Source of the DNA: Curtobacterium flaccumfaciens pv. betae
GTDB lineage: Bacteria; Actinomycetota; Actinomycetes; Actinomycetales; Microbacteriaceae
DNA length: 64,000 nt
Direction of reading: 5' to 3'
Assembly (NCBI RefSeq): GCF_026241855.1
Contig: NZ_JAPJDC010000001.1
Location: 1,860,001 to 1,924,000, forward strand
In this document: piece after piece, positions 1 through 64,000 of the stretch
Numbering within the stretch: the first letter of the stretch is position 1
How the letters are laid out: every line of letters starts with the position of its first letter
Made by a program: the position numbers and the translations under genes
Notes under the pieces: model-generated
The model's database searches: none
Told to the model about the DNA's origin: nothing
The model's input: the letters and a program-made list of their open reading frames with translations, nothing else

Positions 1-624
1 CCCCGGCAGCTGGTCGGCGTACGTCTGCGGGACGTCGAGCAGCTGCTCGAGCGTGATCGTCCCCGCGGTCGGCGTGACGCTCGGCGCTGCGGCAACGTCC
101 GGTCGCGCCGTCCCGACGAGCGTCCCGGCGGCGAACGCGACGCCCACCGCCGCTGCCGCGCCGCCCGCGATCCAGGCGCGTGGTCGTTCCGTCCACAACC
201 ACCGCCGCCACCGGGTCAGTCCGGTCGGCTCGGCCTGGAGGCCCGGCTCGTCCCCGCCAGAGCCCCTCGCGTCGTCGACGTGGTCGCCCCCACCGCCGTC
301 GGTCGCCTCCGACCCGTCGGCTCCGGCAGGCACCGCCGCCGCGCCGGCGGGCGAGGACACCGGACCGGGCGCGGGCGCCTGCGCGGTCACGGACGCGTGC
401 CCTGGACCCGATCGCGTCGCGGACGGGACGGACGTGCGGACCGGATCCGGGCCTCCCGGCAGTGGATACCGCGCCGTCGCGTCCGCACGCGCACGGGGTC
501 GCCGTCCGCGTTCCAGGTCCTGCAGGGCGATCCGGGCGCGCGCCGCGTCCGCCGGGCTCGATCCTGCTCCCCAGGCGACGGCCTCGAGCCATGCCCGTTC
601 CGCTGCCACGTCGTCGTGGGCCAT
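1..624 (-). CDS. Hypothetical single-pass membrane protein, cut by left edge
   Basis: Start ATG at 622-624 with GGGAG just upstream; 208 codons stay open to the window edge, so the C-terminus is missing. Residues 1-45 are charged and helix-prone (DAARARIALQDLERG). About 50-140 is a Pro/Ala/Gly/Asp-rich linker. One clear membrane segment lies at about 150-172 (core WIAGGAAAAVGVAFAAGTLV), after a basic WRRWLWTERPR stretch that predicts an inside N-terminus. The part after the membrane (TITLEQLLDVPQTYADQLPG) would be outside. I do not recognise the family and assign no function. It is divergent from the small gene at 718. Confidence 0.6.
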   Translation of the reverse strand, partial: MAHDDVAAERAWLEAVAWGAGSSPADAARARIALQDLERGRRPRARADATARYPLPGGPDPVRTSVPSATRSGPGHASVTAQAPAPGPVSSPAGAAAVPAGADGSEATDGGGGDHVDDARGSGGDEPGLQAEPTGLTRWRRWLWTERPRAWIAGGAAAAVGVAFAAGTLVGTARPDVAAAPSVTPTAGTITLEQLLDVPQTYADQLPG

Positions 625-717
625 GCGCACTCCCGCTCTGCCGGTCGCGTGGACAGGTCCATCGTGGCACCGCGCAGCCGTGCGCGCGCACCCAGAACGA
701 GGGAGTAGGCGTGGTGC

Positions 718-933
718 ATGAGCACCGACCCCATGCCGCAGCACGACGCCGACGCCGAGACCCTCGAGCCGCTGAGCCACGACACGCAGTCCGGCGAGGC
801 CGACTACGTCGCGACCAGCCCCGGCGGCGCCGGCACGGAACGTCACGTGCCGACCGCCGACGAGGAGCAGGGCCGCGGCACCGAGTACGACCCGGTCGAC
901 CAGGGACCGCAGCAGGAGGGCCAGGGCGGCTAG
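718..933 (+). CDS. Small acidic, probably disordered protein (71 aa)
   Basis: ATG preceded by GAGGGAG. The 71 residues are strongly acidic and rich in Asp, Glu, Gln, Gly and Thr, with no hydrophobic core or Cys, so intrinsic disorder is likely. Its stop overlaps the stop of the convergent YidC-like gene by 3 bases. A second short acidic protein of similar composition lies at 46304-46459. Function unknown. Confidence 0.55.
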   Translation: MSTDPMPQHDADAETLEPLSHDTQSGEADYVATSPGGAGTERHVPTADEEQGRGTEYDPVDQGPQQEGQGG

Positions 934-1667
934 CGGACCACCCGTCGCAGCACGGCGCGTTCGCCGTAGGTCCAGGCCGCACTCGTCACGACGTAGAGCG
1001 CGGCGGCGAGTGGTGCGATCGCCGCGAAGACGACCGTGATGAACGGCACGTACCGCCCCACGGCGGCGGTCGCGGCGGCCCCGGGGACCCCCGGTTCCGG
1101 CGCCGGCACCGGGTTCCAGTGGGCGTTCGACCGGCGGCTGAGCTCGACGACGACCGCCAGCACCGCCAGCAGGACCAGCACCACCCAGGCGTGCACCCAC
1201 AGCGGCGACGTGAGCGTGACGACGAGCGAGTGGCCGAGCGGGACCCCGACGAGCGTCGCCTCCAACAGGGCGTTCGCGGTGCCGTCGATCGAGGCGTGCG
1301 TGAACAGCGCGTAGACGAGCGACACCACGGGTGCCTGCGCCAGGACGGGCAGGCAGCCGGCCAGCGGCGAGACCTTCTCGTCGGTGTACAGCTGCTGCAC
1401 CGCTCGCTGCAGCCGCTGGGTGTCGCGGCCGTGGCGCTTCCGGAGCGCCGCGAGCCGGGGCGCGAGGCGCCGGCGGTCCCGTTCGGCCCGCACCTGCAGC
1501 ACGGACAGCGGGACGAGCACCAGGCGGACGGCCAGGGTGAGGAGCACGACGGCGATCGACGCGGCGAACGAGCCGGCGACGGGGGAGAGCGCCGCGGTGA
1601 GGGCGGTGACGAGGTCCGCGCCGCCGTGCAGCAGCGGGCCGACGAGGGGCAGGGTGGACAGGTCCAT
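930..1667 (-). CDS. YidC/Oxa1-family membrane insertase paralogue
   Basis: Predicted to insert or fold membrane proteins in the cytoplasmic membrane. It shows the YidC layout: a first hydrophobic helix (SIAVVLLTLAVRLVLVPLSV), a basic cytoplasmic hairpin (ERDRRRLAPRLAALRKRHG), the motif LYTDEKVSPLAGCLPVLAQAP, then three further membrane segments. At about 245 residues it is shorter than main actinobacterial YidC proteins and lacks a long C-terminal tail, so it is probably an accessory paralogue. I chose the ATG at 1665-1667 (MDLSTLPLVGPLL); a GTG at 1718 is possible. The small membrane protein at 1729-2022 lies just upstream on the same strand, suggesting an operon. Confidence 0.8.
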   Translation of the reverse strand: MDLSTLPLVGPLLHGGADLVTALTAALSPVAGSFAASIAVVLLTLAVRLVLVPLSVLQVRAERDRRRLAPRLAALRKRHGRDTQRLQRAVQQLYTDEKVSPLAGCLPVLAQAPVVSLVYALFTHASIDGTANALLEATLVGVPLGHSLVVTLTSPLWVHAWVVLVLLAVLAVVVELSRRSNAHWNPVPAPEPGVPGAAATAAVGRYVPFITVVFAAIAPLAAALYVVTSAAWTYGERAVLRRVVR

Positions 1668-1728
1668 GACGGTTCCGATCAGTGGTGGGTCAGCGGGGTG
1701 CGCGAGCGGCCCGGCCACCGGTCGGTGG

Positions 1729-2022
1729 TCAGGCCGGGGTCGCGACCCCCGGTGCCCGTGAGCGGACGTGGCCGTCGGCGTCGGGGTGGCTCCACCCGAT
1801 CCGGGTGACCAGGTCGGGCACCGCCGACCGATCCGACACGGATGCCGATCCGACCCCGAGGACGGCCGCGAGCACCGCGACGAGCAGTCGGGCGACGACG
1901 ACGGTCACGGCGACCGCGGTCAGCCCGAGTGCCGCCACGGCCAGCAGGGGCAGCACCCCGGCGGCCGGGTCGCCGAGCACCAGCGCGGCGGTGGCGCGGA
2001 GCAGCAGCAGGACGGCGGTCAT
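1729..2022 (-). CDS. Small membrane protein, DUF6412-like, partner of the YidC-like gene
   Basis: 97 residues with two hydrophobic segments (about 2-20 and 24-60) and a polar tail ending DADGHVRSRAPG. The HPDADGHVRSRAPG tail and the position next to a YidC paralogue match what I recall of DUF6412 proteins; that assignment is from memory and moderate. It probably shares a transcript with the insertase, 61 bases downstream. Function unknown; a role with YidC is inferred from context only. Confidence 0.6.
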   Translation of the reverse strand: MTAVLLLLRATAALVLGDPAAGVLPLLAVAALGLTAVAVTVVVARLLVAVLAAVLGVGSASVSDRSAVPDLVTRIGWSHPDADGHVRSRAPGVATPA

Positions 2023-2088
2023 GGTCCGTTCAGCGTAACGCCCGCGTGCCGTCGAGGACCGGAAGGTGCGGCGGGGGAGGATCACGCC

Positions 2089-2574
2089 ATGACCGCAGGT
2101 TCGCCGAGCACCCCAGCGACCGTCGCGCTCGAGGCGGCCGGGGTCCCGTACACGCCGCACGTGTACGAGCACCACGAGAGCGCCACCAACTTCGGAGAAG
2201 AGGCGGCCGCCGCCCTCGGGCTGCGCGAGGAGCAGGTCTTCAAGACCCTGGTCGTCTCCGTCGACGGCACCCTCGCCGTCGCGATCGTGCCGGTGGCGAA
2301 CCGGCTCGACCTCAAGGCGATCGCCGCCGCGGTCGGGGGCAAGAAGGCGACGCTGGCGGATCCCGCCCTCGCCGAGAAGCGCACGGGCTACGTGGTCGGC
2401 GGGATCAGCCCGGTCGGCCAGAAGACCCGGCTCCGCACCGTGCTCGACGAGTCGGCGCTGTCGTACGCGAGCATCTTCGTGTCCGGCGGACGTCGCGGAT
2501 TCGACGTCGAGGTGGCACCGACGGACCTCGCGCGGATCACCGAGGCGGTCGCCGCACCCATCGCGCGAACCTGA
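2089..2574 (+). CDS. ybaK: Cys-tRNA(Pro) deacylase, YbaK/EbsC family
   Basis: 161 residues, normal for YbaK. Family members hydrolyse Cys-tRNA(Pro) made in error by prolyl-tRNA synthetase. Recognisable segments are YTPHVYEHHE, EEQVFKTLVVSVDG with the conserved FKTL lysine, KKATLADPALAEKRTGYVVGGISP, and SGGRRGFDVEVAP. ATG at 2089 follows GGGGGAGG. It is followed by 96 bases containing the HAIR operator of the next gene, so it is probably transcribed separately from clp. Confidence 0.88.
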   Translation: MTAGSPSTPATVALEAAGVPYTPHVYEHHESATNFGEEAAAALGLREEQVFKTLVVSVDGTLAVAIVPVANRLDLKAIAAAVGGKKATLADPALAEKRTGYVVGGISPVGQKTRLRTVLDESALSYASIFVSGGRRGFDVEVAPTDLARITEAVAAPIART

Positions 2575-2632
2575 GTCGAGCCGCCGCAAGTTTTTTCCGG
2601 CCTCGGGAATGACCCCCGCCCTCCTGCGTTGC

Positions 2633-2653
2633 ATTGAGTCGAAGGCACTCAAG
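2633..2653 (+). promoter_or_regulatory. HAIR element (HspR-type heat-shock operator)
   Basis: ATTGAGT, seven bases, then ACTCAAG. The inner 6-bp arms TTGAGT/ACTCAA are perfect and the spacing equals the published HAIR consensus CTTGAGT-N7-ACTCAAG. It ends 17 bp before the TTG start of the Clp ATPase, a position suited to repression. HspR is the known HAIR-binding repressor of actinobacterial dnaK and clpB operons; hspR itself is not in this window. Confidence 0.85.
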
Positions 2654-2670
2654 TTCCCCAGGAGGTCCCT

Positions 2671-5277
2671 TTGCCAGAGACGTTCGGCCCGACCGGTAGC
2701 AACGACTCGTTCGACGAGTTCCTCGCCCGACTGCTCGCGGCACAGCGCACCGGTGACCAGCAGCGCGTCCGCGCGTTCGGTCGACCGGTCGACATCACCC
2801 GGCTGCTCAGCCGCCGGACCCACGAGCTGCTCCAGCACACCGCCGAGTACGCGGTCGCGCAGGGGCAGCGCGAGATCGACGCACTGCACATCCTGCACGT
2901 GCTCGTCCGCACCGAACCGTTCGACGCCGTCGTGCGTTCCGCCGGGGTCGACCCCCGGCGACTCGCCGAGGAGATCGAGCAGCGCCTGCCGATGGCGCAC
3001 GAGCCACTGGCCGAGCAGACCGGCCGCCCGGCACTGACCGGCACCGCCCAGCGCATCCTCGTCGAGGCGACGCAGGCAGCGCGGGGCTTCGGCAGCACCT
3101 ACACCGACCCCGAGCACGTCTTCTTCGCGCTCGTGATGGACCAGGAGACCGTGACCGGCCAGCTGCTCGCCAGCGCCGGGATCACCCCGCAGGTCATGCA
3201 GGACTACGCCCAGCAGGCCGCGGCAGCAGCACGAGAGGGGCGCCCCATGCCCGGAACACCCGACGCCGTCGACACCGACCAGGCCACCGACAGCGACACC
3301 CCGACGCTCGACCAGTTCGGCACCGACCTCACCCAGCGCGCCCGTGACGGGCACGTCGACCCGGTGATCGGCCGCGCCGACGAGATCGAGCAGACCGTCG
3401 AGATCCTGCTCCGCCGCACCAAGAACAACCCGGTGCTGATCGGTGAGCCCGGCGTCGGCAAGACCGCGATCGTCGATGGCCTCGCCCAGCGCATCGTCGA
3501 CGGTGACGTCCCCGCCCTGTTGCAGGGCAAGCGGGTCGTCGCGCTCGACCTGCCCGGCATGCTCTCCGGCACCCGCTACCGCGGCGACTTCGAGGAGCGC
3601 CTCACCAAGGCGATGGACGAGATCGCGGCGCACGCCGACGAGCTCATCGTCTTCGTCGACGAGCTCCACACCGTCGTCGGCGCAGGTGGCGGCGGCGAGG
3701 GCGGCTCGATGGACGCCGGCAACATCCTCAAGCCCCGACTCGCCCGCGGCGACCTGCACCTGGTCGGCGCGACGACGCTCAACGAGTACCGCCGGATCGA
3801 GAAGGACGCCGCGCTCGAGCGCCGGTTCCAGCCCGTCACGGTGGGGGAGCCGAACGTCGAGGACGCCGTCGCGATCCTGACCGGCCTCGCCCCGCGCTAC
3901 GAGGAGCACCACGGCGTCGCCTACACGCCCGAGGCGCTCCGCGCCGCCGTCGAGCTCTCGCACCGCTACGTGACCGACCGGCACCTGCCGGACAAGGCCA
4001 TCGACCTCATCGACCAGGCCGGTGCACGCCGTCGCCTCGCCCTGTCGGGCGACGTCGACGTCGAGGCGCTGCGTGCCCAGGTCACCGACCTGACGGCCCG
4101 CAAGGACCGCGCGGTCGCCGAGGAGCACTACGAGGAAGCGTCCGACCTGCGCGACGAGATCGTCGGACTGGAGGCCCGGATCACCGCCGCCTCGTCGGCG
4201 GACGCCAGCCGCGCCTCCCGTCAGGAGTCCGCGGACACCTCGATCACGGAGGCCGACATCGCCGCCGTCGTGTCGCGTGCCACCGGGATCCCGGTGACCC
4301 GCCTCGGCTCGGCCGACAAGACGCGGCTCGCCGCGCTCGAGTCCGAGCTGCACGACCGAGTCGTCGGCCAGGACGACGCCGTGCGGGCGATCGCGAAGGC
4401 GGTGCGACGCAGCCGGACCGGCATGGGCGACCCGCGTCGTCCGGTGGGCAGCTTCCTGTTCCTCGGCCCGACGGGCGTCGGCAAGACCGAACTCGCGAAG
4501 GCCCTGGCGTCGTCGCTGTTCGGTGACGAGTCAGCGATGCTCCGCTTCGACATGAGCGAGTTCGGCGAACGCCACACCGTGTCCCGCCTGGTCGGTGCCC
4601 CTCCCGGGTACGTCGGCTACGACGAGGCCGGCCAGCTCACCGAACGTGTCCGCCGCAACCCGTACTCGGTGATCCTGCTCGACGAGGTCGAGAAGGCCCA
4701 CCCGGACGTCTTCAACCTGCTGCTGCAGGTCCTCGACGACGGCCGGCTCACCGACGGGCAGGGGCGGACGGTCGACTTCCGGAACACCGTCGTCATCATG
4801 ACGTCGAACATCGGCTCGGAGTTCCTGGCCTCCCGCTCGGGAGCGCTCGGGTTCTCCCCGGTCGGCGCGACGGACGGCTACGCGGAAGACGACCTGCGGG
4901 CCCGCGTCATGGGCAAGCTGCGCGAGGCGATGCGGCCCGAGTTCATCAACCGCATCGACGAGATCGTGCTGTTCCGCAAGCTCGACCGATCCCAGATCGC
5001 GTCGATCGTGTCGCTGCTGCTGCAGGACACGGCGCTCCGGCTGGTCGCACAGGACATGCTCCTTTCGGTGTCCGACGCGGCGGTCGACTGGCTCGCCGAG
5101 CACGGGTACGAGCCGGAGTACGGCGCCCGCCCGCTCCGTCGGCTCATCCAGCGCGAGGTCGACGACCGCATCGCGACCCTGGTGGTCGAGGGCGGGGTCA
5201 CCGCGGGTGACACCGTGCGGATCGACGTCGAGGGTGACTCCCTGACGGCGAGCGTCGCGGAGCACGCGGCGGTCTAG
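2671..5277 (+). CDS. Heat-shock Clp/Hsp100 ATPase, ClpC-like
   Basis: An 868-residue AAA+ unfoldase. TTG start chosen for the AGGAGG at 2660-2665. Order: double Clp-N repeat (about 25-180), first AAA module with Walker A GEPGVGKT at 258-265, a short middle region with a UVR-like helix at about 477-510, second AAA module with Walker A GPTGVGKT at 599-606, and the C-terminal D2-small domain. The long ClpB coiled coil is absent, and an LGF tripeptide sits at 726-728 where ClpP-binding loops lie, so it looks like a ClpP partner of ClpC type rather than a ClpB disaggregase. The upstream HAIR element predicts heat-shock induction. Whether it replaces or supplements a ClpC elsewhere cannot be seen here. 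Confidence 0.9.
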
Positions 5278-5299
5278 TCCGGTCGCACGCACACACGAG

Positions 5300-5326
5300 G
5301 GCCCGGTACCGATTCGGTACCGGGCC
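5300..5326 (+). terminator. Terminator hairpin after the Clp ATPase
   Basis: Perfect 12-bp stem (GGCCCGGTACCG / CGGTACCGGGCC) with a 3-base ATT loop, 22 bp after the stop. It is followed by TTCGG, with no long T run, as is usual for high-GC actinobacterial terminators. Confidence 0.75.
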
Positions 5327-5390
5327 TTCGGCGTGCACGGACCGCCGCGGTGTTCGGGAATGCAATTCCGGACGTTTTCCGGAAAAGGGG

Positions 5391-5418
5391 TTGCGCTCCG
5401 AATTGCGGTGCCGATAGT
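5391..5418 (+). promoter_or_regulatory. Putative promoter in the AT-richer intergenic stretch
   Basis: TTGCGC (5391-5396), 16 bp, GATAGT (5413-5418). Predicted transcription starts near 5425, followed by a 7-bp hairpin GGTCGAA-CA-TTCGACC at 5436-5451. It would serve the tiny ORF at 5493 and perhaps the gene at 5893. Inferred from consensus only. Confidence 0.4.
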
Positions 5419-5492
5419 GTTCACTCGTCGCGAACGGTCGAACATTCGACCCGGACGACTCCGCCAGCTCGAGACCGAAAGGGGGCCGACCC

Positions 5493-5564
5493 ATGATGAT
5501 CACAACGACCACTCCGTTCCGTGGAATCCGTGGACGCGTCGGTACCCCGTTCCGCGTCCGCTGA
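5493..5564 (+). CDS. Possible 23-residue peptide or leader ORF
   Basis: ATG ATG start preceded by an AAAGGGGG ribosome-site-like run, reading MMITTTTPFRGIRGRVGTPF and three further residues before TGA. Basic and Thr/Arg-rich. It lies downstream of a putative promoter and hairpin. It could be a leader peptide or a small stand-alone peptide, or it may be chance; no homologue is recognised. Confidence 0.3.
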   Translation: MMITTTTPFRGIRGRVGTPFRVR

Positions 5565-5892
5565 CCCGGGGCGTCCCACTCTCCTGACACCTGTGCCTCC
5601 GGGCACCGTGCGCTGAGCCGATCAGGCTCGCGCAGCACCGGTTCGTTCGTCTGCTGAACGGCTCGTCGACTCGTCGATGCGTGCCGTCCGATCTGCGCGG
5701 ACGACGCCGGAAGAATGTCGGTGGACAGTGCGACGCTCTCGGTGTCGACGAGCATTCCGCGATCGTTGTCCGAACATTTCCGGACCATCCCGGAGTGCAT
5801 TCTCACGCATTCAATTCCTGCTGCCCGCAACCCGGGCGGATTCGTCCTGCCCGACACCCGGGCAGCTCTGCCGTGCCCTGAAGGGGAACACC
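5565..5892. other. Non-coding stretch with palindromes, lower GC
   Basis: No convincing gene on either strand. It holds an inverted repeat GTCCGAACATTTCCGGAC around 5778-5795, resembling the GGTCGAACATTCGACC palindrome at 5436-5451 (shared CGAACATT centre). A 7-bp stem CTGCCCG-N5-CGGGCAG at 5847-5865 lies shortly before the GTG at 5893. Base composition is visibly less GC-rich than in the neighbours. It may be a long 5' leader of the downstream small gene. Confidence 0.4.
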
Positions 5893-6126
5893 GTGTCCAC
5901 GAAGACCACCACCCGTCCACCCGATACCCGCGCGGTGCGCCGCCGGGTCTCACTCGCCGACCGCATCGCACTCCGAGTCGGGATGTCGCTCATCATCTGG
6001 AGCCGACGCACCCGCAAGGAGCGGCCCGAGGTCGACCTCGCCACGCTGGCCCGCCTCGAGCGCGAACGCCAGCAGCGCGAGGCCGACTGGATCACCCAGG
6101 GCGCCGCCATGCGGATGTGGCGCTGA
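5893..6126 (+). CDS. Small basic helical protein (77 aa), unknown
   Basis: GTG start with AAGGGGAA seven bases upstream. The first 20 residues are Thr/Arg-rich. Then come an amphipathic stretch (RIALRVGMSLIIWSRRTRKE) and a charged helix (LATLARLERERQQREADW) ending MRMWR. It could lie along the membrane surface or form a coiled coil. No family recognised. A nested inverted repeat (6167-6231) follows it. Confidence 0.55.
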   Translation: MSTKTTTRPPDTRAVRRRVSLADRIALRVGMSLIIWSRRTRKERPEVDLATLARLERERQQREADWITQGAAMRMWR

Positions 6127-6166
6127 CCCGCGGTGCTGCGTCGGCGGCGCCACACGCTCGCACGCA

Positions 6167-6231
6167 TGGTGCGAGGTTCCGTACTCCGTGACCGCCCCTC
6201 GGGGTGGCACCACGTCCGGAACCTCGCACCA
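6167..6231. repeat. 15-bp perfect inverted repeat with inner hairpin
   Basis: Arms 6167-6181 (TGGTGCGAGGTTCCG) and 6217-6231 are exact reverse complements, separated by 35 bases that can themselves fold (CCGCCCC/GGGGTGG). It lies between the small gene and apt; either a bidirectional terminator or a dispersed palindrome. Confidence 0.7.
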
Positions 6232-6297
6232 CGCCGGGCCACCCTCGCACCGTGCGGGGCGTCCGGACGCACCCCGGGCCTCCCGTACCGTTGGCGG

Positions 6298-6840
6298 GTG
6301 ACCGAAACCGCAGCTGCACTCGTCGAACGCCTCACCGCCCTCGTGCCGGACTTCCCGAAGCCGGGGGTGCTCTTCCGTGACGTGACGCCGGTGTTCTCCG
6401 ACGCCGTCGCGTTCGGCCGCGTGTGCGAAGCACTCGCGGCACCGTTCGCGGTCGGAGCCGGGTTCGACGCGGTCGCGGGCATCGAGGCCCGGGGCTTCGC
6501 GCTGGCCGGGGGCATCGCCGCCCAGCACCAGGTCGGCGTGCTCACCGTGCGCAAGGCGGGCAAGCTCCCCGGCGAGGTCCTCAGCGAGCAGTACGCGCTC
6601 GAGTACGGCGAGGCCGAACTCGAACTGCGGCCGGGTCAGCTGCCCGCCGGCACCCGGGTGCTCGTCGTCGACGACGTCCTGGCCACCGGGGGGACCGGCG
6701 CCGCCACCATCACGCTGCTCGAACGCGCCGGGTACCAGGCCATCGGCTTCGCCGCCCTGCTCGAGCTCGACGGCCTGAACGGGCGCGAGCGTATCGAGCC
6801 GCGGCTGCCCGTCGCGACGCTCGGCGCCGTCCCGGCCTGA
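6298..6840 (+). CDS. apt: Adenine phosphoribosyltransferase
   Basis: Purine salvage enzyme: adenine + PRPP to AMP + PPi, cytosolic. 180 residues, the usual size. Hallmarks: [13 protein letters not shown] near the N-terminus, [15 protein letters not shown], and the PRPP loop [17 protein letters not shown] at 6298 fits the family start; TACCGT six bases upstream suggests a leaderless transcript. In mycobacteria apt sits between secF and relA; here that slot holds a rhodanese gene and apt stands alone upstream of thrS. Confidence 0.93.
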
Positions 6841-6964
6841 GCGCGGGCAACCGTCCGGTCGGGGCGCCCATTCGCTCTCTCCACAGGCGCATCCCCGGCG
6901 TCCGCACGCGAGCACGTCTCGCACTAGTCTTGACGCACCATTTCGATCGAGGAGTCCCATCATC

Positions 6965-8985
<2,021 letters not shown>

Positions 8986-8986
<1 letters not shown>

Positions 8987-9639
8987 TGGCACCGTCGGGA
9001 GGCCCGGAGCAGGCCGCGGGGACCGGTCACGTCGACGACGTGGCCGGTCCGACCGCGGCCGCGGACACCGAGGGCGCGGACACCGATCCGCTGGTGATCC
9101 GCGACGCGGCCACCGGCGCAGCCGTCCCGGACGCGTTCCAGCGGCTCTGGAACCCGCACCGGATGGCCTACATCGACGCCGGCCGCGAAGGCCGGGGTCG
9201 CGGGCACGACGACGACTGCCCGTTCTGCGAAGCCCCGCGGATGTCCGACGAGGACGCCCTGATCGTGGCCCGGGGCGAGCACGCCTACGTGCTGCTCAAC
9301 CTGTTCCCGTACAACAACGGGCACCTGCTCGTCTGCCCGTACCGTCACGTCCCGCTCTACGACGAGGCCACGCCGGACGAGCTGCGCGAGATCGGCGAGC
9401 TGACCCAGACCGCCATGCGGGTGCTGCGCGAGGTGTCGCACTGCGACGGCTTCAACATCGGCATGAACCAGGGCGAGGTCGCCGGTGCCGGCGTGGCCGC
9501 ACACCTGCACCAGCACATCGTCCCGCGGTGGCAGTCGGACGCGAACTTCTTCCCGATCATCGCCCGGACCAAGTCCATGTCGCAGTTGCTCGGCGAGACC
9601 CGTCGACTCGTCGCCGACGGGTGGCCCCGGGCGCACTAG
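8986..9639 (+). CDS. HIT-family nucleotide hydrolase/phosphorylase
   Basis: 217 residues with the histidine triad [10 protein letters not shown] and an upstream CPFC pair that probably binds zinc. The thrS-HIT pairing is conserved in actinobacteria, and the mycobacterial counterpart acts as a diadenosine-tetraphosphate phosphorylase; that activity is inferred. The first ~45 residues are a low-complexity, acidic extension. Downstream, pdxS follows after 13 bases, whereas in mycobacteria phosphatidylinositol-mannoside genes come first. Confidence 0.88.
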
Positions 9640-9652
9640 ACTGGTCGGCATC

Positions 9653-10573
9653 ATGAGCGACAGCACCAGCACCTCCGGCACCCCTGGCACCTCGATCACC
9701 GGCTCCGACCGCGTCAAGCGCGGACTCGCCGAGATGCTCAAGGGCGGCGTGATCATGGACGTCGTCGACGCCGAGCAGGCCCGCATCGCGGAAGAAGCCG
9801 GTGCGACCGCCGTCATGGCCCTCGAGCGCGTCCCCGCCGACATCCGTGCGCAGGGCGGCGTCGCCCGCATGTCCGACCCCTCGATGATCGAGGAGATCAT
9901 CGCCGCGGTGTCGATCCCCGTCATGGCGAAGGCCCGCATCGGCCACTTCGTCGAGGCGCAGGTGCTGCAGGAGCTCGGTGTCGACTACATCGACGAGTCC
10001 GAGGTGCTGTCGCCGGCCGACTACGTGAACCACATCGACAAGTGGAAGTTCACCACCCCCTTCGTCTGCGGTGCCACCAACCTGGGCGAGGCGCTCCGTC
10101 GCATCACCGAGGGTGCGGCCATGATCCGTTCCAAGGGCGAGGCCGGCACGGGCGACGTGTCCGAGGCCACCAAGCACATCCGCACCATCACCAAGGAGAT
10201 CGCGGCGCTCCGCAACCTGCGTGACGACGAGCTCTACGTCGCCGCCAAGGAGCTCCAGGCGCCGATCGACGTCGTGCAGGAAGTCGCCCGCACCGGCAAG
10301 CTCCCCGTCGTCCTGTTCACCGCCGGTGGTGTCGCCACCCCGGCCGACGCCGCGATGATGATGCAGCTCGGCGCCGACGGTGTCTTCGTCGGGTCCGGCA
10401 TCTTCAAGTCCGGCGACCCGGCGGCCCGTGCCGCCGCGATCGTCAAGGCGACGACCTTCCACGACGACCCCCGGGTCATCGCCGAGGTCTCCCGTGGTCT
10501 GGGCGAGGCGATGGTCGGCATCAACGTCGCCGACGTCCCCGCACCGCACCGCCTCGCCGAGCGTGGCTGGTAG
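9653..10573 (+). CDS. pdxS: Pyridoxal 5'-phosphate synthase, synthase subunit
   Basis: Makes PLP from ribose 5-phosphate, glyceraldehyde 3-phosphate and ammonia supplied by PdxT. 306 residues; (beta/alpha)8 barrel with [17 protein letters not shown], the catalytic lysine in VMAKARIGH (Lys93), [12 protein letters not shown] phosphate loop and [20 protein letters not shown] box about 10 bases upstream of ATG suggests a near-leaderless transcript. Overlaps pdxT by 11 bases. Confidence 0.96.
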
Positions 10574-11174
10574 CCCGACGAGCGGCGCTCGGCCCCGCAT
10601 CGGGGTCCTGGCGCTGCAGGGCGACTTCCGCGAGCACATCGCCTCGCTGACCGAGCTCGGCGCCGACGTGGTGCCGCTGCGTCGCCCGGAGGAGATCGAG
10701 ACCCTCGACGGTGTCGTGATCCCCGGGGGTGAGTCCAGCGTGATGGACAAGCTGTCCCGCGCGTTCGGCGTCGCCGAGCCCCTCGCCGACGCGATCCGCG
10801 GTGGCCTGCCCACCTACGGCACCTGCGCGGGCATGATCATGCTCTCGTCGCGGATCACCGACGGCATCAACGGGCAGCAGACCCTCGACGTGCTCGACAC
10901 CACCGTGCGCCGCAACGCGTTCGGAGCGCAGAACGACTCGTTCGAGATCGACATCCCGATGCCCGACCTCGGAGAGGCCCCGGTGCACGCGGTGTTCATC
11001 CGGGCCCCCGTCGTGGAGCAGCGCGGCGACGACGTCCACGTCCTCGGTGCGCTGCCGGACGGGCAGGTCGTGGCGGTGCAGCAGGGCAACGTCATCGCCA
11101 GCGCGTTCCACCCCGAGGTCGCCGGCGAGGACCGCTTCCACCGCCGGTTCCTCGACCTGGTGCGCAGCGCCTGA
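10563..11174 (+). CDS. pdxT: Pyridoxal 5'-phosphate synthase, glutaminase subunit
   Basis: Releases ammonia from glutamine for PdxS. 203 residues, class I glutamine amidotransferase fold: [20 protein letters not shown], nucleophile Cys88 in YGTCAGM, and the His/Glu pair in FHPEV. GTG at 10563 lies inside the end of pdxS, giving an 11-base overlap that ties expression of the two subunits. The 119-bp gap to yebC carries a GGAGGC half-palindrome and a TAAACT -10 box. Confidence 0.95.
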
Positions 11175-11293
11175 GGCGTGACCGCCCACCTGCCGCACCG
11201 ACGGGACGGAAGCCGCGCCGCGCCTCCAGGCCGGTGTTCGGCCCACAGGGCCGCTAAACTGAGCGGGACTTTCCGCAAGACGCAAGGAGAACC

Positions 11294-12061
11294 GTGTCCG
11301 GGCATTCCAAGTGGGCAACGACCAAGCACAAGAAGGCGGTCATCGACCAGCGCCGTGCCAAGTCGTTCGCCAAGCTGATCAAGAACATCGAGGTCGCCGC
11401 GAAGATGGGCGGTGCCGACATGTCCGGCAACCCGACCCTGGTCGACGCCGTGCAGAAGGCGAAGAAGACCTCGGTCCCCAACGACAACATCGACCGCGCC
11501 GTCAAGCGCGGTGCGGGTCTCACGGGCGAGACCATCGAGTACACGACGATCATGTACGAGGGCTACGGCCCCAACGGCGTCGCGATGCTCATCGAGTGCC
11601 TCACGGACAACAAGAACCGTGCCGCGGCCGAGGTCCGGACCGCGATGTCGCGCAACGGCGGCACCATGGCCGACCCGGGCAGCGTCGCCTACAACTTCTC
11701 GCGCAAGGGCGTCATCTCGGTCACGAAGACCGACGGCCTCGACGAGGACACCGTGATGACCGCGGTGCTGGACGCCGGTGTCGAGGACGTCATCGACCAG
11801 GGCGGCGGCTTCGAGATCATCACCGAGGCGAGCGACCTGGTCGCCGCCCGCACCGCACTGCAGGACGCCGGCATCGACTACGACTCCGCCGACGCCGAGT
11901 TCGTCCCCGGCCTCAAGGTCCCGGTCGACGCCGAGACCGCCCGCAAGGTGTTCCGCCTGATCGACGCGCTCGAGGACTCCGACGACGTGCAGAACGTCTA
12001 CTCGAACTTCGACATCCCCGCGGACGTCCAGGCCGAGCTCGACGAGGACGAGGGCGAGTAG
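11294..12061 (+). CDS. yebC: YebC/PmpR-family regulator
   Basis: 255 residues starting [17 protein letters not shown]..., the family signature, with GGPNGVA-like [17 protein letters not shown] and the C-terminal acidic tail. Members act as transcription regulators or help ribosomes through proline-rich stretches; which applies here cannot be told from sequence. GTG with AAGGAGA upstream; TAAACT at 11255-11260 is a likely -10. First gene of the yebC-ruvC-ruvA-ruvB operon. Confidence 0.93.
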
Positions 12062-12063
12062 CC

Positions 12064-12711
12064 GTGCTCCGTGTGCTCGGGGTGGACCCCGGGCTCACCC
12101 GGTGCGGCGTCGGCGTCGTCGAGGTCGCACCGAACCGGCGCGCACGACTCGTCCACGTCACGGTCGTGCGCACCCCGCCGGACATGCCGCTCGAGCAGCG
12201 GCTGCTCCGCATCGCCGACGGCATCGCTGCCGAGATCGACGAGCACCACCCCGATGCGGTCGCCGTCGAGCGGGTGTTCGCGCAGGCGAACGTCCGCACC
12301 GTGATGGGGACCGCGCAGGCGGCCGGCCTGGCGCTGCACGCCGCGGCCGCCCGCGGCCTGCCCGTCGGGCTGCACACGCCGTCCGAGGTCAAGGCCGCCG
12401 TCACCGGCTACGGCAACGCCGACAAGCGTCAGGTGCAGACCATGATCGCGCGCGTGCTCGGGCTCGACGAGGCCCCGAAGCCGGCCGACGCCGCCGATGC
12501 TCTCGCGTTGGCCGTGTGCCATGCCTGGAGGCTCGGATCACCTGATGCCGCCGGCTCGCGTGCCACGAACCTCACCCCCGCACAGCGCGCCTGGCGGGAC
12601 GCGCAGGGCGGCACCGTCGACTCGCCGCTGGCCCGCGCGGCCGCCGCCGCGGCCCGCCCGCAGCGTGGCAGGTCGGCGTCGTCGGTGGGCGGCCCTAGGC
12701 TCGGAGCATGA
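12064..12711 (+). CDS. ruvC: Holliday junction resolvase
   Basis: Cuts four-way junctions made in recombination. 215 residues; RNase H-like fold with first catalytic Asp in [12 protein letters not shown], Glu in [11 protein letters not shown], and the C-terminal [20 protein letters not shown] two bases after the yebC stop. About 45 extra C-terminal residues (Ala/Arg-rich) extend beyond the core and are probably disordered. Overlaps ruvA by 4 bases. Confidence 0.95.
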
Positions 12712-13328
12712 TCGCGAGTCTCCGGGGCACCTGCATCGACATCGCCGGCTCGGCCGTGGTGATCGAGGTCGGGGGAGTCGGGTACGCCGTCACCGTGACC
12801 CCCGCACACGCGCTGACGATGCGCCACGGGTCCGAGGTGTTCGTGCGGACCGCCATGATCGTGCGCGAGGACGAGCACCTGCTCTTCGGCTTCGAGTCGA
12901 CCGACGCGCTGCAGGTGTTCGACCTGCTCCGCGGGGTCTCCGGCGTCGGCCCGAAGTCCGCGATGGGCGTCCTGGCCCACATGGACCCGGCACAGATCGC
13001 GAACGCCGTCGCGAACGAGGACGACGGCGCGTTCCGCAAGGTCTCCGGCATCGGCCCGAAGACCGCCAAGCTCATCATCGTCGCGCTCTCCGGCAAGCTC
13101 GTGGCCTTCGAGCAGGCTGCCGTGGTCGCCGCCGCACGGGGTACCGCAGTCCACCCCGCCGCGGTCGACGTCGTCTCGGCGCTCATCGGTCTCGGCTGGC
13201 GCGAAGACGCGGCGCAGACCGCGGTGGACGACGCCGTCGCCAACGAGCCCGGCGCCGCCGCGATGGGCACCCAGGCCCTGCTCCGCGCCGCCCTCGGTGC
13301 GCTCCGACCCGCGGCAGCCGGCCGGTGA
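12708..13328 (+). CDS. ruvA: Holliday junction DNA helicase subunit RuvA
   Basis: Binds the junction and loads RuvB. 206 residues: OB-fold ([14 protein letters not shown]), two helix-hairpin-helix motifs ([13 protein letters not shown] and [12 protein letters not shown]), and the RuvB-binding C-terminal domain ([12 protein letters not shown]). ATGA overlap with ruvC and GTGA overlap with ruvB indicate tight coupling. Confidence 0.96.
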
Positions 13329-14368
13329 GCGGCATCACCTCCGCCGGCGCCGAGTCGCAGGAAGAACTCGCGTTCGAAGGTGCGCTCCGCCCGCGCTCGC
13401 TCGACGAGTTCGTCGGGCAGCGCAAGGTCCGCGGGCAGCTCGACCTGCTCCTCAAGGCCGCGGGCATGCAGGAGCGCACGCCCGACCACATCCTGATGGC
13501 GGGTCCTCCCGGCCTCGGCAAGACCACGCTCGCGATGATCGTCGCGCACGAGACCGGGCGACCGCTGCGCATGTCGAGCGGCCCGGCCATCCAGCACGCC
13601 GGTGACCTCGCCGCCGTGCTGTCGTCCCTGGTCCCGGGCGAGGTGCTGTTCATCGACGAGATCCACCGCATGGCCCGCTCGGCAGAAGAGATGCTCTACC
13701 TGGCGATGGAGGACTTCCGCATCGACGTGATGGTGGGCAAGGGCGCGGGTGCCACGAGCATCCCGCTCGACCTCGCGCCGTTCACGCTCGTCGGGGCCAC
13801 CACCCGGGCCGGCCTGCTGCCGAACCCGCTGCGCGACCGCTTCGGGTTCACCGCCCACCTCGAGTTCTACGAGAAGGACGAGCTCGAGCAGGTCCTGATC
13901 CGTGCGGCCCACCTGCTCGAACTCGACATCGACCGGACCGCCCTGCGCGAGATCGCCGGACGCTCCCGTGGCACCCCACGCATCGCGAACCGCTTGCTCC
14001 GCCGGGTGCGCGACTACGCCCTCGTGCACCGCACCACCGAAGGCATGGCCGCGGTCCAGGGTGCGCTCGACCTGTACGACGTCGACGAACTCGGGCTCGA
14101 CCGGCTCGACCGAGCCGTCGTCGAGACCATGCTGACCCGGTTCGACGGGGGCCCGGTCGGCCTGAACACCCTCGCGGTCTCGGTCGGCGAGGAATCCGAG
14201 ACCATCGAGTCGGTCGTCGAACCGTTCCTCGTCCGCGTCGGACTCGTGACCCGCACCCCCCGCGGGCGCATCGCGACACCGCGGGCCTGGCGACACCTCG
14301 GCCTCACCCCGGGGCAGGGCGACGGCGGGCAGCCAGGGCTCTTCGACGACCCGGAACCCACCGCCTGA
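13325..14368 (+). CDS. ruvB: Holliday junction branch-migration ATPase RuvB
   Basis: Hexameric AAA+ motor driving branch migration with RuvA. 347 residues, standard length. Walker A GPPGLGKT at 60-67, Walker B FIDEIH with D111, sensor GATTRAG, arginine-finger region LRDRFG and a C-terminal winged helix. GTG start overlapping the ruvA stop. Confidence 0.96.
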
Positions 14369-14458
14369 CCGCCGATCAGTCGGGTGACATGCCACGGACA
14401 CCGGCGTGCCCTAGACTGCTACGGCCCGAAACCGAGCAACCAGAGAAGGCAACGCATC

Positions 14459-14860
14459 ATGGGTCAAGAAGTCATCCTCATCGTCATCGTCGTGGCGTTC
14501 GCGGCCTTCATGTTCTACAACAGCCGCAAGCGCAAGAAGCAGCAGGCCGAGCTCGTGGACAAGATGGTCCCGGGCGCCAAGGTCATGCTGTCCTTCGGCC
14601 TCTACGGCACGCTCCTCTCCGTGAACGAGGAGAAGGTCACCGCTGACGTCGAGATCGCGCCGGGGACCATCGTCACCGTGCACCGTCAGACCCTGTCGCG
14701 CGTCGTCGACGACAACGCGTCCGACGTCGAGACCACCACGACCACCGACGACGAGCCGAAGCCGGTGGCCGAGCTCAACGGTGAGCCGGTCTACGGCGAG
14801 CGGGTCGACACCGACCGTGTCGACGAGTCCGACGCCACGAAGCGCAAGTCCGACGACTGA
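14459..14860 (+). CDS. yajC: Sec translocon accessory subunit YajC
   Basis: Small membrane partner of SecDF-YidC. 133 residues: one N-terminal membrane segment (VILIVIVVAFAAFMFYNS), a basic KRKKQQ stop, the conserved VPGAKVMLSFGLYGTL, then an acidic Thr-rich tail that is longer than in E. coli. A TAGACT box near 14412 is a probable -10. A terminator-like hairpin separates it from secD. Confidence 0.92.
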   Translation: MGQEVILIVIVVAFAAFMFYNSRKRKKQQAELVDKMVPGAKVMLSFGLYGTLLSVNEEKVTADVEIAPGTIVTVHRQTLSRVVDDNASDVETTTTTDDEPKPVAELNGEPVYGERVDTDRVDESDATKRKSDD

Positions 14861-14868
14861 CGCCCTCG

Positions 14869-14894
14869 GCCGCCGGGTCGTCTGACCCGGCGGC
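14869..14894 (+). terminator. Hairpin between yajC and secD
   Basis: Perfect 11-bp stem GCCGCCGGGTC / GACCCGGCGGC with a 4-base loop, followed by TTCCCT. May attenuate rather than end transcription, since yajC and secDF usually act together. Confidence 0.65.
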
Positions 14895-14951
14895 TTCCCT
14901 CTGCCGTCGCACGGTGTGCCGACGGTCCTGAACAGAAAGACGAGACGACCG

Positions 14952-16703
14952 GTGGCACGATCGACACCCGTCAAGAAGGCGCTGCGCTCGCTCACCTGGT
15001 TGGTGATCCTGATGGCGATCCTCGCCGGCGTGAACACCGCCGCGTCGATCCTCGCCGGCTCTTCGAAGGACGACACCGACAAGTGGTACCAGGGCGCGAG
15101 CTGGGTGCCGGAGCTGGCTCTGGACCTGCAGGGCGGCACGCAGCTGACCCTCGCGGCGCAGAACACCGAGGGCGACTCCGTCACCTCGCAGCAGCTGCAG
15201 CAGGCGGTGAACATCATCCGCCAGCGCATCGACGCCACCGGTGTCTCCGAGTCCGAGATCAACACCCAGGGCGCGAACAACATCGTCGTCTCGATCCCGG
15301 GTCGTCCCGACAAGGCCACGATCGACCGCATCGAGGCAGCCGCGAAGCTGACCTTCCGTCCGGTGCTCTTCACCGAGGCCGCGACGAACTCCGCCGTCGG
15401 TGACGACGGCAAGGGCACCGCATCGGCCACGCCGTACTCGCCGCCGGCCTCGCTCGCCGCGACGCCGAGCGCGAAGCCGACCAACGCGAGCGACCTGAAC
15501 TGGGTCACGCCGAAGCTGCAGGACCTGTACACCAACTACAACTGCGCTGCTCCGGACGACGTCACCACGGCGCCCGACGACGAGCCCCTGGTCACCTGTG
15601 ACCAGGACGGCGCGGGGAAGTACATCCTCGGACCGGTCGAGGTCTCCGGTGCCGACATCAGCAACGCCACCTCGGGTCTCGCCACCGACTCGCAGGGCAC
15701 GTCGACCGGCCAGTGGGCAGTCAACCTGACGTTCAACGGCGAGGGTTCGAAGGACTTCCGCACCGTCACGAACCGTCTCGTCTCGCTCCAGCAGCCGCAG
15801 AACCAGTTCGCGATCGTGCTCGACGGTTCGGTCATCACCGCACCGACGACGAACTCCGCGATCACGAACGGCAAGGCGCAGATCACCGGCTCGTTCACGG
15901 CCGAGTCGTCGAAGACGCTGGCGGACCAGCTCAAGTACGGTGCGCTGCCGATCAACTTCCAGGTGCAGTCGAACGAGAACATCTCGGCGACGCTCGGCAC
16001 CGCGCAGCTCATCGGAGGCCTCGTCGCCGGCCTGATCGGGCTGATCCTGGTGATCATCTACTCGGTCATCCAGTACCGGGCCCTGGCGTTCGTCACCGTG
16101 CTGTCGCTCGGGATCGCCGCGGTCCTCACCTACCTGGTGATCGCGATCATGTCGTGGCGCGTCGACTACCGCCTGTCCTTGGCGGGTGTGGCGGGTCTGA
16201 TCGTCGCGATCGGCATCACGGCGGACTCGTTCATCGTCTACTTCGAGCGCATCCGTGACGAACTCCGGGACGGCCGTGCCCTCGAGAGCGCGGTCGAGTC
16301 CGGCTGGAAGCGCGCCCTCCGCACGATCCTGGCGTCCGACGCGGTGAACTTCCTCGCCGCCGTCACGCTCTACGTGCTCGCGGTCGCCGACGTGAAGGGC
16401 TTCGCGTTCACGCTGCTCCTCACGACCCTGATCGACATCGTGGTGGTCGCGCTCTTCACCCACCCGATGATGCAGCTCATCGCCCGCAGCCGGTTCTTCG
16501 GCGAGGGGCACCGGTTCAGTGGTCTCGACCCGGCAGCACTCGGTGCCGTCTACCGGGGGCGCGCCCAGTTCCGCGCACCCGTCGTGGACGGCAAGCGCCA
16601 GCGCAGTGCCGGTGAGGCACAGCGCCGACAGACGATCGCGGAGCGGAAGGCCCAGCAGGCCTCCGGCGACAACGGCTCGACGCCGGACGGGAAGGACGAC
16701 TGA
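14952..16703 (+). CDS. secD: Protein translocase subunit SecD
   Basis: With SecF uses the proton gradient to pull exported proteins out of the Sec channel. 583 residues from GTG 14952 (an upstream GTG at 14916 would add 12). First membrane helix about 10-35, the conserved ALDLQGGTQLTL, a large external domain about 50-350, then five membrane segments with GLIVAIGITADSFIVYFERIRDE-type RND motif (here quoted in part). The external domain has an Ala/Pro/Thr-rich insert around residues 155-180, absent in shorter homologues. Confidence 0.94.
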   Translation: MARSTPVKKALRSLTWLVILMAILAGVNTAASILAGSSKDDTDKWYQGASWVPELALDLQGGTQLTLAAQNTEGDSVTSQQLQQAVNIIRQRIDATGVSESEINTQGANNIVVSIPGRPDKATIDRIEAAAKLTFRPVLFTEAATNSAVGDDGKGTASATPYSPPASLAATPSAKPTNASDLNWVTPKLQDLYTNYNCAAPDDVTTAPDDEPLVTCDQDGAGKYILGPVEVSGADISNATSGLATDSQGTSTGQWAVNLTFNGEGSKDFRTVTNRLVSLQQPQNQFAIVLDGSVITAPTTNSAITNGKAQITGSFTAESSKTLADQLKYGALPINFQVQSNENISATLGTAQLIGGLVAGLIGLILVIIYSVIQYRALAFVTVLSLGIAAVLTYLVIAIMSWRVDYRLSLAGVAGLIVAIGITADSFIVYFERIRDELRDGRALESAVESGWKRALRTILASDAVNFLAAVTLYVLAVADVKGFAFTLLLTTLIDIVVVALFTHPMMQLIARSRFFGEGHRFSGLDPAALGAVYRGRAQFRAPVVDGKRQRSAGEAQRRQTIAERKAQQASGDNGSTPDGKDD

Positions 16704-17707
16704 TGGCCAGCTTCAGCCAGTTCGGCAGCGACCTCTACACGGGGAAGCGGTCGTACGACATCATCGGGCGCCGGAAGACCTGGTACCTGATCGCCCTCGT
16801 GATGATCGTGATCTCGCTCGTCACCCCGTGGCTCCGTGGCGGGTACCAGCTCGGCATCGAGTTCACCGGCGGCTCGGAGTTCACGATCTCCGACGTCAAG
16901 ACGCTCGACCAGAACCTCGCCACCGAGACCGTCGAGGACGTCGTCCCGGAGTCGATCCCGCGCGTCTCGCAGCTCGGCACGCACGGCATCCGCGTGCAGA
17001 CCGGGCAGCTCACCGACCGGCAGACCACCGAGGTGCAGGACGCACTGGCGAAGGCCTACGACGTCCCGGAGAGCCAGGTCGCCGCGACCTTCATCGGTGC
17101 GACGTGGGGTGCCGACGTGCTCGCGCAGGCCATCCGTGGTCTCGTGATCTTCCTCGCCCTCGCCGCGGTCTTCATGACGCTGTACTTCCGCACCTGGAAG
17201 ATGTCGCTGTCCGCGATGGCGGCGCTGCTGCACGACCTGCTCATCACGGCCGGCGTGTACGGCATCGTCGGGCTCGAGGTCACTCCCGCGGCGGTCATCG
17301 GGTTCCTGACGATCCTCGGGTACTCGCTCTACGACACCGTGGTGGTCTTCGACAAGGTGCGTGAGAACACCGCGCAGGAATCCATCCGGACGTTCAAGCA
17401 GTCGGTCAACCTCGCGGTGAACCAGACCCTCGTCCGGTCGATCAACACCTCGGTCGTGGCACTGCTGCCGGTCGCGGCGATCCTCTTCATCGGGTCGTAC
17501 GTGCTCGGCGCCGGTACCCTGCGCGACATCTCGCTCGCACTGTTCATCGGCATCATCGTCGGCACTTACTCGACGATCTTCATCGCGTCGCCGATGTACG
17601 CGCAGCTGCGTGAGAACGAGCCGAAGATCAAGGAGTCCGACGCCAAGAAGACCGCGGCGGCCGAGAAGCGCCGGCGTGAGGTCGACGCGGCAGAGGCGAG
17701 CGTCTGA
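16703..17707 (+). CDS. secF: Protein translocase subunit SecF
   Basis: 334 residues, partner of SecD. First membrane helix around 28-45, GIEFTGGSEF signature, external domain to about 135, then five helices including FLTILGYSLYDTVVVFDKVR. Starts on the last base of the secD stop (TGATG) and ends the same way on the rhodanese ATG. The C-terminal 25 residues are Lys/Arg/Glu-rich. Confidence 0.95.
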   Translation: MASFSQFGSDLYTGKRSYDIIGRRKTWYLIALVMIVISLVTPWLRGGYQLGIEFTGGSEFTISDVKTLDQNLATETVEDVVPESIPRVSQLGTHGIRVQTGQLTDRQTTEVQDALAKAYDVPESQVAATFIGATWGADVLAQAIRGLVIFLALAAVFMTLYFRTWKMSLSAMAALLHDLLITAGVYGIVGLEVTPAAVIGFLTILGYSLYDTVVVFDKVRENTAQESIRTFKQSVNLAVNQTLVRSINTSVVALLPVAAILFIGSYVLGAGTLRDISLALFIGIIVGTYSTIFIASPMYAQLRENEPKIKESDAKKTAAAEKRRREVDAAEASV

Positions 17708-18054
17708 TGCCCATCGAGATCCAGGAGATCGACGTCGCCGAGGCGCAGCGCCGCCTCGACGCCGGAGCCCGCCTGTTCGACGTCCGCGAGCAGGGGGAGT
17801 GGGACGAGGTCCACGCTCCCCAGGCCACGCTCGTGCCGATGTCGGAGTTCGTGGACCGCTGGCAGGAGATCGACGGCGGCGACCAGCCGGCCATCATCGT
17901 CTGCCACTCCGGCGGCCGGTCATCGCGCATCGTCGCGGCGCTCGAGCAGTCTGGCGTGCCGGCCGTCAACCTCTCCGGCGGCATGCTCGCGTGGGAGCAG
18001 GCGGGGGCGCCGGTGGAGCGCGACGCCCAGGGCGAACCACGTCACGGGCACTGA
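17707..18054 (+). CDS. Single-domain rhodanese-like protein
   Basis: 115 residues with the rhodanese fold: LFDVREQGEWDEVH and the active-site loop VCHSGGRSSR whose Cys can carry a persulfide. Substrate unknown; candidates are sulfur transfer or cyanide/thiosulfate detoxification. ATG overlaps the secF stop, so it is in the secDF transcript, in the slot where mycobacteria have apt. A TAGTCT box and an 11-bp tandem duplication (CGGATCGAGCT, 18075-18096) precede the next gene. Confidence 0.88.
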   Translation: MPIEIQEIDVAEAQRRLDAGARLFDVREQGEWDEVHAPQATLVPMSEFVDRWQEIDGGDQPAIIVCHSGGRSSRIVAALEQSGVPAVNLSGGMLAWEQAGAPVERDAQGEPRHGH

Positions 18055-18123
18055 CCGGGGACGCGTAGTCTTGTCGGATCGAGCTCGGATCGAGCTCTCG
18101 GACCGAGTCCTGGGAGGCGCATC

Positions 18124-20448
18124 ATGACGGACACCCGCGAAGAGCCGTCCGCGCCGAGCCGCCCGGGTTCCGCTCCGCGGCCCTCGAGCCCGATCGGTCC
18201 GAACACCACCGGCAACCTCGGTTCCCTCCGCTCACTGCTGCCGCGCCTGTTCTCGCGGGCCCAGCCGGCCGGCGCGGTGGACACGCTGATCCGCACGGTC
18301 CGCTCGCACCACCCCAAGGCCGACGTGACGCTCATCGAGCGTGCGTACTCGGTCGCCGAGCGCGCACACGACGGTCAGAAGCGCAAGTCCGGTGAGCCGT
18401 ACATCACGCACCCGGTCGCGGTCGCGCAGATCCTGGCCGACCTCGGCATCGGCACGATCACCATCGCGGCGGCGCTCCTGCACGACACCGTCGAGGACAC
18501 CGACTACCAGCTCGACCAGCTGCGGGCCGACTTCGGCGACGAGATCGCGATGCTCGTCGACGGCGTCACCAAGCTCGACAAGGTCAAGTACGGCGACAGC
18601 GCGCAGGCGGAGACCGTCCGCAAGATGGTCATCGCCATGTCGAAGGACATCCGCGTCCTCGTCATCAAGCTCGCCGACCGCCTGCACAACGCCCGCACGT
18701 GGGGCTTCGTCGAGTCCGCCTCCGCCACGCGCAAGGCGAAGGAGACGCTCGAGATCTACGCGCCGCTCGCGCACCGGCTCGGCATCCAGATGATCAAGCT
18801 CGAGCTCGAGGACCTGTCGTTCGCAGTCCTGCACCCGAAGCTCTACGTCGAGATCGACAGCCTGGTCAAGGAACGCCAGCCGAAGCGCGAGCAGTTCGTC
18901 CAGAACGTCATCGGCACCCTGAAGAAGGACCTGAAGGCCGCCAAGGTCCGTGGCGACGTCATGGGCCGGCCGAAGCAGTACTACTCGATCTACCAGAAGA
19001 TGATCGTGCGGGGTCGCGAGTTCGACGAGATCTACGACCTCGTCGGCATCCGCGTGCTCGTGCCGACCGTCCGCGACTGCTACGCCATGCTCGGCTCGGT
19101 GCACGCCCGCTGGACCCCGCTGCCCGGTCGGTTCAAGGACTACATCGCGACCCCCAAGTTCAACCTGTACCAGTCGTTGCACACCACGGTGCTCGGACCG
19201 CAGGGTCGTGCGGTCGAGATCCAGATCCGCACACACGAGATGCACCAGCGCGCCGAGTTCGGTGTCGCCGCCCACTGGAAGTACAAGCAGCGGGCTGCCG
19301 GCCGTGACGCCGGTACCTCGTCGACCACGGACGACCAGGACATGGCGTGGCTCGCCCACATCACCGACTGGCAGGCCGAGACCAGCGACCCGGGCGAGTT
19401 CCTCGACTCGCTGCGCTACGAGATCGGCGCCAAGGAGACCTACGTCTTCACGCCGCAGGGCAAGGTCATCGGTCTCCCCGCCGGAGCCACCCCGGTCGAC
19501 TTCGCCTACGCGGTGCACACCGAGATCGGCCACCGCACGATGGGTGCGAAGGTCAACGGCCGTCTCGTCCCGCTCGAGAGCCAGCTGTCCAGCGGCGACG
19601 TCGTCGAGATCTTCACGTCGAAGAACCCCGACTCCGGCCCCTCGCAGGACTGGCTGCAGTTCGTCCGCAGCCCCCGTGCGCGCAACAAGATCAAGCAGTG
19701 GTTCACCAAGGAGCGCCGCGAAGAGGCGATCGAGCAGGGTCGCGACGCCATCGCCCGGGCGATGCGCAAGCAGAACCTGCCGCTCCAACGCATCATGAGC
19801 CAGGACAGCATCGCCGAGGTCGCCTCGTCGATGCGGTACGAGGACGTCTCCGCCCTGTACGCCGCCATCGGCGAAGGCCACGTGTCGACGCAGTCGGTCA
19901 TCGAGAAGGTCCTCGGCAACGTCCAGACCGAGACCGAGACGGACGAGCCGGAACTCGCGTTCCCGCGCCAGGTCACCAGTCGTCAGCTGCGCACGAGCGA
20001 CAGCGGCGTGCTCGTCCGCGGTGCGCCCGACATCCTCGTGAAACTCGCGAAGTGCTGCACGCCGGTGCCGGGCGACCAGATCGTGGGCTTCATCACCCGA
20101 GGCCAGGGCGTCTCCGTGCACCAGTCGTCGTGCACCAACGTGAAGTCCCTCATGAACGAACCCGACCGGATGATCGAGGTCGAGTGGGCCCCGTCGTCGA
20201 AGTCGGTGTTCCTGGTGCAGATCCAGATCGAGGCGCTCGATCGGTCAGGCCTGCTCAGCGACGTCACCCGGGTGCTGACCGACCACCACGTGAACATCCT
20301 GTCCGCGACGGTGTCGACCTCGTCCGACCGTCTCGCGCTCAGCCGGTTCGTGTTCGAGATGGGCGACACCATCCACCTCGACCGCGTCCTGAACGCGGTG
20401 CGACGCATCGACGCCGTCTACGACGTCTACCGCGTCAGCGCCGGCTAG
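18124..20448 (+). CDS. rel: Bifunctional (p)ppGpp synthetase/hydrolase
   Basis: Makes and degrades the stringent-response alarmone. 774 residues. HD hydrolase domain with H120-D121 in ALLHDTVEDT; synthetase domain with RFKD at 336-339, the charge pattern of bifunctional enzymes (single-function RelA has EXDD); TGS domain (YVFTPQGKVIGLPAG); a zinc/RIS segment with CCTPVPGD; and C-terminal ACT domain. RBS GGGAGG before ATG; TAGTCT at 18066 is a likely -10. Followed by the 181-bp repeat array instead of a simple terminator. Confidence 0.96.
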   Translation: MTDTREEPSAPSRPGSAPRPSSPIGPNTTGNLGSLRSLLPRLFSRAQPAGAVDTLIRTVRSHHPKADVTLIERAYSVAERAHDGQKRKSGEPYITHPVAVAQILADLGIGTITIAAALLHDTVEDTDYQLDQLRADFGDEIAMLVDGVTKLDKVKYGDSAQAETVRKMVIAMSKDIRVLVIKLADRLHNARTWGFVESASATRKAKETLEIYAPLAHRLGIQMIKLELEDLSFAVLHPKLYVEIDSLVKERQPKREQFVQNVIGTLKKDLKAAKVRGDVMGRPKQYYSIYQKMIVRGREFDEIYDLVGIRVLVPTVRDCYAMLGSVHARWTPLPGRFKDYIATPKFNLYQSLHTTVLGPQGRAVEIQIRTHEMHQRAEFGVAAHWKYKQRAAGRDAGTSSTTDDQDMAWLAHITDWQAETSDPGEFLDSLRYEIGAKETYVFTPQGKVIGLPAGATPVDFAYAVHTEIGHRTMGAKVNGRLVPLESQLSSGDVVEIFTSKNPDSGPSQDWLQFVRSPRARNKIKQWFTKERREEAIEQGRDAIARAMRKQNLPLQRIMSQDSIAEVASSMRYEDVSALYAAIGEGHVSTQSVIEKVLGNVQTETETDEPELAFPRQVTSRQLRTSDSGVLVRGAPDILVKLAKCCTPVPGDQIVGFITRGQGVSVHQSSCTNVKSLMNEPDRMIEVEWAPSSKSVFLVQIQIEALDRSGLLSDVTRVLTDHHVNILSATVSTSSDRLALSRFVFEMGDTIHLDRVLNAVRRIDAVYDVYRVSAG

Positions 20449-20473
20449 CGGCAGGGCCCCGCGCGGCACGTCC

Positions 20474-21110
20474 GTCGACCGGTCGCGAACCGTCGGCTGC
20501 GGCCCTGCCAACCGACGGTTCGCGACCACTCGGCGGACGCGAGCGGGGTGTCCTGACCGCCCCCACGCGCCCGACCGGAGGCCCACGGCAGCCCCGCCCC
20601 GCGCCTCCCGTGTCTCCAGCCCGTCCACCGGTCACGACTCGTCGAACCGGCACCGTCGACCGGTCACGAACCGTCAGCCGGGGCCCTGCCAACCGACAGT
20701 CCGCGACCACTCGGCGGACGCGAGCGGGGTGTCCTGACCGCCCCCACGCGCCCGACCGGAGGCCCACGGCAGCCCCGCCCCGCGCCTCCCGTGACTCAGC
20801 CCCATCCGCCGGTCACGACTCGTCGTACCGGCACCGCCGACCGGTCACGAACCGTCGGCCGGGGCCCGGCCAACCGACAGTCCGCGACCACTCGGCGAAC
20901 GCGAGCGGGGTGTCTTGACCGCCCCCACGCGCCCGACCGGAGGCCCGCGGCAGCCCCGCCCCGCGCCTCCCGTGCCTCCCGCCCGTCCACCGGTCACCAC
21001 TCGTCGCACGGGCACCGTCGACCGGTCACGAACCGTCAGCCGCGGCCCAGCCAACCGACGGTCCGCGACCACTCGGCGGAAGCGAGCGGGGTGTCCTGAC
21101 CGCTCGGCGA
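20474..21110. repeat. Tandem array of a 181-bp composite palindromic unit (about 3.5 copies)
   Basis: The segment starting CGCGACCACTCGGCGG recurs at 20521, 20702, 20883 and 21064, an exact 181-bp period. Each unit holds a GGAGGC palindrome (for example 20575-20612), an outer inverted pair (GGTCACGAC / GTCCTGACC), and an inner inverted repeat. In the first copy the inner arms are perfect over 16 bp: GGTCGCGAACCGTCGG at 20481-20496 and its reverse complement at 20512-20527. Frames that stay open here translate only the repeat and I do not call genes. Related single elements are at 21803-21881 and 28105-28433. Confidence 0.9.
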
Positions 21111-21126
21111 ACGCGCCGGCGACGCC

Positions 21127-21741
21127 CTAGCGGACAGCGCCCCCAGCGCCCCCAGCGCCCCCTGCCGCATCAGGCAGCCCCGGCAACCCCGGCAGCCCCC
21201 ACAACCGCCGCTCAGCCTGCCGCACCATGGGAATCGTCCCGAGCGACCTCAGGCGCGCCTGCAGCTCGGCGACCGTGACCGCCCCGATCGCGAGCAACCC
21301 GTGCACGGCCGTCGCCTCGGCCACCCCGAACGCACCGGCCGTCGGCCCCGGCGTCCGGAGCAGGTCGACCGCGGTCCGCGTCGGCAGCGTGACCCGCAGC
21401 CGCGAGAGCTCGACGGTGTCCGCGACGTCGATCCGGACCTCTCGCAGGCGGACGTCCGGCCCGACGTGCACGCGCACCTGCGGCGGGATGCAGGCCTCGA
21501 GCGGCGCCGGCGGCCGGGACACCGCACCCCAGATCCACGCGGCGGTCAGCGTGCAGGCGATCAGGCGCGCGTCCCGCAGGACCCATGCTGCAGCGGCGGC
21601 GCGCAACCACGGCGTCTGCGGTTCGGCGGGGGAGGCCCAGCAGGGACCGACGGCGACCACCTCGCCGGCCAGGACCGCCGCACGCAGCTCGGGTTCCGGC
21701 CAGTCGTCACTGGTCAGCAGTCGCGGGCGGGGCACCCGCAC
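21127..21741 (-). CDS. AbiEi-like antitoxin-family protein, orphan
   Basis: 204 residues from GTG 21739-21741 (GGCAGGA upstream); a longer start at 21822 is possible. The layout LLTSDDWPEPELRAAVLAGE, then TAAWIWGA and TRTAVDLLRTP, resembles Microbacteriaceae proteins annotated as type IV toxin-antitoxin AbiEi antitoxins, with a DNA-binding/DUF559-like look. No AbiEii nucleotidyltransferase toxin is next to it, so a regulator role or remnant is as likely. The C-terminus is Gly/Ala-rich (GGAGGAGGAVR) and abuts the repeat array. Confidence 0.55.
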   Translation of the reverse strand: MRVPRPRLLTSDDWPEPELRAAVLAGEVVAVGPCWASPAEPQTPWLRAAAAAWVLRDARLIACTLTAAWIWGAVSRPPAPLEACIPPQVRVHVGPDVRLREVRIDVADTVELSRLRVTLPTRTAVDLLRTPGPTAGAFGVAEATAVHGLLAIGAVTVAELQARLRSLGTIPMVRQAERRLWGLPGLPGLPDAAGGAGGAGGAVR

Positions 21742-21930
21742 ATCCTGCCTGACCTGCGCGGGCGACCGACAGGCCTGTGGACAAGCCACCCACCTGCCGG
21801 GAGGCTCGTGGCGGGCCCGCACCGCTCCTCCAGGCCGTCGCCGGTCACGTCCACGGCGTGGGCCGCGTCGACGACGCGACCAGCCGCGCCCGCGCGCCGG
21901 ATCGGGCCCGGCCGGACGGGACGCGCGCGC
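21742..21930. repeat. Intergenic stretch with a reduced copy of the composite palindrome
   Basis: 21803-21840 is an imperfect GGAGGC palindrome (left CCGGGAGGC, right arm TCCTCCAGGCC). Directly after it comes GGTCACGTC (21843-21851) with its partner GACGCGACC (21873-21881). This is the same order as in the 181-bp unit but shorter. No gene seen. Confidence 0.6.
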
Positions 21931-22884
21931 TCAGCGCAGGACGTCGGCGCGGTGCACGAGCGCCGCGGCACCGATGAGCGGACCGTCCTGGGACAACCCG
22001 GTCGGCACGATCTGCACCTTCGTGACGAACCCGAACTCGACACGCTCCGCCACGGCCTGCCGGGCGTACTCGAACAGGTCCGGCGTGACGTGCGAGAACC
22101 CGCCGCCGATGGCGACGATCTCGAGGTCGACCAGGCTCGTGGCGGCGGCGATGGCCTGCCCGAGGGCACGGCCGCTCCGCTGGACCGCGGCGACGGCGAT
22201 CTCGTCGCCGGCGGCGTAGGCGGCCGAGAGCTCCTCGCCGGTCGTGCCCGCGAAGCCCTGACGACGTGCCCAGGCCACGGTCTTCGGGCCGCTGGCGATC
22301 GCCTCGAGGCAACCGGTGCCCCCGCAGGCGCAGGGGTCGTCGTAACCGCCGCACTCGACGTGGCCGATGTGGCCGGCGTTGCCCGTCGGTCCGCTGACGG
22401 TGCGACCGTGCAGGATGAGCCCGCCGCCGACGCCGGTGGAGACGATCATGCCCATGACGTGTTCGTACCCCTGGGCCGCGCCGACCCAGTGCTCGGCAAG
22501 GGTGATCGCCAGGCCGTCCATCCGGAGCGTCACCGGGACGTCGCCCGGCACGAGCGCCGCGATCCGGTCGCGCAGCGGGTGGCCACGCCAGACCGGCATG
22601 TTGAGCGGGGAGACGAGGCCGTGCTCCTCGTCGACGGGCCCGGCGGAACCGACGCCGACACCCACGAGCGTCGCGTCGGCCGGCAGCGCGCCGAGCGCGG
22701 CCGTGACGACCTCGTCGACGGCGGCCTGCAGCTCGTCCGAGGTGCGCTGGGGCCCGGTGGGGCTGCGGAACCGGGTCGCCGGCAGCACGACGCCCTGGTC
22801 GGTGACGAGCGCGGCCTCGACCTTCGTGCCGCCGAGGTCGACGGCCAGGGCGAGGGCGGGGGACTGAGGTGCGGTGCTGGACAT
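21931..22884 (-). CDS. ROK-family sugar kinase
   Basis: 317 residues. N-terminal phosphate loop VDLGGTKVE, the ROK sugar-binding GNAGHIGHVE, and the zinc motif CACGGTGCLE. Probably an ATP-dependent glucokinase or related hexose/N-acetylhexosamine kinase; substrate cannot be fixed. No HTH domain, so a kinase rather than a repressor. ATG at 22882-22884 with GGAG upstream. It lies about 150 bp downstream of deoC on the same strand, with a short repeat array between. Confidence 0.85.
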   Translation of the reverse strand: MSSTAPQSPALALAVDLGGTKVEAALVTDQGVVLPATRFRSPTGPQRTSDELQAAVDEVVTAALGALPADATLVGVGVGSAGPVDEEHGLVSPLNMPVWRGHPLRDRIAALVPGDVPVTLRMDGLAITLAEHWVGAAQGYEHVMGMIVSTGVGGGLILHGRTVSGPTGNAGHIGHVECGGYDDPCACGGTGCLEAIASGPKTVAWARRQGFAGTTGEELSAAYAAGDEIAVAAVQRSGRALGQAIAAATSLVDLEIVAIGGGFSHVTPDLFEYARQAVAERVEFGFVTKVQIVPTGLSQDGPLIGAAALVHRADVLR

Positions 22885-22983
22885 GCGCGCTCCGATGCGG
22901 CGGTCTGGAGGCACGGTGCGGGTCGCCGACGCGTCGTCGCGTCCGGTAGGCACCGGCCTGGTCGTGGTGGGTCGTGCTGGGCG

Positions 22984-23035
22984 CGTGGGCTCAGCCCGGT
23001 GGGCTCAGCCAGGTCGGCTCAGCCCGTGGGTTCAG
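22984..23035. repeat. Four imperfect 14-bp repeats of GGGCTCAGCC
   Basis: Units begin at 22984, 22997, 23011 and 23025, with core GGCTCAGCC (itself a 4+1+4 palindrome) at 13-14-bp spacing. The last unit contains the deoC stop codon. On the minus strand every unit gives TGA, closing all three frames. Could be an operator cluster upstream of the ROK kinase or simple slippage. Confidence 0.7.
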
Positions 23036-23763
23036 TAGGACGTCGTGTCGTCGCCGAGCGCCGAGGCGGCACCCGTCTCCGCGCGGTGCGCGACCTCGTC
23101 GAGGATGCGGGCCGAGGCGCTCGTGCCGATGCGGTTCGCGCCAGCCTCGACCATCTCGAGCAGGGTGTCGAGCCCGCGGACGCCGCCGGAGGCCTTCACG
23201 CCGGTGTCGGCACCGACCGTGCGGCGCATGAGGGCGATGTGCTCGGCCGTCGCGCCGCCGCCGGCGAACCCGGTCGAGGTCTTCACGAAGGCCGCGCCGG
23301 CGGTCTGTGCCGCACGCGAGGCCGCGACGATCTCGTCGTCGGTCAGGAACGCGGTCTCGAGGATCACCTTGACGACGGTGTCGCCGGCGGCGTCGACGAC
23401 CGCGCGGACGTCCTGCTCGACGCGCTGCCAGTCGCCCGACTTCGCGGTGCCGATGTTCTGCACCATGTCGAGCTCGAACGCGCCGTCGGCCAGGGCCTGC
23501 AGCGACTCGGCGACCTTCGCCGCGGTGGACGTGGTGCCGTGCGGGAAGCCGATCACGGTGCCGACGCCGACACCGGTGCCCGTGAGGCGCTCGACGGCGT
23601 GGGCGACGTCGCTCGGACGGACGCAGACGCTGAAGACGCGGTGGGCGGCGGCTTCGTCGAGCTGGGCGTCGACGTCCGCGCGGGTGAGTTCGGGCTTCAG
23701 GATCGCGTGGTCGATGAGGCCGCGGACGGCATCGACGGTGACGGGGAAGGCTGCGTTGTCCAC
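23032..23763 (-). CDS. deoC: Deoxyribose-phosphate aldolase
   Basis: Splits 2-deoxyribose 5-phosphate into glyceraldehyde 3-phosphate and acetaldehyde in deoxynucleoside catabolism. 243 residues, class I aldolase barrel. Schiff-base lysine region AFVKTSTGF, second lysine in GVKASGGVR, and VKVILETAFL. GTG start at 23761-23763. No other deo gene is adjacent; the nearest same-strand gene is the ROK kinase. Confidence 0.93.
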   Translation of the reverse strand: MDNAAFPVTVDAVRGLIDHAILKPELTRADVDAQLDEAAAHRVFSVCVRPSDVAHAVERLTGTGVGVGTVIGFPHGTTSTAAKVAESLQALADGAFELDMVQNIGTAKSGDWQRVEQDVRAVVDAAGDTVVKVILETAFLTDDEIVAASRAAQTAGAAFVKTSTGFAGGGATAEHIALMRRTVGADTGVKASGGVRGLDTLLEMVEAGANRIGTSASARILDEVAHRAETGAASALGDDTTSY

Positions 23764-23806
23764 CCGGCAAGCCTACCCGTCAGGCGTGCCGCGTAGCGTG
23801 CAGGGC

Positions 23807-25339
23807 ATGCAGGTCCTCGTCACCGGCGCCACCGGGTACATCGGTGGTCGTCTCGTCCCTCGTCTCCTCGAAGCCGGCCACTCCGTCCGGGTGTTCGTGC
23901 GTAACCCCCGGAAGCTCCAGGACGTCCCGTGGAGCAGTGAGGTCGACGTCGCGGAGGGCGATCTCCAGGACGCCGAGGCGGTGCGCGCCGCCGTCGACGG
24001 GATCGAGGCGGTCTACTACCTGGCCCACGCGATGGGGGCCGACGGCGACTTCGAGACCGCCGAGCGCGAGGCCGCGGAGACCATGGCGCGCGAGGCGAAG
24101 GCGGCCGGCGTCAGCCGGTTCGTCTACCTGGGCGGGCTGCACCCGGACGGTGAGCTGTCGAAGCACCTCCGCAGCCGCAAGGAGGTGGGGGAGATCCTCC
24201 TCGGCTCGGGCGTGCCGACGGTGGCGTACCAGGCCGGGGTCGTGATCGGCTCGGGCAGCACCTCGTTCGAGATGATCCGGCACCTGACCGACGTCCTGCC
24301 GTGGATGCCCGCGCCGCGCTGGGTCCGCAACCACATCCAGCCGATCGCGGTCCGCGACGTCCTGTACTACCTGGTGGCCGCGCTCGACGTCCCAGCCGAC
24401 GTCAACCGCACCTTTGACATCGGCGGCCCCGACGTCCTGCGGTACGGCCAGATGCTGAACGGCTACGCGGTCGAGGCGAAGCTGCCCCAGCGCCCGATCA
24501 CGGTCCTGCCGGTGCTCACCCCGCGCCTCGCCGCACACTGGTTCAACGCCGTCACCCCGATCCCACGCAAGCTCGCGACGCCGATCATCGAGTCGCTGCA
24601 GTTCGAGTGCGTGCAGCGCGAGCACGACATCGACGACGTCGTGCCGCAGCCCGAGGGCGGGCTCACCTCGTACCGTCGGGCCGTCCGCCTCGCGCTGAAC
24701 AAGATGCGCAGCGGTCAGGTCCAGACGAGCTGGCGGAGCGCGACGCTCTCGAGCGCCTCGGCCGACCCGATGCCGAACGACCCCGATTGGGCCGGGCACA
24801 CGGTCTACGTCGACGACCGGAAGCGGCACTCCAGTGCCTCCGCCGAGGACGTCTGGCGCGTCGTCGAGTCGATCGGCGGGGACAACGGCTGGTACTCGTT
24901 CCCGCTCGCCTGGGTCGCCCGTGGCTGGATGGACAAGATCGCCGGCGGCGTCGGCCTGAACCGCGGGCGTCGTGACCAGCAGCGCCTCGAGCAGGGCGAC
25001 GCGCTCGACTGGTGGCGCGTCGAACGACTGGAGCGCGGCCGGTACCTGCGGCTCCGCGCCGAGTTCAAGTCGCCCGGTCGTGCGTGGCTCGAGATGACCG
25101 TCACACCGAACCCCGACGGCGGCAGCGACTACCACCAGCGGGCGATCTACTTCCCGCAGGGACTCGCCGGCCGGCTGTACTGGTACGGCATCCTGCCGTT
25201 CCACGGCATCATCTTCCCCGGTATGGTCGAGCGCATCACCGCCGCCGCCGAGCGGGAGTCCGACCACACCGGGTCCACGCAGCGCAACCGGACGCAGCAG
25301 ACCGAGACCCCCGAGCCGGCGCACGAGGAGGCAGCATGA
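23807..25339 (+). CDS. NAD(P)-binding SDR-type protein with C-terminal DUF2867
   Basis: 510 residues. The first ~290 are an atypical/extended SDR of NmrA type (VTGATGYIGGRLVPRLLEAG, then VYYLAHAMG, FVYLGGLHP). The last ~170 (from about VEDVWRVVESIGG to the LYWYGILPFHGIIFPGM motif) match DUF2867. Substrate unknown. ATG at 23807 is preceded by TAGCGT seven bases upstream, suggesting a leaderless transcript. It overlaps the SGNH gene (ATGA), and these two form an operon with the small membrane gene at 25920. Confidence 0.8.
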   Translation: MQVLVTGATGYIGGRLVPRLLEAGHSVRVFVRNPRKLQDVPWSSEVDVAEGDLQDAEAVRAAVDGIEAVYYLAHAMGADGDFETAEREAAETMAREAKAAGVSRFVYLGGLHPDGELSKHLRSRKEVGEILLGSGVPTVAYQAGVVIGSGSTSFEMIRHLTDVLPWMPAPRWVRNHIQPIAVRDVLYYLVAALDVPADVNRTFDIGGPDVLRYGQMLNGYAVEAKLPQRPITVLPVLTPRLAAHWFNAVTPIPRKLATPIIESLQFECVQREHDIDDVVPQPEGGLTSYRRAVRLALNKMRSGQVQTSWRSATLSSASADPMPNDPDWAGHTVYVDDRKRHSSASAEDVWRVVESIGGDNGWYSFPLAWVARGWMDKIAGGVGLNRGRRDQQRLEQGDALDWWRVERLERGRYLRLRAEFKSPGRAWLEMTVTPNPDGGSDYHQRAIYFPQGLAGRLYWYGILPFHGIIFPGMVERITAAAERESDHTGSTQRNRTQQTETPEPAHEEAA

Positions 25340-25920
25340 CCGACGACCGCAGCCCCGTCCTCTTCCTGGGGGACAGCATCACCGAACAGGGTGACTGGGA
25401 CACGTGGCTCCCCGACGAGCACACGCTGAACCAGGGCATCGGCGGCGACACGACCGACGGCGTGCTGACGCGCCTCGACGCCGTCGTCGCCGAGCAGCCC
25501 GAGGTGATCGTGCTGCTCATCGGCACGAACGACTTCGGCAACCACCGCGCCAGCGCCGAGCACGTGGTCCGCAACGTCGAGACCATCCTCGTCACGCTCC
25601 GCCGCGAGCTGCCGGGCGTACGTCTGCTGCTCGTGTCGATCCTGCCCCGGCAGGCCGAGTACGCCACGAAGATCGAACAGGCCAACCGGCACCTCCGGCA
25701 GTTCGTCGCCACCTGCCACGCGCAGTACCTCGACGCCTGGCCCGCCCTGGCCGACGGCGACCACCTGGACGCGCGCTTCACCGAGGACGGCCTGCACCTG
25801 ACCGAAGAGGGCTACCGCGCGCTGGTCGGTGAACTGGTACCGGCGCTCGAGCGCGTCCGCGACCTGCCGCCGATGTCGCGGTCGATCCAGGCGATCGACC
25901 TCGACGGTTCCTCGGACTGA
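25336..25920 (+). CDS. SGNH/GDSL-type esterase
   Basis: 194 residues, cytosolic by lack of signal peptide. Block I FLGDSITEQGDW gives the nucleophile Ser; GGDTT supplies oxyanion Gly; GTND supplies Asn; the C-terminal DGLHLTEEGY supplies Asp and His. Likely hydrolyses a carbohydrate or lipid ester; natural substrate unknown. Starts inside the stop of the SDR/DUF2867 gene and ends on the ATG of the next gene. Confidence 0.88.
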   Translation: MTDDRSPVLFLGDSITEQGDWDTWLPDEHTLNQGIGGDTTDGVLTRLDAVVAEQPEVIVLLIGTNDFGNHRASAEHVVRNVETILVTLRRELPGVRLLLVSILPRQAEYATKIEQANRHLRQFVATCHAQYLDAWPALADGDHLDARFTEDGLHLTEEGYRALVGELVPALERVRDLPPMSRSIQAIDLDGSSD

Positions 25921-26351
25921 TGGCCGCTCGCAAGGGGCGGCCCCCGGTGGGGTCGTCCCAGCACGGCGTGCCCGCAGGGTCCCCTCGACCCGCACCGGCC
26001 GCACCGGCCAGCGGTGCCCGTGCCACGCCGCCCTTCACCCGCCCGGCGCTGGCACCGTCGATGATCGCGGCGATCGTGCTGCTGGCCTGCGTCGCCATCG
26101 TCGACTCGTCGGGCTTCGTCTTCGCCCGCTGGGGCGTCACGGTGCTCGCGCTGATCGTGCTCGTCTTCAGCGTGCGCGGGAAGGTCTGGTGGGCAGCCCT
26201 CCTCATGGCCGCCGTCGCCGTCTGCTGGAACCCGCTCGTCACGGTGCCGATCCCCGGACAGGTGTGGGCGGCCCTGCAACTGGTCGCCGCCGCGCTCTTC
26301 ATCGTGGTGGGCATCGTCGTCAAGGTGCCCCGCGAGTCGGACGGACGGTAG
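25920..26351 (+). CDS. Small four-helix membrane protein, DUF6804-like
   Basis: 143 residues: a 45-residue Pro/Ala-rich cytoplasmic start, then hydrophobic segments at about 47-62, 70-86, 88-106 and 115-133, with WNPLVTVPIPGQVW between the last two. That spacing and the CWNP segment recall DUF6804, a family of unknown function; moderate confidence. ATG overlaps the SGNH stop. Confidence 0.65.
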   Translation: MAARKGRPPVGSSQHGVPAGSPRPAPAAPASGARATPPFTRPALAPSMIAAIVLLACVAIVDSSGFVFARWGVTVLALIVLVFSVRGKVWWAALLMAAVAVCWNPLVTVPIPGQVWAALQLVAAALFIVVGIVVKVPRESDGR

Positions 26352-26400
26352 GATCGGCAGGTCGGGTACAGGACCCGACCGCACGACCCGAAGGGCATGG

Positions 26401-27954
26401 ATGAACGACGAGACCGAGCCGGTGACCGAGAGTCCTCTGCTGAACCCTCGACCGTCCTCCGGCGGTCTCGACCGATCCGACGTCGTCGTCCGCAAGGGGC
26501 GACTGACCCTGATCAACGGACACCTCACGCCCCAGCAGTCGATGATCGAGGACCTGCTGTTCCTCGACGACGCGCTCACCGCGGCTGACGTCGACCACCT
26601 GCTCATCCGCGGCAACGACCAGCGCCCGGTGATCGCCCTCGACGAGCGTGACCGCCAGCGCGCGGAGAGCGCCGTGATGTCCGCGGCCGTCAACGAGCCC
26701 TTCTACGCGAAGCCCCCGGGCAAGCCGGCGGTGCTCGTGCAGGACGACGGACTCGGCTCCCTCGAAGAACCGGTGCTCCGCGTGTTCCGCCCGCGGCTCG
26801 AGCCGCTCGGACGCCTGCGCTACGGCGCCGAGACGAGCGTCCAGCTCGAGTTCTGGCGCGTCACCGACATCGAGGTCCTCGCTCCCGTCGAGAACGCCCT
26901 GATGCGTCGCAGCCTGCCGATCGACGAGTTCGTGCTCGTCGACATCGAACGCTACGGCCGCACCTGGCGAACCGTCGAGCACATGTTCGACGACCACGTC
27001 TCGGACATCCGCTTCCCGATCGACATCGTCTTCTCATGGGTCGACGGCAACGCCATCGAGTACCAGCGCGCCCGCCAGGCCGCACAGTCGAACGCCGTCC
27101 TGGGCGAGGGCGACGACGCCCCGGCCCGGTTCCGCCAGATCGACGAGCTGAAGTACGCGCTCCGCTCGGTGCACACCTTCGCACCGTGGATCCGCAAGAT
27201 CTACATCGCGACGGACTCCCCGGCACCGCACTGGCTCGCCGATCACCCGAAGGTCAGGATCGTCCGCAGCGAGGAGTTCTTCGCCGACCCGTCCGTCCTG
27301 CCGACCCACAACTCGCAGGCCGTCGAGTCGCAGCTGCACCACATCCCGGGCATCAGCGAGCACTTCATCTACTCGAACGACGACATGTTCTTCGGACGCC
27401 TCGTCGACCCCTCGGCGTTCTACAGCCCGGGATCGGTCACGAAGTTCATCCTCGCGTCGACCCGGATCGGCCTCGGCTCCAACAACCCGGCGCGCAGCGG
27501 TTTCGAGAACTCCGCCCGCGTGAACCGTCGCCTGCTGCAGCAGCGCTTCGGTGCGGTGACGACCCGGCACCTTGAGCATGCCCCGACGCCCCTGCGCGCC
27601 TCGATCATGACCGAGATGGAGCACGAGTTCGCCGACGAGTTCGCGGCCACAGCGGCGTCACGCTTCCGCGCCGCCGACAACATCTCGGTGACGAACTCGC
27701 TGTACCACTACTACTCGCTGCTCACCGGTCGGGCGATCATCCAGGAGAACGCGGCCGTCGGGTACATCGACACGACCATGGTCTCCGGGCTCAAGGCCCT
27801 CGACGAGCTGCTGAAGAAGCGGAACGTGGACTTCTTCTGCCTCAACGACGGCAGCTTCCCGGAGGTCAGCGACGAGGAGCGCACGCAGCGCGTGACGGAC
27901 TTCCTCGAGCGTTACTTCCCGTTCCCCGCGCCGTGGGAGCGCCCCAGCGCTTAG
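26401..27954 (+). CDS. Stealth-family sugar-phosphate transferase
   Basis: 517 residues carrying all four Stealth conserved regions: CR1 DIVFSWVDG at 208-216; CR2 from RQIDELKYALRSVHTFAPW to IYSNDDMFFG (about 245-330); CR3 around PTPLRASIMTEMEHEF to TNSLYHYY (395-440); and CR4 FFCLNDGS near 480. Known members move a hexose-1-phosphate onto a glycan to build phosphodiester-linked capsule or wall polymers. The ~200-residue N-terminal part is specific to this branch. No signal peptide, and no other capsule gene is near. AAGGG precedes ATG; TAGGAT at about 26350 is a likely -10. Confidence 0.87.
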   Translation: MNDETEPVTESPLLNPRPSSGGLDRSDVVVRKGRLTLINGHLTPQQSMIEDLLFLDDALTAADVDHLLIRGNDQRPVIALDERDRQRAESAVMSAAVNEPFYAKPPGKPAVLVQDDGLGSLEEPVLRVFRPRLEPLGRLRYGAETSVQLEFWRVTDIEVLAPVENALMRRSLPIDEFVLVDIERYGRTWRTVEHMFDDHVSDIRFPIDIVFSWVDGNAIEYQRARQAAQSNAVLGEGDDAPARFRQIDELKYALRSVHTFAPWIRKIYIATDSPAPHWLADHPKVRIVRSEEFFADPSVLPTHNSQAVESQLHHIPGISEHFIYSNDDMFFGRLVDPSAFYSPGSVTKFILASTRIGLGSNNPARSGFENSARVNRRLLQQRFGAVTTRHLEHAPTPLRASIMTEMEHEFADEFAATAASRFRAADNISVTNSLYHYYSLLTGRAIIQENAAVGYIDTTMVSGLKALDELLKKRNVDFFCLNDGSFPEVSDEERTQRVTDFLERYFPFPAPWERPSA

Positions 27955-28069
27955 GACGCGCCAGCGGCCTGCTGGGGCGCTCCGGGCGAGCCTGCGAGCC
28001 CGGTCCCATGGGACGCCCAGGACGCGCCAGCGGCCTGCTGGGGCGCTCCGGGCGAGCCTGCGAGCCCGG
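27954..28069. repeat. Two direct copies of a ~50-bp sequence, 66 bp apart
   Basis: GGACGCGCCAGCGGCCTGCT and the following 30 bp occur at 27954 and again at 28020. The first copy begins on the last base of the Stealth stop. GCTGGGGCGCTCC in each copy is the reverse complement of GGAGCGCCCCAGC at the end of the coding region, so a terminator-like hairpin spans the stop codon. Confidence 0.8.
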
Positions 28070-28104
28070 ACCCGGAACCCAGCCCCCGGTTCGGACCCTC
28101 CACC

Positions 28105-28433
28105 GGTCACGACTCCCCGCCACCCACACACCGGGCGGTCACAGCCCGTCGGCTGCGCCGCCGGCAAACGACGGAACATGACCACGCGACGCAGCACCGG
28201 CGGTGTGTCGTGACCACTCCGCGGGCCGGGAGGCGCGGGTCGGGCCCGCCACGGGCCTCCCGGCTGTCGGGCCGACCGTCGGGCGTGCCGTCGGGACGTA
28301 CACGACGCCGCGCGGTCACGACACCCCGTTGGCTGCCCGCCGAGCGGTCACGAACTGTTGATTGCCGAGCCGCCAGCCGACGGAACGTGACCACTCGCCG
28401 CGCACTGACGGGGAGTCGTGACCGCTCGCGGCC
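28105..28433. repeat. Two nested palindromic elements flanking a GGAGGC palindrome
   Basis: Element 1 spans 28105-28215: outer pair GGTCACGAC / GTCGTGACC, inner pair 28137-28183 (GGTCAC...ATGACC with CCGTCGG/ACGACGG). Element 2 spans 28314-28433 with inner pair 28346-28392. Between them, 28227-28263 is a palindrome (GCCGGGAGGC / GCCTCCCGGC ends). The order matches the 181-bp unit at 20474-21110, so this is a diverged second locus. No gene is called here. Confidence 0.8.
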
Positions 28434-28444
28434 GCCCTTGGTGA

Positions 28445-28487
28445 GCAGAAGAGGTCGGGTCCGCATGACGGACCCGACCTCTTCTGC
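28445..28487 (-). terminator. Long perfect hairpin, copy A of a three-member family
   Basis: 19-bp perfect stem, GCAGAAGAGGTCGGGTCCG with its reverse complement around a 5-base loop. It sits 17 bp past the stop of the phosphodiesterase gene (minus strand) and probably ends that transcript. Related hairpins are at 46238-46288 and 46519-46569. Confidence 0.8.
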
Positions 28488-28504
28488 ACGCGAAGTGCGC
28501 GGCG

Positions 28505-29464
28505 CTACCGGTGGACGGGGGAGACGGGCACCGAGTCGAGCGTGAACACCGGGATACTCGAGGTGACCGGTGCCGGCTCCACGGCCGCGGGGATCGTCAC
28601 GCCGTGTGCGGCGAGCTTCGCCTCGGTCTCGAGCGCGGAGACGGGCTGCCCGACGGTGGCGTAGTGCCCGATCGGCACCACCGAGTGGACGACGTTGTGC
28701 CCGTAGACGTGCACGAGGTTGAACGACTGCGCACCGTCACGGCCGCGGGTGCCGCCCTGGTACTCGGTGAGGTCCTGGGTGTAGCAGGTGGCGCTGGCGA
28801 CGGACACCGGGATGCCGGCGAACACGGCACTGGTCGAGTAGTGCAGGTGACCGGCGATGATGGCGAGGACGTCGCTGCCCTCGACGACCTCGGCCAGGGC
28901 CTGCTGGTCACGCAACTCGACGAGGACGGTGAGGTCCTGGACGCTCGGTACGGGCGGGTGGTGCATCGCCAGGATGGTGCCGTGCGGCGCAGCCTCGGAC
29001 AGGACCTCGGCGAGCCAGTCGAGCTGCTCGGGGGAGACCTCGCCGTGGTGGTGACCCGGCACGCTGGTGTCGAGGGTGATCACGCGGAGCCCGTTGACGT
29101 CGTAGACGAAGTCGACCGGGCGATCGGTGGGCTGCAGGCCGAAGAGCTCCTGGCGGAAGGCACCGCGCTCGTCGTGGTTGCCCATCGCCCAGATCACCTG
29201 CGCGCCGATGCGCTGCGCGGCCGGCTCGAGGATCTCGCGGACACGGGCGTACGCGCCCGGCTCGCCCTTGTCGGCCACGTCGCCAGTGACGACGATCGCT
29301 TCGGGACGGGTGCCCGAGGCTTCGATGTCAGCGACGATCTGCGTGAGCCGAGCGGCGGAGTCGACATCGCCGTACAGGTTGCGGTCCCCGGAGACGAGGT
29401 GCGTGTCGCTGAGGTGGAGGAGGAAGTGGTTCGGCCTGGGGTGTTCGGCCGTCCGGCTGTCCAT
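28505..29464 (-). CDS. CpdA-like calcineurin-type phosphodiesterase
   Basis: 319 residues with the metallophosphoesterase signature in order: [30 protein letters not shown] and AGHLHYS, which bind two metal ions. Family members cleave cyclic nucleotides (CpdA) or other phosphodiesters; substrate here is inferred. ATG at 29462-29464 (MDSRTAEHP) follows GAGACCCC. No signal peptide, so cytosolic. Confidence 0.88.
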
Positions 29465-29580
29465 CGGGGTCTCATTCCGTTGGCGGATGCGTGGTGCAAC
29501 ACGTTGCCACACCGTCCTGGACGAGTCCAGCACGCGGGAGTGAACCAGCCGTGAACTGGGGGCGGCGTGTTGCCCCTCAC

Positions 29581-29621
29581 ACGAAGAAACCCCCGCCACA
29601 TCGTGACGGGGGTTGCTTCGT
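29581..29621 (-). terminator. Terminator of the qcr operon
   Basis: Stem ACGAAG-AACCCCCG...CGGGGGTT-CTTCGT with two internal mismatches and a 3-base loop, beginning 9 bp after the qcrB stop. Read on the minus strand it ends TTTCTTCGT. Confidence 0.7.
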
Positions 29622-29629
29622 GCTACCGA

Positions 29630-31318
29630 TCAGTGATCGCCGGGGCCGACCTGGGGAGCCTGGTGGCCACCCTCGAGGTTCGGGCCGTGGTGCGCGGCGT
29701 GCGCTGCCTCGAGCTCTGCCTTCGAAACCGGCTCGATGCGGTCCTCGAAGAAGAAGCGGGAGACGCCGGCGCGGACCTTCTGCAGACCCGTGATCTTGCC
29801 CTTGGCGTTCGGGCGGATCATCAGCGGCTTGTACTCGTTGAACTGCAGGAGCTTCCAGCGCTCGTACTCGTCGAGCTGCTCGTGCACCTCGATGTACTCG
29901 CCGTGGGGGAGTCGGACGATGCGACCCGACTCGTAGCCGTGCAGGACGATCTCGCGGTCCTTCTTCTGGAGGGCGAGGCAGACACGCTTCGTGATCCAGA
30001 AGGCGATGAACGGACCGAGGACCGTCGTCGCCTGGATCACGTGGATCACGTGTTCGATCGACACCAGGAAGTGCGTCGCGATGATGTCCGACGATGCTGC
30101 TGCCCAGAGGCTGGCGTAGAGCGTGATGCCAGCGGCACCGAACGCCGTGCGCGTCGGGGCGTTGCGCGGACGGTCGAGGATGTGGTGCTCACGCTTGTCG
30201 CCCGTGACCCACGCCTCGATGAAGGGGTAGAGCAGGATCGCCAGGATGAGCAGCACCAGGACCGCGATCGGCGCCAGGATGTTGAACGACACCGTGTAGC
30301 CGAACCACACGACCTCCCAGTGCGGCGGGACCAGTCGGAGCGCGCCGTCGGCGAAGCCGATGTACCAGTCGGGCTGGGTACCAGCGGACACCGGGGAGGG
30401 GTCGTACGGGCCGTAGTTCCAGATCGGGTTGATCGTGAACAGCGACGCGATGAGGGCCAGGATGCCCGCGACGATGAAGAAGAACCCACCGGCCTTCGCG
30501 GCGAACGCCGGGAGGATCGGGACACCGACGACGTTCTCGTTGGTCTTGCCCGGACCGGCGAACTGCGTGTGCTTGTTGATCACGACGAGCACGAGGTGGA
30601 CACCGAGCACCGCGACGAGGATCGCCGGCAGCAGCAGGATGTGCAGCGTGTACAGGCGGCCGACGATGTCGGTCCCCGGGAACTCGCCACCGAACAGCAG
30701 GTAGGCGATCCAGACGCCGATGACCGGGACACCCTCGATCATGCCGACGATGATCCGCAGACCGTTTCCGGAGAGCAGGTCGTCGGGGAGCGAGTAGCCG
30801 GTGAAGCCCTCGGCCATGGCGAGGACCCAGAGCAGGAAGCCGAAGACCCAGTTGAGCTCACGCGGCTTGCGGAAGGCACCGGTGAAGAACACGCGGGCCA
30901 TGTGCAGCATGATCGACGCCACGAACAGCAGGGCCGCCCAGTGGTGGACCTGACGGACGAAGAGCCCGCCGCGGATGTCGAACGAGATGTCGAGCGTGGA
31001 CTGCAGGGCCGTCGACATCGCCACGCCCTTGAGCGGGACGTACGAGCCGTTGTAGACGACCTCGGTCATGGACGCCTGGAAGAAGAACGTCAGGAAGGTC
31101 CCGGAGAGCAGCACGACGACGAAGCTGTACAGCGCCACCTCGCCGAGCATGAAGCTCCAGTGGTCCGGGAAGATCTTCCGGCCGACTTCCTTGACGAGGC
31201 CCGAGATGCTGGTGCGCTCGTCGATGTAGTTGGCGACCCCGCCGATGATGCGGGATCCGCGCTCCGGCGCCGGCTTGTTCGACGACGTGTTCGGTGCGGT
31301 GGTGGTGGTGCTGGTCAT
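29630..31318 (-). CDS. qcrB: Cytochrome bc complex, cytochrome b subunit
   Basis: 562 residues, the long actinobacterial form. Core helices carry the heme-b histidines (HHWAALLFVASIMLHMARV and HILLLPAILVAVLGVHLVLV regions). Quinol-site residues lie in the central part, and the C-terminal extension is polar. Last gene of ctaE-qcrC-qcrA-qcrB; start overlaps the qcrA stop by one base. Confidence 0.95.
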   Translation of the reverse strand: MTSTTTTAPNTSSNKPAPERGSRIIGGVANYIDERTSISGLVKEVGRKIFPDHWSFMLGEVALYSFVVVLLSGTFLTFFFQASMTEVVYNGSYVPLKGVAMSTALQSTLDISFDIRGGLFVRQVHHWAALLFVASIMLHMARVFFTGAFRKPRELNWVFGFLLWVLAMAEGFTGYSLPDDLLSGNGLRIIVGMIEGVPVIGVWIAYLLFGGEFPGTDIVGRLYTLHILLLPAILVAVLGVHLVLVVINKHTQFAGPGKTNENVVGVPILPAFAAKAGGFFFIVAGILALIASLFTINPIWNYGPYDPSPVSAGTQPDWYIGFADGALRLVPPHWEVVWFGYTVSFNILAPIAVLVLLILAILLYPFIEAWVTGDKREHHILDRPRNAPTRTAFGAAGITLYASLWAAASSDIIATHFLVSIEHVIHVIQATTVLGPFIAFWITKRVCLALQKKDREIVLHGYESGRIVRLPHGEYIEVHEQLDEYERWKLLQFNEYKPLMIRPNAKGKITGLQKVRAGVSRFFFEDRIEPVSKAELEAAHAAHHGPNLEGGHQAPQVGPGDH

Positions 31319-32382
31319 CAGCGTTCACGCTCCCAGAAGGACGGTCCGACCGGCTCGTGGAAGTCGCTCTGGGCAACCAGGTAGCCGTCGTCGTCGATCG
31401 CGATCGGAAGTTGGGGGAGGGGGCGTGCTGCCGGACCGAAGATGACCTCGCAGTTGTTCGAGACATCGAAGGTGGACTGGTGGCACGGGCACAGCAGGTG
31501 GTGCGTCTGCTGTTCGTAGAGCGCGACGGGGCAACCGACGTGGGTGCAGATCTTGGAGTACGCGACGATGCCGTCGTAGCCCCAGTTCTCGTGGCCCTTG
31601 GACGGGTTGAGGTCCTTCGGGTCCAGACGCATCAGGAGGACGGAGGCCTTCGCCTTCTCCTCCAGCATGTGCTCGGACTCGAGCATGCCCTCGGGGATGA
31701 CGTGGAACACCGAACCGATGGTGACGTCGGAGGCCTTGATCGGCAGACCCGTCGGGTCCTTCGTCAGGCGCAGGCCCTGCTTCCAGAAGGTGTGGCGGAG
31801 CAGCTCGTTGGGGTCCTCGGCCGGAGCGAGGTCACGGACCAGGACGATGCCGGGGAGCGGGAAGGCGGCCAGGGCACCGATCATCGAGTTGCGGATCAGC
31901 TTGCGCCGGCTGAAACCGGACTCCTTGTCGGCGAGCTGGAACGCCTCGACCGCCTTGGCGCGGGTCGCGTCGGTGCCGCGGGTGCCGTGACGGAGCTCGG
32001 TGATCTCGCGGTCGACGACGAGCGACTTCGACCAGTAGACGGCACCGAGGCCGAGGGCGAGGAGCGCGAGGGCGATCGACAGGCCCAGGAAGAGGTTCGC
32101 GGTGCGGACCGTCCCGAAGTCGCTCGGGTCGATCGGGAAGGCGACGTACGCCGCGATCGACAGGACGCTGCCGACGATCGACAGGTAGAAGTAGGCGGCG
32201 ACCTGGCGCTCGGCCAGACGCTGCTTCTTCGGGTCGACATCGGTGCGACGCGGGCGGTGCGGCGGCTCGCCCGGGTTCTCGAACGGGTCGACGGGGAGGA
32301 CCGCGATCCCGGGGGAGGTGGTCGTGCCGTGCTTCTCGACAGCCGAGGACGAGTTCAGCGTCTCGTCGTCGTGCTCTGCCAT
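31318..32382 (-). CDS. qcrA: Cytochrome bc complex, Rieske iron-sulfur subunit
   Basis: 354 residues with three N-terminal membrane helices, as in actinobacterial QcrA, and a Rieske domain with CTHVGC and CPCHQS binding the [2Fe-2S] cluster. A twin-arginine-like SRRKLIRN precedes the third helix, in line with Tat-dependent placement of the Rieske domain. I start at ATG 32380-32382 (AAGGGAA upstream) rather than nine codons earlier. Confidence 0.95.
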   Translation of the reverse strand: MAEHDDETLNSSSAVEKHGTTTSPGIAVLPVDPFENPGEPPHRPRRTDVDPKKQRLAERQVAAYFYLSIVGSVLSIAAYVAFPIDPSDFGTVRTANLFLGLSIALALLALGLGAVYWSKSLVVDREITELRHGTRGTDATRAKAVEAFQLADKESGFSRRKLIRNSMIGALAAFPLPGIVLVRDLAPAEDPNELLRHTFWKQGLRLTKDPTGLPIKASDVTIGSVFHVIPEGMLESEHMLEEKAKASVLLMRLDPKDLNPSKGHENWGYDGIVAYSKICTHVGCPVALYEQQTHHLLCPCHQSTFDVSNNCEVIFGPAARPLPQLPIAIDDDGYLVAQSDFHEPVGPSFWERER

Positions 32383-32415
32383 GGTGTTCCCTTCAGTGTC
32401 GTTCGACACGGACGA

Positions 32416-33225
32416 TCAGTTGGACTTCGCGGTCAGCCAGACGGTCATCGCGACGACCGCGCCGAGTCCGAAGATCCAGATGAACAGACCCTCGGCGACC
32501 GGCCCCAGGGAGCCGAGTGCGAAGCCACCGGGGGACTTGTTGTCCTGCACGTACTTGAGGTACGTGATGATGTCGGCCTTCTGCTCCGGCGTCAGGTTCA
32601 GGTCGTTGAAGACCGGCATGTTCTGCGGGCCGGTGAGCATGGCCTCGTAGATGTGCTTGCCGGAAACCGTCTCGAGGCTCGGGGCGTACTTGCCCTCGGT
32701 CAGTGCACCACCGGCGCCGGCCACGTTGTGGCACATGGCGCAGTTGATGCGGAACAGCTCGGCGCCTTCGGCAGCGTCGCCGTCCTCACCGTTGGTGAGC
32801 TCGGTGGACGGGACCGACGGGCCGGGGCCGAGGGAGGCGACGTACTGCGCGAGTGCGTCGACCTGCTCGTCCGTGAACTGCGCGGGCTTCTCTTCGGCCT
32901 GCGGGCCCTGAGCGGCCATCGGCATGCGGCCGGTGCCGACCTGGAAGTCGACCGACGCGGCACCGACACCGATGAGGGACGGGCCCTCGCTCGTGCCCTG
33001 CGCGGAGAGACCGTGGCAGGTGGCGCAGTTCGAGGCGAAGAGCTTCTCGCCCTCGTTCACCTGCGACTGGCTCGAGGCGGCGACGGTGTTCGTGCTGTCG
33101 TCGGCGTTCGCCGTGGAGCTGAACAGTGCGTACGCGCCACCGGTGGTCATGAGACCCACGACGATGAGCGACACGGTCGCCATCGGTGAACGGCGGCCCT
33201 TCTTGGACTTGGTTCTGTTGAACAT
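32416..33225 (-). CDS. qcrC: Cytochrome bc complex, diheme cytochrome c subunit
   Basis: 269 residues. N-terminal membrane anchor (VSLIVVGLMTTGGAYALF), two c-type heme sites (CATCH and CAMCH), and a C-terminal membrane helix. The diheme QcrC hands electrons directly to oxidase, replacing soluble cytochrome c. Lies 33 bp upstream of qcrA and 21 bp after ctaE. Confidence 0.95.
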   Translation of the reverse strand: MFNRTKSKKGRRSPMATVSLIVVGLMTTGGAYALFSSTANADDSTNTVAASSQSQVNEGEKLFASNCATCHGLSAQGTSEGPSLIGVGAASVDFQVGTGRMPMAAQGPQAEEKPAQFTDEQVDALAQYVASLGPGPSVPSTELTNGEDGDAAEGAELFRINCAMCHNVAGAGGALTEGKYAPSLETVSGKHIYEAMLTGPQNMPVFNDLNLTPEQKADIITYLKYVQDNKSPGGFALGSLGPVAEGLFIWIFGLGAVVAMTVWLTAKSN

Positions 33226-33246
33226 GTGCTGGGGGGTGTCCAGTTC

Positions 33247-33876
33247 CTACTTGAGAAGGTAGATGACGGCGAAGAGGAAGATCCACACGACGTCGACGAA
33301 GTGCCAGTAGTACGACACGACGATGGCGGTGGTCGCTTCCTTGTGGCCGAAGTTCTTGGCGGCGAAACCGCGGCCGAGCGTCAGCAGGAAGGCGATGAGG
33401 CCACCGGTCACGTGGAGCCCGTGGAACCCGGTGGTCATGTAGAACGCCGAGCCGTAGGCGCTGGAGGAGAGCGTCACGCCCTCGTGCCAGAGGTTGGCGT
33501 ACTCGAAGATCTGGCCGCAGACGAAGATCGCACCCATCGCGTAGGTGACGAAGAACCACTCCGTCATGCCCCAGTGGCGAGGGTTCCAGCTCGTCCGGTG
33601 CACCTGGAAGCGCTCCGCAGCGAACACGGCGAACTGGCAGGCGAAGCTGGACAGCACCAGGATGATCGTGTTCACGGAGGCGAAGGGCACCTCGAGCTTC
33701 GCGGTCTCGGTCGCCCAGAGCTCAGGGGACGTGCTGCGGAGCGTGAAGTAGATCGCGAACAGGCCGGCGAAGAACATGACCTCGCTGCCCAGCCACACGA
33801 TCGTCCCCACGGCCACGGCGTTCGGCCTGTTGAGGGCCGGACCGCTGGCTGATCTGGAGAGAGAGGTGCTAGTCAC
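33247..33876 (-). CDS. ctaE: Cytochrome c oxidase subunit III
   Basis: About 209 residues with five membrane helices; [21 protein letters not shown], the central [11 protein letters not shown], and [13 protein letters not shown] to [18 protein letters not shown] (each quoted in part). I favour the GTG at 33874-33876 because a CATAAT -10-like box ends seven bases before it, which would give a leaderless message. An ATG three codons upstream (33883-33885) lies inside that box. First gene of the respiratory operon; divergent from trpD. Confidence 0.92.
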
Positions 33877-33943
33877 GTCCTCCATTATGGCCGAAACCCC
33901 CGACAGTGTTTTCGCAGGAGACTGGCGGGTCTCTCGAATTCAC

Positions 33944-33949
33944 TACGAT
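33944..33949 (+). promoter_or_regulatory. -10 box of trpD, leaderless arrangement
   Basis: TACGAT ends six bases before the trpD ATG at 33956, so the transcript should start at or next to the start codon. No Shine-Dalgarno is visible. The divergent ctaE promoter shares this ~80-bp gap. Confidence 0.5.
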
Positions 33950-33955
33950 CGAGCC

Positions 33956-35011
33956 ATGCCTGACGCACTTTCTTGGCCAGCGGTGATCAGCGCGCTCATG
34001 GCGCGCGAGGACCTGACGATCAGGCAATCCACATGGGCCATGGAGGAGATCGTGCACGGGCGCGCCACCCAGGCACAGATCGCAGCCTTCGCCGTGACGC
34101 TCCGCGCGAAGGGCGAGACCGTCGACGAGGTCGTCGGGTTCCGCGACGCGATCCTGGACGCCGCGGTTCCGCTCGACGTCGACCCGATGGCGCTCGACAT
34201 CGTCGGGACCGGCGGCGACGTGGTCGGCACCGTGAACATCTCGACCATGGCGGCCATCGTGATCGCTGCCGCCGGGGTCCCCGTCGTCAAGCACGGCAAC
34301 AAGGCCAGCTCGTCGAAGTCCGGGTCGAGCGACGTGCTCGCCGCCCTCGGACTCGATCTCACGATGGACGCCGCGCGTGTCGCGGACACCTTCCGGCGTG
34401 TCGGGCTGACCTTCGCCTTCGCCAACGCGTTCCACCCCGGTTTCGCCCACGCAGGCCCGGTCCGGCGCGAGATCGGCGTACCGACGGTGTTCAACTTCCT
34501 CGGCCCGCTCGTCAACCCCGCGCGGTGCGAGGCGAACGCCGTGGGTGTCGCCCAGCTCGAGCTCGTCCCGATCATCACGGGCGTGTTCCAGACGCGCGGC
34601 GCGACGGCCCTCGTGTTCCGCGGCGACGACGGACTCGACGAGCTGACGACCACCGGGCACAGTCACATCTGGGAGGTCACCGGCGGCCGCGTGACCGAGC
34701 ACGACCTCGACCCGCGGGACCTCGGCATCGCCCGGGCACGCACGGACGACCTGCTCGGCGGCGACCCCGAGCACAACGCCGACGTCGTCCACCGGGTGCT
34801 CGCGGGGGAGACCGGACCCGTCCGCGACATCGTCCTGCTGAACGCCGCGGCCGGCCTCGTCTCGTTCCGCCTGGCGCAGGACCCGAACGAGTCCGACCGG
34901 CCGATCCTGCAGCGGTTCCGCGAGCAGCTCGTCGTCGCTGCCGAGGCGGTCGACTCCGGCGCCGGTGCGCGCAAACTGGCTGATTGGGTCGGCGCAGCTC
35001 CCGCCGCGTAG
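33956..35011 (+). CDS. trpD: Anthranilate phosphoribosyltransferase
   Basis: Second step of tryptophan synthesis: anthranilate + PRPP. 351 residues with DIVGTGGDVVGTVNIST (PRPP loop), KHGNKASSSKSGSSDVL and FNFLGPLVNPA. It is separate from other trp genes and next to ctaE, as in mycobacteria. An upstream in-frame ATG at 33887 exists but extends past the family start. Confidence 0.95.
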   Translation: MPDALSWPAVISALMAREDLTIRQSTWAMEEIVHGRATQAQIAAFAVTLRAKGETVDEVVGFRDAILDAAVPLDVDPMALDIVGTGGDVVGTVNISTMAAIVIAAAGVPVVKHGNKASSSKSGSSDVLAALGLDLTMDAARVADTFRRVGLTFAFANAFHPGFAHAGPVRREIGVPTVFNFLGPLVNPARCEANAVGVAQLELVPIITGVFQTRGATALVFRGDDGLDELTTTGHSHIWEVTGGRVTEHDLDPRDLGIARARTDDLLGGDPEHNADVVHRVLAGETGPVRDIVLLNAAAGLVSFRLAQDPNESDRPILQRFREQLVVAAEAVDSGAGARKLADWVGAAPAA

Positions 35012-35122
35012 TCCACGCCGCCTCCACCCGAACCGCACCCTGCCGCACCGCGCCGGCAACCACCCGACGATCCGACGACCCGACGACCGGCCGCGCCCGA
35101 CGCGCAGGAGACGCAACGCACA

Positions 35123-35163
35123 GGAGGCCCGGTGCCGGTTCCAGGAACCGGCACCGGGCCTCC
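35123..35163. terminator. Bidirectional terminator between trpD and glpK
   Basis: Perfect 20-bp inverted repeat (GGAGGCCCGGTGCCGGTTCC and its complement) around a single central A, between two convergent genes. Its outer GGAGGCCCGG resembles the GGAGGC palindromes elsewhere in the window. Confidence 0.85.
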
Positions 35164-35206
35164 CGTCGGTGCGTTCAGTGCACGCGGTCAGCGTGCGCGT
35201 GCTTCG

Positions 35207-36718
35207 TTACTGCACGTCCTCGTCGACCCAGTCGAAGGTCTTCGTGACGGCCTTCTTCCACAGGCGGAGCGTGCGCTCGCGCTCGGCGGCGTCGAGCTGG
35301 GGCTCCCAGCGCTTGTCCTCCTGCCAGTTGGCACGGAGCTCGTCGAGGTTGGCCCAGAAGCCGACCGCGAGACCAGCGGCGTAGGCCGCACCGAGCGCCG
35401 TCGTCTCCGCGACGACCGGCCGGACGACCGGCACGTTGAGCATGTCGGCCTGGAACTGCATGAGCTCGCTGTTCGCGGTCATGCCACCGTCGACCTTGAG
35501 CTCGGTCAGGTCCACGCCGGAGTCGGCGTTGACCGCGTCGAGGACCTCGCGGGTCTGCAGCGCCGTCGCTTCGAGGGCGGCACGCGCGATGTGCCCCTTG
35601 TTGACGAAGCGGGTGAGGCCGACGATCGCACCGCGGGCGTCCGGACGCCAGTACGGCGCGAAGAGCCCGGAGAACGCCGGCACGAAGTACACGCCGCCGT
35701 TGTCCTCGACGGTCTTGGCCAGGGCCTCGACCTCCGGGGCGCTGCCGATCAGACCGAGGTTGTCGCGGAGCCACTGGATGAGCGAGCCCGTGACGGCGAT
35801 CGAACCCTCGAGGGCGTAGTGCGTCTCCTGGTCGCCGAGCTTGTAGCCGACGGTGGTGAGCAGGCCGTTCTCGGAGCGGACGATCTCGGTACCGGTGTTG
35901 AAGATCAGGAAGTTGCCGGTGCCGTAGGTGTTCTTCGACTCGCCCTGGTCGAACGCGGCCTGACCGAAGGTCGCTGCCTGCTGGTCACCGAGGATGCCGG
36001 CGATCGGGACCTCGCGCAGCAGGCTCGAGGACTCGACGTGACCGTAGACCTCGGAGGAGCTGACGATCTCGGGGAGCATCGACTTCGGGACGCCGAAGTC
36101 GGCGAGGATGTCGTCGCGCCACTGCAGCGTCTCGAGGTCCATGAACAGCGTGCGGGACGCGTTCGTGACGTCGGTCTTGTGGACGCCGCCGTCGACGCCA
36201 CCGGTCAGGTTCCAGAGGACCCAGGTGTCGGTGGTGCCGAAGAGCAGGTCGCCCGCCTCGGCTTTCTCACGAGCACCCTCGACGTTCTCGAGGATCCACA
36301 TGATCTTGGTCCCGGCGAAGTACGTCGCGAGCGGCAGGCCGACGATGGCCTTGTACTTGTCGGTGTCGCCGTCGGCGAGCTTGTCGACGAGCGCCTGCGT
36401 GCGGGTGTCCTGCCAGACGATCGCGTTGTAGATCGGCTTGCCGGTGGTCTTGTCCCAGACGACGGCGGTCTCGCGCTGGTTGGTGATGCCGACGGCTGCG
36501 ACGTCGTGGCGCGTGATGTCGGCACGCGACAGTGCCTGACCGATCACCTCGCGGGTGTTGTCCCAGATCTCGGCGGGGTCGTGCTCGACCCACCCGGCGC
36601 GCGGGAAGATCTGCTCGTGTTCCTTCTGCCCGGTCGAGATGATCGAACCGGAGTGGTCGAACACGATTGCTCGGGTCGAGGTCGTGCCCTGGTCGATGGC
36701 GACGATGTAGTCGGCCAT
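35207..36718 (-). CDS. glpK: Glycerol kinase
   Basis: Phosphorylates glycerol to glycerol 3-phosphate. 503 residues, FGGY family: N-terminal [27 protein letters not shown], and [15 protein letters not shown] in the C-terminal domain. ATG with AAGGAG upstream. Downstream partner of glpF on the same strand (79-bp gap). Confidence 0.96.
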
Positions 36719-36797
36719 TGGTGCTCCTTACGGGTGTTCGGTGCGGTGCGTGCTCGGTCGTACGGAACGGCCGTCCACGCCTTCGGGGTGGGGTGGG

Positions 36798-37523
36798 TCA
36801 GCTGACGACGGGCAGCAGGGCGACGGACAGGCCAGCGGCGAGGGCGCCACCGATCAGTGGTCCGACGACCGGCACCCAGGCGTAGGCCCAGTCGCTCGAG
36901 CCCTTGCCCTTGATGGGCAGGAAGGCGTGCGCGATGCGGGGGCCGAGGTCACGGGCGGGGTTGATGGCGTAGCCGGTGGGGCCACCGAGGCTGACACCGA
37001 TCGCGATCACGAGGAACGCGACGGGGATGGCGCCGAGGTCCGTGGGGGTCCCGCCGTTGGTGAAGGCGAGGACGACGAAGACCAGGACGAAGGTGCCGAT
37101 GATCTCGGTGACGAGGTTCCAGCCGTACGAGCGGATCGCGGGGCCGGTCGAGAAGACGCCGAGCTTGGCAGCGGCGTCGGGCTCCTCGTCGAAGTGCTGC
37201 TTGTAGGCGAGCCAGACGATGACGGCACCGATGACCGCACCGATGAGCTGGGCGATCCAGAAGAGGAACATCTCACCGATGGTGATCTTGCCGAGGATCG
37301 CCTGCGCGAGGCTGACCGCGGGGTTGAGCTGACCGCCGGACTTGTAGGCCACGGTGGCACCGGCGAAGACCGCGAAGCCCCAGCCGATCGTGACCATCAG
37401 GAACCCGGCTCCGAAGCCCTTCGACTTCGCCAGCGACACGGCGGCGACGACGCCGCCACCCAGGATGATGAGCATCGCCGTACCGACGAGCTCGGACAGG
37501 AAATTGACGCCGATGCCGTCCAT
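36798..37523 (-). CDS. glpF: Glycerol facilitator, aquaglyceroporin
   Basis: 241 residues, six membrane segments plus two NPA half-helices: GGQLNPAVS and INPARDLGPR, the latter with the Asp typical of glycerol-conducting members. Lets glycerol into the cell for GlpK. ATG at 37521-37523 with GGAGGT upstream. Divergent from dhaKLM across a 316-bp control region. Confidence 0.94.
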   Translation of the reverse strand: MDGIGVNFLSELVGTAMLIILGGGVVAAVSLAKSKGFGAGFLMVTIGWGFAVFAGATVAYKSGGQLNPAVSLAQAILGKITIGEMFLFWIAQLIGAVIGAVIVWLAYKQHFDEEPDAAAKLGVFSTGPAIRSYGWNLVTEIIGTFVLVFVVLAFTNGGTPTDLGAIPVAFLVIAIGVSLGGPTGYAINPARDLGPRIAHAFLPIKGKGSSDWAYAWVPVVGPLIGGALAAGLSVALLPVVS

Positions 37524-37839
37524 CGGTGACCTCCAGTGCGTGAGGGTGGGGGTCCGGCCGTGCTGCGCCGCACTCCCCGTTGAGTGATTGAGGCCAACCA
37601 TAGTGATGCGGTTCACGGCCCGGCGATGAATTCGTGAGCGAAGTGCGGCATCGTGCACGAACGTGCAGGAGGAGTGTCCCCTGCACGATCCTGAGCCGGT
37701 GACGCGTCCTCGGCATGGTGCACGAACGTGCATCGGGAACGGACGGCTGCCCGTGCCGTCGATGTAGATTGGGCGCACTCCGGTCGACGACGCGCGGTGT
37801 GACCGCCACGGTTCGACCCCGTACCCGTGGAGGCACCGC
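37524..37839. promoter_or_regulatory. Divergent glpF/dhaK control region with two identical palindromes
   Basis: TGCACGAACGTGCA (TGCACG-AA-CGTGCA) occurs perfectly at 37654-37667 and 37719-37732, centres 65 bp apart, with a half-site CTGCACGATC at 37681 between. A TAGATT -10 for dhaK lies at 37765-37770, and GGAGG at 37829-37833 is its RBS. The right palindrome would sit upstream of the -35. Binding protein unknown; no regulator gene is adjacent. Confidence 0.7.
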
Positions 37840-38841
37840 ATGAAGAAGCTCATCAACGACCCGCAAGCCGTGGTCGAGGAGACCGTCCGGGGCTTCGCCC
37901 GGGCACACGCCGGACACGTCGTCCTGGTCGAGGACCCGATCCACCTGCACCGCGCTGACGCACCCGTCGCCGGCAAGGTCGGGATCGTCAGCGGCGGTGG
38001 CAGCGGCCACGAGCCGCTGCACGCCGGCTTCGTCGGGTACGGCATGCTCGACGCCGCCGTGCCCGGCCCGGTGTTCACGAGCCCGACGCCCGACCCGATC
38101 GTCGCCGCGACGAAGGCCGTCGACGGCGGTGCGGGCGTGCTGCACATCGTGAAGAACTACACCGGCGACGTGCTCAACTTCGAGACGGCGGCAGAACTCG
38201 CGGCGATGGACGACGTCCGCGTCGAGTCCGTCGTGGTGGACGACGACGTCGCGGTGCAGGACTCCCTGTTCACCGCCGGCCGTCGCGGTGTCGCCGGGAC
38301 CGTCGTGGTGGAGAAGTGCGCCGGCGCCGCCGCCGAGCGCGGGGACGACCTGGACGCGGTCGCCGCCGTGGCCCGGCACGTCAACGACGTCACGCGGTCG
38401 ATGGGGCTCGCGCTGGCGTCGGGCACCGTCCCGCACGCGGGGGAGCCGTCGTTCGTGCTGGCCGACGACGAGGTCGAGCTCGGCATCGGCATCCACGGCG
38501 AGCCGGGCCGCGAGCGGATCGCGATGGCACCGGCGGACGAGCTGGTCGACCGCGTGCTCGAACCGATCCTGACCGACCTCGACGCTCCGGCCGGTTCGTC
38601 GCTGCTGCTCCTGGTGAACGGCATGGGCGGTACCCCGCTGTCCGAGCTCTACATCGCGTACCGACGCGCCGCCGAGGTCCTCTCCGACCGCGGCTACCAG
38701 GTCACGCGTAGTTTGGTCGGCGACTACGTCACGTCCCTCGAGATGCAGGGGTTCTCGCTCACCGTCACGGTGCTCGACGACGAACTCACTGCCCTCTGGG
38801 ACGCCCCGGTGGAGACCCCGGCCCTGCGCTGGGGACGCTGA
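37840..38841 (+). CDS. dhaK: Dihydroxyacetone kinase, substrate-binding subunit DhaK
   Basis: 333 residues. Binds dihydroxyacetone covalently through His219 in GIGIHGEPG; GIVSGGGSGHEPLHAG contacts the substrate. Works with DhaL, which supplies the phosphate. First gene of dhaKLM, 117 bp before dhaL, an unusually long gap filled with a hexanucleotide repeat. Confidence 0.95.
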   Translation: MKKLINDPQAVVEETVRGFARAHAGHVVLVEDPIHLHRADAPVAGKVGIVSGGGSGHEPLHAGFVGYGMLDAAVPGPVFTSPTPDPIVAATKAVDGGAGVLHIVKNYTGDVLNFETAAELAAMDDVRVESVVVDDDVAVQDSLFTAGRRGVAGTVVVEKCAGAAAERGDDLDAVAAVARHVNDVTRSMGLALASGTVPHAGEPSFVLADDEVELGIGIHGEPGRERIAMAPADELVDRVLEPILTDLDAPAGSSLLLLVNGMGGTPLSELYIAYRRAAEVLSDRGYQVTRSLVGDYVTSLEMQGFSLTVTVLDDELTALWDAPVETPALRWGR

Positions 38842-38889
38842 GCGACCGCGATCGCAACCGCAACCGCGACCGCAACCGCGACCGCAACC
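38842..38889. repeat. (GCRAYC)8 hexanucleotide repeat between dhaK and dhaL
   Basis: Eight consecutive hexamers of GCAACC, GCGACC or GCGATC begin on the base after the dhaK stop. The rest of the gap (38890-38958) is CCACC/GACC-rich and ends AAGGGAA, the dhaL ribosome site. Confidence 0.85.
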
Positions 38890-38958
38890 GACCACGACCG
38901 CTCGACCACCGGACCACGACACCGGGCCCACCGGGCCGGACACACGAAGGGAACCGCA

Positions 38959-39585
38959 TTGGCGCTCGACACCGCATGGGCCATCGACTGGGTCCGTCGC
39001 ACCGCCGCGACGATCGACGAACACCGCGCCGAGCTCGTCACGCTCGACCGTGAGATCGGGGACGGCGACCACGGCGAGAACCTCGACCGCGGGTTCCGGG
39101 CCGTGCTCGAGGCCGTCGACTCCGGGTCCTTCGACACCCCGGGGGCCGTCCTCAAGACCGTTGCGACGAAGCTCATCTCGACCGTGGGCGGAGCTGCCGG
39201 CCCGCTCTTCGGCACCGCCTACCTGAAGGCGGCACAGGCTGCCGGTGACGCGGCCGAACTCGACACGGACACCCTCGTCGCCGTCCTCACCGCCGCCCGC
39301 GACGGAGTCGTGTCCCGCGGCAAGGCCGCGGTCGGCGACAAGACGATGGTCGACGCGTGGAGCCCCGCGGTCGACGCCGCAGCAGCTGCTGCCGGTGCCG
39401 GCGACGACCCGAAGGCCGTGCTCACCGCAGCAGCCGACGCCGCCGCACGGGGTGCGGCGGACACCGAGCCGCTCGTCGCTCACAAGGGCCGCGCGAGCTA
39501 CCTCGGCGACCGCGCGATCGGCTACCGCGACCCCGGTGCGCAGTCGACCGCGTACATCCTGCGCGCAGCGGTGGACGCAGCGTGA
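38959..39585 (+). CDS. dhaL: Dihydroxyacetone kinase, ADP-binding subunit DhaL
   Basis: 208 residues. The Mg-ADP site is DREIGDGDHGENLDRG (aspartates), with the helical barrel and GVVSRGKAAVGDKTMVDAW. Carries tightly bound ADP that is recharged by DhaM. TTG start with AAGGGAA upstream; overlaps dhaM by 4 bases (GTGA). Confidence 0.95.
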   Translation: MALDTAWAIDWVRRTAATIDEHRAELVTLDREIGDGDHGENLDRGFRAVLEAVDSGSFDTPGAVLKTVATKLISTVGGAAGPLFGTAYLKAAQAAGDAAELDTDTLVAVLTAARDGVVSRGKAAVGDKTMVDAWSPAVDAAAAAAGAGDDPKAVLTAAADAAARGAADTEPLVAHKGRASYLGDRAIGYRDPGAQSTAYILRAAVDAA

Positions 39586-40316
39586 CCGTCGGCATCCTGG
39601 TCGTCTCGCACAGCGCGGCGATCGCGACGGGCACCGTCGAGCTGGCACGGCAGATGGCTGCGGACGTGCCGCTCGTCGCCGCGGGCGGCACGGACGACGG
39701 CGGCATCGGCACGTCGTTCGAGGCGATCACCGCCGGCATCGAGGAACTCGCCCAGGCGGATGCCGTCGTGGTCCTGTGCGACCTCGGCTCCGCCTACCTG
39801 ACGACCGACACCGCGCTCGACTTCCTGGACGACGACGTCCGAGCCCGCGTCCACGTGTCGCAGGCCCCGTTGGTCGAGGGCACGGTGGCGGCAGCGGTCG
39901 CCGCCCAGACGGGCGGTGACGCCGACGCGGTCCTGGCTGCCGCGGCATCGGCCGCGGGTTCCGAGGCGGACGCGAGCAGCGCCTCCCGTCCGTCCGGTGA
40001 CCAGCCTGGAGGCACGGGGCCGGCCGACGGGGCTGCCCCCGTCGACGACGCGGCCGGGTCCGACCGCGTCAGCGCGTCGGTCGAGCTGGTCAACGAGACC
40101 GGGCTGCACGCCCGGCCCGCCGCGGAGTTCGTGAAGACGGCGGCGAAGTACGACGCGAGCGTGCACGTCAACGGCGTGGACGCGAAGAGCCTGCTGGCGA
40201 TCATGGCCCTGGCGCTGCCGAAGGGTGCGACGGTGTCGATCGACGCGTCCGGGCAGGACGCGCAGTCCGCAGTCGACGCCCTGGTGGAACTGGTCCGGTC
40301 CGGCTTCGGCGAGTGA
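39582..40316 (+). CDS. dhaM: PTS-dependent dihydroxyacetone kinase phosphotransferase DhaM, two-domain form
   Basis: 244 residues: EIIA-DhaM domain (about 1-130, His10 in ILVVSHSAAIATG), an Ala/Gly/Pro linker of about 35, and an HPr domain (165-244) with its active His in ETGLHARPAAEF. The E. coli enzyme has a third, EI-like domain that is absent here, so phosphate must enter from the general EI enzyme. The linker contains a GGAGGC half-motif. Confidence 0.93.
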   Translation: MTVGILVVSHSAAIATGTVELARQMAADVPLVAAGGTDDGGIGTSFEAITAGIEELAQADAVVVLCDLGSAYLTTDTALDFLDDDVRARVHVSQAPLVEGTVAAAVAAQTGGDADAVLAAAASAAGSEADASSASRPSGDQPGGTGPADGAAPVDDAAGSDRVSASVELVNETGLHARPAAEFVKTAAKYDASVHVNGVDAKSLLAIMALALPKGATVSIDASGQDAQSAVDALVELVRSGFGE

Positions 40317-40348
40317 CACCGCCGCCGGGGGAGCCCCCGGCGGCGGTG
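40317..40348 (+). terminator. Terminator after dhaKLM
   Basis: 15-bp perfect stem CACCGCCGCCGGGGG / complement with a 2-base AG gap, starting directly after the dhaM stop. It also lies just beyond the convergent TetR gene. Confidence 0.8.
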
Positions 40349-40358
40349 CCCGTCCCGG

Positions 40359-40937
40359 TCAACGGATCGAGATCGTCCCCGCCAGGTCGAGGTCCGAGGG
40401 GCCGCCGGTGACCCCGGCGTCTGCGAGCAGGGTGGCACCGAACACGGCGCTCCAGAACGTGCGGGCGTCCCGGGCGACACCGCTCGGGCTGGTCCAGCCC
40501 TGGTCGGCGACGACGCGCTCCAGGTAGCGCTCGGACTGCCGGAACAGCACGGCGAGCAGCAGCCGCACGCGCTCACGCTGCGCCGGGTCGTCCCCGGCTG
40601 CCCCGAGCGCGCGCACCACGAGCGGGGTCGACGGCATCGCGAGGGCGGTGCGGGCGAGGACCTGTCGGAACGACTCCGGCGAGCGCGCACGACGGCCGGC
40701 CGCCTGCAGTCGCGTGGTGTCGCGGAGGAACAACGCGAAGGCGGCGTCGAGCACCAGACGGTCCTTCGAGCCGTAGTGGTGCGTGATCTGGTTCGGGTAG
40801 ACACCCGCGGCCCGGGCGACCTCGCTGACGGTGACGCTCCGAGCGCCCGCGCTGAGCAGTCCGGCCGTCGCGGCGAGGATCTTCGCCCGTGTCGCCGCGC
40901 CGCGAGCCGTGCCGGAGCCGTCCACCGTGGTTGCCAT
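40359..40937 (-). CDS. TetR-family repressor, likely of the adjacent ketosynthase gene
   Basis: 192 residues: helix-turn-helix TVSEVARAAGVYPNQITHHYGSKDRL at about 35-60 (YPNQITHHYGSKD is the recognition-helix segment), then a helical ligand-binding domain. ATG at 40935-40937; an upstream in-frame start at 40973 would overlap the operator. Divergent from the ketosynthase with palindromes in the 54-bp gap, so it probably represses both. Ligand unknown; an acyl compound is a guess. Confidence 0.85.
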   Translation of the reverse strand: MATTVDGSGTARGAATRAKILAATAGLLSAGARSVTVSEVARAAGVYPNQITHHYGSKDRLVLDAAFALFLRDTTRLQAAGRRARSPESFRQVLARTALAMPSTPLVVRALGAAGDDPAQRERVRLLLAVLFRQSERYLERVVADQGWTSPSGVARDARTFWSAVFGATLLADAGVTGGPSDLDLAGTISIR

Positions 40938-40944
40938 GTCGGAA

Positions 40945-40981
40945 TTGTACGTGGTACAACTCAACTTGTTCAACGTACAAG
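40945..40981. promoter_or_regulatory. Probable TetR operator between divergent genes
   Basis: TTGTAC-GTG-GTACAA at 40945-40959 is a perfect 6+3+6 palindrome. CTTGT-N7-ACAAG at 40965-40981 is a second, weaker one sharing GTACAA. Both lie between the two start codons, with the second touching the GAGGAG ribosome site of the ketosynthase. Confidence 0.7.
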
Positions 40982-40991
40982 AGGAGTTCCC

Positions 40992-42212
40992 GTGGACATC
41001 GTCATCACCGGCTACGGCGCGGTCTCACCCTTCGGTCACGGCGTCGCGCCGCTCTGGGACGCCCTGGTGGCCGGTCGCTCCGGCGTCCGGGCCCTGCACC
41101 GCGACGGAGCGCTCTGGGAACAGGTGCCGATCCGGGTCGGGGCCGATGCCGCACTCGACGCCGAGGGTGCGCTCGGGCGGGTCCGTGCGAACCGTCTCGA
41201 CCGCAGTCAGCAGCTGGCACTCGTCGCCGCGGACGAGGCCTGGGCCGACGCCGGTGCCCCCGCGGTGGAGGGCGACCGCCTCGCCGTGGTCATCGGCACC
41301 GGGATCGGGGGAGTGGAGACGCTCCTCGACGCCCACGACGTGCTCGGGGCGTCCGGTGCTCGACGGGTCTCACCGCGCACGGTGCCGATGCTCATGGCGA
41401 ACGGTGCCGCCGCGCAGATCAGCATCGCGTACGGGGCGCGGGGCGGTGCGTACACGACGGTGTCGGCCTGCGCCTCGGGGGCCGAGGCCATCGCCACCGC
41501 CGCGCGGCTCATCGCCACCGGTGAGGCGGACGTCGTCATCACCGGCGGGACCGAGGCCGCGGTCACCCCGGTGACGATGGCGTCGTTCGCCCAGTCGCAG
41601 GCCCTCGCGAAGCCCGACGGCGACGACCCGACGACCCTGTCCCGTCCGTTCGACGCCGACCGCCGCGGCTTCGTCCTCGGTGAGGGCGCCGGCATCGTCG
41701 TGCTCGAGCGTGCCGACCACGCCGCCGCCCGAGGGCAGCGGTCGCACGGCACGCTCGCCGGGTGGGGGATCACCTCGGACGCGCATCACATCACCGCACC
41801 GCTGGCGGACGGCAGCGAGCAGGAGCGGGCGATGCGCGCCGCGATCCGGATGGCGGGCCTCACCGGTGCGGACGTCGACCACGTGAACGCGCACGCGACG
41901 GGTACGCCGGTCGGCGACGTCGGCGAGGCAGCCGCCATCAGCCGTGCGGTGGGGACCGGAGCGCTGGTCACCGCTCCGAAGAGCGCCATCGGGCACATGT
42001 TCGGCGCTGCCGGCGCGGTCGAGGCGATCCTGACCCTGCGGGCGCTGGAGACCAGGACCGTGCCACCGACCCTGAACCTCGACCGGCTCGACCCCGCGGT
42101 GGACCTCGACGTCGTCTCCGGCACCGCCCGGACCGCGCCGCTCCGTGCCGCGTTGAACAACTCGTTCGGGTTCGGCGGTCAGAACGCGTCGCTGGTGTTC
42201 ACCGCGGCGTGA
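40992..42212 (+). CDS. FabF-like beta-ketoacyl-ACP synthase
   Basis: 406 residues, KAS II fold. Active-site Cys in VSACASGAEA, histidines in NAHATGTPVGD and KSAIGHMFGAAGA, C-terminal NNSFGFGGQNAS. Condenses malonyl-ACP with acyl chains. It stands alone without acpP, fabD or fabH, under its own TetR gene, so it may tune membrane acyl chains or serve a special lipid rather than housekeeping synthesis. GTG with GAGGAG. Confidence 0.9.
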   Translation: MDIVITGYGAVSPFGHGVAPLWDALVAGRSGVRALHRDGALWEQVPIRVGADAALDAEGALGRVRANRLDRSQQLALVAADEAWADAGAPAVEGDRLAVVIGTGIGGVETLLDAHDVLGASGARRVSPRTVPMLMANGAAAQISIAYGARGGAYTTVSACASGAEAIATAARLIATGEADVVITGGTEAAVTPVTMASFAQSQALAKPDGDDPTTLSRPFDADRRGFVLGEGAGIVVLERADHAAARGQRSHGTLAGWGITSDAHHITAPLADGSEQERAMRAAIRMAGLTGADVDHVNAHATGTPVGDVGEAAAISRAVGTGALVTAPKSAIGHMFGAAGAVEAILTLRALETRTVPPTLNLDRLDPAVDLDVVSGTARTAPLRAALNNSFGFGGQNASLVFTAA

Positions 42213-43044
42213 GCTCCTGCAGGCCGGTGACCCGGAGCAGGTCGAGCTTCGCGGCGTCCTCGGAGCCCGGCACGACCGTGTAGACGACGATCCGCAGGTC
42301 ACCGCCGGGGACGCTCAGCACGTCGCAGTCGATCTCCACCGGCCCGACGGGCGTGTGCACGACCTTGCGGCTCGCACGGTGCTCGGCGATCCGGCCGGTC
42401 TCCCAGCGGCGGGCGAACTCGGGGGACTCCCGCAGCAGCCGTTCGACCAGGTCCGCCAGGTCACGGTCCGCCGGGTAGCGCCCGTAGGCCTGCCGCAGGT
42501 CGGCGGCGAGGTCGCTCGAGAACTCCTCCTGGTGCTCGTCGTCCCAGTCCACCCCGTCGCGCTCCTGCGTGAAGTGCCGCCAGACCAGGTTGCGATCGAG
42601 CCCGACGTACCGCGAGGGGTCGCCGTTCACCGCGGCCCACAGCTCGTTCCAGAGCACGATGTCATGGGTGGCCGTGAACACCGCGAGCGGCACGTCGCCG
42701 AGCCGGTCGACCAGCCGCTGCACGCCGGGCGTGATGTGCCGCGGCACCACCTGACGCGACGGCGGGGCGACGCCGGCCACCCGGCACAGGTGGTCCCGCT
42801 CCTCGGACGACAGCCGGAGCGCCGTCGCGAGGGCCGCGAGCAGCTGCGGCGACGGGTTCGTCGCCCGGCCCTGCTCGAGGCGGACGACGTAGTCGACGCT
42901 CACGCCCGCCAGCGCGGCGAGCTCCTCGCGGCGGAGGCCCGGGGTCCGTCTGCCGGGACCGGCCGGCAGGCCGACCGCCTCGGGACGCACCCGGTCACGC
43001 CAGGAACGCAACACGTTCGCGAACTCGCTCATGACCACCATCAT
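42199..43044 (-). CDS. MmyB-type helix-turn-helix regulator
   Basis: 281 residues: N-terminal XRE-like HTH (TPGLRREELAALAGVSVDYV, then RLEQGRATNPSPQLL), followed by an MmyB-like PAS-type ligand domain (AVFTATHDIVLWNELWAAVNGD, quoted in part). Such genes typically sit divergent from an SDR gene that they regulate, as here. I start at the ATG ending 43044 for its AGGAGG; ATG 43032 is an alternative. Its stop overlaps the convergent ketosynthase by 14 bases. Confidence 0.88.
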   Translation of the reverse strand: MMVVMSEFANVLRSWRDRVRPEAVGLPAGPGRRTPGLRREELAALAGVSVDYVVRLEQGRATNPSPQLLAALATALRLSSEERDHLCRVAGVAPPSRQVVPRHITPGVQRLVDRLGDVPLAVFTATHDIVLWNELWAAVNGDPSRYVGLDRNLVWRHFTQERDGVDWDDEHQEEFSSDLAADLRQAYGRYPADRDLADLVERLLRESPEFARRWETGRIAEHRASRKVVHTPVGPVEIDCDVLSVPGGDLRIVVYTVVPGSEDAAKLDLLRVTGLQELTPR

Positions 43045-43134
43045 CGCCCCGCGCCTCCTGTCCGTCCTGGTACTGCCGGTCCCACCGTCGCACCGTGCCT
43101 GGGGGAGCCGGGCCGGCGGGGGCAGGCTGGGCAC

Positions 43135-43815
43135 ATGACAACGACACTGATCACCGGGGCCAACCGCAGCCTCGGACTCGAGACCGCACGCCGACTGATC
43201 GAGGCCGGCCACACCGTCCACGCCGGCATGCGCGACCCCGCCGCCGGAGACGACGCCCGCGCACTCGGCGCCCACGTCGTGCGGCTGGACGTCACCGACC
43301 AGGCCAGCATCGACGCGGCGATCGCGACGATCCCCGAACTCGACGTCCTCGTCAACAACGCCGGGATCCTCGGCACCTCGTTCGGGGTCGACGACCTCGA
43401 CGCGAGCGCGATGGCGACAGTGCTCGACACCAACGTCACCGGCATCGTCCGGGTGACCCAGGCCGCGCTGCCACTGCTGCGACGCTCGGCAGCACCCGTC
43501 ATCGTGAACGTCTCGTCGGGGGTGGGCTTCCCGCGCTGGCTGACGACGCCGGGGCACGACGAGTACGGGGTGCCGGCGGTGCCGTACGCGGCGTCGAAGG
43601 CGGCCGTGATCGCGTTGACCGTGCAGTACGCGAAGAACCTGCCGGGGTTCCGGGTGAACGCGAGCGACCCGGGCTACACCGCGACGGAGTTCAACGGGTT
43701 CGGCGGACACCAGACGATCACCGAGGGCACCGACGCCACGGTCATGCTCGCGACGATCGGCACCGACGGGCCGACGGGGGAGTTCCACAACCGCGAGGGA
43801 CGCATCGAGTACTGA
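43135..43815 (+). CDS. Short-chain dehydrogenase/reductase
   Basis: 226 residues: nucleotide motif TLITGANRSLGLE, VNNAGILG, active-site YAASK. Substrate unknown. The adjacent divergent MmyB-type regulator is the likely controller. A CAGGCT box six bases before ATG hints at a leaderless transcript. Confidence 0.88.
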   Translation: MTTTLITGANRSLGLETARRLIEAGHTVHAGMRDPAAGDDARALGAHVVRLDVTDQASIDAAIATIPELDVLVNNAGILGTSFGVDDLDASAMATVLDTNVTGIVRVTQAALPLLRRSAAPVIVNVSSGVGFPRWLTTPGHDEYGVPAVPYAASKAAVIALTVQYAKNLPGFRVNASDPGYTATEFNGFGGHQTITEGTDATVMLATIGTDGPTGEFHNREGRIEY

Positions 43816-43829
43816 GGGGCAACGCTCCG

Positions 43830-44270
43830 TCAGTCGTGCACGTCGGCACCGAACCCCGGCCCGGGGCGCATCATCCAGCCGTCCGGGTCGGGCAGCGGGC
43901 GGAACCCGAACCGCTCGTACAGCCCGTGGGCATCCGCGGTGAACAGGGCGAAGCGCTTCAGGCCGAGCGGCTCGACCGCCTCGGTCACGCCGCGCACGAG
44001 TGCGACCCCGACACCGCGGCCCCGGGCGTCGGGGTCCACGAACACGTCGGCGAGCCACCCGAACGTCACGCCGTCGGTGATCACCCGCGCGTAGCCGAGC
44101 TGCGCGCCGGTCGTCGCGTCGTACACGCCGAAGTTCCGGGAGCCGGCGATGATCGCCTCCTGCGTCGCCCGGTCACGCCCGCGGGCCCAGTACGACTCCT
44201 CGCTCAGCCAGCGGTGCACGCGGTCGACGTCGAGGTCGGCGGGGTCGGCGGAGAAGCGCAGATCGGTCAC
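43830..44270 (-). CDS. GNAT-family N-acetyltransferase
   Basis: 146 residues from GTG 44268-44270. Acetyl-CoA loop VFVDPDARGRGVGVALVRG, then LFTADAHGLYERFGFRPL, typical of GNAT enzymes acting on small molecules or protein N-termini. Substrate not predictable. Start uncertain, no clear Shine-Dalgarno. Confidence 0.85.
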   Translation of the reverse strand: MTDLRFSADPADLDVDRVHRWLSEESYWARGRDRATQEAIIAGSRNFGVYDATTGAQLGYARVITDGVTFGWLADVFVDPDARGRGVGVALVRGVTEAVEPLGLKRFALFTADAHGLYERFGFRPLPDPDGWMMRPGPGFGADVHD

Positions 44271-44417
44271 GTGACGAGTCAACCGGCGGATGCGCCTGCG
44301 GCGCAACGGCCGATCGGGTCGGGGTGGACCGCTCGCGTGGTCGGGTGGCCGGGTGCCCGTCGGCCTGGAGGCCCGTGGGGACCCCGACGCGCGGGTCGCG
44401 TCTGTCAGGATGGCCGC

Positions 44418-45449
44418 ATGCGCGCCGTCCAGTACTCCCAGTTCGGTTCCGTCCCCTCGATCGTCGACCTGCCGGAACCGGTCGCGCCCGAGCACGGCGT
44501 CGTCGTCCGGGTGGCTGCCACCGGTGTCTGTCGCAGCGACTGGCACGCGTGGAAGGGGCACGACGACTCGGTGCGGCTGCCGCACGTGCCCGGCCACGAG
44601 TTCGCTGGTGTCGTCGCGGCGATCGGGGCGGGCGTCCAGCGCTTCGCCGTCGGCGACCGGGTCACGGCCCCGTTCGTGTTCGCCTGCGGGACCTGCGCCG
44701 AATGCCTCGACGGCGCCACCCAGGTGTGCACCGCCCAGCAGCAGCCCGGGTTCGACCTGCAGGGCTCGTACGCGGACTCCCTGGTCGTCCCGCACGCCGA
44801 CCTCAACCTCGTCGCGCTGCCGGACGCCGTGGACTTCTCGGTGGCGGCGGCGCTCGGCTGCCGGTTCGGCACCGCGTTCCACGCCCTGCACGCCCGAGGG
44901 CGCGTCGCCGCAGGGGAGTGGGTCGTGGTCTACGGCTGCGGGGGAGTCGGACTCTCCGCGGTCATGGTCGCCGTGGCCGCCGGCGCGCACGTCGTCGCCG
45001 TCGACGTCTCCACGGCCGCACTCGAGCGCGCCACCGCCCTGGGCGCCGACACCGTGCTGATGGACGCCGATGCCGTCACGACGGTCCGATCCCGCACGGG
45101 TGGCGGAGCGCACCTCTCGCTCGACGCCTACGGCAGCCGTGCCACCTCCGTCGCCGCCGTGGCGTCCCTGCGTCCGCGCGGCCGGCACGTGCAGGTCGGG
45201 CTGCTCCTCGACGACGAAGCCACTCCGGCGATCCCGATGGGCCGGATCATCGCCGACGAACTCGAACTGCTCGGCAGCCACGGCGCAGCGGTCGGGGAGT
45301 ACGGCGCGATGCTCGACGCCGTCGTGGCGGGGCGACTGCGTCCGGAGCAGACGATCGGCCGCACGATCGGCTTCGACGACCTGCCCGAGGCGCTCGTCGC
45401 GATGGACCGACCCGCGACGTCGTCGGGCATGACCGTCGCGGTGTTCTGA
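44418..45449 (+). CDS. Zinc-dependent alcohol dehydrogenase (MDR family)
   Basis: 343 residues. Catalytic zinc ligands in ATGVCRSDWHAW and PGHEFAG, the structural four-Cys zinc loop CGTCAECLDGATQVC, and NAD(P) fold VVYGCGGVGLSAVMVA. Substrate unknown; alcohol or polyol. CAGGAT six bases before ATG suggests a leaderless message. Confidence 0.9.
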   Translation: MRAVQYSQFGSVPSIVDLPEPVAPEHGVVVRVAATGVCRSDWHAWKGHDDSVRLPHVPGHEFAGVVAAIGAGVQRFAVGDRVTAPFVFACGTCAECLDGATQVCTAQQQPGFDLQGSYADSLVVPHADLNLVALPDAVDFSVAAALGCRFGTAFHALHARGRVAAGEWVVVYGCGGVGLSAVMVAVAAGAHVVAVDVSTAALERATALGADTVLMDADAVTTVRSRTGGGAHLSLDAYGSRATSVAAVASLRPRGRHVQVGLLLDDEATPAIPMGRIIADELELLGSHGAAVGEYGAMLDAVVAGRLRPEQTIGRTIGFDDLPEALVAMDRPATSSGMTVAVF

Positions 45450-45465
45450 GGCTCGGGCGTTCCCG

Positions 45466-46101
45466 TCAGCCCTCGGTCCGCGCGTCCGCGCCTCGGCGGA
45501 TGCGCAGCACGACCGCGCCGATGACCAGCACCGCGAGGATCCCGACGACCCCGAACAGGAGCGCCTGCCCGCCGTGCCCGTGCGCGTGCGTACCGGCACC
45601 GGTGTTCGATGCGGCTGCCGCTGCAGTGGAGACAGCGGACGGCGTGGCCGCGGCCGTCGGGCTGGTCGTGGGCGGGGGAACGGACTGCGATGCGGCCGGT
45701 TCCACCGTGAACGCGAGCTGCCCCTCGATCGGATGGCCGTCGGGGGAGACGTACCGCCAGACGACGGTGTGCGGGCCGGGGGAGAGCGACACCGCCTTCG
45801 ACATCGTGGTGCCCTCGACGGTCACCGCTCCGGAGGACTCGTCGGTACCACCGTCATCGCGGACCTCGACGCGCAGACCGGCTTCGAGCCCGGCCAGCGG
45901 TGCCTCGCTGAAGGTGAGCGTGACTCGCTCAAGGTCGGTGGCGACCGTGGCGCCGTCCGCCGGATCACTCGAGGTCAGCGCCGCGTGCGCCGACGCGGGT
46001 GTCGTGCCGATCAGCACGAGGAACGCGGACAGGGCGACGGCGAACAGGACCCGGGGTGTCACGGTTCGGGAGCGGCGTTGGTCATCTCGGTGATCGTGCA
46101 C
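45466..46101 (-). CDS. CopC-domain exported, membrane-anchored protein
   Basis: 211 residues: signal peptide (LFAVALSAFLVLIGTTPASAHA), mature N-terminal His after the ASA cleavage site, CopC beta-barrel (HAALTSSDPADGA, then RYVSPDGHPIEGQLAF), a Pro/Thr/Ala linker with HAHGHGG, and a C-terminal membrane helix. The N-terminal His plus SPDGHPI pattern is the Cu(II) site of CopC. No CopD gene is adjacent. GTG start; a downstream GTG (residue 14) is possible. Confidence 0.88.
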   Translation of the reverse strand: MHDHRDDQRRSRTVTPRVLFAVALSAFLVLIGTTPASAHAALTSSDPADGATVATDLERVTLTFSEAPLAGLEAGLRVEVRDDGGTDESSGAVTVEGTTMSKAVSLSPGPHTVVWRYVSPDGHPIEGQLAFTVEPAASQSVPPPTTSPTAAATPSAVSTAAAAASNTGAGTHAHGHGGQALLFGVVGILAVLVIGAVVLRIRRGADARTEG

Positions 46102-46162
46102 ACGTCCACGCTAGGGAAGCGATGTCGAGCGTGCCGTCAGCCGAGCGGACCGGGTGGTAACA

Positions 46163-46196
46163 CCTGAGTTGACATGAGCCTGAGTTGACATAATAT
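46163..46196 (+). promoter_or_regulatory. Near-consensus promoter with duplicated CCTGAGTTGACAT
   Basis: CCTGAGTTGACAT occurs at 46163-46175 and 46179-46191. The first TTGACA (46169-46174), 16 bp, and TAATAT (46191-46196) make an almost perfect sigma-70 promoter firing to the right. The AT-rich palindrome-like ATAATATGCATTAT follows. No rightward protein gene lies downstream. Confidence 0.65.
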
Positions 46197-46202
46197 GCAT
46201 TA

Positions 46203-46288
46203 TCGGCGCACAGCTGGAAGTCCGCGGAGAGCGCTGAGTGAGCAGAAAAGGTCGAGTCCGTACTCCGGACTCGACCTTTTCTGCTCAC
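46203..46288 (+). ncRNA. Candidate ~86-nt small RNA ending in hairpin B
   Basis: Inferred transcript from the promoter at 46169-46196 to the end of the 23-bp hairpin at 46238-46288. There is no credible ORF with a ribosome site inside. It lies between the CopC-like gene and a small acidic-protein gene, both on the other strand. Existence is a prediction. Confidence 0.35.
46238..46288. terminator. Long perfect hairpin, copy B
   Basis: 23-bp perfect stem (left arm begins GTGAGCAGAAAAGGTCGAGT) around TACTC. Located 15 bp past the stop of the small minus-strand gene at 46304, so it can end that transcript and also the predicted rightward RNA. Confidence 0.85.
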
Positions 46289-46303
46289 CGGGTGACGACG
46301 GCG

Positions 46304-46459
46304 TCAGTCGGCGGGCTTCGTCGGGACGTCGTCGGCGTCGATCTCGAGCGCTGCCGGCTCGCCGCCCTGTTCCTCCAGGGTGTCCTGGTCGGTGTCGGGC
46401 TGCTCCGGCGACTCGCTCTGGGTGGTCTCTTCGGCTGGGTCAGGCTGGCTGTAGCTCAT
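46304..46459 (-). CDS. Small acidic, probably disordered protein (51 aa)
   Basis: ATG at 46457-46459 to TGA at 46304-46306. Begins MSYSQPDPAEETTQSESPE and continues with Glu, Asp, Gln and Pro; no hydrophobic core. Bracketed by hairpins B and C. No clear Shine-Dalgarno. Codon use is like the host. Function unknown; similar in character to 718-933. Confidence 0.55.
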   Translation of the reverse strand: MSYSQPDPAEETTQSESPEQPDTDQDTLEEQGGEPAALEIDADDVPTKPAD

Positions 46460-46518
46460 GCGCCGGACGGTACGCCCGGGTTCCTGAACAGCTGCAAGCT
46501 CGACGCCGGAGACACCTG

Positions 46519-46569
46519 GTGAGCAGCAATGGTCGAGTCCATCCGCAGGACTCGACCATTGCTGCTCAC
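46519..46569. terminator. Long perfect hairpin, copy C
   Basis: 22-bp perfect stem (left arm begins GTGAGCAGCAATGGTCGAGT) around a 7-base loop. Lies 35 bp past the stop of the UvrA-like gene on the minus strand and upstream of the small acidic gene. Confidence 0.85.
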
Positions 46570-46603
46570 GATGCGAAGCGCACCACTCACATGTTCCCCC
46601 GGC

Positions 46604-48999
46604 TCAGGCTCCGACGTACGCCGCCAGGTGCTGCCCGGTCAGCGTCGACCGTGCCGCCACCAGCTCGGCGGGCGTCCCCTCGAACACGATCCGCCCGCCG
46701 TCGTGGCCGGCACCCGGTCCGAGGTCGATGATCCAGTCGGCATGCGCCATCACGGCCTGGTGGTGCTCGATCACGACGACCGTCCGACCGGCGTCGACGA
46801 GCCGGTCGAGCAGGCCGAGCAACTGGTCCACGTCGGCCAGGTGCAGGCCGGTGGTCGGCTCGTCGAGCACCACGACGCCGCCGCGGTCGCCGAGGTGCGT
46901 CGCGAGCTTGAGCCGCTGCCGCTCTCCCCCGGACAACGTGGTGAGCGGCTGCCCGATCGTCAGGTACCCGAGCCCCACGTCGGCCAGCCGGGCGAGGATC
47001 GTGTGGGCCGCCGGCAGTGCGGACTCCCCCGCCGCGAAGAACGCCAGCGCGTCGGCGACGGACATGCCGAGCACCTCGCTGATGTCCTTCCCACCCAGGT
47101 GGTACCCGAGCACGGACTGGTCGAACCGCTTGCCGTCGCACTCGACGCAGGGGCTCGCGACGCCCGCCATCATGCCGAGGTCGGTGTACACGACACCGGC
47201 ACCGTTGCACGCCGGGCAGGCGCCCTCGGAGTTGGCGCTGAACAGTGCGGGCTTCACGCCGTTGGCCTTCGCGAAGGCCTTCCGGATCGGCTCGAGCAAG
47301 CCGGTGTACGTCGCCGGGTTGCTCCGCCGTGAGCCACGGATCCCGCTCTGGTCGATGGCGACCACGTCGTCGCGCCCGGCCAGCGAGCCGTGGATGAGCG
47401 TGCTCTTGCCCGAGCCGGCGACCCCCGTGACGACGGTGAGCACCCCCGTGGGGACGTCCACGTCGACGTCGTGCAGGTTGTGGGCCGAGGCGCCGCGGAT
47501 CGCGATCGCCCCGTCCGGACGACGCACCGCGGACTTCACGGTGACGCGGTCGTCCAGGTGCCGACCGGTCACGGTCCCGCTGGCACGCAGCCCGTCGACG
47601 GGCCCCTGGTAGCAGAGCGTCCCACCGCCGGATCCGGCACCGGGCCCGAGGTCGACGACGTGGTCGGCGATCGCGATGACCTCGGGCTTGTGCTCGACGA
47701 CCAGGACGGTGTTGCCCTTGTCGCGCAACCGGACGAGCAGTTCGTTCATCCGCTCGATGTCGTGCGGGTGCAGCCCCGTGCTCGGCTCGTCGAAGACGTA
47801 GGTGACGTCACTGAGCGAGGAGCCGAGGTGCTTCACCATCTTCACGCGCTGCCCCTCTCCCCCGGACAGCGTGCCGGTGGGGCGGTCGAGCGACAGGTAG
47901 CCGAGTCCGATCTCGACGAAGGACTCGAGCAGGTCGCGGAGCCCCTCGAGCAACGGCCCGGCCCCGGGGTCGTCGAGCCCCCGCAGCCAGGTGACGGCAT
48001 CGGTGACCTGCATCGCGCAGACGTCGGCGATGCTGCGGTCCGCGATCTTGGACGAGCGGGCGGTGTCGTTCAGCCGGGTGCCGTCGCAGGCCGGACACGT
48101 CGTGAAGGTCACCGCACGGTCGACGAAGGCCCGGATGTGCGGCTGCATCGCCTCGCGGTCCTTCTGCAGGAACGAGCGCCGGACCCGGTGCACGAGCCCC
48201 TCGTAGGTCATGTTGATGCCGGCGATCTTCTGCTTCGTCGGCTCGCGGTACAGGAAGTCCTGCCGCTCCTGCTCGGTGAAGTCACGGATCGGGGTGTCCC
48301 GGTCGAAGTAGCCCGACTCGGCGTACAGCCGCACGTTCCACCCGTCGGTCCCGTACCCGGGGATCGTGAGCGCGCCGTCCCCGAGCGACTTCGTGTCGTC
48401 GAAGAGCTGTGTCAGGTCGATGTCGTTGACCAGCCCCCGACCCTCGCAGTCGGCGCACATGCCGCCGAGCCGGGTGAACGAGACCTTCTGGGCCTTCGCG
48501 TCCGCACCCTTCTGCACCGTGATCGCTCCCCCGGCCGTCACGGTGGCGAGGTTGAACGAGAACGCGTTCGGCCCCCCCCGATGTGCGGTCGACCGAGTCG
48601 GCTGAACAGCACGCGCAGCATCGCGTTCGCGTCCGTCGCGGTGCCGACGGTGGAGCGCGGGTCGGCACCGATGCGCTCCTGGTCGACGACGATCGCGGTG
48701 GTCAGGCCGTCGAGCAGGTCGACGTCCGGACACGCGAGCGAGGGCATGAACCCCTGCACGAACGCGCTGTAGGTCTCGTTGATCATCCGCTGCGACTCGG
48801 CGGCGACGGTGCCGAACACGAGTGAGCTCTTGCCCGAGCCGGAGACCCCGGTGAACACCGTCAGCCGCCGCTTCGGCAGGTCCACGTCGACGTCGCGCAG
48901 GTTGTTCGCGCGGGCACCGCGCACCCGGATCCGGTCGTGCCGGTCGGCAGGGTGCGCGTCGGCGCCGGTGGGGTCGTCGTCGACCGGATCGGTGTGCAT
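46604..48999 (-). pseudogene. UvrA paralogue (DrrC/UvrA2-like ABC protein) with a poly-G frameshift
   Basis: The N-terminal 140 codons read in one frame from ATG 48997-48999 (NNLRDVDVDLPKRR, Walker A GVSGSGKSS). The remaining ~655 read in another (NAFSFN onward, CADCEGRG and CPAC zinc sites, LSGGEGQR, second Walker A GVAGSGKST, LSGGERQR). The switch falls at eight C/G bases, 48572-48579; six or nine would keep frame (HIGGPNAFSFN). Intact length ~800 residues, shorter than UvrA (~950), as in UvrA-like proteins tied to DNA-binding drug resistance. May be broken, phase-variable or a sequencing error. Confidence 0.8.
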
Positions 49000-49015
49000 G
49001 CGCGTCAGCGTACCG

Positions 49016-49053
49016 ACGGGAGGCCCGTGGCGGGGCCGCCACGGGCCTCCCGT
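49016..49053. terminator. 18-bp perfect GGAGGC palindrome, likely Nudix terminator
   Basis: ACGGGAGGCCCGTGGCGG and its complement with a 2-base centre. It is 37 bp past the Nudix stop (minus strand) and upstream of the UvrA-like start. Member of the GGAGGC palindrome family. Confidence 0.8.
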
Positions 49054-49090
49054 CCGGTCCTGGGTCGGTCCTCAGGCCGTGGTGCGGTGC

Positions 49091-49543
49091 TCAGGCGCCG
49101 TGACGGCGCACCAGGTCCGGCAGCTCGGCGGGTTCGAACTCCTCGTCGGTCGCGTCGAGTTCGTCGGCGGTCCACCACCGCGAGGCGAGGATGTCGACGC
49201 GCTCGTCGTCGGTCCACTCTGCGTCGGACAGCTCGAAGTCCGGCGTGCGCACGACGTAGAACTCGGCGTGCCCGCGGTCGTGGTCGGCGAGGTCCCACTC
49301 GACGGTGAAGTCCCAGGACCACACCGGCTCGCCGGGTTCGTCGATGACGATCCCGGTCTCCTCGCGCAGCTCGCGGATCGCGGCGTCGCGGTGGGACTCC
49401 CCCGGGTCGACCCCGCCACCCGGCGTGATCCAGCGGTGGGCACCGTCCGACGAGGGCGACTTCGTGTCCATCAGGAACACGCGGCCCTCGGGGTCGAGCA
49501 GCAGGATGCGGGAGGTGCGGCGCAGGCCGGGCTTGGCGGTCAC
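49091..49543 (-). CDS. Nudix hydrolase
   Basis: 150 residues with the Nudix box GGGVDPGESHRDAAIRELRE-ETGI complete, including the REXXEE metal ligands. Hydrolyses a nucleoside diphosphate linked to X; substrate unknown. GTG at 49541-49543, ten bases after the stop of the SDR gene upstream, so the two are an operon. Confidence 0.88.
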   Translation of the reverse strand: MTAKPGLRRTSRILLLDPEGRVFLMDTKSPSSDGAHRWITPGGGVDPGESHRDAAIRELREETGIVIDEPGEPVWSWDFTVEWDLADHDRGHAEFYVVRTPDFELSDAEWTDDERVDILASRWWTADELDATDEEFEPAELPDLVRRHGA

Positions 49544-49553
49544 CCGCCCGACG

Positions 49554-50315
49554 TTAGCCGACGAAGCCGCTGACGTCGCCGACCAGCTTGGTGTGGTCGG
49601 CGGGGATCGGCTCGACGGCGGCCAGGGCGATCTCGGCCGCGAACTCGGACACGCTGTAGAGCTTGCCGACCTCCTGCCGACGACCCTCGATCGCACCGGG
49701 GTTCAGGCGGTTCAGCAGGGTCGCGGTGATCGTGCCCTCGATCATGTCGCCGGAGACCACGACGAACTCGATGCCGGCGGCCTCGAGCTGCGGGATGAGC
49801 TCGCGGAGGGCGAGTTCTCCGGCGCGCTTGCTCTTGGCGACCGGGACGTACTCGTCCATCGTCTCGGCGGTCTCGACGAAGTGGGCCTGGTGGCTCGTGA
49901 CGAACACCACGCGGGACCCGGCGGGCATGTGCGGCACGGCGGTCTGCAGCATGTCGACCTGCGCGTCGCGGTTCAGGCGGAGCGCGTAGTCCTCGCCGAC
50001 GCCGGACTCCATGCCGCCGGAGGCGTTCAGCACGAGCAGGTCGATGCCGCCCCACTCCTGCACGACGGTGTCGACGATTGCCTGCACGGAGACGTGCTCG
50101 GTGAGGTCGGCTCCGACGGCCAGGGCGGAACCGCCCGCCTCGACGATCTTCTCGGCGATCTGCTCCGCGCGCTTGGCCTTGTTGCGGTAGTTCACGACGA
50201 CCTTCGCACCGGCCGCGGCGAGGTAGCCGACGGTGTCGGCGCCGATGCCACGGGACGAACCGGTGACGACGGCGCGCTTGTCGGTGAGGGATCCGGGGGC
50301 GAGGGGGTTGCTCAC
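49554..50315 (-). CDS. Short-chain dehydrogenase/reductase
   Basis: 253 residues: VVTGSSRGIGADTVGYLAA, VLNASGG in place of the usual NNAG, and a catalytic region VTSHQAHF...Y-VAKSK. The active-site Tyr is in DEYVPVAKSK, so the YXXXK motif is present. GTG with GGAG upstream. Substrate unknown. Divergent from the NfeD gene. Confidence 0.85.
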   Translation of the reverse strand: MSNPLAPGSLTDKRAVVTGSSRGIGADTVGYLAAAGAKVVVNYRNKAKRAEQIAEKIVEAGGSALAVGADLTEHVSVQAIVDTVVQEWGGIDLLVLNASGGMESGVGEDYALRLNRDAQVDMLQTAVPHMPAGSRVVFVTSHQAHFVETAETMDEYVPVAKSKRAGELALRELIPQLEAAGIEFVVVSGDMIEGTITATLLNRLNPGAIEGRRQEVGKLYSVSEFAAEIALAAVEPIPADHTKLVGDVSGFVG

Positions 50316-50469
50316 AGTCGTGTTCTCCAGGTCTGGTTCCGGCCGGTCGGGCGCACCGAGCCTACCAATCGCCTGCACGGCCGTCGGACGGCCCTGATAT
50401 GTTGAACGGAGTTGTACCGGCTGTCGCGACGCAGCGAGCCGCCGCGCGCGACCGAGGGAGGGAGATCGC

Positions 50470-50943
50470 GTGAACGGAATCGATTGGATCCAGAGCACCG
50501 TCTGGATCGGCCTGGTGTTGCTCCTGGGCGTGGTCGAGATCTTCACCCTCGACTTCATCTTCATCATGCTCGCGGCGGGTGCCGCCGGCGGGTTGATCGC
50601 CGCGTTGCTCGGCGCCCCGTGGTGGCTGTCCGCCATCGTCGCCGCGGTCGCCGCCCTCGTGCTGCTGTCGCTCGTCCGCCCGCGCCTGCTCGTGGCGCTC
50701 GGCCGCGGTGCCGACCCACACCGCACCAACGTCGAGGGGCTCATCGGGCTCGCCGGCACGGTCGCGGTCGCCTTCACCTCCTCCAGTCCTGGTCAGGTGC
50801 GCCTGGCCAACGGCGAGACCTGGAGTGCGCGGTTCGCCGCGGACTCCGTCGACCGCACACCGCCACTCGGGACCCCCGTGGTCGTCGAGTCGATCGAGGG
50901 GTCGACCGCGGTCGTGCGCCTCGCAGAAAGGGCCACCTCGTGA
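50470..50943 (+). CDS. NfeD-family membrane protein
   Basis: 157 residues: membrane segments at about 12-32, 34-52 and 54-72, then a soluble OB-like domain (IGLAGTVAVAFTSSSPGQVR to VVVESIEGSTAVVRL). NfeD proteins pair with SPFH/stomatin proteins in membrane microdomains. GTG with GAGGGAGGGAG upstream; overlaps the SPFH gene by 4 bases. Confidence 0.88.
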   Translation: MNGIDWIQSTVWIGLVLLLGVVEIFTLDFIFIMLAAGAAGGLIAALLGAPWWLSAIVAAVAALVLLSLVRPRLLVALGRGADPHRTNVEGLIGLAGTVAVAFTSSSPGQVRLANGETWSARFAADSVDRTPPLGTPVVVESIEGSTAVVRLAERATS

Positions 50944-52145
50944 CCAGCATCTCCCCGGGGACGATCGCACTGCTCGTGCTCATCCTCGTCGTCGTCATCT
51001 TCGTGATCGTCGTCCTGGCGAAGGCGATCCGGATCGTTCCCCAGGCCACCGCGGGGATCGTCGAGCGACTCGGCAAGTACCACAAGACCCTCAACCCGGG
51101 CCTGAACCTCCTGGTGCCGTTCATCGACCGTCTGCGGCCGCTGCTCGACATGCGTGAGCAGGTCGTCTCGTTCCCGCCGCAGCCCGTGATCACCGAGGAC
51201 AACCTGGTGGTCTCGATCGACACCGTCGTCTACTTCCAGGTGACCGACGCCCGTGCCGCGACGTACGAGATCGCGAACTACCTCGGCGCCGTCGAGCAGC
51301 TCACTACCACCACGCTCCGCAACGTCGTCGGTGGCCTGAACCTCGAAGAGGCGCTGACCAGCCGCGACAACATCAACGGCCAGCTCCGCGTCGTCCTCGA
51401 CGAAGCCACCGGCAAGTGGGGCATCCGTGTCGGCCGAGTCGAGCTCAAGGCGATCGAGCCGCCCGTGTCCATCCAGGACGCCATGGAACAGCAGCTCCGT
51501 GCCGAGCGCAGCCGTCGTGCCGCGATCCTGCAGGCCGAGGGCACCAAGCAGTCCCAGATCCTCGAGGCCGAGGGGCAGCGGCAGGCCGCGATCCTGGCCG
51601 CCGAGGGTGACGCCAAGGCACAGGTGCTCCGCGCCGAGGGTGAAGCCCAGGCCATCGCGACCGTGTTCGAGGCCATCCACACCGGTGACCCGGACGAGAA
51701 GCTGCTCTCCTACCAGTACCTGCAGACCCTGCCGAAGATCGCCGAGGGCACGTCGAACAAGCTCTGGATGATCCCGAGCGAGTTCACCGAGGCCCTGTCC
51801 GGCATCGCGAAGGGCTTCAGTGCCAGCCGCGGTGGCGGTGGTGCCGGTCCGGTCGGCGGCGCTGCCAGCGGGACGGACTTCCTGTCCCGGATCTCGAAGC
51901 TCGCGAACGAGAGCCTGGCGAACACCGCAGCCGCGGACACCACGATGCCGCGCGCGGATGCCACCGCCGCGGACATCGTCCCCGAGTCCGACCTCGACGC
52001 ACGCCTGGCCGAGTCGAACCGCAGTGTCGACGCACACCTGGCGGCCGCCGACGACGCGACCGCCGAGCAGGTCGAGGAGACTCCGCCCACGCCGGGCGAC
52101 GACGCCTCCGGTCACCGGACCAGCGACGGCTCCGGTCGGCGCTGA
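50940..52145 (+). CDS. SPFH/stomatin-family membrane protein
   Basis: 401 residues: N-terminal membrane anchor (LLVLILVVVIFVIVVLAKAI), SPFH/Band 7 domain (IVERLGKYHKTLNPGLNLLV, VDTVVYFQVTD-like), a Glu/Ala/Gln coiled coil (AEGTKQSQILEAEGQRQAAI), and a 120-residue Gly/Ala then acidic disordered tail. Organises membrane domains, probably with the adjacent NfeD protein. Ends in a strong terminator. Confidence 0.9.
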   Translation: MTSISPGTIALLVLILVVVIFVIVVLAKAIRIVPQATAGIVERLGKYHKTLNPGLNLLVPFIDRLRPLLDMREQVVSFPPQPVITEDNLVVSIDTVVYFQVTDARAATYEIANYLGAVEQLTTTTLRNVVGGLNLEEALTSRDNINGQLRVVLDEATGKWGIRVGRVELKAIEPPVSIQDAMEQQLRAERSRRAAILQAEGTKQSQILEAEGQRQAAILAAEGDAKAQVLRAEGEAQAIATVFEAIHTGDPDEKLLSYQYLQTLPKIAEGTSNKLWMIPSEFTEALSGIAKGFSASRGGGGAGPVGGAASGTDFLSRISKLANESLANTAAADTTMPRADATAADIVPESDLDARLAESNRSVDAHLAAADDATAEQVEETPPTPGDDASGHRTSDGSGRR

Positions 52146-52162
52146 CGCTCCGGCACGGACGA

Positions 52163-52204
52163 ACGACGACGCCCGCCCCGGGGAACCGGGGCGGGCGTCG
52201 TCGT
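52163..52204. terminator. Terminator between the SPFH gene and rbpA
   Basis: 19-bp perfect stem ACGACGACGCCCGCCCCGG with complement around a GGAA tetraloop. The genes on both sides converge here, so it can serve both strands. Confidence 0.9.
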
Positions 52205-52217
52205 GTGTTCGGTGGGG

Positions 52218-52568
52218 TCAGGCGCCGCGTCGTGCGCGGAGGACCTGCAGGCGCTCTTCGAGGAGCTCCTCGAGTTCCTCGCGCGAGCGGCGCTCGAGCA
52301 GCATGTCCCAGTGGGTGCGGGGTGCCTTCACGTCCTCTTCGGCAACCTCGACGGGGATCCCGTCGTCACCGAGCAGCCGGCCCTCACGGCCGGAGCGGGG
52401 CTCGGACCACGTCTGGGGGACGTCCGCGTCAGCGGAGAAGACGATGTCGAACGTCTCACCCGAATCCGTCTGGTAGACCGCACGCTTGCGATCCGAGAGC
52501 TCGACGCCCTCTTCGCTCTGGAGACTCTGACTCCCGAGCCGCATGCCGCGGAGACTCCGATCAGCCAT
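52218..52568 (-). CDS. rbpA: RNA polymerase-binding protein RbpA
   Basis: Actinobacterial essential factor that binds the sigma factor and RNA polymerase and stabilises the open complex. 116 residues with the family start MADRSLRGMRLGSQSLQSEE, core YQTDSGETFDIVFSADADVP, and the sigma-interacting C-terminal helix THWDMLLERRSREELEELL. ATG at 52566-52568 with GAGAGGAG upstream. Confidence 0.94.
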   Translation of the reverse strand: MADRSLRGMRLGSQSLQSEEGVELSDRKRAVYQTDSGETFDIVFSADADVPQTWSEPRSGREGRLLGDDGIPVEVAEEDVKAPRTHWDMLLERRSREELEELLEERLQVLRARRGA

Positions 52569-52677
52569 GTGTGTGCTCCTCTCGCTCGTCTGCCCTCCAC
52601 AACACTGTCCCACGCCCCATCATCCCGTACCGGCGCATTCACAGTCCGTTCCCAGTGGCTGGGCGCGGCGAGTCCGA

Positions 52678-54270
52678 TCAAGAGCGGGTTCGACGACCCC
52701 AGGGCGCGCAGGCGAGGAGCACGAGGAGTCCGCCGAGGGAGAGCAGGAGCGTGATCGAGCCGGACAGGATCGACGCGGGGGTGGTGGACGTGCCGAGCGG
52801 CACGTCGGTCACCATCGAGGTCGCGGTGTACTCCGGCACGCGGTCGATCGTGCGGCCGCTCGGGTCGATGACCTGCGACGCTCCGACGGTCGAGATGTTC
52901 ACGAGCGACCGACCGGTCTCGATGGCCCGCATCCGTGCGATCTCGAGCTGCTGCAGGTTCTCGTCGGTGCCCGAGAAGTCGGCGTTGTTCGTCTGCGCGA
53001 GGATCACCTGCGTTCCCCCGCGCACCATGTCGGCGGTCAGCCCGTCGTCGACGATGTCGAAGCAGATCGAGATGCCGGCACGGATCCCCGCGACCGACAG
53101 GACGTTCGGCTTCGTCCCCGGCGTGTAGTCGCGCTGCAGCAGTCCGATCAGGGACGGCGCGAGCTTGGAGAAGAACCAGCGGTCGGGCACGTACTCACCG
53201 AACGGCACCGGGCGCTTCTTGTCGTAGGACGACTGCCAGCCGTCGGCGGTCCACACGAACGACGTGTTGTGCAGCACCCCCGACGGGGTCTGCGTGATGG
53301 CACCCGCCACGATCGGGGCGTCGAGCGACCCCACGACCGAGTCGAGGGCGGACGCGATGACCGGCTGCTGACGCGGGTCGTACTCCGCACCGGCCTCGGG
53401 CCACACGACCAGGTCCACACCCTTCGCGTCCACGTCCGTCGCCGCGACCTGCGCAGCCAGGACGTCGCCGGGCTCCGCACGGTCGAAGTACCCCGCGGGA
53501 CCGTTGCCCTGCACCGCCTCGACGCGGATCGTGCCGCTCGTCGCCGTCGGCCACGCCGGCACGGCCAGGACCGCCGCGACCAGCAGACCCGCCGTGGCCA
53601 CCCGGACGGGCAGCCGGAGCGTGACGTCCGGCACACGGGGTGCCACGAGCGCGAGCGACACCACGACCGCGACGCAGTACACGACGACGAACGTCAGGCC
53701 GAGGACACCGACGTACGCGGCCACGTGCGCGAACGGCCCCTGCGACTGCGACAGGCCGACGCGCCCCCAGGCGAAACCACCGTACGGCCAGCTCCCCGAG
53801 AACCACTCGCGTCCGGTCCAGAGTGCGGCGACGACGGCCGGGAGGCCCCACACACGTCCGGCGGTCGAGGGCACCACGCGTGCGACCCAGCGGTACGCCA
53901 GGGCGATGGCGACGCTGCCGAGTGCGAAGAACGCGGCTTCGAGCAGGGCGAGTGCGAACCACGGGACCGGGCCCAGGTAACGACCGGCCCACGAGATGGC
54001 CGGGATCCAGAACGCCGCGCCGGCGAGGTAGCCGATCCACGCCGCGCGCCGCGCCCGCTGTCCCATCACCGCGAGCAGCATGCAGGCGAGTGCCGGGTAG
54101 GCGAGGAACCACCACCCGGGCGACGGGAACGCGAGGGCGAAGAGGATCCCGCCGATGACGGCCAACGGCAGCGCGGTGCCGAGCGGCAACGCGGCGAACG
54201 GGCCGGTCGCGACCGCCCCGCGGCCGACGCGCGCGGGCAGCCCACGCACACTGGTCTCCGGAACCCGCAC
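52678..54270 (-). CDS. lnt: Apolipoprotein N-acyltransferase
   Basis: 530 residues: eight or so N-terminal membrane helices, then the nitrilase-type domain. Catalytic Glu in VVWPEAGAEY, Lys in KKRPVPFGEYVPDR, Cys in GISICFDIVDD. Adds the third acyl chain to lipoproteins. GTG with GGAGG upstream, 11 bases after the helicase stop, so the same operon. In some actinobacteria Lnt is fused to a dolichol-phosphomannose synthase; not here. Confidence 0.9.
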   Translation of the reverse strand: MRVPETSVRGLPARVGRGAVATGPFAALPLGTALPLAVIGGILFALAFPSPGWWFLAYPALACMLLAVMGQRARRAAWIGYLAGAAFWIPAISWAGRYLGPVPWFALALLEAAFFALGSVAIALAYRWVARVVPSTAGRVWGLPAVVAALWTGREWFSGSWPYGGFAWGRVGLSQSQGPFAHVAAYVGVLGLTFVVVYCVAVVVSLALVAPRVPDVTLRLPVRVATAGLLVAAVLAVPAWPTATSGTIRVEAVQGNGPAGYFDRAEPGDVLAAQVAATDVDAKGVDLVVWPEAGAEYDPRQQPVIASALDSVVGSLDAPIVAGAITQTPSGVLHNTSFVWTADGWQSSYDKKRPVPFGEYVPDRWFFSKLAPSLIGLLQRDYTPGTKPNVLSVAGIRAGISICFDIVDDGLTADMVRGGTQVILAQTNNADFSGTDENLQQLEIARMRAIETGRSLVNISTVGASQVIDPSGRTIDRVPEYTATSMVTDVPLGTSTTPASILSGSITLLLSLGGLLVLLACAPWGRRTRS

Positions 54271-54281
54271 CGTGCCTCCAG

Positions 54282-56720
54282 TCAGACCGCCGCGTAGGCG
54301 ACGATGCCGCGGCGAACCGCGTCCGTCGCCCGTCGGGCGGTCTGGGCGAGCTCGTCGTCGCCGGCGTTCCGGATCTGGTCGAGCAGGTCGATGACCTGCT
54401 TCGACCAGCGCACGAAGTCGCCGGCCGGCAGGTCGAGGGTGCGGAGGACGTCGTCGAGGGCCGAGCCCGAGGCCCAGCGGAACATGCCGACCGCCATCGC
54501 CGGGGTCGGCGGCTGCGAACCGGCCAGACGCGCCGCACGCTCGATGTCGTCGAGGCGCGACCAGATGGTCAGTGTCTCGTCGAGCGCGGGGCGGAACGCA
54601 CCGCGGGGCAGGGCGTGCTCCGTGCCGGGAGCGTCCTCGCGGCGGGGCTGGTAGATGATCGTCGCGGCCATGGCGGCGAGCTGTGCCGGGGTGAGGTCCT
54701 TCCAGACCCCCGCCTCGAGGCACTCGGCGACGAGCAGGTCGCGGTCACCGTAGATGCGCTGCAGGCGACGGCCACCCGCGGCCACCGTGGCTTCGCCGCT
54801 GCCGGCGTCCACCAGGTAGCCGAGCTCGAGCAGGACCTCGGTGACGCGGTCGAACGTCGTCGCGACGGCGCCCGTGCGGGACCGGATCTGCTGGACGAGC
54901 TTGTCGTTGGCGCGCTTGAGCTTCCACCAGCGCTCGGACCAGCGGGCGTGCGCCTCGCGTTCGGGGCAGGCGTGGCAGGGGTGGCGCTGCAGCTGGCGGC
55001 GGACCGCCGTGATCGCGGCCTGACGTTCCTGGCGGGCGCCGTGCGACGCCTCGCGACCGCCGGGCACGTTCGTGCGCTCGAGGTCGGAGAGCTCACGACG
55101 GAGCGCCGAGTACTCGGTGAAGTCGCCGAGGTGGCACTGCATCGCCTCGCGGTAGCCGTCGAGGGATTCCTGCTGCGAGCGGACCTTGCGGGCGAGGTCG
55201 ACCACCGACCGGTCGGCCTGGAACTGGGCGAACGACGTCTCGAGGACCTCGCGCGTGCGCTGCCGACCGAACTGGTCGATCAGGTTGACGGCCATGTTGT
55301 AGGTCGGCTTGAACGACGAGTTGAGCGGGTACGTGCGACGGCTGGCCAGCGACGCGACGGCCTGCGGGTCGAGCCCGTCGGTCCACTGGATGACCGAGTG
55401 CCCCTCGACGTCGATGCCACGACGACCGGCACGACCGGTGAGCTGCGTGTACTCCCCCGGGGTGATCGGCACACGGGCTTCGCCGTTGAACTTCTCGAGC
55501 TTCTCGAGCACGACGGTGCGCGCCGGCATGTTCACACCGAGTGCCAGGGTCTCGGTCGCGAACACGACCTTGAGGAGCTTGCGCTGGAAGAGGTTCTCGA
55601 CGACCTCCTTGAAGGCAGGCAGCAGGCCGGCGTGGTGTGCCGCGACCCCGCGCTCGAGCCCTTCGAGCCACTCCCAGTAGCCGAGGACGGCCAGGTCTTC
55701 GTCGAGCAGGGTGCGGCAGTGGTACTCCGCCGTCTCGCGGATCTCGTTGCGCTCCTGCACCGTCGTCAGGGACAGGCCCGAGCGCAGGACGTTGCGGACG
55801 CCCTGGTCGCAGCCGTTGCGGCTGAACACGAAGAAGATCGCGGGCAGGAGCATCCGCTCGTCGAGCATGTGCGCGATCTGTTCGCGGTGCACCTTCTCGG
55901 TGCGGGGCCCGCGACGCTCGGGGTAGCCACCACGACCGCGCCGACCGCGGTGGCCGCCGCCGTTCCGCTCACTCCGGGAACCGCCGCCGACCATGCGGAG
56001 CAGTTCCGGATTCACGCGGTTCGTCGCCGCGGCACCGCTCGAGTCGAACAGGTCGACCATCTTCGAACCGACCAGGACGTGCTGCTCGAGCGGCACCGGG
56101 CGGTCTTCGGAGACGATGACGTCCGTGTCGCCGCGGACGGTCTGCAGCCAGTCGCCGAACTCCTCGGCGTTGGACACCGTCGCGCTGAGCGAGACCAGGC
56201 GGACCTCGGTCGGCAGGTGCAGGATGACCTCTTCCCACACGGCACCGCGGAACCGGTCGGCGAGGTAGTGCACCTCGTCGAGGACCACCCAAGCGAGGTC
56301 GTCGAGCAGGTCCGAGTCGGCGTAGATCATGTTCCGGAGCACCTCGGTCGTCATCACGACGACGCGGGCGCGGGGGTTCACGTTCGTGTCGCCGGTGAGC
56401 AGCCCGACCTCGGACTCGCCGTAGACGTCGACGAGCTCGGCGTACTTCTGGTTGCTGAGCGCCTTCATCGGCGTCGTGTAGAAGACCTTCGCCGTCGGCT
56501 GGCGCATGGCGAGCCAGATGGCGAACTCGGCCACGATGGTCTTGCCGGCGCCGGTCGGGGCGGCGACCAGGACGCTGCGGCCCTGGTCGAGCGAGTCGCA
56601 TGCGGCGAACTGGAACGGGTCGAGGTCGAACCGCAGGTCCGTCCGGAAGAGCTCGAGGTTTCGCGACCGGTTGCGCACCTTGGCCGCGGCGAACCGCTCG
56701 GCCGCACTCGTGCCGCTCAC
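54282..56720 (-). CDS. helY: HelY/Ski2-type DEVH-box helicase
   Basis: 812 residues, superfamily 2 RNA helicase. Walker A APTGAGKT, DEVH in VVLDEVHYLADR, SATVSNAEEF, and QLTGRAGRRG motif VI; the C-terminal half resembles the Ski2/Mtr4 ratchet and helical domains. An Arg/Gly-rich insert (ERNGGGHRGRRGRGGYPERR) lies between the two RecA folds, near residue 270. GTG overlaps the tatC stop (GTGA). The tatC-helY order is conserved in actinobacteria. Confidence 0.92.
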   Translation of the reverse strand: MSGTSAAERFAAAKVRNRSRNLELFRTDLRFDLDPFQFAACDSLDQGRSVLVAAPTGAGKTIVAEFAIWLAMRQPTAKVFYTTPMKALSNQKYAELVDVYGESEVGLLTGDTNVNPRARVVVMTTEVLRNMIYADSDLLDDLAWVVLDEVHYLADRFRGAVWEEVILHLPTEVRLVSLSATVSNAEEFGDWLQTVRGDTDVIVSEDRPVPLEQHVLVGSKMVDLFDSSGAAATNRVNPELLRMVGGGSRSERNGGGHRGRRGRGGYPERRGPRTEKVHREQIAHMLDERMLLPAIFFVFSRNGCDQGVRNVLRSGLSLTTVQERNEIRETAEYHCRTLLDEDLAVLGYWEWLEGLERGVAAHHAGLLPAFKEVVENLFQRKLLKVVFATETLALGVNMPARTVVLEKLEKFNGEARVPITPGEYTQLTGRAGRRGIDVEGHSVIQWTDGLDPQAVASLASRRTYPLNSSFKPTYNMAVNLIDQFGRQRTREVLETSFAQFQADRSVVDLARKVRSQQESLDGYREAMQCHLGDFTEYSALRRELSDLERTNVPGGREASHGARQERQAAITAVRRQLQRHPCHACPEREAHARWSERWWKLKRANDKLVQQIRSRTGAVATTFDRVTEVLLELGYLVDAGSGEATVAAGGRRLQRIYGDRDLLVAECLEAGVWKDLTPAQLAAMAATIIYQPRREDAPGTEHALPRGAFRPALDETLTIWSRLDDIERAARLAGSQPPTPAMAVGMFRWASGSALDDVLRTLDLPAGDFVRWSKQVIDLLDQIRNAGDDELAQTARRATDAVRRGIVAYAAV

Positions 56721-57538
56721 AGGCCGTACTCCTCGTCGAGCTTCGCCTGGCGCTTGGCCACACGGCGGTCGTGGAGCCACGCGATGAAGCAGGCCGCGAT
56801 GTAGAGCACCACCATCGGGACGGCGAGCAGGAACATCGAGATGACGTCGGCGCTGGGGGTGACGATGGCGCAGAACACCAGGATGCAGAGGATCGCGACG
56901 CGCCAGCTGTTGATGATCGCGGACGCCGACAGCACCCCGACGAAGTTCAGCAGGACGAGGAAGACCGGCAGGACGAAGGCGATGCCCACCGCGACGATGA
57001 GCTTGATGACGAAGTCGTAGTACGCCTTCGCATCGACGATCGAGGTGTCCTGGCTCGACACGAAGCTGCCGAGGATGCCGACCACGTGCGGCAGGATGTA
57101 CCACCCGAAGTAGCACCCGGCGAAGAACAGCGGGATCGCGGTGCCGAGGAAGCCCCAGACGTACTGCCGCTCACGCCGGACGAGCGCGGGCACGATGAAC
57201 GCCCAGATCTGGTAGAGCCAGACGGGGCTGGCGATGACGATGCCGATGGTGATCGCGATCTGCAGCTTGAGGTCGAACGCCCCGGTGATCATCGGGAAGT
57301 TCAGCTCGGCCGTGTGTCCGCCGACCTTGGCGAGCTCGGTCACCGGTGCCCGCAGCGAGTCGAGCACCCACGGGGTGAGGAACCAGCCGCCGATCGCACC
57401 GACGACGATCGCCACGACTGCGCGGAAGAGCCGGTTGCGCAGCTCGATGAGGTGCTGCCCGAGCGACATGCGGCCTTCGGCGTCGGTCTTCTGGCGCCCC
57501 TGCCGCTTCGCTCGCCCGCGCGCGGTCGTCGAAGCCAT
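56717..57538 (-). CDS. tatC: Sec-independent protein translocase TatC
   Basis: 273 residues, six membrane helices. MSLGQHLIELRNRLFRAVVA signature at the start, SPVWLYQIWAFIVPAL, RRERQYVWGF, and FVLPVFLVLLNFVGVLS. Receives twin-arginine signal peptides. ATG at 57536-57538. The tatA gene that normally precedes it is missing; instead there is a repeat array. Confidence 0.95.
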   Translation of the reverse strand: MASTTARGRAKRQGRQKTDAEGRMSLGQHLIELRNRLFRAVVAIVVGAIGGWFLTPWVLDSLRAPVTELAKVGGHTAELNFPMITGAFDLKLQIAITIGIVIASPVWLYQIWAFIVPALVRRERQYVWGFLGTAIPLFFAGCYFGWYILPHVVGILGSFVSSQDTSIVDAKAYYDFVIKLIVAVGIAFVLPVFLVLLNFVGVLSASAIINSWRVAILCILVFCAIVTPSADVISMFLLAVPMVVLYIAACFIAWLHDRRVAKRQAKLDEEYGL

Positions 57539-57602
57539 GTGGTCGATCTTACGGGGTCGGGACCGACAGTCCGCCGGGGGTCGGCGCGGCCGCGTGGCGG
57601 GT

Positions 57603-57620
57603 GGGCGGGGGTGGGGGGGG
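57603..57620 (+). other. G-rich run upstream of tatC
   Basis: GGGCGGGGGTGGGGGGGG, capable of G-quadruplex formation on the plus strand, ~65 bp before the tatC start. On the tatC coding strand this is a C run. Confidence 0.5.
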
Positions 57621-57650
57621 TTGGCGCTAGCGGGTTCGGGCGTCCCTGGC

Positions 57651-57969
57651 GAGATCGGGCGTACCGACCGAGATCGGGCGTACCTGGCGAGATCGGGCAT
57701 ACCTGGTCAGAGCAACGCACCAGGTACGCCCGGAACGACCAGGTAGCCGAAGCCCATCGTCCATGATCGGGCGTACCTGGCGAGATCGGGCGTACCTGGC
57801 GAGATCGGGCACACCTGGCGAGATCGGGCACACCTGGCGAGATCGGGCACACCTGGCGAGATCGGGCACTCCTGGCGAGATCGGGCATACCTGGTCGGAT
57901 CAACACACCAGGTACGCCCGGAACGACCAGGTAGCCGAAGCCCACCGTCCATGATCGGGCCTACCCGGT
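57651..57969. repeat. Two-level tandem repeat in the tatA slot
   Basis: The 19-bp unit GAGATCGGGCGTACCTGGC occurs three times (57651-57707), then a 55-bp spacer, seven times (57763-57895), the same 55-bp spacer with only four changes, and one more unit (57951-57969). The higher-order period is 188 bp. Each spacer holds ACCAGGTACGCCCGG, an inverted copy of the unit. Frames here translate only repeats and are not genes. Confidence 0.9.
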
Positions 57970-58008
57970 CGGAACGTGCAGCGCTCGGACGGGCCGCAGC
58001 GGCAGACC

Positions 58009-58980
58009 TCAGCCCGCAGCGAGGGCCGCGGCCGCGAAGTCGCGCACGGCGTCACGGGCCGCGGGCGGGTCGAGCACCACGGCACGACCCGGCAACCCCG
58101 CGACGAGCCGGACCACGCCGTCGAAACCGTGCGACGCCGCGAGCCGGATGCGCACACGACCGTCACCGTCGGTCGCGTCGGCGGTGTCGGACAGGAAGTC
58201 GGCGACCAGGGGCAGCGACGTCGAATCGAGTTCCACCGTGACGATGACGTCGTCGGCGGCCTGCTGGAACAGCGTGTCCGGGATCACGACCTGGTCGATG
58301 GTCTTCTCGGCCGGGCGGTCGTCGACGCGCGCCTCCGACATCCGGTCGAGCCGGAACGTCCGGAGCGCCTGCCGGTCGAGGTCCCACGCGCGCAGGTACC
58401 AGTCGGTGTCGATGGACTCGACCCGGAGCGGATCGACCCGTCGGGTGCCGCCCTGGGTCCGCGGTCCGGCGTACTCGAAGACCAGGCCGCGGCCGTCGGA
58501 CATCGCCCGGCGGATCGTGGCGAGGGCGACGTCGTGCAGGTCCTGCCCGACGGCGACGGTCGACGCCGCTCCCCCGGCACCGCGGGACAGCTTGGCCATG
58601 AGCGCGCGGATGGCGTCACGGTCGGCGGCCTCGGGCAGCGCGGACAGGTACTGCAGGCCGGCGATGAGCGCCGACGCTTCACGAGCCGACAGACGCGGTG
58701 AGTCGTCGATCGCCACCAGGTTGGTCAGCACGATCATGTCGTTCTGGTCGAAGTCGTCCCAGGCGATGTCGAACAGGTCGCCGTGCTGGTACTGCATCGT
58801 CTCGCCGGGCACCCCGGACACCGCGATGAGTTCGACGGCGCGCCGGATGCGGGCCTCGGGCACACCGAAGTGCCGAGCGGCCTCGGCCACCGAGACCCGC
58901 TCGCGGTCGATCAGGTACGGCACCAGGGCGAGCAGGAACGCGAGCTTGTCCTGCGCCTGCAGGGGTTGGGCGTCAGCCAC
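58009..58980 (-). CDS. pafC: WYL-domain DNA-damage regulator PafC
   Basis: 323 residues: N-terminal winged-helix (VSVAEAARHFGVPEARIRRA), WYL domain (DTDWYLRAWDLDRQALRTFR) and WCX-like C-terminal domain. With PafB activates LexA-independent DNA-damage genes in mycobacteria. I start at GTG 58978-58980 because GGAGAGGA lies about 8 bases upstream; a GTG at 59010 is possible. Overlaps pafB by 8 bases. Confidence 0.9.
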   Translation of the reverse strand: MADAQPLQAQDKLAFLLALVPYLIDRERVSVAEAARHFGVPEARIRRAVELIAVSGVPGETMQYQHGDLFDIAWDDFDQNDMIVLTNLVAIDDSPRLSAREASALIAGLQYLSALPEAADRDAIRALMAKLSRGAGGAASTVAVGQDLHDVALATIRRAMSDGRGLVFEYAGPRTQGGTRRVDPLRVESIDTDWYLRAWDLDRQALRTFRLDRMSEARVDDRPAEKTIDQVVIPDTLFQQAADDVIVTVELDSTSLPLVADFLSDTADATDGDGRVRIRLAASHGFDGVVRLVAGLPGRAVVLDPPAARDAVRDFAAAALAAG

Positions 58981-60025
58981 GAACGGGGTCCTCTCCGGGG
59001 GCTGCGGCACGATCGTCGTCGGTGTGGTCGCGCACGAGTGCGCGGAGGCGCTCTTCGACCCGTGCCCGCAGGTCGTCGGGCTCGAGCACCCGGACCTCGG
59101 GCCCGAAGGCGGCGAGTTCCTCGGCGAGGATCTGCGGGTCGACGTGGTGCAGCACGAGCGCGCCGTCGGCGTCGGTCTCGGTGTCGCGGCGACGGGTCAG
59201 TCGGCGTTCGGCGTCGGAAGCCGGCATCACGGCGATGCGCGCGGTGCGCTCGGCCCAGATCCGCTCGAGTTCGGCGAGGGTGCGCTCCCCCGCGCCGACG
59301 GGAGCGGTGTGCTGCCCGACCTCGTACTGGGTGACGGGTCCGACGATGCGGGCCAGCAGGTAGTTCTTGTCCGAGTCGGTCGCGAACTCGTGGGCGGCGA
59401 GCATCCACCGGCCGCCGTGCTGCACCAGGGCGAGTGGAGCCACTTCGCGCCGACGGGCGTCGTGCTGCCCCGGCGTGATGTAGTCGAAGCGGACTGCGGC
59501 ACCGCGGTCGAGCGCGGAACGGAGCGGCTCGAAGGAGGCATCACGGGCACGAAGCCGCGGGGCGTACGCGTCGACCCCGAGCTGCAGGGCACCGTCGTCG
59601 TCCTCGGCACCGGCCGAGCGGACCTTCAGCAGGCCACGACGGGAGTCGGCGGACAGTGCGCCTTCGCGCCAGGCCATCGCGGCCAGGGAGAGCAACGCGG
59701 ATTCGTCCGGGGTGAAGCGGACGTCGACGGGCAGGTCGTACTCGCCCTTCGGGATCCGGTACCGGAGCGTCTGGTTGTTGCCCGCGGCACCCGGGGTCTC
59801 GATGGTCTCGAGGGGGATGCCGAGCTCGCGGACGTCGTCCTTGTCGCGTTCGAACTGGCGCTCGAGCGAGGCGTTGTCGCCACCGGTCGAGAACCGCTGC
59901 CGGTACCCCTGCACGTTGGCCAGGATCTCGGCCTTGGTCAGCCCGGACTCCGTCGAGAGCAGCGCGAGCACGAGGCTGAACAGCCGCTCCTCGGCGGGCA
60001 CACGGGGCACACGGGTCGCTGGCAC
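58973..60025 (-). CDS. pafB: WYL-domain DNA-damage regulator PafB
   Basis: 350 residues: HTH (LTKAEILANVQGYRQRF, ERQFERDKDDVRELGIPLE), then a WYL-type domain (HGGRWMLAAHEFATDSDKNY) and a C-terminal WCX-like domain. In this copy the second domain keeps the fold but has WML for WYL. Heterodimer partner of PafC. GTG at 60023-60025; a terminator separates it from the FKBP gene upstream. Confidence 0.9.
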   Translation of the reverse strand: MPATRVPRVPAEERLFSLVLALLSTESGLTKAEILANVQGYRQRFSTGGDNASLERQFERDKDDVRELGIPLETIETPGAAGNNQTLRYRIPKGEYDLPVDVRFTPDESALLSLAAMAWREGALSADSRRGLLKVRSAGAEDDDGALQLGVDAYAPRLRARDASFEPLRSALDRGAAVRFDYITPGQHDARRREVAPLALVQHGGRWMLAAHEFATDSDKNYLLARIVGPVTQYEVGQHTAPVGAGERTLAELERIWAERTARIAVMPASDAERRLTRRRDTETDADGALVLHHVDPQILAEELAAFGPEVRVLEPDDLRARVEERLRALVRDHTDDDRAAAPGEDPVRG

Positions 60026-60042
60026 GAGCCGATCCTACGGCA

Positions 60043-60070
60043 GCGCGGGTGCACCGGAGTGCACCCGCGC
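60043..60070 (-). terminator. Terminator after the FKBP gene
   Basis: 12-bp perfect stem GCGCGGGTGCAC / GTGCACCCGCGC with CGGA loop, between the FKBP stop and the pafB start on the minus strand. pafB may therefore need its own promoter. Confidence 0.75.
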
Positions 60071-60096
60071 CGCGGTCCGTGGACGGTCGGACCGGG

Positions 60097-61017
60097 TCAG
60101 TTCGAGATCGCCCCGAGGACGTCGATCACGTACGCGTACGCGGTCCCCTGCTGGTTGACGATGGCCAGGACCTGGTCGCCGACGTGGTGCCCGACGATCG
60201 CGGTCCGGACGCCCTCGTCGACCTGGCCCTTGGTGAGCGGGATGGCCTGCGCGCCGGAACCGTCGGTCCAGCTGGATCCGGCGACGGACGGGTCGGCGCC
60301 CCAGGTGACGGCGGTGTACTTGATGACCGCGGTGTCCTTCGCGGTGAGCTCGCGACCGTCGCCCTTGCGGAGCAGGTGCGTCTCGTTCGACTTCGGCGCG
60401 CTCCACGACGGGATCGTGATGCCGGGGGCGCCGGAGGGTGCGAGCACCACGGCCGGCATCTTGTCGCCGGCGAGCTGCGGGGTGCCCGTGGCGCGGGCGT
60501 CGAACGCGCGCTTGACGTCGATGACGGCGATCACGGCGTCCTCGGTCTTCTTCGACGAGGAGCTGCCACCGGTGCCGTCGGTGCTGCTCAGGGCGCTCTT
60601 CGGCAGGGCCACCGCCAGGCGGTCACCGACGTGGGCGCACTGCAGCGAGGCACCGAGGGCCCCGTAGTTGCTCGCACCGGCGGTGATCGGTGCCGTCTGG
60701 CCGGAGTAGCCGCTCGTCTGGGCGACCACGCCCGTGGAGCCGTCGACCAGGGTGTACTCGACCAGGACGGGGGTGCCGTCGTCGATCGTGCGACCGCTGC
60801 CCTGCTTCAGCACGGACACCTGCGTGCCCTTGGTGGTCAGGCCCTTCGGCACGTTGACCTTCGGCTCCGAGCCGAACTTGCCGGTGGCGGTCACCGCTTC
60901 GGACGCGGCGCCGGGAGCGGCACAGCTCGAGGGCGTGGTGCCGGCACCGTTCGAGGCGCAGGCGGTGAGCGACACCGCGAGACCGATGGTGACCAGGAGT
61001 GCGGGGATGGTGCGCAC
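60097..61017 (-). CDS. FKBP-type prolyl isomerase lipoprotein
   Basis: 306 residues with a lipoprotein signal (LAVSLTACAS, lipobox LTAC). Two FKBP-like segments: VLKQGSGRTIDDGTPVLVEY around 75-95 and LLRKGDGRELTAKDTAVIKY around 210-230. A periplasm-side folding helper by inference. The first domain has lost several usual FKBP residues. GTG at 61015-61017 with AGAGGG upstream. In Streptomyces an FKBP gene often sits between pafA and pafB; pafA is absent here. Confidence 0.87.
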   Translation of the reverse strand: MRTIPALLVTIGLAVSLTACASNGAGTTPSSCAAPGAASEAVTATGKFGSEPKVNVPKGLTTKGTQVSVLKQGSGRTIDDGTPVLVEYTLVDGSTGVVAQTSGYSGQTAPITAGASNYGALGASLQCAHVGDRLAVALPKSALSSTDGTGGSSSSKKTEDAVIAVIDVKRAFDARATGTPQLAGDKMPAVVLAPSGAPGITIPSWSAPKSNETHLLRKGDGRELTAKDTAVIKYTAVTWGADPSVAGSSWTDGSGAQAIPLTKGQVDEGVRTAIVGHHVGDQVLAIVNQQGTAYAYVIDVLGAISN

Positions 61018-61059
61018 GGACCCTCTTTCCGTTCGATGCAGGACGGGCACGCCGTCAGC

Positions 61060-62984
<1,925 letters not shown>

Positions 62985-63131
62985 GGGCGACGAGTCTACC
63001 GGGGCCGTTCCGCTGGGCGCGGACGCGCGCGTGCGCCGACACCCCCTGGGCCTACAGTGGATGCCTGAATCGTGTCCGGCCGGGGGCATCGCTCCCGCCC
63101 CGCTCCGCTCCACCACCAGGAGGTCCGCTCC

Positions 63132-64000
63132 GTGCCACAGCACTCCCCCTTCAGCGACGGTCGCTTGCTCGTCGTCGCCTTCGAGGGCTGGAACGACGCC
63201 GGCGAGGCCGCGAGCGGTCTGGCGCGTCGCATCGTCGAGTCCCTCGGGCTCGACGAGCTGCGCGAACTCGATGGCGAGCGGTACGTCGACTACCAGTTCA
63301 ACCGGCCCACCGTCGGCACCGACGACAACGGCGACCGCGGCGTGCAGTGGCCCCGGATCGTGCTGCACGGCCCCGGTGCCGAGGGCCGTCCGGTCATCGG
63401 CGCCACCGGCTCCCCCACCGACCGTGACGTCTTCGTGCTCGTCGGTCCGGAACCCTCGCGCACCTGGCGGGGCTTCTGCTCGGAGATCATCGACCTGGCG
63501 GACGTCTACTCGATCGACGCAGTCGTCTTCGTCGGCGCCATGCTCGCCGACGTCCCGCACACCCGACCGATCTCGGTCTTCGTGTCGAGCGAGAACGCCG
63601 GGGTCCGCGCCGCCTTCGACGTCGACAAGTCCTCGTACGAGGGCCCGACCGGCATCCTCGGGGTCCTCGCCGACGCGATGGACAAGGCCGGGCTGACCAC
63701 GCTGTCCCTGTGGGCCTCGGTGCCGCACTACGTGCACAACTCGCCCTCGCCGAAGGCCACGCTGTCGCTGCTCGACAAGATCGAGGAGCTCACGGACGTC
63801 ACGGTGCCGCGCGGGTCGCTGCTCGACGACGCCACCGAGTGGGAAGAGGGCATCGACGCCCTCGCCGCCGACGACGAGGACATGGCGTCCTACATCGGGC
63901 AGCTGGAGCAGGCGCGCGACACGGTCGATTCCCCCGAAGCCTCGGGCGACGCCATTGCGCAGGAGTTCGAGCAGTACCTCCGTCGCCGTGAGCGCAAGGA
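63132..64000 (+). CDS. PAC2-family protein, cut by right edge
   Basis: At least 289 residues, no stop before the edge. GTG at 63132 with AGGAGG. PAC2 fold: LLVVAFEGWNDAGEAAS, VFVLVGPEPSRTWR, DAVVFVGAMLADVPHTRP, GPTGILGVLADAM. Named after proteasome assembly chaperones, but also found in bacteria without proteasomes; function unknown. The tail is acidic and helical (DDEDMASYIGQLEQARD). Confidence 0.88.
   Translation, partial: MPQHSPFSDGRLLVVAFEGWNDAGEAASGLARRIVESLGLDELRELDGERYVDYQFNRPTVGTDDNGDRGVQWPRIVLHGPGAEGRPVIGATGSPTDRDVFVLVGPEPSRTWRGFCSEIIDLADVYSIDAVVFVGAMLADVPHTRPISVFVSSENAGVRAAFDVDKSSYEGPTGILGVLADAMDKAGLTTLSLWASVPHYVHNSPSPKATLSLLDKIEELTDVTVPRGSLLDDATEWEEGIDALAADDEDMASYIGQLEQARDTVDSPEASGDAIAQEFEQYLRRRERK

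Follow-up and report, generated by a model that had tools for sequence, protein, structure and literature searches.

The tandem array behind rel in Curtobacterium flaccumfaciens pv. betae is, with a probability of roughly 95%, one locally amplified cluster of a dispersed, Curtobacterium-wide family of intergenic elements. Members of the family are located 3' of genes, and copies are locally gained and lost. The family is best read as REP/BIME-like and RAYT-less, and would probably act at gene ends.

The array behind rel and the four-box element

The window, i.e. the whole stretch of 64,000 nucleotides that was analysed, lies at 1.86-1.92 Mb on a contig of 3.70 Mb that has dnaA at base 427. The gap between the stop codon of rel (18124-20448, + strand; its product shares 96% identity with the C. 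luteum protein) and a convergent gene (21127-21822, - strand) is filled by the array. TRF reports a period of 181 bp with 3.5 copies, 92% matches and 0% indels, and a repeat search of the window gives spacings of 181 and 181 bp between neighbouring copies at 93% identity. A 21-bp word, CGACCACTCGGCGGACGCGAG, occurs with at most one mismatch at positions 20523, 20704, 20885 and 21066; by chance, 0.05 matches are expected in the window even if up to three mismatches are allowed. The recurrence every 181 bp on which the original prediction had remarked is thereby confirmed. The array, described there as exact, is so in its period but not in its sequence, as the copies are mutually 92-93% identical (7-8% divergent). 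It consists of four elements and three linkers, each 181-bp unit being a 110-bp element plus a 71-bp linker:

20472..21103, no strand assigned: tandem array with a 181-bp period, between rel and the convergent gene
20481..20558, - strand: element 1, without box A (B 20481-20495, B' 20513-20527, A' 20544-20558)
20577..20608, no strand assigned: GGAGGC inverted repeat in linker 1
20630..20739, - strand: element 2 (A 20630-20644, B 20662-20676, B' 20694-20708, A' 20725-20739)
20758..20789, no strand assigned: GGAGGC inverted repeat in linker 2
20811..20920, - strand: element 3 (A 20811-20825, B 20843-20857, B' 20875-20889, A' 20906-20920)
20939..20970, no strand assigned: GGAGGC inverted repeat in linker 3
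20992..21101, - strand: element 4 (A 20992-21006, B 21024-21038, B' 21056-21070, A' 21087-21101)

Two observations concern the borders of the array. The match of the convergent gene to the AbiEi antitoxin domain (PF09407) is weak, at E 3.5e-4 slightly below the curated cut-off. A CTAGCGG(C/A)CAG-like sequence is found at both array ends (20445-20455 and 21126-21137), where it extends into the stop codon of rel and into that of the convergent gene. The resemblance of the two ends could be due to chance or to a target duplication.

The element is 110-111 bp long and built of four 15-bp boxes in the order A> B> <B' <A', where box A approximates GGTCACGACACCCCG and box B GGTCACGAACYGTCG. In every element the four boxes share the core GGTCACGA, two forward and two reverse, with distances between core starts of 31-32, 39 and 31-32 bp. 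The consensus element starts with GGTC and ends with GACC. At rel, all four boxes are present in elements 2-4; elements 2 and 3 begin with GGTCACGAC, element 4 has GGTCACCAC, and element 1 lacks such a box. Copy 1 does contain the predicted inverted repeat, a perfect 16 bp (20481-20496 / 20512-20527). The GGAGGC palindrome, which had been combined with the outer pair into one composite unit, is present as well, but as a separate repeat of the linker, outside the 110-111 bp element.

Using an iterated profile, 89 elements were collected from 33 of 40 stretches of the own genome, with a length of 110 or 111 bp in 86 cases. The spacing is rigid: it reads 31/39/32 or 32/39/32 in 62 of the 70 scored elements (all four cores with at least 5/8 letters; 3 were dropped for length and 16 for a weak core), with cores sought within limited ranges that larger spacing shifts would escape. 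In other genomes, where the search ranges were wider, 16 of 17 elements (all cores at least 6/8) have 31/39/32 or its mirror image.

The boxes also diverge more slowly than the spacers. Between the own genome and two relatives, with the single best pair taken at each locus, 59 of 720 box sites differ vs 83 of 604 spacer sites (Fisher p=0.0013). At 10 of the 12 loci it is the boxes that change more slowly (sign test p=0.04), the exceptions being locus L054 and the rel locus (boxes 6/60, spacers 3/50). Counting more rows, which are not independent of one another, yields 8.4% for boxes vs 17.3% for spacers. Because the boxes at rel look relaxed, the rel array itself may be a by-product of the family.

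Distribution in the genome and the genus

The 181-bp unit matches its own genome 141 times at about 40 places, often in tandem with other periods, and the repeat is thus not confined to the rel locus. The part common to the dispersed copies is the 110-111 bp element; the linker sequence varies by place. With a sequence model, at least 91 distinct elements in at least 43 clusters were found, 23 of these clusters being multi-copy and holding 71 elements. Neighbouring copies within a cluster are 121-377 bp apart, mostly 142-228 bp, and share one orientation in all ten clusters where it could be called for at least two copies. A GGAGGC inverted repeat lies within 150 bp of 21 of 35 clusters and inside 13 of 22 multi-copy clusters. 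The window contains a second cluster:

28105..28423, - strand: elements at 28105-28215 and 28314-28423, with a GGAGGC inverted repeat between them at 28229-28260

This cluster is flanked by a Stealth-family gene (26401-27954, + strand) and a metallophosphoesterase gene (28505-29464, - strand). Outside the arrays, near-perfect GGAGGC...GCCTCC hairpins at 35123-35163 and 49019-49050 are perhaps a second dispersed repeat or a terminator family. A 19-bp tandem repeat of about 13.7 copies (57636-57894, unit TCGGGCGTACCTGGCGAGA) is located between two called - strand genes.

The elements avoid coding sequence, with 0.15% of their bases overlapping called genes. When copies were compared with genes, 20 of 35 clusters lay between convergent genes, 15 between tandem genes and none between divergent ones. 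The 60 gene junctions of the window comprise 9 convergent, 41 tandem and 10 divergent cases (p=2.7e-5 for convergent, 0.012 for divergent). Restricted to the 21 gaps of at least 100 bp, the numbers are 3, 11 and 7 (p=0.002 and 0.0005). These contexts come from a purpose-written gene caller that missed the convergent gene at 21127, so individual calls may err. Along the origin-terminus axis the clusters show no positional bias (KS p=0.58), and a role as origin- or terminus-organising sites was rejected.

Within the genus, 57 of 60 Curtobacterium genomes, the own one included, have a match at E<=1e-3, and the best E is 1e-15 or lower in 28 of the 60, with about 64 candidates scored per genome; G039, G051 and G052 gave no match. 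Elements directly after rel are found in 6 of 31 genomes (the own and 30 others). There are four copies in the own genome and between one and three in five relatives: three in G045, two each in G001, G033 and G005, and one whole copy in G011. Four and two copies both occur within the own species. G013 and G030 have one element several hundred bases beyond rel, and 23 of the 31 genomes have none within the 1.5 kb examined. The rel loci of C. luteum, Curtobacterium sp. MCJR17_055 and Frigoribacterium likewise contain no element. In five array-less genomes, read by eye, the end of the homologous convergent gene lies within about 100 bases of the rel stop codon. An assembly artefact has next to no probability: assembly can collapse or expand tandem repeats, but here the two-contig assembly is rated 100% complete, the copies differ by 7-8%, and the same site carries other copy numbers, 1-3, in other assemblies.

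Copy number also varies elsewhere. At orthologous loci with flanks 93-98% identical, it differs in 12 of 18 comparisons by raw profile hits, and in 11 of 18 after removal of weak fragments, which leaves L046 and L192 with four copies each. Locus L051 has three copies in the own genome, one in G033 and none in G001. The elements there are located between two GGAGGC hairpins in the own genome and in G033, and a single hairpin is left in G001, as a deletion between the repeats would leave it. Unequal recombination or slippage between repeats would be the simplest agent of such changes.

At most loci, similarity among the copies of one array slightly exceeds that to the same locus of a relative, with L056 as an exception. 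Between loci (33 loci, one copy each), identity averages 71% and reaches 82% at most, so that dispersal is old and local amplification recent. The original prediction that the array was a local amplification within a repeat family dispersed in the genus is borne out by the genome-wide copies, the matches in the genus and the copy-number differences at loci.

Candidate agents of mobility were also sought. The RAYT domain PF01797 was found in neither the own genome (0/1), the genus (0/60) nor sister genera (0/6), while positive controls were found, and a RAYT-driven REP was rejected. Plasmid and phage records gave no match to one element. Genes between clusters were dismissed as mobilisers, the gene at L065 having no Pfam match and that at L054 surface-protein domains.

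Folding and covariation

On the strand preferred by the profile, the 89 elements fold strongly as RNA (mean z -4.06; z<-2 in 73 of 89) compared with control windows (mean z -0.36; z<-2 in 7 of 99). At rel, none of the other three elements folds as strongly on the rel strand as element 1 (z -5.5 as RNA, -6.0 as DNA), which forms a near-perfect long hairpin about 20-30 bases past the rel stop codon. Elements 2-4 are weak on this strand (RNA z 0.10, -1.64 and -0.95; DNA z 0.27, -0.14 and 0.81) and moderate on the opposite one (z -2.95, -3.33 and -2.06). The first copy after rel is weak in five relatives (z -2.5, -1.1, -1.1, -1.0 and -0.7), and the linker 20921-20991 folds no better than shuffles as single-stranded DNA (z 0.21). 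The view that the element does not fold, taken from three copies on one strand, was overturned by the 89-copy test and element 1. These two results raise the standing of a hairpin and lower that of a protein as the reader of the element.

Because inverted boxes fold on their own, folding cannot tell what is selected. Covariation was analysed in 26 elements, one for each locus and spacing type. The arms are 75-76% complementary, vs 32-37% for the stretches between them, and 80.5% of cells are paired in the pair count. Compensatory change is not seen in these arms: covariation is 0.096 vs 0.122 in shuffles (498 of 500 shuffles reach or exceed the observed value), and two-sided changes affect 9 pairs vs 12.3 for shuffles. 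Inner and outer arms analysed apart likewise show no excess. The nested stems of the original prediction do fold, but in Curtobacterium they are not kept by compensatory change, so that stems may not be what matters.

Between 20300 and 21300 there is no intrinsic terminator, i.e. no G+C-rich stem followed by a T run, in keeping with the earlier view that the unit is not an ordinary terminator; a canonical terminator was rejected accordingly. A known RNA family was also rejected, as an Rfam covariance-model search of 18000-23000 returned nothing at E<=1.

Across the family Microbacteriaceae, 9 of 150 genomes match at E<=1e-6 among the 25 candidates scored per genome, three from Curtobacterium and six from other genera (31-38 bits). 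Two of these six, searched singly, gave 17 and 22 matches with both strands counted. An exact pattern of the inner palindrome hit only the own genome among 100 genomes of the family and is too strict to be weighed against the model hits. The inner palindrome of the sister genera keeps the core at a spacing of 39-40 bp and is a likely, not a proved, homologue of the Curtobacterium element. Other genera (L205, L206, L232-L257; G199, G175) have their own versions with stems of about 21 bp and genus-specific sequence. In G199 (8 of 9 copies aligned; L244, with a misplaced centre, was omitted) the inner palindrome covaries strongly, with two-sided changes in 13 of 21 pairs and a covariation score reached by 0 of 500 shuffles. 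In G175 (9 of 9 copies) it covaries weakly (3 of 21 pairs; 28 of 500 shuffles). The palindrome centres were placed where pairing was maximal, so the paired fraction is overestimated.

Known repeats and candidate functions

ERIC, RIME and BOX, which belong to other phyla, are likewise intergenic, palindromic or modular in build and about 100-150 bp long; the element can be likened to them by description only. With REP and BIME, as described in the available parts of PMC2817692 and PMC3733652, it shares many copies, an extragenic location, palindromic structure and frequent clustering. REPs usually exceed 100 copies per genome (PMC2817692, available part), compared with at least 91 here. In contrast to the REP, a single palindrome of 20-40 bp, the element has four boxes and a length mostly of 110 or 111 bp. 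Many REPs are tagged GTAG or CGTC at one end, the GTAG class being tied to RAYTs (both from the part of PMC3733652 at hand); the GGTC...GACC consensus has neither tag, and the PF01797 gene that a RAYT-mobilised REP needs was not found in the genomes searched. According to the sections of PMC2817692 consulted, REP palindromes are kept by complementary mutations, unlike the Curtobacterium arms, and BIMEs are regularly spaced REPs in alternating orientation, unlike the uniformly oriented arrays found here. The family is REP/BIME-like in place and probably in number, but not REP by size, tag, RAYT and covariation.

Similar to the MIRU-VNTR of Mycobacterium tuberculosis, the arrays are actinobacterial, tandem and variable in copy number at some loci; MIRU-VNTR loci number 41, vs at least 43 clusters, and MIRU units measure 46-101 bp, vs the copy spacing given above. 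The palindromic four-box design is absent from the MIRU description, and the two are set apart by description only (all from the part of PMC3914561 available). The main text of PMC3733652, as far as available, does not mention actinobacteria, Clavibacter, Leifsonia, Microbacteri or Curtobacterium. The same holds for actinobacteria, gram-positive, Curtobacterium and Microbacteri in the available main text of PMC2817692. PMC12306157, in the part available, includes three Actinomycetota, neither Curtobacterium nor Microbacterium among them. Among the papers listed by the literature searches, with subscription journals mostly outside the scope, none describes these repeats in its title or the start of its abstract.

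What the element does can be proposed only tentatively. The most favoured mechanism, though less likely than not, is that the boxes are read by a putative protein at gene ends and serve a boundary function. A sequence-specific, probably multimeric protein would bind them on duplex DNA; a distance of 31-32 bp corresponds to three helical turns and would place A and B on one face. At gene ends, mostly convergent ones, the complex would form a two-sided boundary that stalls transcription or absorbs supercoiling. BIMEs, reported to bind IHF and gyrase and also DNA polymerase I, and REPs, reported to aid Rho-dependent termination, offer precedents: BIMEs are said to form such boundaries with gyrase, IHF and Rho (PMC2817692, available text). 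The rigid spacing in own and other genomes, the complementary yet non-covarying arms, the slower boxes and the bias towards convergent junctions are in favour of this mechanism. At rel, however, the boxes are not slower than the spacers, and the strong folding together with the covariation in G199 fits a hairpin role, at least ancestrally.

Slightly less probable is a non-autonomous mobile element of old date that resembles a MITE or a REP and now plays no role for the host. The boxes would be leftover transposase-binding ends, the enzyme lost or unrecognised, and the arrays passive satellites where selection tolerates them. This would suit the gene-end location away from promoters, as in selfish repeats, the patchy occurrence directly after rel, the old spread of the sequence and the relaxed rel array. 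The 60 Curtobacterium genomes have no PF01797 match and plasmid and phage records no match to one element, however, and decay alone does not explain the slower boxes in 10 of 12 loci and the rare indels.

Slightly less probable again is a hairpin, as RNA or cruciform at gene 3' ends, that would terminate transcription in both directions, stabilise transcript ends or be a site of processing. The folding of most elements, the long hairpin of element 1, the covariation in G199 and weakly in G175, and the 3' location agree with it. Against it stand the lack of compensatory change in Curtobacterium, the lack of a T-run terminator at rel, the weak folds of elements 2-4 on the rel strand and of the first copy in five relatives, and a rigidity of spacer length that a hairpin does not need.

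For the protein-read boxes, a bolder version is improbable. The element may be a chromosome-wide site of a putative Microbacteriaceae DNA-binding protein, which would form a four-site helical-phase complex at gene 3' ends, an insulator between convergent units whose strength would be set by copy number. Box sequence and phase in Curtobacterium would have replaced an ancestral hairpin that is still kept by compensatory change in sister genera.

RAYT transposases and folding are the usual explanation of REP-type repeats, and here an abundant actinobacterial family of rigid four-box design has no detectable RAYT. Its stem covaries in a sister genus but not in Curtobacterium, and near relatives differ in copy number. 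A selfish repeat, a hairpin and a protein-bound boundary thereby become testable against one another with one 110-bp probe, and the variable arrays could double as strain markers.
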